Source: an uncultured Bacteroidota bacterium (GTDB lineage: Bacteria > Bacteroidota > Rhodothermia > Rhodothermales > Salinibacteraceae). Taken from it: a stretch of 48,686 bases of DNA. Location: assembly GCA_913055845.1 (NCBI GenBank), contig CAJXKO010000011.1:1-48686 (forward strand), read 5' to 3'. Position 1 is the stretch's first letter, and every line of letters starts with the position of its first letter. Below are positions 1 to 48,686 of the stretch, piece by piece. The notes below the pieces were generated by a model that saw nothing but the letters and a program-made list of their open reading frames with translations, ran no database searches and was not told the DNA's origin. The translations under genes were made by a program, and so were the position numbers.

Positions 1-108
1 GGCGCTGTAGAGCCCGATGCCCAAGAAGGCGGCCATGAGCAGCGGGGTGAGCTTGCTATTGATGAAGCCGCGGGCGACGCGGCCCGCGATGCCGGAGGCG
101 GTAGCCAT
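1..108 (-). CDS. RND efflux permease, N-terminal fragment (runs off window)
   Basis: Only the first 36 residues lie in the window. They start at the ATG at 108-106 and read MATASGIAGR..., with a hydrophobic stretch (LLMAAFLGIGLYSA) that matches the cytoplasmic N-terminus and first membrane helix of AcrB/CusA-type RND permeases. The start lies 54 nt after the stop of the periplasmic adaptor gene on the same strand, the usual adaptor-then-permease order. Such a permease would sit in the inner membrane and use proton entry to push substrates into the adaptor/TolC channel. The substrate (drug or metal) cannot be told from this fragment. The family call rests mainly on context. Confidence 0.75.
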   Translation of the reverse strand, partial: MATASGIAGRVARGFINSKLTPLLMAAFLGIGLYSA

Positions 109-162
109 GAGAGCGGAGCGACTGCTGTGGGGAAAACGGTGGGGCAGGGAAGAGGTGGGGCG

Positions 163-1254
163 CTACTCGGTGCGCACGGGCTGGCCGTCCGCGATGCGGG
201 GGGTGGCGTCCACGACGTACATCTCGCCCGGGCGGAGGCCCGAGAGCACTTCCACGCGGCGGCCCTGCCGTGGGCCGGTACGCACCCAGCGGAGACGAGC
301 CGTGCCGTTACTGATGGCGTAGAGGCCGGTCAACTGGCCGCGCTCGATGAGGGCTTCTCGGGGAACGGTGAGGGTCGACCGCGTGCCGGTCTGGTGCAGC
401 ACCTCGGCGTACATGCCGGATTTGATGGCAGTGGCGCCGGAGGTCTCGCCTGAATCGATGCGCGGGAGGCGCACCTGCACGGTAAACTGGCGGCTCACAG
501 CGTTGCCGGACGGGTTTACCTGCGTCACCACGCCCCGGCGCTGCACGTTGCCCGCCGCGCCGATCACGACGGTCGCACTGTCGCCCACGGCGAAGCGGTT
601 CACGTCCTCCGCGGGCACCTGCACGACGGCCTTCAGGTCTTCGAGCGTCTCGACCACCAGGAGCGGCCGGCCCGGAGCGGCAAGGGCCCCTTCCTCCGAG
701 TGCTTCGCCACCACGTAGCCGTCGATGGGGGCCTCCAGCGTCGCGTAGGTGAGCATATCCTCGGTTTCCGCCAGGCGACTTTCGAGCGCTTCCACCTGCG
801 CCTGGGCCCGCTCGTAGGCGGTCTGGGCATTGTCGAACTCCTGTTCCGTGGCGCTGTCTTTTTCGCGGAGGGCCTTAATGCGGTTGAACTGTTTTTCGGC
901 GTTGTCGCGGGCGGCGCGGGCATCCCGCAGGCGGGCCTGCACCTGTGCTCGTTGGGCTTCTACGTTTTGGCTGCGGATGCGGGCGAGCGTCTCGCCCTGC
1001 CGCACACGGTCGCCCTCCTCCACCGCGAGCTGCGTGACGGTGCCCATCATTTTAGTGGCGAGGGGCACCCGACGCGTACCCTGAATGGTGCCGCTGTACC
1101 GCCCGGCCTGGGCCGTGGCGGTGGCCGTGGCGGTGGCCGTCTCCACGGTCACCGGCTCCATCTCGTCGGCGGGGGGCGCAGAGGTCTCGCCTCCACAGGC
1201 GGAGACGACGAGGGCGAGAAAAAGCGGAACGACAAGGGAAAGACGAGTCGGCAT
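163..1254 (-). CDS. RND efflux periplasmic adaptor lipoprotein (HlyD/AcrA family)
   Basis: This is a 363-residue membrane-fusion protein that bridges the RND permease and TolC. I chose the ATG at 1254 because it places a lipoprotein signal peptide with lipobox VVSAC (Cys20) at the start; an upstream in-frame ATG at 1284 would add ten residues before the signal. A Thr/Ala-repeat linker follows. A lipoyl-type half (residues about 65-90), a long alpha-helical hairpin (about 90-170), the second lipoyl half (about 170-200, with APIDGYVV) and beta-barrel and membrane-proximal domains come next. The tolC-like gene lies 50 nt upstream and the permease 54 nt downstream, so it is the middle of an operon. 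The family is clear; the exported substrate is unknown. Confidence 0.93.
   Translation of the reverse strand: MPTRLSLVVPLFLALVVSACGGETSAPPADEMEPVTVETATATATATAQAGRYSGTIQGTRRVPLATKMMGTVTQLAVEEGDRVRQGETLARIRSQNVEAQRAQVQARLRDARAARDNAEKQFNRIKALREKDSATEQEFDNAQTAYERAQAQVEALESRLAETEDMLTYATLEAPIDGYVVAKHSEEGALAAPGRPLLVVETLEDLKAVVQVPAEDVNRFAVGDSATVVIGAAGNVQRRGVVTQVNPSGNAVSRQFTVQVRLPRIDSGETSGATAIKSGMYAEVLHQTGTRSTLTVPREALIERGQLTGLYAISNGTARLRWVRTGPRQGRRVEVLSGLRPGEMYVVDATPRIADGQPVRTE
1111..1140 (-). repeat. 12-bp tandem repeat inside the adaptor gene
   Basis: The 12-bp unit ggccgtggcggt (plus strand) occurs two and a half times in perfect tandem. It encodes the alternating Thr-Ala linker directly after the mature lipoprotein N-terminus. 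Because the unit is a multiple of three, gain or loss of a copy would change linker length without a frameshift. Confidence 0.85.
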
Positions 1255-1304
1255 CGGAATCAAGTGGACAGTGAGCAGAGGCATGGAATGGAGGAGTGTA
1301 GCGA

Positions 1305-2702
1305 CTATCGGGTCATCGACTGCTCTGTGAGCAGTTCGAGGCGGTAGACAGCCACGTTGTGCTGGTACAGGGCCTGAAGGTAGGCGAGGCGCCGCTCGGC
1401 GAGGGTGGCCTCAGCCTGGAGCAGGTCGGTGGTGCGGGCCATGCCCTCGGCGTAGCGGTCCGACCGAATGCGTAGGCTCTCCTCGGCCTGCGCCACGGCT
1501 CGCCGCGCCTGTTCAATCTGTGTTCGGGCGGACTCCAGGTCGCGGCGTGCGGCGGTAATTTCGACCTCGTTCTCCAGGGCCTGCTGCTCCAGGGCGATCC
1601 GGGCACGCTGCTGTTTGGCTTCGGCCTCCTGTGCGCGCCCGATCTGCTGGAAGCCCTCGAACAGGCTCCACGACAGCGACACGCCCGCCGTCCAGCTCTG
1701 CCCGCTCGTGCCGAAGGGCGTGTCGTCGTACCAGCCAGTGGTACCCCGAGCGTTGAGGGTGGGGACGAAGGCCAGCCAGCGCGACCGGGTTTGTTCGCGG
1801 GCCGCGTCGGCCCGAGCCCGGAGGGCCTGCATGTCGGAGCGGCGCTGGTTGACGGCCCGCAGCGACACGCGCCCCATTGACACTGGCTCGCGCGTCAGTG
1901 AATCGGTGGGCTCGATGCGCACGTTGTCCTCCAGCCCGATGAGGAAGCGCAGCCGATCCGCGGCGTTTTGGCGTCGGGCGACGGCGTCGGTCCGGCGACT
2001 CTCCAACTCCGACACACGCACCTCGGCCGCCAGTCGGTCGGCCCGGTTGATGATGCCTTCCTCGAAGAGGGCTTGGGCCTGGTCGCGGTTCGCGCGGGCC
2101 GCGGCGAGGGCCGAGTCGATTACGCCCACCTGCCGCTCGGCAAGGAGCAGTCCGTAGTAGCCCTTCTTGACCCGAAACGTGACCGTCGCCTCCGTACGCT
2201 CGGCCTTGTGCCTGGCGGCGCGAGCGGCATCGGCGGCCGCGCGGCGTTCGAAAATGCCGTCCAGGTTCAGAATGGGCTGCTTCACCTCTAGCTGCGTGCC
2301 AAAGAAATCCACGCGGTCGGGTGTGTTGAGCACGTCAACCGAAAAGTCCTGCTGGGTAAAGCGCTCTTGTCGAAGCTTGCTGCCGAAGGCATTGACGGGA
2401 TCGGTGGTGAAGAGCCCCTGCTCGCGGGCGGTAATTTGGGGGAGAAAGACACCGAGTGACTGGCGCTTGCGGGCCACCGCGGCGCGACGCTGGGCATCGG
2501 CGGAGCGGGTGGGAAAGCTCTGCGTGCGGGCTTCGGACAGGGCTTCGTCCACCGACAGGCGCAAGGTACGAGTGGTGTCGGGAGAGAGGCCTTGGGCCTG
2601 CGTCGCTGTCGGGATCACTGCGGGGAGCAGGAGCATGAGGGCCCCGACGAGCAGGAGACGTGCCCGGGGAACTCCCAAGAAAACCGTGGGCAGAGAGCGC
2701 AT
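1305..2702 (-). CDS. TolC-family outer-membrane efflux protein
   Basis: This 465-residue protein carries a Sec signal peptide (hydrophobic LLLVGALMLLLPAVI, cleavage near TQAQ) when started at the ATG at 2702; an upstream in-frame ATG at 2750 only adds a poor leader. The body shows two related halves of long amphipathic helices rich in Ala, Arg, Glu and Gln, the pattern of the OEP repeat that forms the trimeric outer-membrane channel and periplasmic tunnel. A segment near the middle (WTAGVSLSWSLFEGF) is a typical beta-strand region. It lies between the tetR gene (44 nt upstream) and the adaptor gene (50 nt downstream), so it is the exit duct of this pump. Confidence 0.93.
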   Translation of the reverse strand: MRSLPTVFLGVPRARLLLVGALMLLLPAVIPTATQAQGLSPDTTRTLRLSVDEALSEARTQSFPTRSADAQRRAAVARKRQSLGVFLPQITAREQGLFTTDPVNAFGSKLRQERFTQQDFSVDVLNTPDRVDFFGTQLEVKQPILNLDGIFERRAAADAARAARHKAERTEATVTFRVKKGYYGLLLAERQVGVIDSALAAARANRDQAQALFEEGIINRADRLAAEVRVSELESRRTDAVARRQNAADRLRFLIGLEDNVRIEPTDSLTREPVSMGRVSLRAVNQRRSDMQALRARADAAREQTRSRWLAFVPTLNARGTTGWYDDTPFGTSGQSWTAGVSLSWSLFEGFQQIGRAQEAEAKQQRARIALEQQALENEVEITAARRDLESARTQIEQARRAVAQAEESLRIRSDRYAEGMARTTDLLQAEATLAERRLAYLQALYQHNVAVYRLELLTEQSMTR

Positions 2703-2746
2703 GAAAGATGGGGGATGGTCAGAAGCGTGGAGAGTGTGTACCGGCC

Positions 2747-3316
2747 TCACGCGAGCGGCGCTTCGGCGAGGCGCAGGGCCGCGTCCACCGTCCGGTCGAT
2801 GGCGGCCTGTGGGGCGATGGACAGGGCGTCGGCTTTAAGAGAGCGAACAGTCTGCTGAACCATTGCGAGGATCCAGCCCGCCATCAGTGGTGCGGGGGCG
2901 TCGCGGAACGTCCCGTCCTGCATGCCCGCATCGAGTGCGTCGGCGAAGCGGCGAAGTGGCAGTGGCAGGGCCTCGTCGGCGTCGTCTTCCCTGAGGCCGG
3001 ACTGCCGGGCCGAGAGCAGGTAGGTGCACGACGCAGGTTTTGAGGCGTAGAAGTTGAACACCCCGCGCACCAGTGCCTCCAGGCGAGCGGGTGGGCTTGA
3101 GGCGTATTCGGCGGCCTCGTTGAGCGTCTCTTCCAACTGGTGGGCACACCGCTGATAGAGCCATTGGGCCAGGTCGTCTTTGCCGTCGAAATGGCGATAG
3201 AGCGTCCCTTCGGCCGCGCCAGCCTTTTCGGCAATCTCGCGGGTTGTGGTGGCCTCAATGCCCTTCTCGGCGAAGAGCTCAAGGGCCGTCTCGCAAATGG
3301 CGTCTCGCTTAGTCAT
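2747..3316 (-). CDS. TetR/AcrR-family transcriptional regulator
   Basis: This 189-residue protein starts MTKRDAICETALELFAEKG and continues with a textbook TetR helix-turn-helix (TTREIAEKAGAAEGTLYRHF, about residues 23-42). The C-terminal part is a variable all-helical ligand-binding and dimerisation domain. It is the first gene of the tolC-adaptor-RND cluster, so it probably represses the pump and is released by a pump substrate. The two palindromes at 3758-3779 and 3992-4015, upstream on the same strand, are the best operator candidates in the window. That link is inference. The regulator's start lies 30 nt after the FmdB-like gene, so the two may share a transcript. Confidence 0.93.
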   Translation of the reverse strand: MTKRDAICETALELFAEKGIEATTTREIAEKAGAAEGTLYRHFDGKDDLAQWLYQRCAHQLEETLNEAAEYASSPPARLEALVRGVFNFYASKPASCTYLLSARQSGLREDDADEALPLPLRRFADALDAGMQDGTFRDAPAPLMAGWILAMVQQTVRSLKADALSIAPQAAIDRTVDAALRLAEAPLA

Positions 3317-3346
3317 GGGAATGGGCGGTGAGGAAAGGGAAAGCGT

Positions 3347-3562
3347 CTACAGCCCACATAGTGGCCCACAACAGGAACCGTTCGTTGCCCCGTTGTTCGC
3401 TGCGGAGTCATCGTCTGAGTTCAAGATCACACCTGGGCTGCCCGTGATGATGCGCTCCACGGACTGGCCCGTTTCGGGGCACTCGTCGAGTGGGTCGTCG
3501 GTGATTCGCTGTCGTGTCTTGAATGTCGTGCCGTCCTCACGGCGATAGACGTACGTAGGCAT
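3347..3562 (-). CDS. FmdB-like small protein with altered zinc-ribbon cysteines
   Basis: This 71-residue protein begins MPTYVYRRED and contains DDPLDECPETG followed by VERIITGSPGVIL, the layout of the FmdB putative regulatory family. Canonical members carry two CxxC knuckles that bind zinc. Here the first knuckle (around residues 8-11) is lost and the second keeps only Cys28. A Cys-Cys-x3-Cys cluster (Cys64, Cys65, Cys69) is present at the C-terminus instead. It may not bind metal in the usual way, or may do so through the tail. It is the gene nearest the palindrome-bearing region and lies just upstream of tetR on the same strand. Its function is unknown. Confidence 0.75.
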   Translation of the reverse strand: MPTYVYRREDGTTFKTRQRITDDPLDECPETGQSVERIITGSPGVILNSDDDSAANNGATNGSCCGPLCGL

Positions 3563-3757
3563 ACGAACCGAGAGTCGTGCAGTGAAAGAAGAATGCGTGT
3601 CGGGAGGGTCGGGAAGACAGTGTGGGCGTCTTTCCCAAGAGGTCCTGTGGGGAGTCTCGGGGAATCTCAGTCCGGAATCTTGTTGAAACCGGGATCCCCG
3701 ATGTCAGAACTCTTCGGCCGTTCCGAAGCATCATAGCCGGGACGACCGGTCGTCGGT

Positions 3758-3779
3758 TGTGAGTGAGTGTTCACTCACA
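3758..3779. promoter_or_regulatory. Palindromic operator candidate 1 (TetR-type)
   Basis: Perfect 9-bp arms, TGTGAGTGA and TCACTCACA, are separated by 4 bp. The central part is GAGTGA-N4-TCACTC at 3761-3776. Size and symmetry fit a TetR-family dimer site. It lies 195 bp upstream of the FmdB-like start on the minus strand and 292 bp upstream of the DUF2892 start on the plus strand. Confidence 0.65.
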
Positions 3780-3991
3780 TCGTACTATGACCACGTCCGA
3801 ACGGGGTTCGGCGCTTCGTCGGAGATTCATGTCGGGGTTCTCAGGTCCTGCTGATTCTTCCCTTGGTGAAATCAGACGGGCTGAACTCGGGGCGCTGAGG
3901 CCTGCTTGGGGGAACTACACGGCGTCACGTGGTGGTGATGGTAGTGCCCGGAGGGGAAAGGGAACCCCTGCGTGAAGGTGTCGGTCAAAAA

Positions 3992-4015
3992 TTGCGAGTG
4001 ATTGATCACTCGCAA
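3992..4015. promoter_or_regulatory. Palindromic operator candidate 2 (TetR-type)
   Basis: Perfect 11-bp arms, TTGCGAGTGAT and ATCACTCGCAA, are separated by 2 bp. Its core GAGTGA-N4-TCACTC (3996-4011) is identical in half-site and spacing to the palindrome at 3761-3776. It ends 56 bp before the DUF2892 start codon, a position suited to repressing that promoter. Confidence 0.7.
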
Positions 4016-4071
4016 CAAGCCGGGCCTACGTCTGGTTCTCGCGGTTTTTTGTCACATCCTGCCTTCCCCCG

Positions 4072-4281
4072 ATGACCACGAATATGGGCACCCTGGACCG
4101 TCTTCTCCGCACGCTCGCCGCAATTGGCGTCGGTGTTCTCTACGCCACCGGCACCCTCGGTGGCATCCCCGCGCTCGTCCTCGGCGTCGTTGCCGTTGCG
4201 TTTCTCCTGACCAGTTTTGCCGGTACGTGTCCGCTCTACGTCCCGCTCGGCCTGTCGACCCGGCACGAGAAACGCGCGTAA
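4072..4281 (+). CDS. DUF2892 (YgaP-like) small membrane protein
   Basis: This 69-residue protein starts MTTNMGTLDRLLRTL and has two hydrophobic segments (AAIGVGVLYATG and ALVLGVVAVAFLLTSFAG), then a conserved-looking CPLYVPLG motif. This is the pattern of the YgaP transmembrane module, which in E. coli YgaP anchors a rhodanese. Here it stands alone, without a rhodanese domain. A palindromic operator candidate lies just upstream and a flavin oxidoreductase lies 62 nt downstream on the same strand, so the two may be co-transcribed. The family often occurs near sulfur-handling genes, which suits that neighbour. The precise role is unknown. Confidence 0.85.
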   Translation: MTTNMGTLDRLLRTLAAIGVGVLYATGTLGGIPALVLGVVAVAFLLTSFAGTCPLYVPLGLSTRHEKRA

Positions 4282-4343
4282 CCCTGGGGCGTGGGAGGCA
4301 TCTGGGATATGAGGATCGCTGTCATTCACCGAGTCCGATTCCT

Positions 4344-5633
4344 ATGACCGATTCGCCTCGCCTCGTACTCCTTGGGGGCGGTCACGCCATGCTGCCCAGT
4401 CTCGCTCATGCTCGTGAGTGGACGGCGGCTGGTGTGGACGTGACCCTGATCGATCCGCAGCGCTGGCTCTACTACTCGGGCATGGTGCCGGAGCACCTGG
4501 GCGGGGTGTATGCGGTGAACGATATCCGTATCGATCTGCGCCAGTGGGCCCGCGAGGGCGGCGTGACGTTCGTGCAGGCGGCGGCGACCGCCATCGATCC
4601 CGACGAGCGAGTCGTCTCGACGGCGGATGGCGGCACGCACCCGTTCGACGTGCTGGCGGTGGACGTGGGGGGTATAAATCCGGCGGTCCCGAGGGCCGCG
4701 GTAGGCACCAAGCCGATCTCACGCATCAGGGCCCTCGCGCCCATTCTGGAACGTGTGCTCGACGACCCGACAGGGACGCTGGACCTGGCCGTTGTGGGCG
4801 GTGGGGCCGCAGGGACGGAGGTCGCGCTCAACGTGACCGGTCGCTTCGTGGGGGCGGGCCGTGGGGCCGACCTCGACCTGACGATCATCGAGCAGGACGC
4901 GCAGATTCTCCCCGGCTTTCCGGACGGCATGAAGCGGCACGCCGCCCGTCTGCTTCGCGAACGGGGGGCGACGATCCAGACGGGAACGACCGTCGATTCA
5001 GTGGACTCCGCAGGGGAAGGAGGGGCTCGGGTCGAGACGGCATTCGATCATGGCGGGTCCGTGACGCTTCGTCCCGACGTGGTGCTGTGGGCCACTGGCG
5101 CGGTGGGTCCGTCGCTGCTGCGGGAAAGTGGTCTGTCGACGGATGAACGCGGATTTTTGCACGTCGACCGGACCCTGCGCACGCTTACCCATCCCCGCAT
5201 CTTCGCCGCAGGCGATTGCGCAACCATCTTAGACCTGGACCTCGACAAAGTGGGAGTGCACGCTGTGAAACAGGGGCCGCTCCTTCGTCACAACCTCAAC
5301 CGCAGTCTTCAGGGGGGCACGGGTCCTGCCACACCGGCCCCGAAGACGGCGCTGAGATCCTTTCGCCCCTATCCTGTGGCGCCCCTTCTTCTTTCGACGG
5401 GGGCTCCGCAGGCCCTCTGGACGGCCGGGCCGCTCTGGGCCGCGCACCCCTGGCTGCTCCGGCTCAAGCACTGGATCGACCGGCGGTGGATTCGGGACTA
5501 CGCGCCGGGGGCGTGGGGACAGGTCGGGTGGCGGACCTTCCTCGGGGCCGAGGCCGCATCGTCTGGGTCCGCCGTCACGCGTCCGCGGGGCCGTCTGCCG
5601 AAGAAGGATCGGGATGTTCGGCGTTCCCCGTGA
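4344..5633 (+). CDS. FAD-dependent pyridine-nucleotide oxidoreductase, SQR/SelD-fusion type
   Basis: This protein has 429 residues from the ATG at 4344 (MTDSPRLVLLGGGHAML). The N-terminal Rossmann motif LLGGGHA, the YSGMVPEHLGG segment and the second dinucleotide motif VVGGGAAGTEVAL (about residue 150) place it in the family seen alone or fused to SelD, related to sulfide:quinone reductases and type II NADH dehydrogenases. A late GDCA motif (IFAAGDCATI) binds the FAD ribityl chain. I see no redox CxxC pair, so a thiol-disulfide reductase role is unlikely. It follows the DUF2892 gene on the same strand, and its last 59 nt overlap the convergent SWIM gene. The electron donor and acceptor are unknown. 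Confidence 0.85.
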   Translation: MTDSPRLVLLGGGHAMLPSLAHAREWTAAGVDVTLIDPQRWLYYSGMVPEHLGGVYAVNDIRIDLRQWAREGGVTFVQAAATAIDPDERVVSTADGGTHPFDVLAVDVGGINPAVPRAAVGTKPISRIRALAPILERVLDDPTGTLDLAVVGGGAAGTEVALNVTGRFVGAGRGADLDLTIIEQDAQILPGFPDGMKRHAARLLRERGATIQTGTTVDSVDSAGEGGARVETAFDHGGSVTLRPDVVLWATGAVGPSLLRESGLSTDERGFLHVDRTLRTLTHPRIFAAGDCATILDLDLDKVGVHAVKQGPLLRHNLNRSLQGGTGPATPAPKTALRSFRPYPVAPLLLSTGAPQALWTAGPLWAAHPWLLRLKHWIDRRWIRDYAPGAWGQVGWRTFLGAEAASSGSAVTRPRGRLPKKDRDVRRSP

Positions 5634-6057
5634 GGCGCGCCCGCTCCCGCTTCAGTTGGTCTAAGAGACGGGGATCGTGCTCCACCAGGCGTTCCACGAG
5701 GGAGACGAGGCCGTCGCGGTCCAGGTCGGCCACGAGGTCGGCCACCGCCGCCGGCTCGGTCTTGGGCAGGTCGTCGCTCTCCAGCGCCTTCAGGAGAACC
5801 GCTACGATGTGCTTGCACCACGTGCCCTTGTGGTATGGACAGGTGCACTCGACATCGGTCACCTGATTGGCGTCAAACTGGATGCTCACCAGGTACGGGT
5901 GCACATCGGTGCCCTGGACCTTCGCCTTTAGGGTGTGGTTGTCGGTTTGCTTCAGGGATTGGACCGCCCCGTTGGCGAGGTACTGCTGCCCTCGTTCGAA
6001 CGATCCGCCAGCGGTGTGATCCCGGATGTCGTCTTTCGTCAGCGACGGAAAAGCCAT
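5575..6057 (-). CDS. SWIM zinc-finger protein
   Basis: This 160-residue protein has a clear SWIM motif, CxC-x7-CxH (Cys71, Cys73, Cys81, His83, in CTCPYHKGTWCKHI), preceded by the family start segment (DIRDHTAGGSFERGQQYL). SWIM domains bind zinc and are thought to mediate DNA or protein contacts. The C-terminal half is a short helical, Asp/Leu-rich region without a recognised domain. Its 3' end overlaps the oxidoreductase gene by 59 nt in convergent orientation. An amidotransferase gene ends 6 nt upstream on the same strand, so the two are probably co-transcribed. The cellular role is not known. Confidence 0.9.
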   Translation of the reverse strand: MAFPSLTKDDIRDHTAGGSFERGQQYLANGAVQSLKQTDNHTLKAKVQGTDVHPYLVSIQFDANQVTDVECTCPYHKGTWCKHIVAVLLKALESDDLPKTEPAAVADLVADLDRDGLVSLVERLVEHDPRLLDQLKRERARLTGNAEHPDPSSADGPADA

Positions 6058-6063
6058 GAGGGA

Positions 6064-6804
6064 TTATGCGTTCGGTGCAGAAGACGGCGCCTGATCGATC
6101 GTGGCGGCGGCGTGCGCCAGGAAGTTATCGAAGATCTGCGTTGCGGCCTTCGACGCCTGCACGTTGGCCTCGGTGCAGGTGTCGAGTGCGTTCTGGATGG
6201 CGCGGTCGGACAGGTCCTTCGAATGGATCATGGACGTTGCCGTCTGCAGGTCATATTCGGGGTGGAACTGCACGGCGTACGCCTGGTCCTGACGAAAGGC
6301 CTGCACCCCGGTCTCGTTGCTTGCGAGTAGCTGGGCGTTGGGCGGCATCTCAACCACGTGGTCCGAGTGGGTGGCAAAGACCGTGAACGGGTCTGGAAGG
6401 CCATTCCACAGGGGATCGTCCATCTCTTGGGTCACCTCGACGTACCCGAGCTCGTAGGAGCCGCTCCGGACCGTGCCGCCCAGAATTTGGGCGAGAAGTT
6501 GGTGGCCCCAACAGACGCCAAGAATCGGGAGGTCGTCGGCCAGGGCGCCTTCCACCCACTGGCTCAGTTCCTGAATCCAGGGGCGATGGTCGTCGTAGAC
6601 CGACGACTGGGACCCGCTGATGATGACTCCGTCGAAGGACTGGATCGGTCCCGTCTCCGTCTGAATGGGATCCGGGTCGCCGAGAGGAGGTGGCATGTCC
6701 CCCTCGTTGACATTGTAGACGGTCAAGGGGGCGTTCACCTCCCGCTGGAAGTTGCGCTTGGCGTGTGGGGTGCCGAGGGAGGCGTCGAGAAGAGCGAGAT
6801 GCAT
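6064..6804 (-). CDS. Class I glutamine amidotransferase (GATase1, GuaA-N-like)
   Basis: This 246-residue stand-alone glutaminase-type domain has the nucleophile elbow GVCWGHQ (Cys98) and the His181-Glu183 pair in QFHPEYD completing the triad. The ISGSQSSVYDD loop is typical of the GMP-synthase-like subgroup. No synthetase or other acceptor domain is fused, so it may hydrolyse glutamine or a gamma-glutamyl compound, or supply ammonia to an unlinked partner. It is followed by the SWIM gene and is divergent from the outer-membrane barrel gene across 282 nt. A second, different amidotransferase occurs at 22554-23405. Confidence 0.9.
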   Translation of the reverse strand: MHLALLDASLGTPHAKRNFQREVNAPLTVYNVNEGDMPPPLGDPDPIQTETGPIQSFDGVIISGSQSSVYDDHRPWIQELSQWVEGALADDLPILGVCWGHQLLAQILGGTVRSGSYELGYVEVTQEMDDPLWNGLPDPFTVFATHSDHVVEMPPNAQLLASNETGVQAFRQDQAYAVQFHPEYDLQTATSMIHSKDLSDRAIQNALDTCTEANVQASKAATQIFDNFLAHAAATIDQAPSSAPNA

Positions 6805-6814
6805 GGATGAACTT

Positions 6815-6831
6815 CGTGTTCATGAAACACG
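6815..6831. promoter_or_regulatory. Inverted repeat upstream of the amidotransferase
   Basis: Six-bp arms CGTGTT and AACACG are separated by 5 bp, 10 nt upstream of the amidotransferase start codon. The spacing suits a small operator or a 5' leader hairpin. Nothing else was recognised in the 282-nt divergent gap 6805-7086. Confidence 0.3.
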
Positions 6832-7086
6832 TCTCGTAACACTTCACCGCCGAGCAATACGCACGTTCCGGTTCTGGAAAAAGAGCCCAAGGGATTGCCG
6901 GGAAGGCGTAGCCGGCTGGTGCACAGCGTGTTTGATCCGGGGAACGACCGATGTCCTGAGGGGACGCTGGGAAGAAAACATCGATTCGTCTGCCGGCCAT
7001 TCCGAAAACTTCCGGGGGATATGCTCGTGTTAACGGTCTGAGAAGGGGGCAATCCCCTGGCCCTTCGCCATCGCTCTGCTCCGTCC

Positions 7087-8475
7087 ATGATTCGAGCGAA
7101 CTGTGGGTGCGTTTGGCACGCTGCCGTCCTCGGGGTCCTGTGTGCAGGTGGAGTGATGCTGGGGGCGCTGTGGGCTCCGCACGCCCGAGCGCAGTCCCCC
7201 GACCGCGCAGACGCGCCCCGTACCGCCTCCGATTCCTCTTCTCGGGGGAGTGCTCACCCAAGCCGCGCGGCCCGGTGGCGGCGCATGCGACAGAAGAAGG
7301 CCCAGAACATTGCCCCCCCCGAACCAACGTTCGTGCAGCGGGCAATGTCTGCCGTGGCCGACATCGGGGGCGCGGTGGTGCCACATCGCTTCATCCTCAA
7401 CATTCCCCAGCTCGATGTTGCGGGCTTCCATCCAGTCTTTGGTGGACTGGAAGGCAATGCGGGGACGACGGCGGGCATTCTCTACGAGCCGCCTTTCTGG
7501 CAGGGCAAGGACCGCCTCGCGGAGGTGCAGGTGCTCGGAAGTCTTCGGCGCTACTACGGCGCGGGACTGCGCTTTGGCGGAATCGCCGGGCCGTACGTGG
7601 GATATACGTATGCACGGTACCGGCACCGTCCCCGCGAACAGTTTTACGGCCTCGGGATCGATAGCCAGGCGGAGTCGAAGGCCGGCTTCCGTCTCAATCA
7701 AGGCGTGGTGGGGGGGCTGCTGGGGCGTACGATCGGCCCGAGTGCTTTGGTTGGGGGACACGTATCGTATCAGGTGAACCGGTACGGGGATGGGTACGGA
7801 GACTCCCCCACGGTTGCCGATCAGTTTGGGACCGATCTGTCAGGCGTGGGCACCGATCTCGACTACCTGATGATCGGAGGCTTCTTTGAGCTCGACGTTC
7901 GGGATGCGCCCTACGACCGCGCGTTCGGTCACCGCTTTGCCCCCACCGAGCCTCGTCTGCGAGGTGTTTCGCTCGATGCGTCCCGGGGCTTCTATCTTGC
8001 CACCGAGCTGACACACAATCTGAACGTGGGGCAGCAGGACCTGGACTTCACTCGATTTACGCTCGACGTGCGGGAATTTCTCCCCATCCAGGAAGGCCTG
8101 CTCCACGGGTTCTCCTTCCGGCAGTTCGCGTCGGTCACGCATTCCGGCGGGAACCGCGTGCCGTTCTACCGACTGCAGTCGATTGGGGGCGCGCGGTCCC
8201 TGCGCGGCTATTCGTCGGGGCGGTTTCGGGACCGCAACGTGCTTCTCGTGAACGCGGAGGTCCGGTGTCAGATTTGGCACTGGCTCGACATGGCGGTCTT
8301 TGGCGACGCCGGGCAGGTCTTTCGAACCTTCAGGACCGTGGACCTGGACGATCCCCGCCTCGGGTACGGGCTCGGATTTCGGATCAAGAATGACGGGAAG
8401 ACGCTAGGGCGCATTGACGTTGCGCGGGGGCGCGAGGGCTGGACGCTACACACGGACCTGGGCTCTCTCTTTTAA
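7087..8475 (+). CDS. BamA/TamA (D15)-type outer-membrane beta-barrel protein, no POTRA
   Basis: This 462-residue protein has an N-terminal hydrophobic signal region ending near ARAQ, then a basic linker and a barrel made of alternating aromatic strands. The segment GGARSLRGYSSGRFRDRN is the conserved surface-antigen signature of the Omp85 superfamily. The last strand region (LHTDLGSLF) ends in an aromatic residue, as expected for insertion by the BAM complex. I see no POTRA domains, so it resembles the short phospholipase-associated or orphan D15 barrels rather than BamA itself. The next gene starts 5 nt after its stop, implying co-expression and probably a shared function. Confidence 0.88.
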   Translation: MIRANCGCVWHAAVLGVLCAGGVMLGALWAPHARAQSPDRADAPRTASDSSSRGSAHPSRAARWRRMRQKKAQNIAPPEPTFVQRAMSAVADIGGAVVPHRFILNIPQLDVAGFHPVFGGLEGNAGTTAGILYEPPFWQGKDRLAEVQVLGSLRRYYGAGLRFGGIAGPYVGYTYARYRHRPREQFYGLGIDSQAESKAGFRLNQGVVGGLLGRTIGPSALVGGHVSYQVNRYGDGYGDSPTVADQFGTDLSGVGTDLDYLMIGGFFELDVRDAPYDRAFGHRFAPTEPRLRGVSLDASRGFYLATELTHNLNVGQQDLDFTRFTLDVREFLPIQEGLLHGFSFRQFASVTHSGGNRVPFYRLQSIGGARSLRGYSSGRFRDRNVLLVNAEVRCQIWHWLDMAVFGDAGQVFRTFRTVDLDDPRLGYGLGFRIKNDGKTLGRIDVARGREGWTLHTDLGSLF

Positions 8476-8480
8476 CCGTC

Positions 8481-10148
8481 ATGCGCGCCCTCCCGTCTGC
8501 ATCAGCGTGGGCTCGTGCCGTTGGCCGCACGGGCAGGTTATGCCTGCTTCTGGTCCTGGTCGGGGCGGGAAGCGTCGCCCCCGCGTCGGCCCAGCGGTTT
8601 TTGCCCGACGACCCACTGTGGAATGATCCGGACCGGATGGACATGCCGTTCCCCGAATCGACGACCTCGGTGCGGGGCATCGGGCCGCTGGAGTTTTTTC
8701 GACGCAGTTTTGGGGTGCCGGGGGAGTACACGGCCCCGGCGCAAAATGTAAACACGGTGGGCGGGGTCCCCAACTCGTCCTGGTACACCAACCGCCACTA
8801 TCGCTCGCCCCTGTCGAGAGCGGCGCTGCGACGGGGACCCAATCAGGAGCCGGGCCCGTCGCTGCGGGGCCCTTGGCGGGTCATCGGGGTGGAGACACGT
8901 GGCGACCTCCCACGGATTGAGGTTCGGGATGCCACGGGCCGTCGCTTCCGGCTACTCTTCGACGCACCTGCGCACCCTGAGATGGCCACCGGGGCGGCCA
9001 TGATCAGCAGTCGTCTCCTGCACGCCCTCGGCTACAATGTGTCCCAGCACTGGCTACGCCGCATTCGGCCCGAGCGGCTGGCCCCGAAGCCCGACAGCGG
9101 CATCACGCCGGCCGGAATCGACAGCGTGTTGGCCCAGGCCGCCCGGCGCCCCGACAGTACCTACCGCACCCTCGTGACGCGGATTCCGAACGTGGCGCGC
9201 CGCATCGGGCCGTTTCGGTTTCGGGGCACGCGCCCGGACGACGCGAACGACGTGTTTCCCCATGAGGATCGACGGGAGTTGCGCGGGCTTCGGGTCGTCG
9301 CGGCGTGGATCCACCACAGCAAGCTGCGTCCGCGTCACACGCTCGACGTGGGGGTGCGCGAGGAAGGGCGCCGGTTCGTGCGCCACTACCTGACGGATCT
9401 TCACCTCACGCTGGGCAGCGCGGGGGCCACCCCCAAGCCGCAGTGGTCGGGACACGAGTACGTACTGGAGCTAGACCGCGTCTTCGAGCGCATCGGCACG
9501 CTGGGGTTGAGTGGCGGCGAGTGGGCCGAGGACGCGTCCCCCGAGGCAGCGGCGATTGGGCACTTCGGGGCAAAACGGTTCGACCCGCGGCGGTGGCGGC
9601 CGGAGTGGCCCAACCCTGCGTTCCAGCGGGCCCGCCCCGCCGATGCATTCTGGGCGGCGAAGAAAGTACGGCACTTCTCGCGGGCCGATCTGCGCACAAT
9701 TGTGGCCACGGCCGACTACAGCTCGCCCGCGGTGGCCGACTACATGCTGCGTACCCTGGTGGCCCGTCGGGATTCCATTGCGCGAGCGTACCTGCACTGG
9801 GGTGGCGGCCTCGATCAGTTCAGCGTCCGGGCGGAGCAGCTCACGTTTGCCGACCTGCGGGCCACCCATGGCCTGGTCCCTGATACCGTGCGGCGCACCG
9901 TGATGTGGCGGGCGTACGACAACCAGGCGCGTACGGCGAGTCCGATCCTCGTGCGCACCACGTCGTCCCGCGAGTCGGTACCAGTCCCGGCCTATTCGGC
10001 CCCGCACCTACGGGCCACGATTGCCGTGCCCCACGCGGGGTCCACGCATGTCTTCCTGCGGCGTTCTCCTCCGGAATCGGCCGGCCCCGCGCCCCACCGT
10101 GTGGTTGGGGTCGAGCGGACTGGGCCCGCCTCGCCGCGCGGTCCTTGA
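8481..10148 (+). CDS. Exported uncharacterised protein, possible kinase-like fold (degenerate)
   Basis: This 555-residue protein has a Sec signal peptide (LCLLLVLVGAG, cleavage near ASAQ, residues 35-38). Recognisable family segments are FLPDDPLWNDP, QNVNTVGGVPNSSWYTNR (residues 89-104), HPEMATGAAMISSRLLHALG (165-184), RGLRVVAAWIHH (268-279) and RHYLTDLHLTLG (301-312). I recall similar secreted proteins in Acidobacteria and Gemmatimonadota that lie next to D15 barrels. The order of motifs resembles a HipA/PI4K-like kinase fold, but the Lys, Glu, Asp and Asn-type positions appear substituted. That reading is from memory and weak. It is tightly coupled to the barrel gene (5 nt). Confidence 0.7.
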   Translation: MRALPSASAWARAVGRTGRLCLLLVLVGAGSVAPASAQRFLPDDPLWNDPDRMDMPFPESTTSVRGIGPLEFFRRSFGVPGEYTAPAQNVNTVGGVPNSSWYTNRHYRSPLSRAALRRGPNQEPGPSLRGPWRVIGVETRGDLPRIEVRDATGRRFRLLFDAPAHPEMATGAAMISSRLLHALGYNVSQHWLRRIRPERLAPKPDSGITPAGIDSVLAQAARRPDSTYRTLVTRIPNVARRIGPFRFRGTRPDDANDVFPHEDRRELRGLRVVAAWIHHSKLRPRHTLDVGVREEGRRFVRHYLTDLHLTLGSAGATPKPQWSGHEYVLELDRVFERIGTLGLSGGEWAEDASPEAAAIGHFGAKRFDPRRWRPEWPNPAFQRARPADAFWAAKKVRHFSRADLRTIVATADYSSPAVADYMLRTLVARRDSIARAYLHWGGGLDQFSVRAEQLTFADLRATHGLVPDTVRRTVMWRAYDNQARTASPILVRTTSSRESVPVPAYSAPHLRATIAVPHAGSTHVFLRRSPPESAGPAPHRVVGVERTGPASPRGP

Positions 10149-10269
10149 TGGCCTACGCCCCAATGGAGAGACGAACGACGAACCACCCATGAGGAAAAAA
10201 GTTGAATCTCTCGTCAAGGAGTGCCACCATGTAGTACACTTTCTTTACCCAAACGTATCAAATACGATC

Positions 10270-10608
10270 ATGAAATCGGTTCCCAAGTCTTGGGCCCTAA
10301 CCGTCGTCTTCCTGTTTGTTGTGGGATGTGGAGGCGGAGGGCAGGAAACCAGTGAACAGCAAAGTTTTATCGGAACCATCTCTGAGGTGAATGCGGGGGA
10401 GCGAACCATTTCCGTAACCATCCCCGATACGGCCGAAACGATGGAGGCGGGCACCGTGAGTCTGGCGTTCACAGACTCGACTGAGATCTTGAAGAACTTT
10501 ATGGCGATGCCGGTGGACTCGCTCCAGGTGGATCAGGACGTGCGTGTCGATGCCGTCAGAGATGGAGAGCAGCACGTCCCGTCGAGGGTGGTCGTCCTCA
10601 CCAATTAG
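10270..10608 (+). CDS. Small lipoprotein, uncharacterised
   Basis: This 112-residue protein starts MKSVPKSWALTVVFLFVVGC, with a lipobox ending at Cys20 followed by a Gly-rich tether. The rest is a compact beta-rich domain (FIGTISEVNAGERTISVTI and DVRVDAVRDGEQHVPSRVVVL), similar in layout to small periplasmic OB-like domains. In-frame ATGs further upstream (10189, 10021) would bury the lipobox more than 45 residues in, so the ATG at 10270 is preferred. It is 121 nt downstream of the exported protein gene and convergent with dnaE. The function is unknown. It could be a separate transcription unit, as the intergenic DNA is AT-richer than the flanking genes. Confidence 0.8.
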   Translation: MKSVPKSWALTVVFLFVVGCGGGGQETSEQQSFIGTISEVNAGERTISVTIPDTAETMEAGTVSLAFTDSTEILKNFMAMPVDSLQVDQDVRVDAVRDGEQHVPSRVVVLTN

Positions 10609-10614
10609 TGGAGG

Positions 10615-10629
10615 GGGCAGGGCCTGCCC
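10615..10629. terminator. Short GC-rich inverted repeat between convergent genes
   Basis: GGGCAGG and CCTGCCC form a perfect 7-bp inverted repeat around one base, just after the lipoprotein stop and before the dnaE stop. There is no T-run on either strand, so if it terminates transcription it would need a factor. Confidence 0.3.
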
Positions 10630-10655
10630 GTCCCGAGTGCGGAGGCGGAGCACGT

Positions 10656-13600
10656 TCAGGTTCCCTTCAGGGCAATGTTGTCGGCCCCAAAGAGACGCTG
10701 GGCGCCGCGCATGAACTCGGCGGTGGGCTCGACGACGTAGGCCCGGCTGCGGAGGCGCTCCTGGCCGCGGAGCTCCGGCGCGTCCACGTCGAAATAGAGC
10801 GTGCAGTTGCCGTCGATCCGCTCACAAAGCTGCCGAAAGGAACGGAGTTCGTCCGGCATCACCTGTTCGAGGTCAACGGTGAGCACCACCTCGTCCACCA
10901 TCTGCTCGCGGACCTTCCACATCGGACTGATGTCCTTGGTGAGCACCTTCACGGTGCCGCCGCGTACCTCCACGTTGCCCTTCGCGAGCACGACGTTGTC
11001 GACCTCCAGGTAGGGCTGCACGCGGTCGAGGATGCTGGAAAAGACCACCATTTCCCCCTGGCCCGTAAAGTCCTCGATGGTCGCAAAGGCAATGGGCTTG
11101 CCGGACTTCGTGGTGTTACGGTCCACGTCGGTGATAATGCCGCAGAAGGTGCGTACGGGGCCGCGGTTGCGGCCGTCGCCCCCTGCCGCGTTTTCGATCA
11201 CCTGCTCCAGTTGCTCCGGCTCGCCGAAGTGAGCGGTGGCGAAGGCGTCGGCCTCGGCTCGAAACTCGTCCAACGGGTGGCCGGAGACATAGAAGCCGAG
11301 GACCTCGTGTTCGGCCTTCAGGCGGTTGGCCTTCGACCACGTCTCCACGTCCGGCAGGCCGGGCTGCATGGCTTCGGTGCCCGCGTCGCCGTCGCCGAAG
11401 AGCGAGTTCTGTCCGGCCATGCGGTCGTGTTGCACTTTCTGGCCGTAGCGCACGGCCTTGTCCATGATCTCCATGAGCTGTGCGCGGTGGCCCTCCAGGT
11501 CGTCAAGCGCCCCGGCCTGGGCGAGCGCTTCTAGCGTCCGCTTGTTGACGGTGCCCAGGTCCACGTTCTTCGTCACGTCGAAGATCGAATCGAAGGGGCC
11601 GTGCTCCGCCCGCGCGTCGATGAGCGCGTCGATCGCCTTCTCGCCCGCATTCTTGATGGCGGCGAGGCCGAAACGCACACGGTATTCGCCATCGTCTCCC
11701 TGCTCCACCGTGAAGTGCGCCTTGCTGCGGTTGATGGAGGGAGGCAATACCTCCAGGCCCATCGTCCGCGCCTCCTCCAATACCTTCGAGAGCTTGTCGG
11801 TGTTGTCCATCTCGTTGGTCATCGCCGCCGCCATAAACTCTGGCGGGTAGTGGGCCTTGAGGTAGGCCGTGCGGTAGGCAACCAGCGAGTATGCCGCGCT
11901 GTGACTCTTGTTGAAGCCGTACCCGGCGAACTCGTTGATGATGTCGAAGAGCTCGTTCGCCTCGTCCTCGTCGATGCCGTTTTCCTCGCGGCACCCCTTC
12001 ACGAACTTCTGGCGCTGCTTGCGCATGAGCTTTTCCTTCTTCTTGCCCATGGCGCGGCGCAGGATGTCCGCCTCGCCGAGGGAGAAGCCGGCCAGCTCGC
12101 GCGCCATCTGCATCACCTGCTCCTGGAAGACGGCGATGCCGTAGGTCGGCTTCAGGATGTCCTCCAGCATCGGGTGGGGGTACTCCACCTCTTCGCGTCC
12201 GTGCTTCCGGGCGATGTAGGTGGGAATGTTCTCCATCGGCCCCGGCCGGTAGAGGGCGTTCATGGCGATCAGGTCGTCGATTTCCGTCGGCTTCAGCTTA
12301 CGGAGCCACTCCCGCATGCCGGTCGATTCGAACTGGAAGATCGAGACCGTGTCGCCCTTCTGGAAGAGCTCGAACGTCGTCTCGTCGTCGAGCGGAATGT
12401 CGTCGATATCGACCTCAATGTCGCGCGTGTCCTCCACGAGGTCGACCGCATCTTCGATGAGCGTCAGCGTCTTCAGGCCCAGAAAGTCCATCTTGAGCAG
12501 GCCGAACTCCTCCACCCAGTCCCCATCGTACTGGGTGGTAACTACCTTCTCGCCCTTGCTCTTCGAGACGGAGACCGGCACGTAGTCGCTGATTTCACCG
12601 GGCGCGATGATGACGCCGGCGGCGTGGACCCCCGTGTGGCGCACCGATCCCTCCAGCACTTCCGCGTACTGCATCATCTTCTGGACCTCCGGGTTGTCCG
12701 CGTTCTTGAGCGCGCGGAAGTCGGGGTTCTCGTCGAACGCCTGGTCGAGATCCACGCCCGGGCCCTCCGGAATCATCTTCGCAATTTCGTCGGCACGGTC
12801 GAGGGGAATGTCTAACACGCGCGACACGTCGCGCACCACTGTCTTCGCGCCCATGCTTCCGAAGGTGATGATCTGGCAGACGTTCTCCTGGCCGTACTTC
12901 TCGACCACGTAGTCGATCACCCTCTCGCGCCCACGGTCGTCGAAGTCGATGTCGATGTCGGGCATCGACACGCGCTCCGGGTTCAGAAAGCGCTCGAAGA
13001 GCAGGTCGTACTCGATGGGGTCCACATCCGTGATGCCGAGGCAGTAGCTCACGCAGCTCCCCGCCGCGGAGCCGCGGCCCGGACCCACCCGCACATCAAG
13101 CTCGCGGGCCGCTTCCGTAAAGTCCTGCACGATCAGGAAGTAGCCGGAGTATCCCTCGTCGGCGATAATGCCGAGTTCGTGGTTGAGGCGGTTCACCACC
13201 TTCTGCGGCAGGGGGGCGCCGTAGCGCTTCTTCGCCCGCTCGAAGGTGAGGTGGCGCAGGTACTCGTCCATCCCCTCGAAGCCATCGGGAATGGGATAGT
13301 GGGGCATCAGCAGGTCCCCCATCGGCAGGTCGAACGTGCACTTGTCGGCCACCTTATTGGTATTCACGAGCGCCTCCCGCTGAAACTTCTCCGGGATGCC
13401 GGTGAGAGCCTCCATCATGCCCTCCGGGTCCTTCAGGTAGAACTGATCGTTCGAGAAGCGCATCCGGTTCGGGTCGTTGTAGTCGTCCCCGGTCTGGAGG
13501 CAGAGCAGGATGTCCTGGGCCTCGTGGTCCTGCCGGTCCACGTAGTGCACGTCGTTGGTGGCCAGCACCTCTACGTCGTACTCCTCGGCCCACCGCAGCA

Positions 13601-14156
13601 GCACCTCGTTGATGGTGTGCTGGTCGTCGATGTCGTGGTCCTGGATCTCGATGTAGTAGTCGTCCCCGAAGATCTCCAGGTACTCTTCGAACAGTTCCCG
13701 GGCGCGCTCTTCGCCCTTGTTCAGGATTGCCTGCGGCACCTCGCCCTGGAGACAACAGGTGGTGGCCACGAGCCCCTCGTGGTGCTCGCGCAGTAGGTCG
13801 CGGTCGATGCGCGGCTTGTAGTAGAAGCCCTCCAGGAAGGAAGTCGACGAGAGCTGCATCAGGTTCTCGTAGCCGGTCTGGTTCTTGGCCAGGAGGACCT
13901 GATGGTAGCGGGTAGCGTCCGACTTGTCCTGGATCCCGCTCGGCGTTAGGTAAAACTCGCACCCGATGATGGGATCGACATCGTAGTCCTGCGCCGTGGT
14001 GTAAAACTCCGGCACGCCGTAGAGATTGCCGTGGTCGGTAATGGCGACCGCCGGAATGTCGCGCCGCTCGGCGCTTTCGATGAGGCTGTCGATGCCGGCG
14101 GCGCCGTCAAGAAGAGAGTACTGGGTGTGGCAGTGGAGGTGCGAAAACTCAGGCAT
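10656..14156 (-). CDS. dnaE: DNA polymerase III alpha subunit
   Basis: This 1166-residue replicative polymerase is the same size as E. coli DnaE. The start at 14156 gives MPEFSHLHCHTQYSLLDG, the PHP-domain opening; an upstream in-frame ATG at 14210 adds 18 unlikely residues. The PHP domain fills the first 280 or so residues, the catalytic palm carries the PDIDIDFDDR acidic motif (near residue 400), and the thumb/fingers and tandem helix-hairpin-helix regions follow. An OB fold lies near the C-terminus (AFATIEDFTGQGEMVVF). The protein is strongly acidic, as expected in a salt-in halophile. It is convergent with the lipoprotein gene and appears to be transcribed alone. Confidence 0.98.
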   Translation of the reverse strand: MPEFSHLHCHTQYSLLDGAAGIDSLIESAERRDIPAVAITDHGNLYGVPEFYTTAQDYDVDPIIGCEFYLTPSGIQDKSDATRYHQVLLAKNQTGYENLMQLSSTSFLEGFYYKPRIDRDLLREHHEGLVATTCCLQGEVPQAILNKGEERARELFEEYLEIFGDDYYIEIQDHDIDDQHTINEVLLRWAEEYDVEVLATNDVHYVDRQDHEAQDILLCLQTGDDYNDPNRMRFSNDQFYLKDPEGMMEALTGIPEKFQREALVNTNKVADKCTFDLPMGDLLMPHYPIPDGFEGMDEYLRHLTFERAKKRYGAPLPQKVVNRLNHELGIIADEGYSGYFLIVQDFTEAARELDVRVGPGRGSAAGSCVSYCLGITDVDPIEYDLLFERFLNPERVSMPDIDIDFDDRGRERVIDYVVEKYGQENVCQIITFGSMGAKTVVRDVSRVLDIPLDRADEIAKMIPEGPGVDLDQAFDENPDFRALKNADNPEVQKMMQYAEVLEGSVRHTGVHAAGVIIAPGEISDYVPVSVSKSKGEKVVTTQYDGDWVEEFGLLKMDFLGLKTLTLIEDAVDLVEDTRDIEVDIDDIPLDDETTFELFQKGDTVSIFQFESTGMREWLRKLKPTEIDDLIAMNALYRPGPMENIPTYIARKHGREEVEYPHPMLEDILKPTYGIAVFQEQVMQMARELAGFSLGEADILRRAMGKKKEKLMRKQRQKFVKGCREENGIDEDEANELFDIINEFAGYGFNKSHSAAYSLVAYRTAYLKAHYPPEFMAAAMTNEMDNTDKLSKVLEEARTMGLEVLPPSINRSKAHFTVEQGDDGEYRVRFGLAAIKNAGEKAIDALIDARAEHGPFDSIFDVTKNVDLGTVNKRTLEALAQAGALDDLEGHRAQLMEIMDKAVRYGQKVQHDRMAGQNSLFGDGDAGTEAMQPGLPDVETWSKANRLKAEHEVLGFYVSGHPLDEFRAEADAFATAHFGEPEQLEQVIENAAGGDGRNRGPVRTFCGIITDVDRNTTKSGKPIAFATIEDFTGQGEMVVFSSILDRVQPYLEVDNVVLAKGNVEVRGGTVKVLTKDISPMWKVREQMVDEVVLTVDLEQVMPDELRSFRQLCERIDGNCTLYFDVDAPELRGQERLRSRAYVVEPTAEFMRGAQRLFGADNIALKGT

Positions 14157-14338
14157 ACGGCGGGCAGGGCGTCGGGGACGAGACGCGTGGCGACGAGGAC
14201 GACAAAGCATCCCCCAAGTAAAGAGATGCCCGCGCCGGAATCAACGCCGTTGACTGAAAAGTCGGTGTTGAAAATGGCGGGTGGCAATGGGGGGGGATGG
14301 CTCCGCGGGAGGGAACCAGAAGCGTGGGGAGACACGCG

Positions 14339-14647
14339 TCAATCGTCCGACCTGCGGTCGTTTACCATGTAGATGTCGCACGTTCCGTTTACGTCGTACA
14401 GCTGTTGCCGCACGCTGCACTGCTCCAGGGCGCGTTTGATTGCCGCCTGTCTCGTCTGTCGTCCAGAGCTGTACCCGTAGGCGTACCCGCCATCTCCACC
14501 CTGGACGAAGGCAAGGGCCTTGTGTTTGGGCTCCGCTTGGTAGGCGGTGTATTGGTCGGGAAATCGTTCTTCAAAAGACGGGGCGCAGCCAACGCAGATG
14601 CTGACGAGTACCGTGAGAAAAATGGCCCTACCGGTCCATTGCATCAT
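14339..14647 (-). CDS. Small lipoprotein, uncharacterised
   Basis: The preferred start is the ATG at 14647 (MMQWTGRAIFLTVLVSICVGC), giving 102 residues with a lipobox ending in Cys. The mature part contains KALAFVQGGDGGYAYGYSSG and an Ala/Arg-rich helix with CSVRQQLYDVNGTCDIYMVN. The two Cys flanking that segment could form a disulfide, and the layout recalls small DUF4189-like domains (a repeated G-Y-x-A pattern with paired Cys), though I am not sure of the family. It lies upstream of dnaE on the same strand, 182 nt before the dnaE start. The role is unknown, probably periplasmic and membrane-anchored. Confidence 0.7.
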   Translation of the reverse strand: MMQWTGRAIFLTVLVSICVGCAPSFEERFPDQYTAYQAEPKHKALAFVQGGDGGYAYGYSSGRQTRQAAIKRALEQCSVRQQLYDVNGTCDIYMVNDRRSDD

Positions 14648-14795
14648 CGGAGTCTCTGTGAGAGCTTTTCGCTGTAGCAATATGACTCTACCGCGGTGAC
14701 GGGCGGCGAAACCTGACACATTGAGCCCCCGAGGCGCCATCGACGGAATCGGGGCCTCGTCCTTCATCGGCAGGAGGAGACTGCCAGATCTTGCT

Positions 14796-15266
14796 TCACG
14801 AGCGCGCTCGTACGAAAAAGGTGTTGGATCGAACGACCTCCGGCTCCTCTGCCTGCCGGCTCGTCTTGTACGACAGCCGCACGCGGTAGCGGCCGGCCTC
14901 TCCGATCCGGGTGGTGATGCGGAACGAGGCACCAGGGTCCAGGATGCGACGGTACCCCATCGCATAGATCGCCGGGCACAGGCCTCCGCTGTAGCTCTCC
15001 CACGCTCCGTCCGCGCGCCGTTCCAGAACGAACGTGAGATCCGGACCGCAGACCGGAAGATAAAGCATGCGATTCGAGGGGTTTGCGACCGTGAAGTCCA
15101 CTTGAGCGTCAGGGCCGAGCGTGTACTGCTTCTGCTCAGAGGCGACGGAAATCGCACGCCTGGATTGTGGCTCGCCGGTCACGTCGCAGCCCCAGAATAC
15201 AAGGAGGGCAAAGATCAGTGCTGTCTGGTTGGCGCCACGCAGAGCACCCATAACGATTGAGTTCAT
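14796..15266 (-). CDS. Lipoprotein with Ig-like beta domain, uncharacterised
   Basis: This protein has 156 residues from the ATG at 15266 (MNSIVMGALRG...ALLVFWGC), with a lipobox at FWGC. An in-frame ATG at 15332 would add a Cys-rich leader that looks non-coding. The mature domain has alternating beta strands: QYTLGPDAQVDFTVANPSN, LYLPVCGPDLTFVLER, and then LDPGASFRITTRI and GRYRVRLSYKT. This is the pattern of an Ig-like/BsuPI-type fold that bacterial exported proteins use for binding. Three Cys remain in the mature protein besides the lipidated one. It is 148 nt upstream of the next small lipoprotein gene on the same strand. No function can be assigned. Confidence 0.7.
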   Translation of the reverse strand: MNSIVMGALRGANQTALIFALLVFWGCDVTGEPQSRRAISVASEQKQYTLGPDAQVDFTVANPSNRMLYLPVCGPDLTFVLERRADGAWESYSGGLCPAIYAMGYRRILDPGASFRITTRIGEAGRYRVRLSYKTSRQAEEPEVVRSNTFFVRARS

Positions 15267-15611
15267 CTGCGAAAAGTCGCGGCAGAACGATCGCTTCGGG
15301 CAAAAGAAACAACCTCCGTTCCAAGAAGGCAAGATGGCCCGAGCTTTTCGTCAGTTATAGCGATGCGTTATACCTCTAGTTATCATTGGTAATGAGGGCT
15401 TCACAGCAAATATAAATTACCACTCGGAATTACGTGCTTAATTTACGGTGCGGAATACGAATTGTTGAGAGAGAGAATCCAGTTGTCTGTATCCATGGAG
15501 AAGGCGAAGAGCGTATACTAATTATCAAAGTCAACAAGTGAATAAGAGTAGCACTCCACGTACTCTGTAGCCTCCCCGTCTGCCTGGGCGTAAGCTTTCA
15601 ACTCTCCGATC
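15267..15611. other. AT-richer intergenic stretch
   Basis: No gene is seen in these 345 nt. Base composition is clearly lower in G+C than the flanking genes from about 15350 onward. A short inverted repeat, TCATT-GGT-AATGA, lies near 15380-15395. The part next to 15266 probably carries the promoter of the minus-strand lipoprotein gene. Confidence 0.5.
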
Positions 15612-16177
15612 TTACCACAGCCGACTAGTATGGTCCTTGCGTGCATACTCTCGTGCTGCATCACACTTTGGTTGACGAGCATGATCTGGATCATCCTCGC
15701 ATAGAATTTCCATCCCGACTTTGCAGAGAAAGCGACCGAGCATTTGAAGCAGCTTCGGGGTCATGACGATTCTGAGCTGTCCCTTCTCGTCACCACGACG
15801 GTGGTGGGCAAGCAACCTGTGAACCCGGTTCTCGCTGTGAAGGGCAACTGAGACGGACCCATCAGGAAAGGGGGAGAAGCCTATGTTCATTATGCTCTGG
15901 GTGAACAGATTGGGAATACGCCTTTGTCCTCGTTTGGCTGTGATAGGTGAACGTTTGGCTCATCCCCATCCTTAGTTTCGATCCGGGGAAATGTCCTCCA
16001 AAATGCAATCGGCGTCTTGTTCAGTACGTACTGCTCGATGCTCTGCCCGAAGTAAGAGTTGCATTTGTCGCACACCTCACCCTCTAGAATTTGATCATCG
16101 TTTCCCAGCGACTCAGGGATAATGTGCTCTCTACTGGAGTAGGGACCTTCCGACTCGCAGAACAGACAAGACTTCAT
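15612..16177 (-). pseudogene. HNH endonuclease family protein, split by a frameshift
   Basis: The first 95 residues (from 16177) carry CLFC near the N-terminus, REHIIPESLGN and CDKCN, the paired zinc-knuckle and His motif of an HNH nuclease subfamily, and reach KGVFP before an early TAA at 15892-15890. The natural continuation (FTQSIMNIGFSPFPDGS..., then MTPKLLQMLGRFLCKVGMEILC) is in another frame and runs to 15612. Together they would make one protein of about 190 residues, typical for the family. The stop and an ATG overlap as TAATG, so the second half could in principle be reinitiated. The surrounding AT-rich DNA suggests a horizontally acquired gene. A sequencing indel cannot be excluded. 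Confidence 0.8.
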
Positions 16178-16406
16178 TTACGGCGGGCAGATATGAGAGG
16201 TATTCCATGTTTATATCAAAGCACTCAGGATAGGAACATCCTGCGGTTCTCGACTCCCTGGAATCTAGGACGTTCTGCGAGGGCGTCTGTGCATATGTCA
16301 AACCAGTTAGACTCACGCAATATGCCAACCGTTTAATATATTCAACATTTCTCGTGAGCACACGGCCCCTGTCCGGGCGTGCCGGTGTGTCCCGACTGAG
16401 AGGACA

Positions 16407-18605
<2,199 letters not shown>

Positions 18606-19085
18606 TTAGCGTTCGTAGGTGCCCACGCGGTCGGTGTCGGCGAGGACGTGGTCCTTCATTGTATTGGCGATCTGGGCCTTGGCGGCGCCGCGGTCGAGGT
18701 CGAGCGTGGTATCGAGGGCGTAAAGGCGGAAAAAGTACCGGTGGGGACCGTCGCCGGGCGGAGGGCAGGGGCCGCCGTAGTCCACGTCGCCAAAGTCGTT
18801 TGTGCCGTGCTTGGCCGTCGGAGACGTTCCGGCGAACGCGGCGCTGACGTCCACACCGCGCGGCAGGTGCGTTGTGTTGGGGGGCAGGTTGAACAGTACC
18901 CAGTGGGTGAACGTCTGCCCGGGGGCGTCGGGATCGTCTACGATGAGGACGAGGCTTTCGGCACCATCCGGCACGCCGGTCCAGTCGAGCGCCGGGGACA
19001 CGTCCTCGCCCTCGCAGGTGTGCTCGCGGGGGATTGGGTCGTTGGGAGCGAAGGGGGCGGAGGTGATGCGGAGGGCGTTGGGCAT
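18606..19085 (-). CDS. YbhB/YbcL-type phosphatidylethanolamine-binding-like protein
   Basis: This protein has 159 residues from the ATG at 19085 (MPNALRITSAPFAPNDPIP). Family motifs present are HTCEGEDVSPALDW, DDPDAPGQTFTHWVLFNLPP and YGGPCPPPGDGPHRYFFRLYALD, which line the anion pocket of the PEBP fold. Bacterial members are often called Raf-kinase-inhibitor-like, but their ligand and role are mostly unknown. No signal peptide is seen, so it should be cytoplasmic. It lies 128 nt downstream of the pfkB gene on the same strand, and no functional link is obvious. Confidence 0.93.
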   Translation of the reverse strand: MPNALRITSAPFAPNDPIPREHTCEGEDVSPALDWTGVPDGAESLVLIVDDPDAPGQTFTHWVLFNLPPNTTHLPRGVDVSAAFAGTSPTAKHGTNDFGDVDYGGPCPPPGDGPHRYFFRLYALDTTLDLDRGAAKAQIANTMKDHVLADTDRVGTYER

Positions 19086-19213
19086 GAGGCTGCGTCTCCG
19101 TTGGAGGAAGAGGCCATGACGATCGAGGTCGCTGGATTGAGGACGGTGACCGCCCTCCACCAACGCATTCTCAAATTCGAGGCAGCGGCGGACGTTCGGC
19201 GGGCGCGGTGTCG

Positions 19214-20146
19214 TTACGCCTCCTTCAGTTGCGCATAGAGTCGCTCGGTATCGTCGCGACGGCACAGCTCCGTGCCGGGCGTCATGACGGCCGCCGCCCC
19301 GGCCGCCACCCCGAAGCGTACGGCGTCCGCCAGGTCCCATCCACGGTCGAGGGCGAGGGTGAGGCCACCCACCATGCTGTCCCCGGCGCCCACACGGCTT
19401 TCTATGGGCACAGTGGGCGAACGCACGTGCAGGGCCCGCTCGGGGGTAATGAGGAGCGCCCCGGCCGCGCCCATCGACAGGACGACGACCTCGCACCATC
19501 CACGCTCCATGAAGTCACGCGCCGCCCCGATCCGTTCGGGATCGGTGTCCAGCGCGCGGCCCGCAAGCTGCTCCAGCTCGCGGAGGTTGGGCTTGAGGAG
19601 GTACCAGCCCGCCGCCCGCGCCGCACGGAGCGCCGGGCCCGAGGTGTCCAGGATGGGACGGGCCCCGAGATCGTGGGCCGCCTCGGCCACGGCGGTGTAC
19701 GCATTGTCGGGCACGCCGGGCGGGAGACTGCCGCTGGCCACGAGATGGTCGGGCGCCGGATCGAGGGCGCGGAGGGCCGCGAGGGTGTCCTGGAGCGCGT
19801 CAGCCGTAAGCGTGGGGCCGGGCATCCCGAACCGGAATTGCCGGTCCGTCGAGGTTTCGGACACGATCAGGTTCTCGCGGGTCCAGTCGTCGACCGGGAG
19901 AGGGTGATGGTCGAGTCCCTCCTTGTCCAGGAGCCCTTCCAGCATGGCGCCCGTGGGGCCGCCGGCCGTGTACAGGGCCTTCGGCGCGCCGCCGAGCCGC
20001 TGCACGACGCGCGACACGTTGATCCCGCCCCCGCCGGGCTCCCGGGACGGTGCCGCGCAGCGCAGCTTGTCCTCGGCGACCACCCGATCCACCGAGGTGT
20101 TCTTGTCGACTGCTGGGTTGAGGGTGAGGGTGGCAATGGTAGACAT
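19214..20146 (-). CDS. pfkB: 6-phosphofructokinase, PfkB (Pfk-2) type
   Basis: This 310-residue ribokinase-fold sugar kinase starts at the ATG at 20146 (MSTIATLTLNPAVDKNT). It matches E. coli Pfk-2 almost motif by motif: EGKLRC-like EDKLRCAAPSREPGGGGINV, DWTRENL, RFGMPGP, ASGSLPPGVPDNA, the LKPNLREL segment, and the catalytic anion-hole motif VGAGDSMVGG. This supports phosphorylation of fructose 6-phosphate with ATP; 1-phosphofructokinase or tagatose-6-phosphate kinase activity remains possible because the subfamilies are close. Divergent from the CBS-domain gene across 295 nt, whose middle is AT-rich and probably holds promoters for both. Confidence 0.88.
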   Translation of the reverse strand: MSTIATLTLNPAVDKNTSVDRVVAEDKLRCAAPSREPGGGGINVSRVVQRLGGAPKALYTAGGPTGAMLEGLLDKEGLDHHPLPVDDWTRENLIVSETSTDRQFRFGMPGPTLTADALQDTLAALRALDPAPDHLVASGSLPPGVPDNAYTAVAEAAHDLGARPILDTSGPALRAARAAGWYLLKPNLRELEQLAGRALDTDPERIGAARDFMERGWCEVVVLSMGAAGALLITPERALHVRSPTVPIESRVGAGDSMVGGLTLALDRGWDLADAVRFGVAAGAAAVMTPGTELCRRDDTERLYAQLKEA

Positions 20147-20441
20147 GATGGCGGAAACGGCAGAACGAAGGGCAGTGTCGGTTCTCCGGGGGACCCGAGC
20201 GGGGGAGTGGAGCACGGGACTGTGCAGAAAAGGGCGCGCAAACCGCAAATCCCGCGTGCATTCAGGGTACGATCGACACCGGCAAGATCCAAGACGGTCC
20301 CGCCGTCGCCTCGCCCCTCCGCACCCATAAGGAGAGCCAAGCAGGGAACAGTTCTCTGGTGTTGTTTCGTTAAACTTTATATAAGAAAGAAGTCGATCCA
20401 GTACTCCTCTCCTTTCGTACCGCACCAATTCCTTCAGTCCG

Positions 20442-20924
20442 ATGGATGCCCGAGACGGTCCCCTCGACACCCGTGTAAAAGACATCGTTCAGTCCAAAAA
20501 TGCCCTCGCCGACAATGACGGGGTGCTCACAACCGGGCCGTCGGCGACGGTTTTCGAGTGCATCGGTCGCATGGTCGACCATGACGTGGGCTCCATCGTG
20601 GTGGTCGACGGGGAGGCCATCGCCGGCATCTTTACCGAGCGGGACTACATGCAGAGCATTGCCCTGAAGGGGCGGTCCTCCAAGGAGACGGCCGTGCGGG
20701 AGGTAATGGAGCAGGATGTGGCAAAGGTGGGACCCGAGAAGCAACTGGCGGAATGCATGCACCTCATGACGCGACTGCGGTGCCGCCACCTGCCCGTTGT
20801 GAACGACGCGGGGGATTTGGTCGGCATCGTGTCGATTGGGGACTGTGTGAAGCGGATCCTGGGCTCGGCCCGGGCCGAGACCGATCGGCTGCGGAAGTAT
20901 GTGCGGGGGCAGTACCCAGGGTGA
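20442..20924 (+). CDS. Tandem CBS-domain protein
   Basis: This 160-residue protein consists almost entirely of two CBS motifs. The first runs about residues 20-75 (TVFECIGRMVDHDVGSIVVV, AGIFTERDY) and the second about 85-145 (AECMHLMTRLRCRHLPVVND, VGIVSIGDCVK). Each ends with the typical G-x-x-T/S-x-x-D nucleotide-contact pattern. CBS pairs bind adenosyl ligands and usually report energy status, but as a stand-alone protein the target is unknown. Its divergent neighbour is pfkB and the downstream plus-strand neighbour is another PfkB-family kinase, so a link to sugar phosphorylation is possible but not shown. Confidence 0.93.
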   Translation: MDARDGPLDTRVKDIVQSKNALADNDGVLTTGPSATVFECIGRMVDHDVGSIVVVDGEAIAGIFTERDYMQSIALKGRSSKETAVREVMEQDVAKVGPEKQLAECMHLMTRLRCRHLPVVNDAGDLVGIVSIGDCVKRILGSARAETDRLRKYVRGQYPG

Positions 20925-21121
20925 GGCACGGGGCCCGACATGGGGGACAGGCGGCCTCCCTGTGCGTCCCGCCAGGAATCACACGGAGAACACACCGCGG
21001 ATGCGCGAACCGCGGAACTGTTTCTCTGTCTTGGAATTCGCACGCGGGGCGTCTAAAGCACGCGCCCATCCAAGGATCTTCGCCTCGTCTACCCCCCGTC
21101 CAGAACGCCCCTCGACTGCCC

Positions 21122-22060
21122 GTGAGCATACTCGCCGTAGGGACTGTTGCCTTCGACTCGATTGACACCCCGTTTGGATCCGCCGAGCGCGTGCTGGGCG
21201 GAAGCGCCTCGTACCTGACACTGGCCGCCCGCCCCTTCTGCGAGGACGTGCGCCTCGTGGGCGTGGTGGGGCACGATTTTCCCGACGAGTACCGACAGGT
21301 GCTCGCCAATGGGGGAGTTGACCTCGAAGGCCTGGAGGTGGATGAGGACGGAAAGACGTTTTTCTGGCACGGCCAGTACCACTACGACATGAACGAGCGG
21401 GACACGCTCGACACCCAACTCAACGTGCTGGCCTCCTTCGAGCCAGACCTGCCCGCCTCCTACCTCGACAGCGACATCGTGTGCCTCGGCAACCTGGAGC
21501 CGGGCATTCAGCGCGACGTGCTGGACCAGGTGCACGATCCGGACTTCGTAGTGGCCGACACCATGAACTACTGGATCGAGAACACCCCGGACAGCCTGCG
21601 CACCACGCTCTCGCGGGTCGACTGCTTCGTGATCAACGACGCGGAGGCCCGTGAACTGGCCGACGAGCCGAACCTCGTGCGCGCCGCGGGACAGATTCGC
21701 GGCATGGGGCCTGAGACGCTCATCATCAAGAAGGGCGAGCACGGTGCGCTCCTCTTCACCGACGAGTCGGTCTTTAGCGCTCCGGCGTATCCGCTGGAGG
21801 ACATCCAAGACCCCACCGGCGCGGGCGATGCCTTTGCGGGCGGCCTGGCGGGCCACCTTTACCGCACCGGCACGGTCGACGAGGACGCCCTGCGCCGCGC
21901 GGTCATCTACGGCAGCGTGATGGCTTCCTACGTGGTACAGCGATACGGCCCCGATCGGCTGCTCGACCTCGACCCCACCGCCATCGCTGAACGGGCCCGG
22001 TCATTCCGCGAGCTGGCCGCCATTCCCAAGCTCGTCCCGCTCGACAAGCAACTGGTATAG
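21122..22060 (+). CDS. PfkB-family carbohydrate/nucleoside kinase
   Basis: This 312-residue ribokinase-fold kinase has a GTG start at 21122 (V/M-SILAVGTVAFDSIDTPFG), the only plausible start before the conserved first strand. Signature segments are VLGGSASYLTLAA, VGVVGHDFPDEY and the C-terminal catalytic motif DPTGAGDAFAGG. The sequence differs strongly from the Pfk-2-like gene at 19214-20146. It has more similarity in layout to the adenosine/ribokinase branch (FWHGQYHYDMNERDT lid region). The natural substrate is unresolved. It is followed within 25 to 60 nt by folB on the same strand. Confidence 0.9.
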   Translation: MSILAVGTVAFDSIDTPFGSAERVLGGSASYLTLAARPFCEDVRLVGVVGHDFPDEYRQVLANGGVDLEGLEVDEDGKTFFWHGQYHYDMNERDTLDTQLNVLASFEPDLPASYLDSDIVCLGNLEPGIQRDVLDQVHDPDFVVADTMNYWIENTPDSLRTTLSRVDCFVINDAEARELADEPNLVRAAGQIRGMGPETLIIKKGEHGALLFTDESVFSAPAYPLEDIQDPTGAGDAFAGGLAGHLYRTGTVDEDALRRAVIYGSVMASYVVQRYGPDRLLDLDPTAIAERARSFRELAAIPKLVPLDKQLV

Positions 22061-22084
22061 TCGTTCCCACCGGGCCATCGTGGT

Positions 22085-22549
22085 ATGGCCCCGGCTGCTT
22101 CCTCGCAACGTCCCATCCCGATGCCTGAACCCGAGTCCAACGTCGAGGCCGACGCGACAGCGTCGGCCAACCGCACCACGACCGGCACCGTGCGCCTCGT
22201 CAACGCCGTCTTTTACGGCCACCACGGCGTTATGCAGGAGGAGCACCGCGTGGGGGGGCGCTACGAGGTGGACGTAAGTGTGGGGCTCGACTTCGAAGAG
22301 GCGGCCGTCCACGACGACCTCACGCGCACGGTCGACTACGAGCAGGTCTACGAGTTTGTGCGCACGCTCGTCACCGAAAACAACTTTTACCTGATTGAAA
22401 AGCTGGCCTACCGCATCGCGCACAAGGTCCGCGATACGTACCCCGACGTAGAAGGGGTAGAAGTCACTGTGCGGAAGCCCAACCCGCCCGTAGGCGGGCC
22501 GTGCGACCGGGCCGAGGCCACCTATACCATCGACGACCCGGGCACCTGA
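22085..22549 (+). CDS. folB: Dihydroneopterin aldolase with N-terminal extension
   Basis: The FolB domain makes 6-hydroxymethyl-dihydropterin in folate synthesis. It begins near residue 36 (TVRLVNAVFYGHHGVMQEEH) and includes the RTVDYEQVYEFV, NFYLIEKLAYRIA (with the catalytic-type Lys) and VRKPNPPV segments, which is the full aldolase. The preceding 35 residues are Pro-, Ala- and Asp/Glu-rich and not part of the family. A second ATG at 22121 would shorten this extension to about 23 residues, so the true start is uncertain. The gene lies 24 nt after the kinase gene on the same strand and is convergent with an amidotransferase gene (4 nt). Confidence 0.92.
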   Translation: MAPAASSQRPIPMPEPESNVEADATASANRTTTGTVRLVNAVFYGHHGVMQEEHRVGGRYEVDVSVGLDFEEAAVHDDLTRTVDYEQVYEFVRTLVTENNFYLIEKLAYRIAHKVRDTYPDVEGVEVTVRKPNPPVGGPCDRAEATYTIDDPGT

Positions 22550-22553
22550 GACG

Positions 22554-23405
22554 CTACGCGGAGGAGTGTGCCCGGCGCCGATCGGCGTCAGGGGCCGACG
22601 AGAAGGGCGCACCGTCGCTGGGAGACAGGAGGGCCGATGGCTCCAGGGAGGGGTGGGGCCGGGCGACGAACGTCATCAGGAAGTCGTACAGCAGGTTGTC
22701 CACCTCGGTGGTGTCGGCCAAGTTGTCGAGCACGCGCCGCACGGTTTCCTCGTCCGGCAGGGCCGAGCGGTAGTACTCCCGGTACACGAGGATGCGCTCC
22801 CGCTCCCGCGTGGCGTCGAGTTCGCTGTGAAACTGGGTGCCGTAAACGGGAGCGTCGTCGAGCCGGAAGGCCTGGTGGGGCTGGTCGTTTTGGGCCAGTT
22901 CTGTGGTGCCGGGGGGCAGCGCCACCACCCGGTCGTGGTGGCCCATGTTTGCCCGGAAGCGGTTGGGAAAGCGGCAAAAGAGGGGATCCTGAGTCCCAGC
23001 GTCTGATAGTTCCACCCATCCGCAGCCCAGCTCGGAGCGGTCCGGGTCGTGCACCACGTCCCCACCCAGGGCGCGTGCGATGACCTGGTGCCCCCAGCAC
23101 GAGCCAAGGGTGGGCAGGCGCCGGTCCACGGCGTGCCGGATAAGGCGGTGGAGCGGCTCGGTCCAAGGATAGGTTTCTGTCGCCGAATACTTGCCCGCCC
23201 CGCCGATGAGGAGGGCATCCGCGTCGTCGAGCCGGTCCGGGGTCGGGGTGTCGCCCCGGGCCACATTGACGGTGTGGAGCTGTTCGGGGCGCAGGCGGCC
23301 CCGTTCCAGAAAACACGACCGTTCCTGGGTTTCCATGTGCGGCGCGCTCCGGCATTGAATCAGGAGGACCTGAACGGGCGGGGATGTGAGGGGAGAGGCC
23401 AGCAT
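22554..23405 (-). CDS. Class I glutamine amidotransferase (GATase1), second copy
   Basis: This protein has 283 residues from the ATG at 23405 (MLASPLTSPPVQVLLIQCRS). The nucleophile elbow is GSCWGHQ (Cys103) and the His193-x-Glu195 pair lies in QFHSELD, so the triad is intact. An MGHHDRVVALP segment contributes the substrate pocket. A helical tail of about 80 residues after the triad (VRRVLDNLADTTEVDNLLYDF) is extra relative to the copy at 6064-6804. No partner synthetase lies beside it. Related proteins hydrolyse gamma-glutamyl or glutamine-like compounds, but the substrate is unknown. It is convergent with folB. Confidence 0.9.
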   Translation of the reverse strand: MLASPLTSPPVQVLLIQCRSAPHMETQERSCFLERGRLRPEQLHTVNVARGDTPTPDRLDDADALLIGGAGKYSATETYPWTEPLHRLIRHAVDRRLPTLGSCWGHQVIARALGGDVVHDPDRSELGCGWVELSDAGTQDPLFCRFPNRFRANMGHHDRVVALPPGTTELAQNDQPHQAFRLDDAPVYGTQFHSELDATRERERILVYREYYRSALPDEETVRRVLDNLADTTEVDNLLYDFLMTFVARPHPSLEPSALLSPSDGAPFSSAPDADRRRAHSSA

Positions 23406-23523
23406 AGGAACGATTCGTCGGCCGCGGGGCGGCCCGGCACGCTCAATGAGAGGGGACTGTGAGAAAAGCGCGGCATCGCGTATACGCCGGACGCCCGGAA
23501 ATGGTTGAGGCCCAATGAACCGC

Positions 23524-24138
23524 CTACGCCGCAGGGGGAGCGAGCAGGTCGTCAAACGACTGCCGGAGGGTGTGGTAGAGGCGGCGGAGCGGCAGTCCTA
23601 CGACGTTGAAGTAGTCGCCGTCGATGCGCTCGACGAAGAAAGGGGCGCTGTGGTCCTGAATGCCGTAGCCGCCGGCCTTGTCCATCGGAGAGCCCGAGTG
23701 GACGTAGGCGCGGATCTCATCGTCCGAGAGCGGCGCGAACGCCACGGTCGTCCCCTCCACCGCAGTCGTCGTGCGATCGGTGCGTGCCTGCGCCAGGGCA
23801 AGGCCGGTGTAGACCGTGTGGGCGGTGCCACTTAGCCGATGTAGCATGGATCTTGCGTGGGAATCGTTGTCCGGCTTGGTTAGAATCTCGCCGTCGTGGG
23901 CCACTACCGTATCGGCGGCCAGAACCAGGGCCGACGGGTGCTCTGCCGCTACCGGACGCACCTTGCGCCGGGCCAGGGTCTGCACCGCCGCGGCCGGCGA
24001 CGCAGGATCGGACAGGGCTTCGTCGGCAGGGCTCACCTGCACCTCGAACGGTACGCCGAGGTGCTCCAGAAGCGCCTGCCGCCGGGGCGACTGGGAGGCC
24101 AGGATGAACGGGGGCGTTATGCGCAGAAGCGGGTTCAT
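23524..24138 (-). CDS. maf: Maf-family nucleotide pyrophosphatase
   Basis: This protein has 204 residues from the ATG at 24138 (MNPLLRITPPFILASQSPRR); an alternative ATG at 24153 adds five. The motif ILASQSPRRQALL opens the fold. ADTVVAHDGEILTKP, the GTAHTVYTGLAL segment and GSPMDKAGGYGIQDHSAPF follow, all characteristic of Maf. Members hydrolyse non-canonical or canonical nucleoside triphosphates (dTTP, UTP, or m7GTP in subfamilies) and were first linked to septum inhibition. The subfamily is not decidable here. A 118-nt gap separates it from the amidotransferase gene downstream. Confidence 0.93.
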   Translation of the reverse strand: MNPLLRITPPFILASQSPRRQALLEHLGVPFEVQVSPADEALSDPASPAAAVQTLARRKVRPVAAEHPSALVLAADTVVAHDGEILTKPDNDSHARSMLHRLSGTAHTVYTGLALAQARTDRTTTAVEGTTVAFAPLSDDEIRAYVHSGSPMDKAGGYGIQDHSAPFFVERIDGDYFNVVGLPLRRLYHTLRQSFDDLLAPPAA

Positions 24139-24316
24139 GCGGAGACGGGACAATCCAAAACAATGAGTGGGGGAGAAACGCGGCGGGAGTGTGAAAGTTA
24201 TTGAATGCCTCCGGCCCCTCCTTACGACGAGGGGCGCCGGCTAGATCGATGGTTGACACCGGTTTAGAAAGCGACTACGTTTTGAACGCTGTGTCCCTCA
24301 CCGGAGACGACTTCCT

Positions 24317-25168
24317 ATGACCGTCTTGTCCGTTTGCAACCATAAGGGCGGAACTGGCAAAACGACGACGGCCATCCACGTCGCGGCCGCGCTGGCCCTG
24401 TCCGGGCGGCGCACCCTCGTCGTCGACATCGACCCGCAGGGCTTCCTTACGCGGACGATGGGCCTCGAGGAGCCGCCCCCGGAGCAGTCGGTGGCTGCCT
24501 TTTTCGATCCGGAGGCCGACCCGCGAGACATTGACGTGCAGGAGACCGGGGGCTTCGATCTCATTCCGTCGTCCAACACCCTCACCCGGCGCATGCGCGA
24601 CCTCAACAAGCCCACCGACGTCTTGTGGGTCCGCGAGGTGCTGCAGGGCCTGGACCTCCCGTACGACCTTGTGCTCTTCGATACGGCCGCCGCGCTGACC
24701 GTCTACAGCCTGAACGCGCTCGTGGCCAGTCAGCACGTTCTCATTCCCGTACTCCCCGAATACCAGTCCGTCGTGGGGGGGGAGCAGACCTACCAGACGA
24801 CCCAGCTCGTGGAGAACAAGCTGAATCCGCTTCTGGAGTCGCGCCACATCTTGTTCACGCAAGTCGACGCCCGGAAGCGGATGCACCGTACCTACCGCGA
24901 GTACATCCGAGAAAAATACGACTCGGAGGTCTTGGAGAATATTGTGCGGACCAGTACAACGCTGGCGAAGCCGCAGGACGGGCAGTCCACGATCTTTGAT
25001 CACGACCCCAACTCGCGCGGTGCGGTCGACTACGCCAATGCCACCGATGAGTTGATGAGCCGCATCAATGACACCGGCGGTGGGGAGGAGCGGCCACCCG
25101 AGGCCCGAACGCCGGCGACGGCCGCGTCGGAGAACGCGTCCGAGATCAGTGAGCTTCTCAGCCCCTGA
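24317..25168 (+). CDS. ParA/MinD-type ATPase, orphan
   Basis: This 283-residue protein has the deviant Walker A motif KGGTGKTT with the signature lysine (Lys10 and Lys15), the DIDPQG Walker A' segment and the LFDTAAAL Walker B-like strand. The C-terminus after about residue 255 is a disordered, acidic/Ala-rich tail. No parB gene or obvious parS site is next to it, so it is not a standard chromosome partition pair. Orphan ParA proteins position other cargo such as chemoreceptor arrays or secretion machinery. Its only neighbour within 10 nt is a convergent small membrane protein gene. The biological cargo is unknown. Confidence 0.92.
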   Translation: MTVLSVCNHKGGTGKTTTAIHVAAALALSGRRTLVVDIDPQGFLTRTMGLEEPPPEQSVAAFFDPEADPRDIDVQETGGFDLIPSSNTLTRRMRDLNKPTDVLWVREVLQGLDLPYDLVLFDTAAALTVYSLNALVASQHVLIPVLPEYQSVVGGEQTYQTTQLVENKLNPLLESRHILFTQVDARKRMHRTYREYIREKYDSEVLENIVRTSTTLAKPQDGQSTIFDHDPNSRGAVDYANATDELMSRINDTGGGEERPPEARTPATAASENASEISELLSP

Positions 25169-25176
25169 CCGGGTCG

Positions 25177-25503
25177 TTAGAGCGGGTCGAGCCGTTCGAT
25201 CTCCGCCGCCGACCACTCATAGAAGTGGCGGTCTGTCGTCTTGAGAGTCTCCACGCAGTCGTTGTAGAGGGCCCGTGCCTCATTGACGTCCGGGGGGGGC
25301 GGATCCGGTTGGATTTCGATCCAGCGCCGCAGGTCGCGCAGGGCGCGGGGCGAGTACGTGTCGAGGTCGCCCTCGGTCTTAAAAAGGGCGAGCTTGGTGT
25401 CCTCCTGCCAAAGGGTGTAGACGAGGACCCAGATCGAGACGCCGAAGAAGGCCACGACGCAGAAGAGCATCGTGATCCATACGTCGAGGGACAGTCCGAG
25501 CAT
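25177..25503 (-). CDS. Small single-span membrane protein, possible transporter accessory subunit
   Basis: This 108-residue protein starts MLGLSLDVWITMLFCVVAFF and has one N-terminal membrane helix (about residues 9-31), followed by a charged cytoplasmic tail with PRALRDLRRWIEIQPDPPPP and a final helix (HFYEWSAAEIERLDPL). The N-terminal layout resembles small accessory subunits of secondary transporters (MetS or symporter small accessory proteins), which are normally only 40-60 residues. It lies 92 nt downstream of the sodium-dependent transporter gene on the same strand. A role as an enlarged NSS accessory subunit is inference. It is convergent with parA (8 nt). Confidence 0.75.
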   Translation of the reverse strand: MLGLSLDVWITMLFCVVAFFGVSIWVLVYTLWQEDTKLALFKTEGDLDTYSPRALRDLRRWIEIQPDPPPPDVNEARALYNDCVETLKTTDRHFYEWSAAEIERLDPL

Positions 25504-25595
25504 GACAAAACGTTGGAACGTTAAAACGTTGCGGGTTTAGCGTTGCCGTGGAGAAGGCGGGACTACAAGCGAGGGGTTCGGAAGTGAGAGACGGA

Positions 25596-27044
25596 TTAAC
25601 GGGCCTCATCACGCGCGAGGGGCTCGCGGCGGCCCTCCAGGTACGACATGAGGGCGTAGCTGAGGAGGGGCACGCCCACGAATACCACCACGCCCCCAAT
25701 CATCTGCGGCGTGCCGAGGTTGGCCCAGGCGTAGTTGAAGACGATGCCGAGCATCACCACCGGGATGACGTACCGCACCACAGGGTTCCAGAAGGGCGGC
25801 ACGTAGATGCCGGCGTTGCGGTTGACCTCCAGCACCCGCAGCTTCTCCGGCCCCATCGACCATCCGATGGCCCCGATGATGGCCAGGGTGGCGAGGGGGA
25901 GGCCGAAGTTGCCGAACACGAAGTCCAGAAAGCCGAGCACGCTCGGGGCGTAGGCGCTGGGAATGCCGAGCAGCCAGATGCCCGTGCACACGCCGATTAC
26001 GGTCTGCTCGCGGCTGAGCGCTGTTTCCTCGCTCAGGGTGGTCACGCTGACCTCCGTGATCAGAATGGCGGAGGTGAAGGCCGCGAAGAAGAAGCCCACG
26101 AAGAAGAGGAGGGCCCACAGCAGGCCGCCGGCCATCTGGGGGAAGACCTGCGGCAGCGACACGAACGTGAGGCTCGCCCCCGAGGCCGGATCGAGGTCGA
26201 AGGCGAAGACGATCGGGAAGATGGCGAAGGCCGCGAGGATGCCGACACTCGAATTGCCGATCACGGTGAAGACGCCGCCCCCGATGGGAATGTCGTCGTA
26301 TTCGGGCAGGTAGCTGCCCACCGTGAGGGCAATGCCCCACCCCAGGCCGGTAGAAAAGAGGACCTGTCCGAGGGCCGTGATCCAGGTTTGGCCCAGCGCC
26401 AGCTTGCCCCAGTCGACGCCGAACGTAAAGGCGAGTCCCTCGGCCGCTCCCGGCAGCGTGAGCCCCCGAATTGTAATCGCCACGAGGGCGAGCACGAGCC
26501 CGGGCACCGCGTAGATTACGAGCCGCTCCACGCCCCGCCGGATGCCGAGGTACAGGATGGCCGCGACGAGGGCCATCACGGCCGTGTGGGTGCCCACCGA
26601 GAGCACAGCGCTCTCGCGGAAGGCGTTCCAGAAGGCCTCCGGCGCAAAACCGCTCGCCGTGAAGGTGCCGAGCAGCGAGTGGACGGCGTAGTAGAGCGTC
26701 CACCCCACCACGGGCGAGTAGTAGGACATAAGCGCCACGTTCACGACCAGCACCACCACGCCCAGCCCCACCAGGCCCTGCGACGCAACCACCGACCGGA
26801 AGGCACCAATAACGCCCTGTCCGGCGTATCGCCCGAAGCCCACCTCGGCGATGAGGCCCGGGATGGCCAGCACCAGCAGGAGTGCGAAGTACGCGAGGAT
26901 AAACGCGCCCCCCCCACTCTCACCGGTGACGAACGGAAAGCGCCAGATGTTGCCGGCCCCCACCATGGCCCCAAGCATCGCCATCAAGAATCCGAAGCGC
27001 GAGCCCCACTGGGCCCGCGAGAGCTCTACGTTTTGGTCAGCCAT
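25596..27044 (-). CDS. Neurotransmitter:sodium symporter (NSS/SNF) family transporter
   Basis: This protein has 482 residues from the ATG at 27044 (MADQNVELSRAQWGSR). TM1 contains the unwound Na+/substrate motif GAMVGAGNIWRFPF, and the TM2 helix ends near LIAEVGFGRYAGQ. About eleven or twelve membrane helices follow. Extracytoplasmic loops are short. The family (LeuT, MhsT, MetP) imports amino acids with Na+, which fits a sodium-rich habitat, though the specific amino acid is unknown. A small single-span protein gene lies 92 nt downstream and may encode a subunit. The upstream intergenic region (27045-27253) is divergent toward an M20 amidohydrolase gene, so the pair could handle peptides or acyl-amino acids. 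Confidence 0.95.
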   Translation of the reverse strand: MADQNVELSRAQWGSRFGFLMAMLGAMVGAGNIWRFPFVTGESGGGAFILAYFALLLVLAIPGLIAEVGFGRYAGQGVIGAFRSVVASQGLVGLGVVVLVVNVALMSYYSPVVGWTLYYAVHSLLGTFTASGFAPEAFWNAFRESAVLSVGTHTAVMALVAAILYLGIRRGVERLVIYAVPGLVLALVAITIRGLTLPGAAEGLAFTFGVDWGKLALGQTWITALGQVLFSTGLGWGIALTVGSYLPEYDDIPIGGGVFTVIGNSSVGILAAFAIFPIVFAFDLDPASGASLTFVSLPQVFPQMAGGLLWALLFFVGFFFAAFTSAILITEVSVTTLSEETALSREQTVIGVCTGIWLLGIPSAYAPSVLGFLDFVFGNFGLPLATLAIIGAIGWSMGPEKLRVLEVNRNAGIYVPPFWNPVVRYVIPVVMLGIVFNYAWANLGTPQMIGGVVVFVGVPLLSYALMSYLEGRREPLARDEAR

Positions 27045-27253
27045 CGACGCCTCGTCGCTGTGCAACGATTGCGAGCGCCCGCAAAGATAGGGACGACGCA
27101 TCGAAATTTCGAACGACTGCTTCGTGGGGCAAAAGCTCGGAGGGGGCATGGAAGGCAGAGAAAGGGACCACCTGTGCGTTGGGTTGGTTGTCGAAGTCGC
27201 CCCGAGATCTCCCTACTGCGCATCGTCATTTCCCACTCAGTTCCCCTGCCGTC

Positions 27254-28447
27254 ATGATTGACGCGATCAAGGCCGCTGCCGATGACGTGTATCCGGAGGT
27301 CGTCGCGCTGCGTCGTGCATTGCACCGGCATCCGGAGCTGTCGGGCGAGGAGGACGAGACGGCGCGGCGCGTGGCGGATTGGCTGGAGGACCTCGGGCTC
27401 GACGTGCACACCGGCGTCTACGGCACCGGCGTGGTGGCCACGCTGGAGGGCGGCGAGCCGGGGCCGACCCTGCTCCTGCGGGCGGACATGGATGCGTTGC
27501 CGATTCGGGAAGACACCGGGCTCGATTTTGCATCGGCGAACGAGGGGGTGATGCACGCCTGCGGGCACGACCTCCACACGGCGTCGCTCCTGGGAACGGC
27601 CACGATTTTGGCGGCGCACCGCGAGCAGGTGCACGGACAGCTCCGGTTGTGCTTCCAGCCGCACGAGGAGCGCATTCCGGGCGGGGCGAAATTCATGATC
27701 GAGCACGGTGTGCTCGACGCGGCGAACGGCATGCCGGCGCCGGAAGCAGCCTTTGGCCAGCACGTGAAACCGGACCTTCCGCCCGGCACTCTTGGGGTCC
27801 GGCCCGGTGGGTTTATGGCGTCGACCGACGAGGTGTACGTGACGGTGCAGGGCACGGGCGGCCACGCCGCAGACCCGCACCAAGCAGTGGATCCGGTCTA
27901 CGTCGCCAGCGAGATCGTGGGGGCTCTGCAATCGATTGTCAGCCGTCGGTGTCCACCGGGCGTGCCGTCGGTACTCACCATTGGGCGCCTCGTGGCGGAC
28001 GGGGCGACCAACGTGATCCCCGACACTGCCCGCCTGGAGGGCACCTTTCGGGCTATGGACGAGGAGTGGCGCTTTCGGGCGCACGGTCTTATTCGCCAAC
28101 TCGTGCGCCGCACCGCAGAAGCGCACGGGGCCACCGCGGAGGTGGAGGTGCGCGAGGGGTATCCGGTCCTCCACAACGACGAGACGACGACGGCACTCGT
28201 CCAGAAAGCCGCCCGCGAATACGTAGGGCCGGAGCGCATGGTGGACGCAGACCGGTGGTTTGCGGGCGAGGACTTCGCGTACATCCTGCAGAAGTGCCCC
28301 GGCACCTTTTATCAGCTCGGTGTAGGAAGCGAGCACGGACTGCACACTGCCCAGTTCGATCCGGACGAGGCGGCCCTCCGCACCGGCGCGGGCTTCATGG
28401 CGTACCTAGCGTGGCGGTACGGACGTGCCCGGGCTCAGGGGGGCTGA
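27254..28447 (+). CDS. M20-family amidohydrolase (N-acyl-amino-acid/hippurate hydrolase type)
   Basis: This protein has 397 residues from the ATG at 27254 (MIDAIKAAADDVYPEVVALR). Di-metal ligands sit in HACGHDLHTA (residues 101-110), E138/E139 in FQPHEER, His170 in FGQHV, and a late His in GSEHGLHTAQFD. The dimerisation-domain segment GTGGHAADPHQAVDP carries the usual second-shell His. This is the complete M20D amidohydrolase layout, which removes acyl groups from amino acids or peptides in the cytoplasm. It is divergent from the sodium-symporter gene, which could import its substrate or the product. The substrate is not determined by the sequence. Confidence 0.94.
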   Translation: MIDAIKAAADDVYPEVVALRRALHRHPELSGEEDETARRVADWLEDLGLDVHTGVYGTGVVATLEGGEPGPTLLLRADMDALPIREDTGLDFASANEGVMHACGHDLHTASLLGTATILAAHREQVHGQLRLCFQPHEERIPGGAKFMIEHGVLDAANGMPAPEAAFGQHVKPDLPPGTLGVRPGGFMASTDEVYVTVQGTGGHAADPHQAVDPVYVASEIVGALQSIVSRRCPPGVPSVLTIGRLVADGATNVIPDTARLEGTFRAMDEEWRFRAHGLIRQLVRRTAEAHGATAEVEVREGYPVLHNDETTTALVQKAAREYVGPERMVDADRWFAGEDFAYILQKCPGTFYQLGVGSEHGLHTAQFDPDEAALRTGAGFMAYLAWRYGRARAQGG

Positions 28448-28620
28448 CCGACGCGAAGGGGCAAGAGGCACAGGGACCCTCGGCCCGCTGCGAGACGTGT
28501 CGGGCGCTCCCCGGCATCCATATCAGGGAATGCCCCACCCCAAAAGACGGTGGTTCGCCCTATCTTCGTATTTGAACTGACACATCCCGCTCGTCGCGTC
28601 TCGTTTCGGCCCTGCGCGTC

Positions 28621-30135
28621 ATGGATCAGACCCTTCAACTCCCGAACCACGTCAACGTTATCGGGCCCACGACCGACTACGCCTACAAGTGGGGACTCAA
28701 CGTGGGCCTCTCCGACAAAAAAGCCCTCCGCCTGGCCCTGGCGGTCGACGAGCTCGTGACCGACGTGGTCCGGTTTGCCTTTCCGGGCGAAGAGGGAAGC
28801 TTCGAGATTACCTTTCGGGCGGACCTCTCCACGGCGGAGGTCATCATCCACGAGAAGGGGGAGCCCTTCGACCCCTCCCAGCACCCGTACGATCCGCACC
28901 GGGCCATTGAGGAGGACAACTTCGAGGGGGCAGGGTTTGCCGTGGTGCAGCACTGCGTCGACGATTTTGCGTTTCTGAATCGGGGGCGGGAGGGCAAGGA
29001 GTTTCGGCTCGTGCAGCACATTGAGTCGGAGCACATCGCGGACCTCCACCCCACGGAGCAGCCGGACCCCGACGCCGACCGCGAGGACGTGGACTACACG
29101 CTCTCGGCCGTTCAACCCAGCGACGCCGAGGACATTGCGAAGCTCATCTACCGCACGTACGGGTATACCTACGCCAAGGAGGACCTGTACTACCCGGAAC
29201 GAATCGAGCGGGCCCTGGAGCGGAACGAGAAGTTTGGGGTGGTCGTGCGCAGCGAATCAGGACGCACTGTCGGGTATTTCGCCGTGCTCCGGTCGCCGGA
29301 CTCCACCATCGGTGAGGTGGGCGAAGCGGCGGTGGACGTGAACCACCGGCGGCGCGGCCTCATGAAGCGGATGCTGCGAGCACTCATTGACCAGGCCAAC
29401 GAACAGGGGCTGAGTGGGGTGTTTGGGGAGGCGGTGACGGTGCACGACATCAGTCAGCGCGTGAACCACCACTTCGGCATGGTGTCTACCGCGCTGCTTC
29501 TAGGCCTCTTCCCGCCGGAGCGGTTTCGGTCGCTGGCCGACGACCATACCCAGCCCATCAGCATCGTCATCGACTTTCGGCCGTTGATCCCCTACGACAC
29601 GGTGACGGCCTACCTGCCCGCCCCCTACGCCGATTTGCTGCGCCAAATCTACGACGCCCTCGGGGTGGAGGCCCTGCAGAGGCCGCCCGCCTCGGCCGTC
29701 CCCCCGCGCGAGGAGCTGCCCGCCACCACCGAGATGGACGCTCGCATCCGGTATACCTACGGCCACGTTGTCTTCGTCGTGGAGACCGCCGGGCAGGACC
29801 TAACGGATCAGGTGCAGCAGGCCCTCGACGACCTGGACGACGAGGACATGTCGGTGGCGTGTGTGGACCTGCCGCTCGACGACCCTGCCACCCCCACCGC
29901 CACGGCGGTGCTGCGCGAGCACGGCTTCGTCTTCGCCGGGCTCATGCCCCGCTTCCACCGCGACCGTGACTACCTGCGGTTGCAGCGTCCACTGGTGGCG
30001 CTCGACCCCGACGCTATCACGGTATATTCGGACCTTGCCACAACTCTCAAGCGTCACATCCTAGAGGAGCTGTCATGGACCTCGAACGACACGGCGACAC
30101 CCTCACCGTCCGTCCCCGACGCGACTTCAACCTGA
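28621..30135 (+). CDS. RsbW-like ATP-binding domain fused to a GNAT acetyltransferase
   Basis: In this 504-residue fusion, residues about 1-135 are a HATPase_c domain of the anti-sigma kinase (RsbW) type, with AVDELVTDVVRFAF (N-box), EKGEPFDP (G1) and FEGAGFAVVQHCVDDF (G2). Residues about 155-310 are a GNAT domain with the acetyl-CoA loop VDVNHRRRGLMKRML (238-252). The last 190 or so residues form a further alpha/beta region. The N-box Asn is Asp48 and the G1 Asp is Glu78, so ATP hydrolysis or phosphotransfer may be lost. The gene overlaps the STAS gene by 61 nt. It may be an acetyltransferase gated by partner switching (inference). The acceptor substrate is unknown. Confidence 0.88.
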   Translation: MDQTLQLPNHVNVIGPTTDYAYKWGLNVGLSDKKALRLALAVDELVTDVVRFAFPGEEGSFEITFRADLSTAEVIIHEKGEPFDPSQHPYDPHRAIEEDNFEGAGFAVVQHCVDDFAFLNRGREGKEFRLVQHIESEHIADLHPTEQPDPDADREDVDYTLSAVQPSDAEDIAKLIYRTYGYTYAKEDLYYPERIERALERNEKFGVVVRSESGRTVGYFAVLRSPDSTIGEVGEAAVDVNHRRRGLMKRMLRALIDQANEQGLSGVFGEAVTVHDISQRVNHHFGMVSTALLLGLFPPERFRSLADDHTQPISIVIDFRPLIPYDTVTAYLPAPYADLLRQIYDALGVEALQRPPASAVPPREELPATTEMDARIRYTYGHVVFVVETAGQDLTDQVQQALDDLDDEDMSVACVDLPLDDPATPTATAVLREHGFVFAGLMPRFHRDRDYLRLQRPLVALDPDAITVYSDLATTLKRHILEELSWTSNDTATPSPSVPDATST

Positions 30136-30368
30136 TGGCGGTACGCCACCTCAAATACCACCTCGACGACGCAACCCGCGTCCGCATTGATCTCGCCCGG
30201 GCCCGTCTGGTGGACACGGAGGCCGTTATGGCCCTCCATCGCCTCCGGGCGCAGGGGGTAGAGGTGATTCTGCTGGAACCGCCCGCCATTTTCTACGAGG
30301 TACTGGAGGTGCTGGAGTTGGAATCGGCCTTCAAGGTAGAGCAGCTCGTGGAGCGGGAGCGGTCGTGA
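30075..30368 (+). CDS. STAS-domain protein (anti-sigma-antagonist-like)
   Basis: This 97-residue protein starts inside the previous gene (61-nt overlap, different frame) at MDLERHGDTLTVRPRRDF. The fold pattern is that of SpoIIAA/RsbV: strand, then VRIDLARARLVDTEAVMALHRL, then VEVILLEPPAIFYEVLEVLELE. In SpoIIAA the phosphorylated Ser lies in a D-S-S-G motif; here the aligned residues are Asp47-Thr48-Glu49-Ala50. Glu therefore replaces the phosphoserine and could mimic the phosphorylated state. The gene overlap implies translational coupling with the HATPase-GNAT protein, its probable partner. Family membership is solid; the regulated process is unknown. Confidence 0.88.
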   Translation: MDLERHGDTLTVRPRRDFNLMAVRHLKYHLDDATRVRIDLARARLVDTEAVMALHRLRAQGVEVILLEPPAIFYEVLEVLELESAFKVEQLVERERS

Positions 30369-30460
30369 CCATCCGTGCGGCCCTGGAGGACCCCGCGAAC
30401 GTTGTGCCCTGCCGGTCGTGAAACCGTCCACCCCTTTTTCGGACCGGCCCGCTTCGCTGC

Positions 30461-31645
30461 ATGCCCACCACCTCTCCCCAAACGGATCGCACCGTTCCCG
30501 CCGACGCCCTGTTGGCGTACGTGCACGACCACGCCGACGCCTACGTCGACTTCGTGCGGCGACTGGTTCGAGCCGAATCTCCCTCTACCGCTCCGGAAAC
30601 CCAGCAGGCGGTACAGCGACTGATGGCCGAGGCGTTCGTTGATGTCGACCTATCGGTCACTCATCTGCCGGGCCGCGAGACCGGTGGGGCCCTCTACGCC
30701 CGACCTGCACATCGTCCCAAGCACGCCCCCTCACAGCTCCTGCTGGGCCACGGCGATACGGTCTGGGACCGCGGCACGCTCGATACCATGCCGGTCGAGG
30801 TGGAGGACAATGAGCTCCGTGGGCCCGGCGTGTTCGACATGAAGGCGGGTCTCGCCAACATTGTGTTTGCCCTGCGCGCCCTCCGCGCTGTCGGCCAGTC
30901 GCCGTCGGTGTGTCCACTGGTGCTCGTCACGAGCGACGAGGAGATTGGCAGCCCGGAGTCGCGTCGCCACATCGAGCGCCTCGCGGCGGTGGCCGAGCGC
31001 GTGTACGTGTTGGAGCCGGCCCTAGGGCTCGACGGCAAGATCAAGACGGCCCGGAAGGGGACTGGGGAAATGACCCTTCAGGTGCGCCCCGACGAGGCCG
31101 CGGCAGAGGGCAACGTGGTACTGGAGCTGTCGCAGCTCGTACAGCGGCTCTACGATCTCCACGCGCCGGAGCGCGGCGTGACGATCAACGTGGGGACCAT
31201 CGACGGCGACCAGGTGGACGACGAGACCGGCACCTCGTACGGCCAGCTGGTCGTCGATGTGCGCGTGCCCACCCACGAGGCGGCCGACACGGTCCGTGCG
31301 GCCGTCCAAAACCTCCAGGCCCATACACCTGGGGTGACCGTGGAGGTGCAGGGCGGAATCGAGCGGCCGCCGCTGGAGCGCACCGCCCGCAACCGTCGGC
31401 TCTGGCACATGGCCCGTGACGAGGGGACACGGATTGGGCTAGAGCTGAAGGAAGGTCGGGCGGGCGGTGCGTCCGACGGTAACTTTACGAGCCAGCACAC
31501 CGCGACGCTCGACGGTCTCGGGGCCGTGGGCGACGGAGCGCACGCCCACCACGAGCACATTCGCATCCGCGACACCCTTGATCGGTGCGCCCTGCTCGCG
31601 CTTCTGCTCCTGGCCCCGCCCCAGTTCCCGGAGAACGACCGCTGA
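30461..31645 (+). CDS. M20-family peptidase (carboxypeptidase G2-like), dimerisation His missing
   Basis: This 394-residue protein has di-metal site segments HGDTVWD (97-103), GVFDMKAG (123-130), TSDEEIGS (157-164) and LEPA (184-187), and a late GDGAHAHHEHI. These match the glutamate carboxypeptidase group. The dimerisation-domain segment should include a conserved AHAG-type His that completes the partner's active site. Here the sequence goes from RKGTGEMTLQVRPDEAAAEG directly into the helix, with no His and about ten fewer residues. Activity may be altered. It lies 92 nt after the STAS gene on the same strand and has no signal peptide, so it is cytoplasmic. Confidence 0.9.
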   Translation: MPTTSPQTDRTVPADALLAYVHDHADAYVDFVRRLVRAESPSTAPETQQAVQRLMAEAFVDVDLSVTHLPGRETGGALYARPAHRPKHAPSQLLLGHGDTVWDRGTLDTMPVEVEDNELRGPGVFDMKAGLANIVFALRALRAVGQSPSVCPLVLVTSDEEIGSPESRRHIERLAAVAERVYVLEPALGLDGKIKTARKGTGEMTLQVRPDEAAAEGNVVLELSQLVQRLYDLHAPERGVTINVGTIDGDQVDDETGTSYGQLVVDVRVPTHEAADTVRAAVQNLQAHTPGVTVEVQGGIERPPLERTARNRRLWHMARDEGTRIGLELKEGRAGGASDGNFTSQHTATLDGLGAVGDGAHAHHEHIRIRDTLDRCALLALLLLAPPQFPENDR

Positions 31646-31698
31646 ATACACGGGCCCCGAGGGGGGCGGGCCGGCATGGGCAGACGGACTGGAGGGCA

Positions 31699-32349
31699 CT
31701 ACGACGTGAGGGTGCGCAGCATTGCCGCGTCCAGCTGGTGTCCGCCGTCAAACGAGCGGAATGTCGCCGGAATATCGTGGGTCTGGAGGCGCCGCTGCAG
31801 GGCTGCGCGGCGCTCGTCGGTCACGTACGGGTCCTCCGTGCCCGCAATGAGCGTAAGGTCCAGGGCGCGCAGGCGATCGACGTGCTCCGACAGGTCGAGG
31901 TCGTGCGCCGGCGCTCCGCCCCATAGCACCAGCCGGTCGACGGCCGTGTCGCCGAGCAGTGCCCACCGACTCGCCGTGGCGGCGCCTTGCGAGAAGCCGA
32001 GCGCGCAAAGCGTGGTCGGCGCGTCGTCGCCGGCGAGGTGACGCACTGTAGCGTCGAGGGCGCGGACGTAGTCGTGGATCTCGGCGTCGCGAGCCTCACG
32101 CGTCATCCAGGAGGCGCCCACCTGCTCGTGTGTATCCATGCCGTCCACGTAGAAGCGCGAAAGCCCTTCCGGTGCCACCACGCAACGGTCGGGGCGTGCG
32201 AGCGGAGCGAGCGACTGTGCAAAGTCGGGGGCCAGTTGGCCGTAGCCGTGCAGCCCCACCCACCACGTCGACGTCGTAGCGGGACGGCCCAGCGTGGCCA
32301 CCCGGGCCGTGCGCTCAACGCGGAGTGTATGGACGGTGGGATCGGGCAC
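31699..32349 (-). CDS. Phospholipase/carboxylesterase-type alpha/beta hydrolase
   Basis: This 216-residue serine hydrolase has a GTG start at 32349 (V/M-PDPTVHTLRVERTARV). No ATG lies near, and longer reading would run into the LOG gene. The oxyanion strand WWVGLHGYGQ, the nucleophile elbow ALGFSQGAA (Ser120), the acid Asp173 (AGTEDPYV) and His204 (DGGHQLD) form the triad of the YpfH/carboxylesterase group. No signal peptide is present. It lies 34 nt downstream of the LOG gene on the same strand, implying co-transcription. The substrate is unknown, but the family hydrolyses short acyl esters or S-acyl groups. Confidence 0.9.
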   Translation of the reverse strand: MPDPTVHTLRVERTARVATLGRPATTSTWWVGLHGYGQLAPDFAQSLAPLARPDRCVVAPEGLSRFYVDGMDTHEQVGASWMTREARDAEIHDYVRALDATVRHLAGDDAPTTLCALGFSQGAATASRWALLGDTAVDRLVLWGGAPAHDLDLSEHVDRLRALDLTLIAGTEDPYVTDERRAALQRRLQTHDIPATFRSFDGGHQLDAAMLRTLTS

Positions 32350-32383
32350 GAGAACGTGAGAAGCAAAGCGGAAGAGACGAGAG

Positions 32384-32947
32384 TTACGACGGAAGGCCGT
32401 CCTGGGCCAACGCCCGCTCGAGCCGGTCCAGCGCCGTTTCGGCGGCGGGCACGACGTGCACCAGATCGGTAATCGGGGCCCGGGCGAATTGGCCCTCCCG
32501 GAGCTCCGCAAAGAAGGAGAGCAGGGTCTCGAAGAACCCGTCCACGTTGACCATGGCGATGGGGTGGTCGTGGTATCCGAGCTGTTTGAGAGTGAGCACC
32601 TCCATAAATTCCTCCACGGTGCCGTAGCCGCCCGGGAGCACGACAAAGGCCTCGGCCTGCTGGTACATAATCCGCTTGCGTTCGCGCATCGTGTCGGTCA
32701 CGATCAATTCATCGGCGTCGTAGGCGATGCCCTCCCGCGACTGGAGCTTTGCGGGGATGACGCCGGTGACCGTTCCGCCCGCGTCGTGGGCCGCCTCCGC
32801 CATGACCCCCATCAGTCCCACGGCCCCGCCGCCGTACAGCAACTCGTGTCCGCGCCGGGCCAGTTCCCGCCCGAGGGCCTCGGCCACGGGCGGGTACGTA
32901 TCGGCGATGGCGTCGCTCGATGAGCAGTAGACACAGATGGACGACAT
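32384..32947 (-). CDS. LOG-family phosphoribohydrolase
   Basis: This 187-residue protein carries LLYGGGAVGLMG, the conserved Arg cluster (MRERKRIMYQQAEAFVVL) and the signature PGGYGTVEE (residues 105-113). Enzymes with this motif cleave cytokinin riboside 5'-monophosphates or, in most bacteria, AMP-type nucleotides to base and ribose phosphate. The fold is Rossmann-like, and the protein is cytoplasmic and usually dimeric. It precedes the esterase gene by 34 nt and follows the DinB gene by about 100 nt. Its name in databases is often TIGR00730; the physiological substrate is uncertain. Confidence 0.93.
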   Translation of the reverse strand: MSSICVYCSSSDAIADTYPPVAEALGRELARRGHELLYGGGAVGLMGVMAEAAHDAGGTVTGVIPAKLQSREGIAYDADELIVTDTMRERKRIMYQQAEAFVVLPGGYGTVEEFMEVLTLKQLGYHDHPIAMVNVDGFFETLLSFFAELREGQFARAPITDLVHVVPAAETALDRLERALAQDGLPS

Positions 32948-33049
32948 GGGGGGAGAGGGTGGGAGGGAAAGAGCGCGTAGAGACCGGTGCCACGGGGGGC
33001 GCAGGCAGGGGCTAGGGTCCTGTGCGGGGGCGTCGCATGGGGGGGCGAG

Positions 33050-33610
33050 TTACGCCGCCTGGACGGTGTTCAGGGTCCGGCGGGCTTGAGCCAAATGCCG
33101 CCGCTCGTGGGCCAGGGTGGCTTCAAACCAGGCGCCCAGGCTGATCCGGAGGAGGGGGATCGCGGGCGAGGACAGTCGGATGCGCCGAAGGTCAAGCCCC
33201 TCAGCGTCGCCGATGCACGCAGCAAACTGGTTCTGAAGGGCAACGAACTCTTCCACCGCCTCGTCGGGATATAGCGTATTCGGGGCCTCCGGCTCAAAGA
33301 GGGAAGGCGCGTCGAACGTCCAGCCCGAAGACGGCTCCAGGACGCGGACAAACCAGCGGCTTACGATCCCATATCGGAAGGGCGGCGTGCCGTAGGGCCC
33401 TTTTGACTGTGACCGCTCAATGGCCCGTTCCACAGATTGGAGCAGGAGCCAGCCAGCCGTGTTCAGATGATCGATGCACTGAACGGCAGACCACTTCTCG
33501 GGATCCGGGCGGGCCCGGAGGGTCGCTGGCGCCGCGTCGGCCACCAGGGCATTGACCTTATCCTCCAGGGCCGCAAAATCGGACCGGTAGCCGTCGAGTT
33601 GGGGGTGCAC
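33050..33610 (-). CDS. DinB-like metal-binding four-helix protein
   Basis: This 186-residue protein has the DinB/YfiT layout. A first-helix His lies in AVQCIDHLNTAGW and a His pair at the C-terminal helix in LAHERRHLAQARR, so the usual three His metal ligands are present. The segment WSAVQCIDHLN after DPEKW is the family hallmark. Such proteins often act as thiol-dependent enzymes (bacillithiol or mycothiol transferases) or have unknown roles. It lies 41 nt downstream of the RoxA-like gene on the same strand and 102 nt before the LOG gene, so it may be part of a small operon. No specific substrate can be named. Confidence 0.9.
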   Translation of the reverse strand: MHPQLDGYRSDFAALEDKVNALVADAAPATLRARPDPEKWSAVQCIDHLNTAGWLLLQSVERAIERSQSKGPYGTPPFRYGIVSRWFVRVLEPSSGWTFDAPSLFEPEAPNTLYPDEAVEEFVALQNQFAACIGDAEGLDLRRIRLSSPAIPLLRISLGAWFEATLAHERRHLAQARRTLNTVQAA

Positions 33611-33651
33611 GCCGCGTGGGGATGGAGGGAGGGAACAGAGCCAAACGGAAA

Positions 33652-34836
33652 TTACCTGGCGTCGAGCTCGAGTAGGCCGTCGTTCACCAGGGTGACAAGG
33701 AGATCCACGATCGCCTCGTTCTCAAGGTGGGGACGAAGGGGCTCCGCCGGGATCTGCTCGCGTCCCGTCACCAATCGTGCCGCGGGCGCACGATCGGGGG
33801 ATAGATCGATCGCGTTGCCATTGGCGAACAGGGTGGCGGTGCCATCATCGTGTTCAATGAAGGCGAGACGGGCCACCGGACCCCGCCGCAGGCCCTGGCC
33901 GGCGCGCAGCGCCTCCACCAGCTCGGCCGCGGAGAGGGGCGTCTCCGGTGGGACGGCCGCGCGGTCCCGATCGGGCCGGGTGATGTACGTGCCGAACCAC
34001 CGGTCAAGGGCCGCATCGTCGTGGACGAGGTCTCGCAGTAGCGTGCGCACCCTCGCCCGGGTCTGTTCGTGGAGCGCCCCGGGATGAGTGACCGGCGTGA
34101 GGTCGGGGTCGCTGTACCGCGCGTCTGGGTCGATTTCCTCGATGGCATCCTGCAGGAAGTTGGCCACGAGGTCCTGGTGCCGGGGCGCCCGGAAGCCGAC
34201 CGAGTAGGTCATGCACGCGTCGTCGGTGGCCACGCCGTAGTGGGCCACTCGGGGCGGCAGGTACAGCAGGTCGCCGGGTCCGAGGACGAACTCCTCGTCC
34301 GCCTCGAAGTCGGCGAGAATACGGACGTCGAGGTCGGGCACAATTGCCTCGTTCGTCACCGGCTCGGTGCCAATCTGCCAGCGCCGATGTCCCGCGCCCT
34401 GGAGGAGAAAGACATCGTAGTTGTCGATGTGCGGTCCCACAGTGCCGTGTGTCGGCGCGTAGCTCACCATCACATCGTCCAGTCGCCAGGCGGGCAGGAA
34501 GCGGAAGCGGTCGAGCAGGGCGCCCACCTCCGGAATGAGTCGGTCCACCTCCTGCACCAGCAGGGTCCAGTGCGTCTCCGGGAGATCCAGAAAGTCCTCC
34601 GATGCGAACGGGCCGTGCCGCAGCTCCCAGGGGTGGGCGCCGCCCTCCTCCAGGATGAGCCGGCTATCCACACCGTCCTCGCAGGCTAGTCCTGCTAGTT
34701 CCTGTGGGGAGAGGGGCGAGCGGAAATCCGGCAGCGCATCGCGCACCACGAGGGGGTGTTTCTGCCAGTACGTGTCGAGGAATTCAGCGGGCGAGCGGTC
34801 GCCGAGCACCGGTGAGGTGGGAGTAGTGGGCTGCAT
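33652..34836 (-). CDS. roxA: JmjC/cupin ribosomal oxygenase (RoxA/YcfD-like)
   Basis: This 394-residue Fe(II)/2-oxoglutarate dioxygenase has metal ligands His136-x-Asp138 (in VGPHIDNYDVFLLQ) and His199 (YLPPRVAHYG), spaced as in E. coli YcfD (RoxA), which hydroxylates an arginine of ribosomal protein L16. The DVFLLQGAGHRRWQIG segment carries the 2-oxoglutarate-side contacts. The N-terminal EFLDTYWQKHPLVVRDAL motif and the C-terminal winged-helix-like part are also shared. The target assignment is inferred from family; the enzyme could act on another residue. It leads a small minus-strand group with the DinB gene 41 nt behind. Confidence 0.9.
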   Translation of the reverse strand: MQPTTPTSPVLGDRSPAEFLDTYWQKHPLVVRDALPDFRSPLSPQELAGLACEDGVDSRLILEEGGAHPWELRHGPFASEDFLDLPETHWTLLVQEVDRLIPEVGALLDRFRFLPAWRLDDVMVSYAPTHGTVGPHIDNYDVFLLQGAGHRRWQIGTEPVTNEAIVPDLDVRILADFEADEEFVLGPGDLLYLPPRVAHYGVATDDACMTYSVGFRAPRHQDLVANFLQDAIEEIDPDARYSDPDLTPVTHPGALHEQTRARVRTLLRDLVHDDAALDRWFGTYITRPDRDRAAVPPETPLSAAELVEALRAGQGLRRGPVARLAFIEHDDGTATLFANGNAIDLSPDRAPAARLVTGREQIPAEPLRPHLENEAIVDLLVTLVNDGLLELDAR

Positions 34837-34959
34837 GGAGGAGGAGTTGCCGAAGGAGAAAACAGAGGTCGGAGCACCGAATCCTGGTCTAATCGGTGAG
34901 GCGGAAGAGTGAAACGTGACTTGCGCAGTCCTGACTCAGTGCCCTCATGCTTTCACGCA

Positions 34960-35148
34960 TCACGACCCGAACAGATACATCAGGCCCTTCAGGGCCGGCC
35001 ACAGGAGGAGCAGCGCGAGGAGCCACGCCACCCAGCGGACGCTTGCGGTGCGTTGGGGAAATTCGTAGCCGCAGTAGGGGCACTCCTTAACGTCGCCGGT
35101 GTCGTTGAACTCGAGGGCACAGGAGGGACACTCCCGGGGGGAGGACAT
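34960..35148 (-). CDS. Small zinc-ribbon membrane protein
   Basis: This 62-residue protein has two CxxC knuckles (CPSC and CPYC, about residues 7-10 and 23-26) forming a rubredoxin-like zinc ribbon at the N-terminus. A short basic linker and a single C-terminal membrane helix (VAWLLALLLLWPALKGLMYLF) follow. It looks like a tail-anchored zinc-binding protein of unknown role. It has no recognised partner. It lies 48 nt downstream of another small membrane-anchored protein gene on the same strand, so the two may be expressed together. Confidence 0.8.
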   Translation of the reverse strand: MSSPRECPSCALEFNDTGDVKECPYCGYEFPQRTASVRWVAWLLALLLLWPALKGLMYLFGS

Positions 35149-35196
35149 GGAGGGGCAGGCGGGCGATTGCGAACCACGAGACGCAGGCGCAGCGGG

Positions 35197-35385
35197 CTAG
35201 AGCTGCGAGGCGAGTTCATTGAGCATCATTTCCACGTCCTCCTCGGCAATATTGTCCGGGTTGGGGCCCGGAAAGCCCGCGTCCTGGACGGGACGGGCGG
35301 CGTCGAGGTCGAGTTGCTCGAGGAGCAGGGCCGCCACGCCGGTGGCCGCGGCGGAGAGAAGCAGGGCACCAAAAACTTTGCGCAT
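35197..35385 (-). CDS. Small exported or membrane-anchored protein, uncharacterised
   Basis: This protein has 62 residues from the ATG at 35385 (MRKVFGALLLSAAATGVAALLL). The N-terminal hydrophobic stretch can serve as a signal anchor or signal peptide. The remainder is acidic and Pro/Asn-containing (EQLDLDAARPVQDAGFPG, then AEEDVEMMLNELASQL, a short helix). No family is recognised. An in-frame ATG at 35493 would give a long polar leader and is less likely. It is divergent from the DUF4159 gene and followed by the zinc-ribbon gene. The role is unknown. Confidence 0.6.
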   Translation of the reverse strand: MRKVFGALLLSAAATGVAALLLEQLDLDAARPVQDAGFPGPNPDNIAEEDVEMMLNELASQL

Positions 35386-35555
35386 GGAGGGGATTGGAGA
35401 CTGGTCCAGTAATGTATTGGAGGTGATACGAACGGCGCGGACCGAAGGGAGTTCGCACGAGGGAGCGAACTTGAAAGGGGCGCGTGGGTTCATGGCGCCC
35501 CTCTCGGCAGAGAAGAGAGGAGCAACGTGCGCCTGCCCTCAAGACTCGTCTCATC

Positions 35556-36239
35556 ATGCCCCGCACGCTGATTTTCTCGCTGGCCATCATGGTTGGGATC
35601 GGGGGAGGGCCCCCGGTCGGACAGGCCCAATCGTCCGATACGGCTGTGCCGGTTGCCCGCATCAAGTACGATGGCGGCGGCGACTGGTACAGCGACGAAA
35701 AATCGCTCACGGAACTGTTTGCCTTCGCGCGCCAGCACACGCTCCTCGACCTGGGCCCGTCGGAGGATGTCGTGGAGTTGACGACCGATAAGCTCTTTTC
35801 GTACCCGTACCTTTACCTCACCGGCCACGGCAACGTCACCTTCTCCGCCACGGAGGCCGAGCGCCTGCGCCGATACCTCCAGCGGGGCGGGTTTCTGCAC
35901 GTTGACGACAACTATGGCCTCGAAGAACACATCCGCGCTGAGCTGAAAACGGTCTTCCCCAACAAGAAGCTCATAGAGGTGCCGTTCGATCACCCCATCT
36001 ACCACATTCAGTATGACTTCCCGAACGGGCTGCCCGCGATCCACGAGCACGATCCCGAGGAGGCCCCAAAAGGGTACGGTATTTTCGACGATTCGGGCCG
36101 GCTCATGGTGTTTCTCTCCGTCGAGAGTGATCTGGGCGACGGGTGGGAGCCGGCGTCGGTCCACGACAACCCGCCGGAAAAACGCCGGGCGGCCCTGCGG
36201 ATGGGCACCAACCTCCTAACCTACGCCCTGACGCACTGA
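35556..36239 (+). CDS. DUF4159 exported protein
   Basis: This protein has 227 residues from the ATG at 35556 (MPRTLIFSLAIMVGIGG), with a Sec signal peptide ending near GQAQ. DUF4159 signature segments are GGDWYSDEKSLTELF, YLYLTGHGNVTFSATEAE, LRRYLQRGGFLHVDDNYG and PFDHPIYHIQYDF. The domain resembles the glutamine-amidotransferase/ThuA flavodoxin-like fold without an obvious catalytic Cys, and often accompanies membrane proteins of the BatA/VWA type. None of those are next to it here. The exact function is unknown. It is 74 nt upstream of the DUF4359 gene, a plausible second cistron. Confidence 0.88.
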   Translation: MPRTLIFSLAIMVGIGGGPPVGQAQSSDTAVPVARIKYDGGGDWYSDEKSLTELFAFARQHTLLDLGPSEDVVELTTDKLFSYPYLYLTGHGNVTFSATEAERLRRYLQRGGFLHVDDNYGLEEHIRAELKTVFPNKKLIEVPFDHPIYHIQYDFPNGLPAIHEHDPEEAPKGYGIFDDSGRLMVFLSVESDLGDGWEPASVHDNPPEKRRAALRMGTNLLTYALTH

Positions 36240-36312
36240 GGAGGCACGGGGGCTCCGCGGCGCCGACGGGGCCCCTCCGACGCTATACGTTTCGACGCAC
36301 GTACGAACCGGC

Positions 36313-36645
36313 ATGAAAAAGCTTGCAGCGCTCGCGGTGATTGGGGCTGCGCTCTTGATTGTGACCAACCCCGGAATGGACGACTTTCAGGGATTTGTGC
36401 GCACCTACGCGGCGGACCGAATCCAGCGCGAGATGGGCGGCGGGCCGCTGTCGGACCTTCTGAGTGGGGCCGGCGGCGAGTTGCTGGCGGGGAATGTGTC
36501 GGAAATTGCGGAGCGGGAGTCCTACGTTGTGTGCAGCCTCTACACGCTGGACCTGGATGGCGACGGCCGCCCCAACGGGCAGGCGCTCGGGGTGGCCGGG
36601 CAGTTCATCGTGCTCAATGAGTTTACGAGCGAGGATGGGGGATAG
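36313..36645 (+). CDS. DUF4359-like small membrane-anchored protein
   Basis: This 110-residue protein starts MKKLAALAVIGAALLIVTNP, giving one N-terminal hydrophobic segment followed by GMDDFQGFVRTYAADRIQ and the C-terminal part ESYVVCSLYTLDLDGDGRPN and QALGVAGQFIVLNEF. The TNP plus D/N-x-x-Y/F layout is that of DUF4359. A DxDGDG motif at the C-terminal side resembles a calcium-binding loop, although it is short for a dockerin/EF hand. Its role is unknown. It follows the DUF4159 gene on the same strand and lies 162 nt upstream of glyA. Confidence 0.75.
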   Translation: MKKLAALAVIGAALLIVTNPGMDDFQGFVRTYAADRIQREMGGGPLSDLLSGAGGELLAGNVSEIAERESYVVCSLYTLDLDGDGRPNGQALGVAGQFIVLNEFTSEDGG

Positions 36646-36807
36646 GTGCGTCTTTGACGAAGCAGAAAACAGAGCCCCACCCGCTCCCACGGGTATTCAC
36701 GTTGTCCGGCCGCCTTCCTACATTGCAACGTGACCATCACAGCGTGACGGGATTGCCCCGCCCGATTGCCCCTTCGTTCCCCTCGTGTTCATAGCCAACG
36801 CCCCCCA

Positions 36808-38106
36808 ATGAGTGCGCTTCGCAGCCAAGACCCCGAGATTTACGACGTCATTCAGAAGGAGGTGCAGCGCCAAAACGATGGCCTGGAGCTCATTGCCTCC
36901 GAAAACTTTGCCTCTCGCGCCGTGATGGAGGCGATGGGCTCGGCCCTCACCAACAAATACGCCGAGGGGCTGCCGGGGAAGCGCTACTACGGCGGGTGCA
37001 AATTCGTGGACCAGGCCGAAGAACTGGCCCGCGACCGGGCGATGGAGCTCTACGATTGCGACTGGGTGAACGTGCAGCCCCACGCCGGGGCGCAGGCCAA
37101 CAGCGCGGTCTACCTGACCTGCCTGGAGCCGGGGGATACCTTCCTGGGGCTCGATCTGTCGCACGGCGGGCACCTCACGCACGGCTCGCCCGTCAATTTC
37201 TCCGGCATCCTCTACAACGCCGAGTATTACGGGGTGGAGAAAGACACGGGGCGCATCGACATGAACAAGGTGCGCGACCGAGCAAAGGAAGTGCAGCCCA
37301 AGATGATCTCGATCGGGGCCAGCGCCTACCCGCGCGACTTCGACTATGCGGCGTTCCGCGACATTGCCGATGAGGTGGGCGCCCTGCTCTGGATGGACAT
37401 GGCCCACACGGCCGGGCTCATCGCGGGGGATGTGCTCAATGATCCGATGCCGCACACCCACGTGGTGACCACCACCACCCACAAGACGCTCCGTGGCCCC
37501 CGTGGCGGCATGATCCTGATTGGAGACGACTACGAAAACCCCTTCGGCAAGACGGCACGCAAGAGCGGTCGCACGAAGCAAATGAGCGAGCTGCTCGACT
37601 CGGCGGTCTTCCCCGGCACACAGGGCGGCCCGCTGATGCACGTCATCGCGGCGAAGGCCGTGGCGTTTAAGGAGGCCCTCCAGCCCGACTTCAAAGACTA
37701 CGCGCAGCGGATCGTGGACAATGCGAAGGCGATGGGCGCGGCCCTCAGGGAGAGGGGCTACGACCTCGTCTCCGGCGGAACGGACAATCACCTCGTGCTC
37801 ATTGATCTGCGCAACAAGGGACTTACCGGCAAGACGGCCGAGCAGGCGCTCGAAGCGGCGGGCATTACGGCCAACAAGAACATGGTGCCGTTCGACGACA
37901 AGAGCCCATTCGTCACGAGTGGTCTGCGGCTGGGCACGCCGGCCATGACCACACGCGGCTTCGGCCCGGACGAGTTTGGGCGGGTGGCCGAGCTGATTGA
38001 TCGGGTGCTGCAGACCCCGGAGGACGAAGACGTCCACGCGGTCGTGGAGGACGAGGTGCAGGCCCTCTGCGACCAGTTCCCGCTTTACGACTTTGTCGTG
38101 GCGTAA
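36808..38106 (+). CDS. glyA: Serine hydroxymethyltransferase
   Basis: This protein has 432 residues from the ATG at 36808 ([20 protein letters not shown]). It interconverts serine and glycine with tetrahydrofolate, using pyridoxal phosphate. The PLP-binding lysine is Lys226 in [14 protein letters not shown]. The SENF segment, [26 protein letters not shown] and the [10 protein letters not shown] loop are all conserved. The length is normal. It is probably monocistronic or the first gene of the plus-strand run through 41500. Its folate link fits with folB elsewhere in the window, but the genes are far apart. Confidence 0.98.
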
Positions 38107-38200
38107 ACGGGAACGCATCCGCGGATCTGGCGGTTGACAAGGCGCCACTGAGTGCCTCCTGCTCGCCCACTCTGCTCACCCTCGACTTTTGTGCGACCTC

Positions 38201-38809
38201 ATGCCGTCTATGGACCGCGGTACGTTCAGCTCCTCGTCTCGGGCCGAGCTCGTTGAGATCGGCCGGCGGCTCTACGAGCGGGCCCTCGTGCGCCGCGAGG
38301 ACGAGCTGATTACCGACCCGCGGGGCCAGCCCATCGGGTGGCTCCTCGATACGCGTGTGCCCACGCTGGACGGCCAGCTGTTTACGGAGGTGGGCACCGT
38401 GCTGGCCGAGCGCCTGCGCGAGCGGGACCGATCCCAGGTCGTAGGGTACGGCTTCGGCGCCCATCCTCTCGTCTGCAGCGTGCTGGCCGTGAGCGAGGGC
38501 GACGAATTTAAGGGGGGGCTTATCCGCGAGGAACGAAAGGAGCACGGGCGACGCCGGCTCGTGGAGGGCCCGGTGGATCCGGACGAGCCCGTCGTGCTGA
38601 TCGACGACATCATCAACAGTGGCCGCAGTGCCTCCGAGGCCCTCACGCTCCTGCGCGGGGCCGATTTTGCGGTCGACGGCCTGCTCACCCTGTTCAACTT
38701 CACGTGGAGCAGCGGGCAGTCGCGCATCGAGGCGGAGGGGTTGTGGGTCGACTCACTGCTTGACCTCAACCTTCAAGACGGGGCCAGCAGCAGTTCAGAC
38801 AGCGTGTAG
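38201..38809 (+). CDS. Orotate-phosphoribosyltransferase-like type I PRTase
   Basis: This protein has 202 residues from the ATG at 38201 (MPSMDRGTFSSSSRAEL); a nearby ATG at 38210 is possible, and a TTG at 38189 is less likely. The PRPP-binding loop VVLIDDIINSGRSASEAL (residues 131-148) is canonical for type I phosphoribosyltransferases. The N-terminal part (ALVRREDELITDPRGQPIGWLLDTR) has the strand pattern of PyrE homologues, though I do not see the full PyrE substrate loop. It could be OPRTase or a related purine/pyrimidine PRTase. It lies between glyA and tatC on the same strand. Confidence 0.85.
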   Translation: MPSMDRGTFSSSSRAELVEIGRRLYERALVRREDELITDPRGQPIGWLLDTRVPTLDGQLFTEVGTVLAERLRERDRSQVVGYGFGAHPLVCSVLAVSEGDEFKGGLIREERKEHGRRRLVEGPVDPDEPVVLIDDIINSGRSASEALTLLRGADFAVDGLLTLFNFTWSSGQSRIEAEGLWVDSLLDLNLQDGASSSSDSV

Positions 38810-38910
38810 GGCCTCGAGGCGGCCGCGTTTTGCGTTGCGGATTGGGGGGGACGGACGCCGCGGGGCCGGAGACCACCGATCCCGTCCTACTGCATCACAG
38901 TCGTAGTTGT

Positions 38911-39771
38911 ATGCCGGAGGTGCCATCCTCACAGACAGATACGCCCGCAGGGGTGCAGGGCGACGGGGCGCCCAGCGACGGCGCAGCCCCCGACGAGCAA
39001 GGGGTCATGCCGTTTCTCGCCCACCTCGAAGAACTGCGGTGGACCCTGATCAAGGCCGGCGCCGGGGTGCTCGTGGCCATCGCGGCCTGCTCGTTTTTCA
39101 GCGAGTGGATCGTGGATCGCGTCCTCATCGGGCCCACGCGGCCGGATTTCTTTATGTACCGCGTGTTGGGGTTGGAGCCGGAGTCCTTGGAGCTGCTCAA
39201 CCGCACCATCACTGGCCAGTTTTTTGCGGACATCGGCACCATCATCATCGTGGGGATGATCGCGGGGTCCCCGGTGGTGGTGTACTACCTGTGGAAATTT
39301 ATCGAGCCGGCCCTCTACCCGAATGAGAAGAAGGGGATGCGCTTCTCGGCGGTCTTCGCCACGTTTTTCTTCCTACTGGGCGTGGCCTTCGGGTATCTCA
39401 TCCTTACCCCCCTGGCCCTTCAGTTTTTTGCGCAGTACACGCTCTCCGAGCAGATCATCAACCAGTTCGACATCATGACGTACTTCAGCATGGTGGCGTT
39501 CTGGGCGTTGGGCACAGGGCTGCTGTTTGAGTTGCCCGTGGTGGTGTACTTCCTGGCCAAGGTGGGCATCCTAACGCCCGAGGCCATGCGTACCTACCGC
39601 AAGTACGCCCTCATCGTGGTGCTCGGCGTGGCGGCCTTCCTGACGCCGCCGGACCCGATCTCGCAAATCATCGTGGCCCTGCCGCTGCTGGGGCTGTACG
39701 AGCTGTCGATCTACGTGGCCAAGTGGGTCTCGCGGCGTCGAGCACAGGAGCTGGGCATGGCGGACGAGTAG
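38911..39771 (+). CDS. tatC: Sec-independent (twin-arginine) translocase subunit TatC
   Basis: This protein has 286 residues from the ATG at 38911. After a polar N-terminal extension of about 30 residues, it carries MPFLAHLEELRWTLIKAG (the conserved first cytoplasmic/TM1 motif), then the periplasmic loop and the helix motif GSPVVVYYLWKFIEPALYPNEKK, with six membrane helices overall. The YLILTPLALQFF and LTPEAMRTYRKYALI segments are TatC signatures. It exports folded, often cofactor-bearing proteins. No tatA or tatB lies in the window, so the partner must be encoded elsewhere. It is 71 nt upstream of the CtpA-type protease gene. Confidence 0.96.
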   Translation: MPEVPSSQTDTPAGVQGDGAPSDGAAPDEQGVMPFLAHLEELRWTLIKAGAGVLVAIAACSFFSEWIVDRVLIGPTRPDFFMYRVLGLEPESLELLNRTITGQFFADIGTIIIVGMIAGSPVVVYYLWKFIEPALYPNEKKGMRFSAVFATFFFLLGVAFGYLILTPLALQFFAQYTLSEQIINQFDIMTYFSMVAFWALGTGLLFELPVVVYFLAKVGILTPEAMRTYRKYALIVVLGVAAFLTPPDPISQIIVALPLLGLYELSIYVAKWVSRRRAQELGMADE

Positions 39772-39841
39772 GTCGCTGCGCCGAGCCGCGGGGCCCGCCC
39801 GTGGTTTCCGCTGGACTCCACCTTGCTACCGATTGGAGGGC

Positions 39842-41500
39842 ATGGACAACACACGCACAACATCGACGCTCGTGGCGCTCTCCGTGGCCATCTCCCTGAC
39901 TGCGGGTGTGATCGTCGGCATCGCGGCACCGGACGACGACCTGTTCGAGTTGCGGAAGAACCTGCGGATCTTTGGGGCGGTCTACGAGAAGGTGGTCACG
40001 GGCTATGTGGAGCCCGTAGATCCCGGCCACCTGATGCGGGTGGGGGTCGACGCCATGCTGAGCGAGCTCGATCCCTACACCGCGTTTCTGGGAGAGTCGG
40101 AGAACGCACGCATCGACATCATTACGGAAGGGCAGTACGGGGGCGTGGGGCTGGAGGTGGAACGGCGCGGCGGGCAGATTACGGTCGTCGCTCCTGTGGC
40201 GGGGGGCACTGGCTACAAGCAAGGGGTGCGCACCGGCGATATCATTACGACGGTGGCCGGCCAGCCTACGACTGAGCTATCGCTGGAGGACGTAGAGACA
40301 CTGCTGCGGGGCGAACCGGGCACCACCGTCCAAATCACTGTGACGCGGGCCGGCACCCCGGCCCCCCTGACGTTTACCCTCACCCGCTCGCGGGTGGAGC
40401 TCCCGGCCGTCACGTATCGGGGTCGTGTGGGGCCCGACGACCAGTTCGGGTACATCCAAGTCGACCGTTTTACCCGCGACGCGCCCGACGCCGTGGAGGC
40501 GGCCCTGACCGAACTCCACGACGCGGCGCCCCTGCAGGGCGTCGTGCTCGATCTGCGCGACAATCCGGGCGGTCTGCTCCGGGCTGCCGTTGGGGTCACG
40601 GAACTGTTCGTGCCGCGGGGCACCGTGATCGTGTCGACCCGCGGGCGGCAGGACAGCGTGCGCAATGCGTACCGGAGCGACCGGGTCCCCTTGCTGCCCG
40701 ACGTGCCAGTGGTCCTCCTCGTGAACGGCCAGAGCGCTTCGGCGAGCGAAATTGTGGCGGGGGCCCTCCAGGACCATGATCGGGGCGTGGTGCTGGGGAC
40801 CACGACCTACGGCAAGGGGCTCGTCCAGAACATGCGCTCGCTCCCCCACAATACGGCCCTCAAGCTTACGACGGCCCAGTACTATACGCCAAGCGGCCGC
40901 ACCATTCAGGCGCTGGATCCTGTGACGAGCGATAGCGGGGCCGCATCGCCGGGACGCTCCCACGAAACATCGGCCGGGCGCATCGTACGGGATGGCGACG
41001 GCATTCGGCCCGACGTGCGCGTGCCGGCTCCTGCCCCCAGCGCCCTGGAGCAGGCACTTACCCGGCGGGCCGCTTTCTTCCGCTACGCCAACCACTACGC
41101 CGCCACCCACGACACACTCGCCACTGCGTTTGCGATTTCCGACGCCGACCTGACAGCGTTCCGGGAGTGGCTCGATCAGGAGGGCCTCCAGTACCCCACC
41201 CGTGCGGAGCAGATGCTCGACTCCTTGCGGGCACAGATCGAGGCCCACGGGTACGAGGACGCCCAGGAGGAGGCCACTGCGCTGGCCGGGGCCCTGCGCA
41301 AGGCCAAGGCGACGGCGTTCGAGCGCCACGCCGCGGACTTGAAGCAGCGTCTGGAGCGCGAGATTTTGACCCGCTACGTGAGCAGTAGTCAACGAACAGC
41401 GGCGTTTCTCCCGGCGGACGTGCAGGTGGCGGCGGCGACGGACTTGCTCCGGGACGCGGACCGGTACGACCGCGTTTTGACGCCGGCGGACGAGCGGTAG
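39842..41500 (+). CDS. S41-family C-terminal processing protease (CtpA/Prc type)
   Basis: This protein has 552 residues from the ATG at 39842 (MDNTRTTSTLVALSVAISLTAG), with a signal anchor. A PDZ domain lies at about residues 95-185 (QYGGVGLEVERRGGQITVVAPV), followed by the protease fold with VLDLRDNPGGLL, the active-site region NGQSASASEIVAGAL (about 296-310) and GTTTYGKGLVQ (Lys about 325), the Ser/Lys pair of the family. The C-terminal 150 residues are helical, as in other Bacteroidota CtpA proteases. It probably trims periplasmic or outer-membrane proteins. A TTG start upstream (39833) is less likely. It follows tatC by 70 nt. Confidence 0.93.
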   Translation: MDNTRTTSTLVALSVAISLTAGVIVGIAAPDDDLFELRKNLRIFGAVYEKVVTGYVEPVDPGHLMRVGVDAMLSELDPYTAFLGESENARIDIITEGQYGGVGLEVERRGGQITVVAPVAGGTGYKQGVRTGDIITTVAGQPTTELSLEDVETLLRGEPGTTVQITVTRAGTPAPLTFTLTRSRVELPAVTYRGRVGPDDQFGYIQVDRFTRDAPDAVEAALTELHDAAPLQGVVLDLRDNPGGLLRAAVGVTELFVPRGTVIVSTRGRQDSVRNAYRSDRVPLLPDVPVVLLVNGQSASASEIVAGALQDHDRGVVLGTTTYGKGLVQNMRSLPHNTALKLTTAQYYTPSGRTIQALDPVTSDSGAASPGRSHETSAGRIVRDGDGIRPDVRVPAPAPSALEQALTRRAAFFRYANHYAATHDTLATAFAISDADLTAFREWLDQEGLQYPTRAEQMLDSLRAQIEAHGYEDAQEEATALAGALRKAKATAFERHAADLKQRLEREILTRYVSSSQRTAAFLPADVQVAAATDLLRDADRYDRVLTPADER

Positions 41501-41540
41501 CAGGAAGGCACGTGGTGATTGACGCTCGACAAGCGACGCA

Positions 41541-42380
41541 ATGACGATCGGTCAGGCCATTTTGCTGGGCGTCGCGGGACTCGGCGCGGGCATCATCGCC
41601 GGGCTTGTGGGGGTGGGGGGTGGCGTCATTTTTACACCGGTCCTGTTTGTGGCCTACGGCGTCCTCGACGTGCCGGCGGATGTGCGCACGCCGTTGACGG
41701 TGGGCACGGGACTCTTCTGCACGGGCCTGGCGGCGGGGGCGAGTGCCCTCCATCACGCCCGGCGCGGGGCCGTGGACGGACGCCTGGCCCTGGGGGTTGG
41801 AGGGGCGAGCGCGGCGGCCGTGGGCCTCGTGTCCCGATTCGTCGTCATACAGCCATGGTACAGTGCGGCCCTCTTCCAGGTGCTGTTCGCCGCGGTGCTG
41901 CTCGTGGTCGTGGTCCGTATGGTGCGGGGGCCCGTTCCCGAGACTGCCCCTGCCGGCCCGAACAGGCGGGCACCGTGGGGGATCGGGCTGGGCACTGGCA
42001 CGGCCGCGGGCACGGTGGCGGCCGCCGTGGGGGTAGGGGGCGGCGTGGTCCTGGTGCCGGCGTACCACCGCGGGCTGCGTCTGCCCATGCACCGCGCCGT
42101 CGGCACGTCCAGCGCCACCATCGTCTGTATCGCGGCCCTCAGCACCATCGCGTACACGTGGTGGGGGCACGGGGTGGCCGGGCGCCCGGGCCTCGCCCTC
42201 GGCTACGTCGACATTGGCACCGGCCTCTTGCTCGCCGGTCCTGCCGTCGTGGGGGCGCAGGGCGGCGCCGCTCTGGCGCACCGCATCGACACGACGAAGC
42301 TGCGCTGGGGCTTTGCGGCGCTCGCGCTCGTCGTGGCGGGACGGCTGGTGTGGGGCGCCCTCTCGGGCCTTGCGGGCTAG
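41541..42380 (+). CDS. TauE/SafE-family membrane permease
   Basis: This 279-residue all-membrane protein has about eight helices. Duplicated Gly-rich motifs lie at the start of each half: GLVGVGGGVIFTPVL (about residues 22-36) and AAAVGVGGGVVLVPAY (about 160-175). This internal duplication is typical of TauE/SafE (sulfite/organosulfonate or small-anion exporters). No direct sulfur-metabolism gene is beside it. It is separated from the CtpA gene by 40 nt on the same strand and is followed by a methyltransferase gene 52 nt later. The substrate cannot be assigned. Confidence 0.92.
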   Translation: MTIGQAILLGVAGLGAGIIAGLVGVGGGVIFTPVLFVAYGVLDVPADVRTPLTVGTGLFCTGLAAGASALHHARRGAVDGRLALGVGGASAAAVGLVSRFVVIQPWYSAALFQVLFAAVLLVVVVRMVRGPVPETAPAGPNRRAPWGIGLGTGTAAGTVAAAVGVGGGVVLVPAYHRGLRLPMHRAVGTSSATIVCIAALSTIAYTWWGHGVAGRPGLALGYVDIGTGLLLAGPAVVGAQGGAALAHRIDTTKLRWGFAALALVVAGRLVWGALSGLAG

Positions 42381-42432
42381 CGCCGAATTCGAGTTCTTCC
42401 TCTCGATCCGCATCCATACGCTCTTCCTGGAT

Positions 42433-43044
42433 ATGTCCCTCTACCAGCGCTTTTTTGCCCACACCCTTGCCTGGGGCGACGCGGCTCAGCACCGCATCTA
42501 CGGAGACCGCAAACGGCGCCTCTTCACGGGCCTGGAGGGGACGGTCGTTGAGATTGGGCCGGGGACGGGCGTGAACCTGCCGTACCTGCCGGATGAACTC
42601 CGCTGGATTGGGTTGGAGCCGAACCCGCACCTGCACGACTACATCCGGGAGCGGCTGGCCGGCCGTGCCCTCGACGCCGCGCTTCGCACCGATCCGGCGC
42701 AGGACACCGGCCTGCCGGACGAGAGCGTGGACGTCGTCATAAGCACGCTCGTCCTCTGCTCCGTCCCCGATGTGTCGGCAGCACTAACCGAGCTGCGGCG
42801 CATCCTACGGCCGGGGGGACGGCTCCTCTTTATCGAGCACGTGGCGGCCGAACGCCACACCCCCCTCTGCTGGTTTCAGCACGGGATTCGCCCCCTCTGG
42901 AAGGCCGTGGCCGACGGCTGCCATCCGGATCGGGACACGGGGGCGCTGCTCCAACAAGCCGGCTTTGCGTCGGTCGAGATCGAGCGCTTCAGTATCGGCG
43001 TGCCGCCCGTGTCGCCGCACATCATGGGGACGGCCACAAAGTGA
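42433..43044 (+). CDS. Class I SAM-dependent methyltransferase
   Basis: This protein has 203 residues from the ATG at 42433 (MSLYQRFFAHTLAWGDAAQH). SAM-binding motif I is VVEIGPGTGVNLPYL. The acidic end of strand 2 (IGLEPNPHLHDYIRER) and motif IV/V region (VDVVISTLVLCSVPD, then LRRILRPGGRLLFIEHV) are clear. It resembles small UbiE/phosphatidylethanolamine-type methyltransferases (PmtA-like), but the acceptor is not recognisable. It lies 52 nt after the TauE gene on the same strand and is convergent with the frameshifted ArsN2-like gene. The C-terminal GGRLLFIEHV is characteristic. Confidence 0.9.
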   Translation: MSLYQRFFAHTLAWGDAAQHRIYGDRKRRLFTGLEGTVVEIGPGTGVNLPYLPDELRWIGLEPNPHLHDYIRERLAGRALDAALRTDPAQDTGLPDESVDVVISTLVLCSVPDVSAALTELRRILRPGGRLLFIEHVAAERHTPLCWFQHGIRPLWKAVADGCHPDRDTGALLQQAGFASVEIERFSIGVPPVSPHIMGTATK

Positions 43045-43059
43045 GGAGGAGGCGCCGAC

Positions 43060-43496
43060 TCACGGAGTCTCTTCAACGCCCTCGTCGAGGGGCTTTCTCC
43101 TGCAGGTTGTGTTCGCCGGGCAGAGTCGGACGACTTCCTCGGGGGCTGGAGGGCCGGAGGCAGGGTGCGGTGGTAGCCGCGCCATGAAAAGTAGTCTGCC
43201 GCCGTGGTCGTGAGCAGGTAGAGCGTGTGGAGGTCCCTCTGCCGGACGTACTGCTCGATGGTCTCTGTGAGGCGGTGGCCCAAGCCCTCGTGTCGGTGGC
43301 CGGAGGCGACCACCAGTGACCGCAGCAGTGCGACCGAGGCCGCAGGCTCGAGCCCCACGACGCCGATCGGTATCTCGTCCGCCGGCGCCACGACGAAGTG
43401 CTCCAGGGAGGCAACTGAAAGATCGGTGTGGAGCAGGTTGCACGCAGCGAGCAGTTCTCGAATCGCATCGAGGTCTTGGGGCGCCTCGGGTTGAAT
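43060..43496 (-). pseudogene. ArsN2-like GNAT acetyltransferase, frameshifted and lacking a clear start
   Basis: One frame reads PEAPQDLDAIRELLAACNLL, then IPIGVVGLEPAASVALLRSLVV, GHRHEGLGHRLTETIE and LYLLTTTAADYFSWRGY, the ArsN2-type GNAT pattern. The expected C-terminus (EEVVRLCPANTTCRRKPLDE) is in another frame. The switch falls in a run of five Cs (plus-strand Gs near 43143); one extra C would restore a single frame. In addition, no ATG or GTG precedes the domain in frame before a stop near 43590. The sequence therefore looks like a decayed gene or a sequencing indel. Coordinates mark the recognisable part. It is convergent with the methyltransferase gene. Confidence 0.8.
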
Positions 43497-43615
43497 CGGT
43501 ACGGGGGGATGGAAAGGGCGAGGAGGTGAGGTCGAGGAGGCGGAACGATCGCGGAGCCCGTAAAGGTACAGAAGGCGGTGCTAATTCGAGCGTTTCTTCC
43601 TGATCCCACGGTTTA

Positions 43616-44053
43616 ATGCCCACGACCCATATTCTTGCCCGTGCAGTCATCCGAGCGGCTGACCAAGTGCTCGTTGTTCGGGCGGAGGGGCAGCCGCACA
43701 CGTTTTTGCCGGGTGGGCATCGGGAGCCCGGTGAGGGCCTCGCAGCCTGCCTGCGGCGGGAGTTGCACGAAGAGCTAGGGATGGATGCGACGGTCGGGAC
43801 CTACCTGGGGGGCGTGGAGCATCGGTGGCGGCGCAACGGCACGCGGCAGTACGAGATCAACCACTGCTTCGGGGTGGCCATGCCGTCGCTCACCGCCGAC
43901 GCGGCGCCTCCTGCCCGTGAGGAGTACCTGTCGTTTGCATGGGCCGGAGTTGACCGCCTTGACGAAGTGGAGCTAGAGCCGGCCCCGCTCCGCACCCTAC
44001 TTCCCAGGCAGGAAGAGGGGGCGACATCGTGGTGGGCCTCCACGCTGGAGTGA
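43616..44053 (+). CDS. Nudix hydrolase
   Basis: This 145-residue protein has an exact Nudix box, G34-x5-E40-x7-RE-L-x-EE-x-G (residues 34-56, GHREPGEG ... RRELHEELG). Nudix enzymes hydrolyse nucleoside diphosphates linked to other groups. The substrate is not clear: the segment GVEHRWRRNGTRQYEINHCF after the box differs from MutT and resembles the ADP-ribose/NADH-like or unclassified branch. No signal peptide is present. It is divergent from the frameshifted GNAT, with a 119-nt gap, and its stop is 20 nt before the end of the convergent PH-like gene. Confidence 0.92.
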   Translation: MPTTHILARAVIRAADQVLVVRAEGQPHTFLPGGHREPGEGLAACLRRELHEELGMDATVGTYLGGVEHRWRRNGTRQYEINHCFGVAMPSLTADAAPPAREEYLSFAWAGVDRLDEVELEPAPLRTLLPRQEEGATSWWASTLE

Positions 44054-44073
44054 GGCGTCCCGGAAGTGTCGCG

Positions 44074-44514
44074 TCAGGAGGCCGGAGAGTTCGGGCGGGC
44101 CTGGTCGAGGGCCTGCCGGAGCCGCTCGGGTTCGTCGGTCCCGATGCGGAACGTCTCGGTCGATGTCTCCACCTCGACGGCGTCCAGTCCTGAGACGTTA
44201 TAGAGCCAGCCGTGTGGCGTGCGGTGGATGCCCCAGCCGTGGAGCAGGGAGGTGCGGACCCGTGTGGCGCGCTGCACGTCGTCCAACGGAATGCGCCGCT
44301 CCCAGAATCCGGGACCGAAGTAGAACCGAAGCACATCATCCTCCACGATGACGGTGAGCGATGAGAACAGCACAGCCCCCACAGCGTGTCCCCCGGCGAT
44401 GAGGGCGCGCACCCATCCCCGGCGCTCCCGGTTCGTCCACGCAGCGAGCAGGGCAACTCCCGCCATTGCACCGGCCGTCACGTATCCGATTTGCGTATGC
44501 TTGTAGGCAGCCAT
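44074..44514 (-). CDS. Membrane protein with bacterial PH-like domain
   Basis: This protein has 146 residues from the ATG at 44514 (MAAYKHTQIGYVTAGAMAG). Two N-terminal membrane helices are joined by a short basic loop (YVTAGAMAGVALLAAW and LIAGGHAVGAVLFSSLTV). A soluble domain follows, with DDVLRFYFGPGFWERRIPLD and TPHGWLYNVSGLDAVEV, the beta-rich pattern of bacterial PH domains, and a final helix DEPERLRQALDQ. It has no assigned function. It is convergent with the Nudix gene and follows the cold-shock gene terminator. Confidence 0.75.
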   Translation of the reverse strand: MAAYKHTQIGYVTAGAMAGVALLAAWTNRERRGWVRALIAGGHAVGAVLFSSLTVIVEDDVLRFYFGPGFWERRIPLDDVQRATRVRTSLLHGWGIHRTPHGWLYNVSGLDAVEVETSTETFRIGTDEPERLRQALDQARPNSPAS

Positions 44515-44634
44515 GACGTCCTGGGGGCGTGAGGAAACAGGGGGCAGTGAAAGAGAAGACGGTTCGACTGGCCTACGGGGCAGGGGCGCCAAGGCTCCGG
44601 TCGTGCAGGCACGGCCGGCCAGAGGTCCCAACAT

Positions 44635-44668
44635 AAAAAAACGCCCGCCCCGAAAATCGGGACGGGCG
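44635..44668 (-). terminator. Intrinsic terminator of the cold-shock gene
   Basis: On the minus strand, a 12-bp GC-rich stem (arms 44657-44668 and 44642-44653, one G-T mismatch) with a 3-nt loop is followed directly by seven Ts (44641-44635). It lies about 50 nt after the cold-shock stop codon. Confidence 0.9.
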
Positions 44669-44717
44669 CGTATGTTGGATGGGAGAACCGGTCAGGATGA
44701 CCGGTTCCGCGCAGCGG

Positions 44718-44942
44718 TTACCACATCCCATTCGACTCCTCGGTGCGGGAGACGTTGAGGGCACTGAGGCCCTTGTCCGTCTGCTCGGTTTCGAACTCCA
44801 CCGTCTCGCCGTCGCGCAGGTCCTCGCTCTTGCCGCCACCGACATTGCTGTGGTGGACAAAGACATCGTCCCCGCCGTCCTGCGGTGCGATGAAGCCGAA
44901 TCCTTTCTCGCTGCTAAACCACTTTACTGTTCCTTGTTGCAT
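44718..44942 (-). CDS. Cold-shock domain protein
   Basis: This protein has 74 residues from the ATG at 44942 (MQQGTVKWFSSEKGFGFI). The RNP1 motif is KGFGFI and the RNP2-like motif DVFVHHSN. A single OB fold binds single-stranded RNA or DNA as an RNA chaperone. The ending (TDKGLSALNVSRTEESNGMW) extends slightly beyond the usual 66-70 residues and is polar. It has a perfect downstream terminator. A 268-nt upstream region to the tRNA gene probably contains the promoter and a long 5' leader; a 7-bp stem (CGGTTCC/GGAACCG, 45085-45104) lies there. The specific cold induction is not shown by the sequence. Confidence 0.95.
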   Translation of the reverse strand: MQQGTVKWFSSEKGFGFIAPQDGGDDVFVHHSNVGGGKSEDLRDGETVEFETEQTDKGLSALNVSRTEESNGMW

Positions 44943-45210
44943 ACCAATCGTGTGTTTTATGGGTGCCTCACCCGTTCCGAACCGCCATCTGAGGCGAGGG
45001 ACCCAGTCCCTACCGGCCAAGACGGCACGACCATAGTGACGCGTGTTGAAGTGTGATGCTCCCCCCACGCCCGACGGCACGCGCCGGTTCCGGTGGGGGA
45101 ACCGCCCGGGGACATCTTCACGGATTTCCCGTCTGCTGCGGTGCGGAGAGGGTGGGGCTTCGCGGATCCAAGGACATGGACGTGTGTAAATAAGAGCCCG
45201 TTTTTCCCAC

Positions 45211-45285
45211 GGGCCTGTAGCTCAGCCTGGATAGAGCATCGGCCTTCGGAGCCGAGTGTCGGGGGTTCGAATCCTCCCGGGCCCG
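45211..45285 (+). tRNA. tRNA-Arg (anticodon UCG)
   Basis: A full cloverleaf can be drawn. The acceptor stem is GGGCCTG/CGGGCCC (one G-T pair) and the D-stem is GCTC/GAGC. The anticodon stem TCGGC/GCCGA has loop CTTCGGA, giving anticodon UCG (codon CGA). The T-arm GGGGG/CCTCC encloses TTCGAAT. A 5-nt variable loop is present and the 3' CCA is not encoded. A strong intrinsic terminator follows. Confidence 0.95.
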
Positions 45286-45295
45286 CAGGGGATTT

Positions 45296-45333
45296 CCCGT
45301 AACCCACCGTTTTTCAGTGGTTTACGGGTTTTT
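45296..45333 (+). terminator. Intrinsic terminator after tRNA-Arg
   Basis: The 7-bp outer stem CCCGTAA/TTACGGG and an inner 4-bp stem CCAC/GTGG, separated by one mismatch and closed by a T-rich loop, are followed by TTTTTATTTTT. It starts 10 nt after the tRNA 3' end. Confidence 0.92.
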
Positions 45334-45537
45334 ATTTTTCGATGGGTGTGAAAATGGGTGCAATTGTCTCTGTCGCTTGGTTTCCAATATTGGATTTACA
45401 GTGAGTAGCTGAAGAATACTCTGGATTATAAGTACTGCTGCGGCCCAGCGACGACATGCTGAGGAGAGCATTTCACTGATGGGAAGTGGCCTCCCCAAAG
45501 GCGATTCGGCTTGTACCCGCGCCAGGAGCGTCGGTCC

Positions 45538-45666
45538 TTAGTTGCCGGTGAGGAGGACAAAGGTATCGGGGTTTTCCGTGCCGGAGAGTCCCTTCAAGGC
45601 CACCTCTTCATCCAGGGCGGTTTTCCATTCGCGAGCTTCTCTTCTTCTAAACTTAGATATGCCCAT
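45538..45666 (-). CDS. Possible 42-residue small protein
   Basis: From the ATG at 45666 the frame reads [20 protein letters not shown] and ends at TAA (45540-45538). It has a basic N-terminal helix-like half and an acidic middle, but no recognised family. It sits antisense to the start of a degenerate nuclease, so it may be coincidental. Confidence 0.3.
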
Positions 45667-46103
45667 TTCCGATCTCCCTGACTCGCTCGGTCGACATCTG
45701 CTTAAGACTCCGGGTTGCCGTCGAAGAGATCGGCCGTTACGGCCGCGCTGTGGCCCGGATTGAAGCCCGTGGCGGGGACCTCGGGGCACTGCTCATTAGG
45801 CGTGGATTTGCTTGGCATTACCAGCAGTACGCCCCGAACGAGACCGAATACGCTCGCCTGGAGCGGCAAGCCCGGGGTGCCGGTCGCGGTCTGTGGTCGC
45901 AAGCCAATCCAATCCCGCCCTGGACGTGGAGAGACCGCAGCTCGGGGCCCCCGGAAACTCCGGAAGAGGACCGCGACTGCTCCGATTTTTCGACGCAGAA
46001 CGCCGCACAGCAGTTCTATGAGGCACATGGGCCTGGGGACCCTCACAACTTGGACGGAGACGGAGACGGTCGGGCGTGCGAGTCGCTTCCCGGGAGCCCG
46101 TAG
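45657..46103 (+). pseudogene. Thermonuclease (SNase)-like protein with excalibur domain, 5'-truncated
   Basis: The frame is open from 45657 but has no normal start; a GTG at 45750 begins inside the domain. The recognisable part is [40 protein letters not shown] and [17 protein letters not shown]. This is the C-terminal half of an SNase fold, whose first strands and catalytic first half are absent. A Cys- and Asp-rich excalibur module ([19 protein letters not shown], then [10 protein letters not shown]) ends the protein, a calcium-binding-like tail found on surface nucleases. The gene looks like a remnant left by a 5' deletion, 370 nt after the tRNA-Arg. Confidence 0.75.
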
Positions 46104-46175
46104 CCTTCGGCCCCCGGACCCAGAAGCAATCCACCGAGCTGCGAGCAAATTTGGAGCTACGAGCGAATTTGTACC

Positions 46176-46814
46176 GTGAGCCAACTTGAATATCTCGTCG
46201 CCCTCATTTCGATCATCGTCGGACTCGGCCTGACGGACCTGGCCCAAAGCTTCCGGGAGCTAATCCGCCCCGGCCACTCGGTGAAGTGGGACGGGCTCCC
46301 CCTTGCCTGGTCGGCGTTTGTGTTTGTCATGACCATCCTCCTTTGGTGGCAGGGGTTCACTGTTCTGGAAGAGCCCGTCGCCGCAGGAGGACCGGGCCCG
46401 TTCTTCCTGACGTTCCTTCTGTTCTTCCTCCTCCTGTACCTGTGCTGCGCGTTTGCGCTTCCGGACCCCGATTGGGAACGGTCATCTGTCGAGTCCGGGT
46501 CGACAGGCTCTATAGAAGCAGGAGAATCCTCCGAGCACCAGGTAGACCTGGAAGCCTTCTACTTCTCAAAGGGGCACAGGAGGTGGTTTTTCGGGCTCCT
46601 GATCGGGTTTTGGGTGGCGCTCATGGTTGCCGATCAGCTCACGTTCGAATCGGGAGGTCCGGCCCAGCGCTTGCGGTCGGTCCTGCCAGTTGTAGGACTG
46701 TGCGCGGTCACAGCGATTCCCATCCTGACAGACCGGCGGTGGGCCCACTGGATTGTGGTGACGCTGTTAGGAGGCCTGATTGGCGCGGAGGCGGTCAGGG
46801 ATATTCTTCTTTGA
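46176..46814 (+). CDS. Uncharacterised multi-span membrane protein
   Basis: This 212-residue protein has a GTG start at 46176 (V/M-SQLEYLVALISIIVGLGLTD), since no ATG lies near. Five to six hydrophobic segments are seen: LVALISIIVGLGL, AFVFVMTILLWW, FFLTFLLFFLLLYLCC, FFGLLIGFWVALMVA, VLPVVGLCAVTAI and WIVVTLLGGLIGA. The opening motif YxxALISIIxGLGLTDLA is typical of a widespread unnamed membrane family. A polar loop rich in Ser and Glu lies between the third and fourth helices. It lies 72 nt after the nuclease remnant in the accessory-looking tail. The function is unknown. Confidence 0.75.
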   Translation: MSQLEYLVALISIIVGLGLTDLAQSFRELIRPGHSVKWDGLPLAWSAFVFVMTILLWWQGFTVLEEPVAAGGPGPFFLTFLLFFLLLYLCCAFALPDPDWERSSVESGSTGSIEAGESSEHQVDLEAFYFSKGHRRWFFGLLIGFWVALMVADQLTFESGGPAQRLRSVLPVVGLCAVTAIPILTDRRWAHWIVVTLLGGLIGAEAVRDILL

Positions 46815-47143
46815 GCAGGGGACTCAAAGCAGGGACAGAGCTTGTTGAGCAGGGGCAAAGCTTGCTACGGCCTACTTGCTACGGCCTACGAGTCCGCTCT
46901 GAGCGAATCTGCACACGTTGGGCATCCTCACTCTCCACAAGTCGGCGCGTGACAGACGAAGACGCCGCTTAGGCACAAACCACAAGCGGTAATGTCATCA
47001 CGCGTGAGAGTCTCCAGTAATTCTACAGCCACAAATACCACGGTCCCATGTCCATTCCAGACGACCTCGGTCTCCCAGACGACGATCCTTCTCAAGGTGA
47101 CGGGCAGGTCAGAACGAACAGGTAGACGCGCTCTTCCATGCTT
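46815..47143. other. Gene-free stretch with a short tandem repeat
   Basis: No gene is seen in these 329 nt. A perfect 14-bp tandem duplication CTTGCTACGGCCTA occupies 46861-46888, preceded by two imperfect copies of a TTGAGCAGGG-type element (near 46811 and 46845). The rest is unremarkable, between the membrane protein stop and the convergent S41 protease stop. Confidence 0.55.
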
Positions 47144-48265
47144 TCAAGTCCCGCTGCTTCCGGAGCACTCCGGCTGCTGGGCGAGCCAGTCGCGGGCGTC
47201 AGCCTCGGGCGCGGTGCTGCGCACGTCGGGAGCGAGCGGGCCGCCGTAGACGCGCCCTGTGCGGTCGGCGTAAACGGAGGCGGTTACGTAGAGGCGCGCA
47301 CCGTCAGGGAGGGACACGGTCTGATTGCCTGTCGTTTTGCCCATGGTTGAGACACCAAAGCTGCGCGTGTTTGGACGTCCACGGAAGGCCACGGCGACGG
47401 CCTCGCCCGAGCTGGCCGTGCGGCCGTCGGTGAAGACAGCCACAGGCGGGTGCGGCGGGTCGAGGCGGTGCGGTGGAGCCTCCACCTCAACGGAGACGTT
47501 CCTGTACCAGCCACCCAGGTAGACGACTCCAGCGCGCCCATCGGCGTAGAACCAAGGCTGGCGGTCTCCGCTTGCCTCCACGGATGCTCCGATCCGACCG
47601 GGACCGATGACGGGGCCGAGACCTGCGAGCATGGGCCACATGTTGCCGCCTTCGTTGCCGCGAACGTCCACGATCCAGCCGCAGGGGGGCGCATTTGAGT
47701 TCAGCCCCCGTGAGGTCAGCGCCCGCACGGCGCCGCGCAAGGAGTCGGCGTAGGCCTGCTCGCCGCGGCCAAACACCCCCGGGACGTGCACATAGCCGAG
47801 GCGGGCGCCGCCGGAGGCCCTCATGGATCGGGTGGTCGGCCACACGTCGGGGGCGGGTGCGGTCGCCTCCACCGAGTCGGGAGGCGCATCGGCGGTAGGG
47901 CTTGCGTCGCCAGGCGGATCGAAGAAGCTGTGGCCGTCTTCAAGGCGATCGAGGGCGAGGCGGAGGGCCGGATAGGTGTCTTCGGGCGTCCTTGCGCCGC
48001 GCGCCTCATCGAAGGCCGCTCGGCGGAGAGCGGGCCAGTCCAGGGAGTCGCGGCGGAGCGAGGCGTACCTCATGGCCACGAGCGCGCGGTTGAGGTAGGC
48101 GTAGGCATCCTCATCAAGATCGTAGCGCGTGGCCGTCTCGGCGTCGGCGGCGCGCCACGCGGCCACCCTCAGCCAGCCGTCCTCGAAATAGTACCAGCCG
48201 CCCGCCCCCGCGAGCCCGATGCCTGCGACGAGAAGGACGGCGACGATGCGAAGCGTGCGTGACAT
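47144..48265 (-). CDS. S41-family (TSP-like) peptidase, membrane-anchored
   Basis: This protein has 373 residues from the ATG at 48265 (MSRTLRIVAVLLVAGIGLAG), with an N-terminal membrane anchor or signal peptide. The Tsp-like fold appears in LGYVHVPGVFGRGEQAYA, GWIVDVRGNEGGNMW and VAVFTDGRTASSGEAVAVAF (catalytic Ser region), then FGVSTMGKTTGNQTVSLPDG. No PDZ domain is evident, unlike the CtpA-type gene at 39842-41500. This branch acts on short C-terminal tails or peptides in the cell envelope. It is the last complete gene and is transcribed toward the gene-free stretch. Confidence 0.9.
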   Translation of the reverse strand: MSRTLRIVAVLLVAGIGLAGAGGWYYFEDGWLRVAAWRAADAETATRYDLDEDAYAYLNRALVAMRYASLRRDSLDWPALRRAAFDEARGARTPEDTYPALRLALDRLEDGHSFFDPPGDASPTADAPPDSVEATAPAPDVWPTTRSMRASGGARLGYVHVPGVFGRGEQAYADSLRGAVRALTSRGLNSNAPPCGWIVDVRGNEGGNMWPMLAGLGPVIGPGRIGASVEASGDRQPWFYADGRAGVVYLGGWYRNVSVEVEAPPHRLDPPHPPVAVFTDGRTASSGEAVAVAFRGRPNTRSFGVSTMGKTTGNQTVSLPDGARLYVTASVYADRTGRVYGGPLAPDVRSTAPEADARDWLAQQPECSGSSGT

Positions 48266-48505
48266 GGACGTGAGAGACGACGGCGAGAGTAGAGCTTGGA
48301 GTGAGCGCGGGCAGGCCGAGCAGCCACCGAAATAGAGCAGCCCCCCACCATCGGTCTTACAGTGTAAAGACTCTACCCATTAGCGGGACCATATGCTCCG
48401 TAATCCGGTGTTTCATCCTGGGTCCACGACCACGACGCGGCCAGACGTTGAGCGCGACAACTTCAACTGTCCGGACCGATCAGTTCTGTCAGGAAGCGGA
48501 CGTGG

Positions 48506-48686
48506 ATGTCTTACTACATCGGGCGGATCGAGATGTGGCCCGGGAAAGCTCACGCTGGCGTAAGCCTCGACGCAAAGCCGGTGGTTATCCATGCCAAAAA
48601 CTTCGGGCGCATAACGGGTAACATTGAAAGAGGACGCCTGTGGTGGCGAATTTGGAGTGAGCAGATTCCATTCAACCACCACACGA
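48506..48686 (+). CDS. Partial unknown protein, N-terminus (runs off window)
   Basis: An ATG at 48506 opens a frame with no stop up to the window end (MSYYIGRIEMWPGKAHAGVS...). An AGGAAG sequence lies 9 nt upstream of the ATG, a Shine-Dalgarno-like site that supports the start. The 60 visible residues include VVIHAKNFGRITG and LWWRIW; no family is recognised. The preceding 240 nt (48266-48505) holds no convincing gene. Confidence 0.45.
   Translation, partial: MSYYIGRIEMWPGKAHAGVSLDAKPVVIHAKNFGRITGNIERGRLWWRIWSEQIPFNHHT

Follow-up and report, generated by a model that had tools for sequence, protein, structure and literature searches.

The window analysed here, a 48,686-nt stretch of contig CAJXKO010000011.1 from an uncultured Bacteroidota bacterium of the Salinibacteraceae, carries a gene encoding an acetyltransferase fused to an RsbW/SpoIIAB-type HATPase, overlapped at its 3′ end by a STAS gene. 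This arrangement raises the question of what such a pair controls, and whether it does so through phosphorylation of the STAS protein. A first-pass annotation made from the sequence alone had proposed that both partners lost phosphotransfer together and that they may form a complex whose target is acetylation and not a sigma factor. In our analysis the observation itself was partly confirmed and its interpretation partly supported.

The fusion protein and its STAS partner

Both reading frames and the overlap between them were recovered where the first-pass annotation had placed them, and the coordinates of all features are collected in Table 1. Purifying selection acts on both genes, with dN/dS values against the nearest relative (90% identity) of 0.094 for the fusion gene and 0.066 for the STAS gene. 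The sequence GAGGAG is located a few bases upstream of the STAS start.

Table 1. Features of the acetyltransferase-HATPase/STAS locus (coordinates refer to the window)
Feature	Position	Strand	Basis
M20 amidohydrolase (TIGR01891), widespread chromosomal gene adjoining the cassette	27254..28447	+	family match, genome search
Fusion gene (P0001, 504 aa): RsbW-type HATPase, GNAT and second GNAT-like domain	28621..30135	+	ORF, Pfam, predicted fold, dN/dS
HATPase_c_2 domain (residues 1-135), closest in sequence to RsbW among PDB entries (4.1e-13)	28621..29025	+	Pfam, profile, predicted fold
N-box, Glu44 (conserved) to Asp48 (SpoIIAB Asn50)	28750..28764	+	profile alignment
G1 motif Glu78-x-Gly-x-Pro-Phe-Asp-Pro; Glu78 corresponds to SpoIIAB Asp81	28852..28875	+	profile alignment
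GNAT domain, residues 159-297, acetyl-CoA-type loop HRRRGLM (242-248)	29095..29511	+	Pfam, predicted fold, Foldseek
Putative second, degenerate GNAT-like domain, residues ~313-457	29557..29991	+	predicted secondary structure; assignment inferred
STAS gene (P0002, 97 aa), 61-nt overlap with the fusion gene	30075..30368	+	ORF, predicted fold, Foldseek
Asp47-Thr48-Glu49-Ala50; the SpoIIAA/RsbV phosphoserine corresponds to Thr48, with Glu49 at +1	30213..30224	+	profile alignment, predicted helix
M20-family hydrolase, probable third cassette gene	30461..31645	+	neighbour clustering, Pfam, genome search

The two domains first assigned to the fusion protein both exceed their Pfam cut-offs (HATPase_c_2, 2.5e-12; Acetyltransf_1, 1.3e-9), and Acetyltransf_9 lies barely above its own (6.7e-6). 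The N-terminal part belongs to the HATPase_c_2 sequence family of the RsbW/SpoIIAB kinases, and in the profile search the match to RsbW spans profile positions 3-121. The structure predicted from an alignment of 26 sequences has a mean pLDDT of 86.8 and a pTM of 0.85, and when this model was compared with solved structures using Foldseek, GNAT enzymes were among the best 50 matches listed. The acetyl-CoA loop of GNAT acetyltransferases has the motif R/Q-x-x-G-x-G/A. The GNAT fold is present in the fusion protein and its loop reads R-x-x-G-x-M, with a Met where Gly or Ala is usual. Beyond residue 313 the predicted secondary structure echoes a GNAT-like order and has no recognisable acetyl-CoA loop; residues ~313-457 may thus constitute a second, degenerate GNAT domain. 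This third domain had been overlooked in the first-pass annotation, as had the M20 hydrolase genes that flank the pair.

The STAS partner is identified chiefly by its fold. Its Pfam STAS match is weak (0.002) and falls below the cut-off. The structure predicted from 18 sequences (pLDDT 85.7, pTM 0.76) finds SpoIIAA as its best PDB match in Foldseek (E 8e-5, TM 0.60), and the top matches, SpoIIAA, TM1442 and RsbV, have moderate TM-scores of 0.60 to 0.67. P0002 thus shares the STAS fold of SpoIIAA and RsbV by structural comparison, with a sub-threshold family match. Designed dTor repeat proteins, which also appeared among the PDB hits, were dismissed as chance repeats.

Distribution and genomic context of the pair

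A full-length fusion is present in 7 of 60 genomes (the window's own and 59 relatives), and the STAS gene in the same seven; within the genus, the pair was found in the window genome and in G005 only, out of 13 genomes. Scanning genome contigs yielded 25 loci, including five records (L056-L060) of genomes that had been recovered before. The search of the phylum (E 1e-12) returned matches in 18 of 296 genomes, L097 and L098 being HATPases alone. The clade considered below consists of 27 fusions: seven from Rhodothermales (the window, L022 and L056-L060), twelve from Aquificota (L061-L072, assigned to Hydrogenothermaceae, Persephonella or no further than Aquificota) and eight from a second family within the same class as the window, probably Balneolales (L082-L089). 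Sixteen distant relatives (L073-L080, L090-L096 and L099) come from deltaproteobacterial, Sulfurospirillum and other same-phylum genomes; among these, L080 is truncated by a contig end and the match in L096 starts only at the GNAT part. In a tree of 40 rows, comprising the 27 fusions and 13 of the 16 distant relatives, the 27 cluster together at 100/99 support, and the Sulfurospirillum fusion is their sister on a long branch. The pair forms an old, patchily distributed cassette that recurs in another phylum. A plasmid origin was rejected, a single weak, GNAT-only match being obtained among 72,556 plasmid records.

The STAS gene lies directly 3′ of the fusion gene in all 27 clade members. Of the 18 junctions examined among these 27, 15 show an overlap of 1-61 nt and an ATG start; in one the two genes abut, in another they are 9 nt apart, and for L068 no STAS start was assigned. 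In the distant fusions L092, L095 and L099, the fusion gene is preceded by a STAS gene whose acceptor is Ser, and L095 and L099 also carry a separate small HATPase gene. The HATPase part of these three fusions has the Asn and Asp of the canonical N-box and G1 motifs, and they possibly represent a kinase-competent form of the system. Among the deltaproteobacterial relatives (L077-L080), the downstream gene resembles a response regulator by eye. Their HATPase part has decayed: the N-box residue is Tyr in L077, L078 and L079 do not align in this stretch, and L080 is cut.

An M20 hydrolase follows the pair in all 15 loci from Rhodothermales and the second family, and in nine of them a flavin-reductase-like gene is inserted between the two. 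When 27 genomes were searched for the downstream M20 hydrolase, two copies were found only in the four pair-bearing genomes, one copy in each adjoining the pair; the 23 genomes devoid of the pair have either a single copy at 50-54% identity (nine genomes) or none at E 1e-40 (14 genomes). The M20 amidohydrolase upstream of the fusion gene was rejected as a Rhodothermales cassette gene: 24 of the 27 genomes have it at 53% identity or above, with or without the pair, and G011, G030 and G036 have only matches near 40%. In Aquificota, a C-N hydrolase gene lies downstream in 3 of the 12 loci. The genes that recur beside the clade's fusions thus named are M20 hydrolases, which are the commonest, the flavin-reductase-like gene and the C-N hydrolase; the last two names derive from one Pfam-scanned member each, the other members having been grouped by BLAST clustering. 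Such neighbours suggest N-acyl amino acids or amines as candidate substrates.

Phosphosite, ATP site and phosphatases

The first-pass annotation had placed Glu49 of the STAS protein at the position of the phosphorylated Ser of SpoIIAA. This register is off by one residue. Profile alignment matches D-T-E-A with D-S-S-G of SpoIIAA, D-S-T-G of RsbV and D-S-A-G of TM1442, through hits that are individually weak (E 0.0047 to 0.22) but mutually consistent, and SpoIIAA Ser58 and RsbV Ser56 both fall on Thr48, not on Glu49. RsbV is described as phosphorylated at Ser56 (PMC7340262), and since its D-S-T-G contains one Ser, right after the Asp, the phosphosite is the residue following this Asp. In the passages of PMC10120452 that deal with SypA, the phosphorylation site is Ser56; a helper role of Ser57 via a kinase Arg is expected there from the SpoIIAA-SpoIIAB structure, but the contact is absent from the model presented in that paper. 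The predicted helix 48-59 of P0002 begins at Thr48, and the protein thus has, where helix 2 starts, the phosphorylatable Ser or Thr right after an Asp that characterizes SpoIIAA and RsbV.

The same register was read in the 27 STAS partners of the clade. The acceptor is Ser in 16 and Thr in 11, and the residue before it is Asp in 24 and Asn in three. The +1 residue is Glu in 21, Asp in three and Lys in three, and is therefore always charged and acidic in 24. In ordinary STAS motifs the +1 residue is A, T, S or Q in 26 of 26 cases and never charged; this survey covered 30 loci, of which three yielded no motif and one (L157) is plainly wrong, and its search pattern favours a Ser/Thr acceptor. By this comparison the charged +1 residue is a clade trait of the STAS partners and not a phosphomimic. 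As the acceptor hydroxyl is retained, the STAS protein is no built-in phosphomimic, and a Glu adjoining a STAS acceptor should be read with this caution in mind.

On the kinase side the first-pass reading holds. Glu46...Asn50 of the SpoIIAB N-box and Asp81 of its G1 motif align with Glu44...Asp48 and Glu78 of the fusion protein, in which the canonical Asn and Asp are replaced and Glu44 is retained. The alteration characterizes the whole clade. At the N-box, 24 of 26 fusions have Asp and the other two (L071 and L088) have Asn; at G1, 25 of 27 have Glu, whereas L068 and L088 have Asp. Glu44 is conserved in all 26 fusions having that stretch. Twenty-six other HATPases, three from the window genome and 23 from relatives, all have Asn at the N-box and none has Asp; their G1 residue is Asp in 20, His in five and Tyr in one. 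The five His-bearing proteins are HATPase_c_2 members of relatives (L026, L027, L029, L031 and L037). Among the 14 distant fusions that were aligned, the N-box residue is Asn in ten, Ser in one and Tyr in one, the stretch being absent from two, so that Asp occurs in none of the 12 with a readable N-box. G1 Glu is found beyond the clade in the distant fusions L090 and L094, both with an N-box Asn. Parsimony on the fusion tree requires three changes for the N-box states and five for the G1 states. Loss of the lid Arg was rejected as a sign of lost kinase activity: SpoIIAB Arg105 aligns with Phe101, yet RsbW, which is termed the kinase of RsbV (PMC7340262), has Glu at this position.

These data bear directly on the idea that phosphotransfer was lost jointly in both partners, with Glu49 locking the STAS protein as a phosphomimic. 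The altered N-box and G1 residues and the acidic residue that adjoins the acceptor in 24 of 27 partners are what this scenario would lead one to expect. However, the register already largely refutes it, Glu49 being the +1 residue and not the acceptor; three partners have Lys at +1, and a Ser/Thr acceptor persists throughout. Moreover, L088 combines both canonical residues, N-box Asn and G1 Asp, with a D-S-E-A partner, which comes close to the counterexample of a relative with an intact N-box and a Ser or Thr at the STAS site. The proposed co-variation of Asp48 and Glu78 with Glu49 is absent, the +1 residue being charged whatever the state of the HATPase, and L088 indicates that the kinase and STAS sides do not change together. 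We consider joint loss very improbable.

Sigma factors and phosphatases were sought around the pair, and phosphatases also across its host genomes. Pfam detected neither among 12 window neighbours, and no sigma factor was recognised by eye in the recurrent neighbour clusters of 43 loci, a minority of these clusters having been family-searched. Linkage with a sigma-factor gene or a SpoIIE phosphatase gene, as is typical of SpoIIAA and RsbV, was thus not found among these window neighbours, nor did a SpoIIE match lie near the pair in the other genomes searched. SpoIIE-type phosphatase genes do occur in 12 of the 13 pair-bearing genomes outside Aquificota, including the window's own; of those listed, none is near the pair and the nearest on the same contig is ~66 kb away (G096), and the sister genome G005 gave no match. 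In the 12 pair-bearing Aquificota genomes, whose completeness is not stated, no SpoIIE-type phosphatase was found. PP2C_2 phosphatases were detected in five of these 12 genomes (one below the cut-off) and in G005; none was found in the window genome. Eleven of the 12 Aquificota genomes have HATPase_c_2 matches; the fusion ranks first in each, and the remaining matches lie in frames of 331-723 aa. The five Pfam STAS matches of the 12 genomes are all the pair's own; the model missed seven of the 12 pair STAS genes, and other STAS proteins may escape it too. Outside the window, at G000:C1:71235-73139, STAS, HATPase_c_2 and SpoIIE-phosphatase matches lie together, one of each, and the window genome therefore probably has an ordinary partner-switching set besides the fusion-STAS module.

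A proposed STAS-controlled acetyltransferase and its relation to known systems

P0001 is probably a small-molecule acetyltransferase with an RsbW/SpoIIAB-type HATPase at its N-terminus. P0002 would be made by translational coupling and would dock on this HATPase as SpoIIAA docks on SpoIIAB; docking, possibly together with a nucleotide held by the HATPase, would switch or localise the acetyltransferase, and no sigma factor would be needed. The module probably does not use the normal reversible phosphate cycle, since most members have lost the N-box Asn and the G1 Asp, and no SpoIIE match was found in the Aquificota hosts. A STAS-HATPase complex that controls acetylation, and not a sigma factor, stays the best reading in view of the altered kinase side, the pairing in 27 of 27 members, the M20 neighbours and the SpoIIE count of 0/12 in Aquificota. 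Conservation of Glu44 in 26/26 and of an acceptor Ser or Thr in 27/27 speaks against it, as both fit a working kinase. Also counting against it are the N-box Asn of L071 and L088, the SpoIIE genes of 12 pair-bearing genomes outside Aquificota, the PP2C_2 genes of some Aquificota genomes and G005, the occurrence of G1 Glu in L090 and L094, and the Met that ends the GNAT loop. That a dedicated STAS subunit on the HATPase controls the acetyltransferase without the standard phosphate cycle is, from the sequence comparisons, evenly poised between true and false. A bolder proposal is that partner switching has been rewired: a metabolite acetyltransferase with an altered, possibly non-kinase RsbW domain would be switched by its own STAS subunit, without sigma factor or phosphate cycle, within a cassette of 2-4 genes shared by Rhodothermales, the second family and Aquificota. 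We hold this proposal tentatively, at somewhat less than an even chance. If true, a switch that regulates sigma factors has been reused for direct control of an enzyme, and a clade-wide change of the ATP site could be tested against members that retain Asn and Asp, such as L088.

The HATPase could still be a kinase. In this case Asp48 would bind the metal, Glu44 would be the base, and phosphorylation of Thr48 would free the STAS protein from the acetyltransferase, as in classical partner switching with an enzyme replacing the sigma factor. The invariant Glu44 and acceptor fit this alternative, as do the Asp before the acceptor in 24 of 27 partners, the N-box Asn of L071 and L088 and the full canonical set of L088; a phosphatase could be supplied by the separate STAS/HATPase/SpoIIE set of the window genome, and SpoIIE genes are present in most pair-bearing genomes outside Aquificota. 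It is opposed by the prevalence of N-box Asp and G1 Glu and by the lack of a SpoIIE match in all 12 pair-bearing Aquificota genomes. The behaviour of EnvZ, whose Asn347 is the N-box residue, also speaks against a retained kinase. EnvZ N347D is kinase-minus/phosphatase-plus according to the title of a paper cited in PMC2688746. On balance we regard a retained kinase as unlikely, although it deserves serious consideration. It is more doubtful still that a third partner, a sigma factor or another regulator, is the target of the STAS and HATPase parts, with acetylation as the output of this contact or as a modification of that partner. The HATPase part is indeed closest in sequence to the anti-sigma factors RsbW and SpoIIAB, but no sigma factor was found in the neighbour searches described above, and the genes that recur beside the clade encode M20 hydrolases, the flavin-reductase-like protein and the C-N hydrolase.

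The preferred reading, a STAS-HATPase complex controlling acetylation, can be set against several known systems. RsbW/RsbV and SpoIIAB/SpoIIAA are encoded by neighbouring genes. The window pair resembles them in the sequence family of its HATPase and in having a STAS partner with an acceptor Ser or Thr, but its HATPase is fused to GNAT domains and has Asp at the N-box and Glu at G1, and no sigma factor or phosphatase gene was found beside the pair. Eis has a two-GNAT plan and an RRRGL-type loop. The fusion protein is related to such tandem-GNAT enzymes by its Acetyltransf_9 match and by a weak profile match to Eis2 (0.021); unlike them, it has no further C-terminal domain detectable by Pfam and carries a HATPase at the N-terminus instead.

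A search of one literature collection with set terms returned no title or abstract on a protein that joins an acetyltransferase with an anti-sigma-type HATPase; PMC9138534, for its part, concerns Rv1364c. Outputs other than a sigma factor are described for the STAS-HATPase pair SypE/SypA of Vibrio fischeri (PMC10120452) and for the pairs CapK/CapS and VapK/VapS. SypA and CapS are reported to work through phosphorylation of a STAS serine, and VapS is only predicted to do so. Unlike the fusion described here, none of these three pairs is said in these accounts to include an acetyltransferase. STAS-HATPase pairs with non-sigma outputs are therefore known, whereas no acetyltransferase version turned up in the literature searched.
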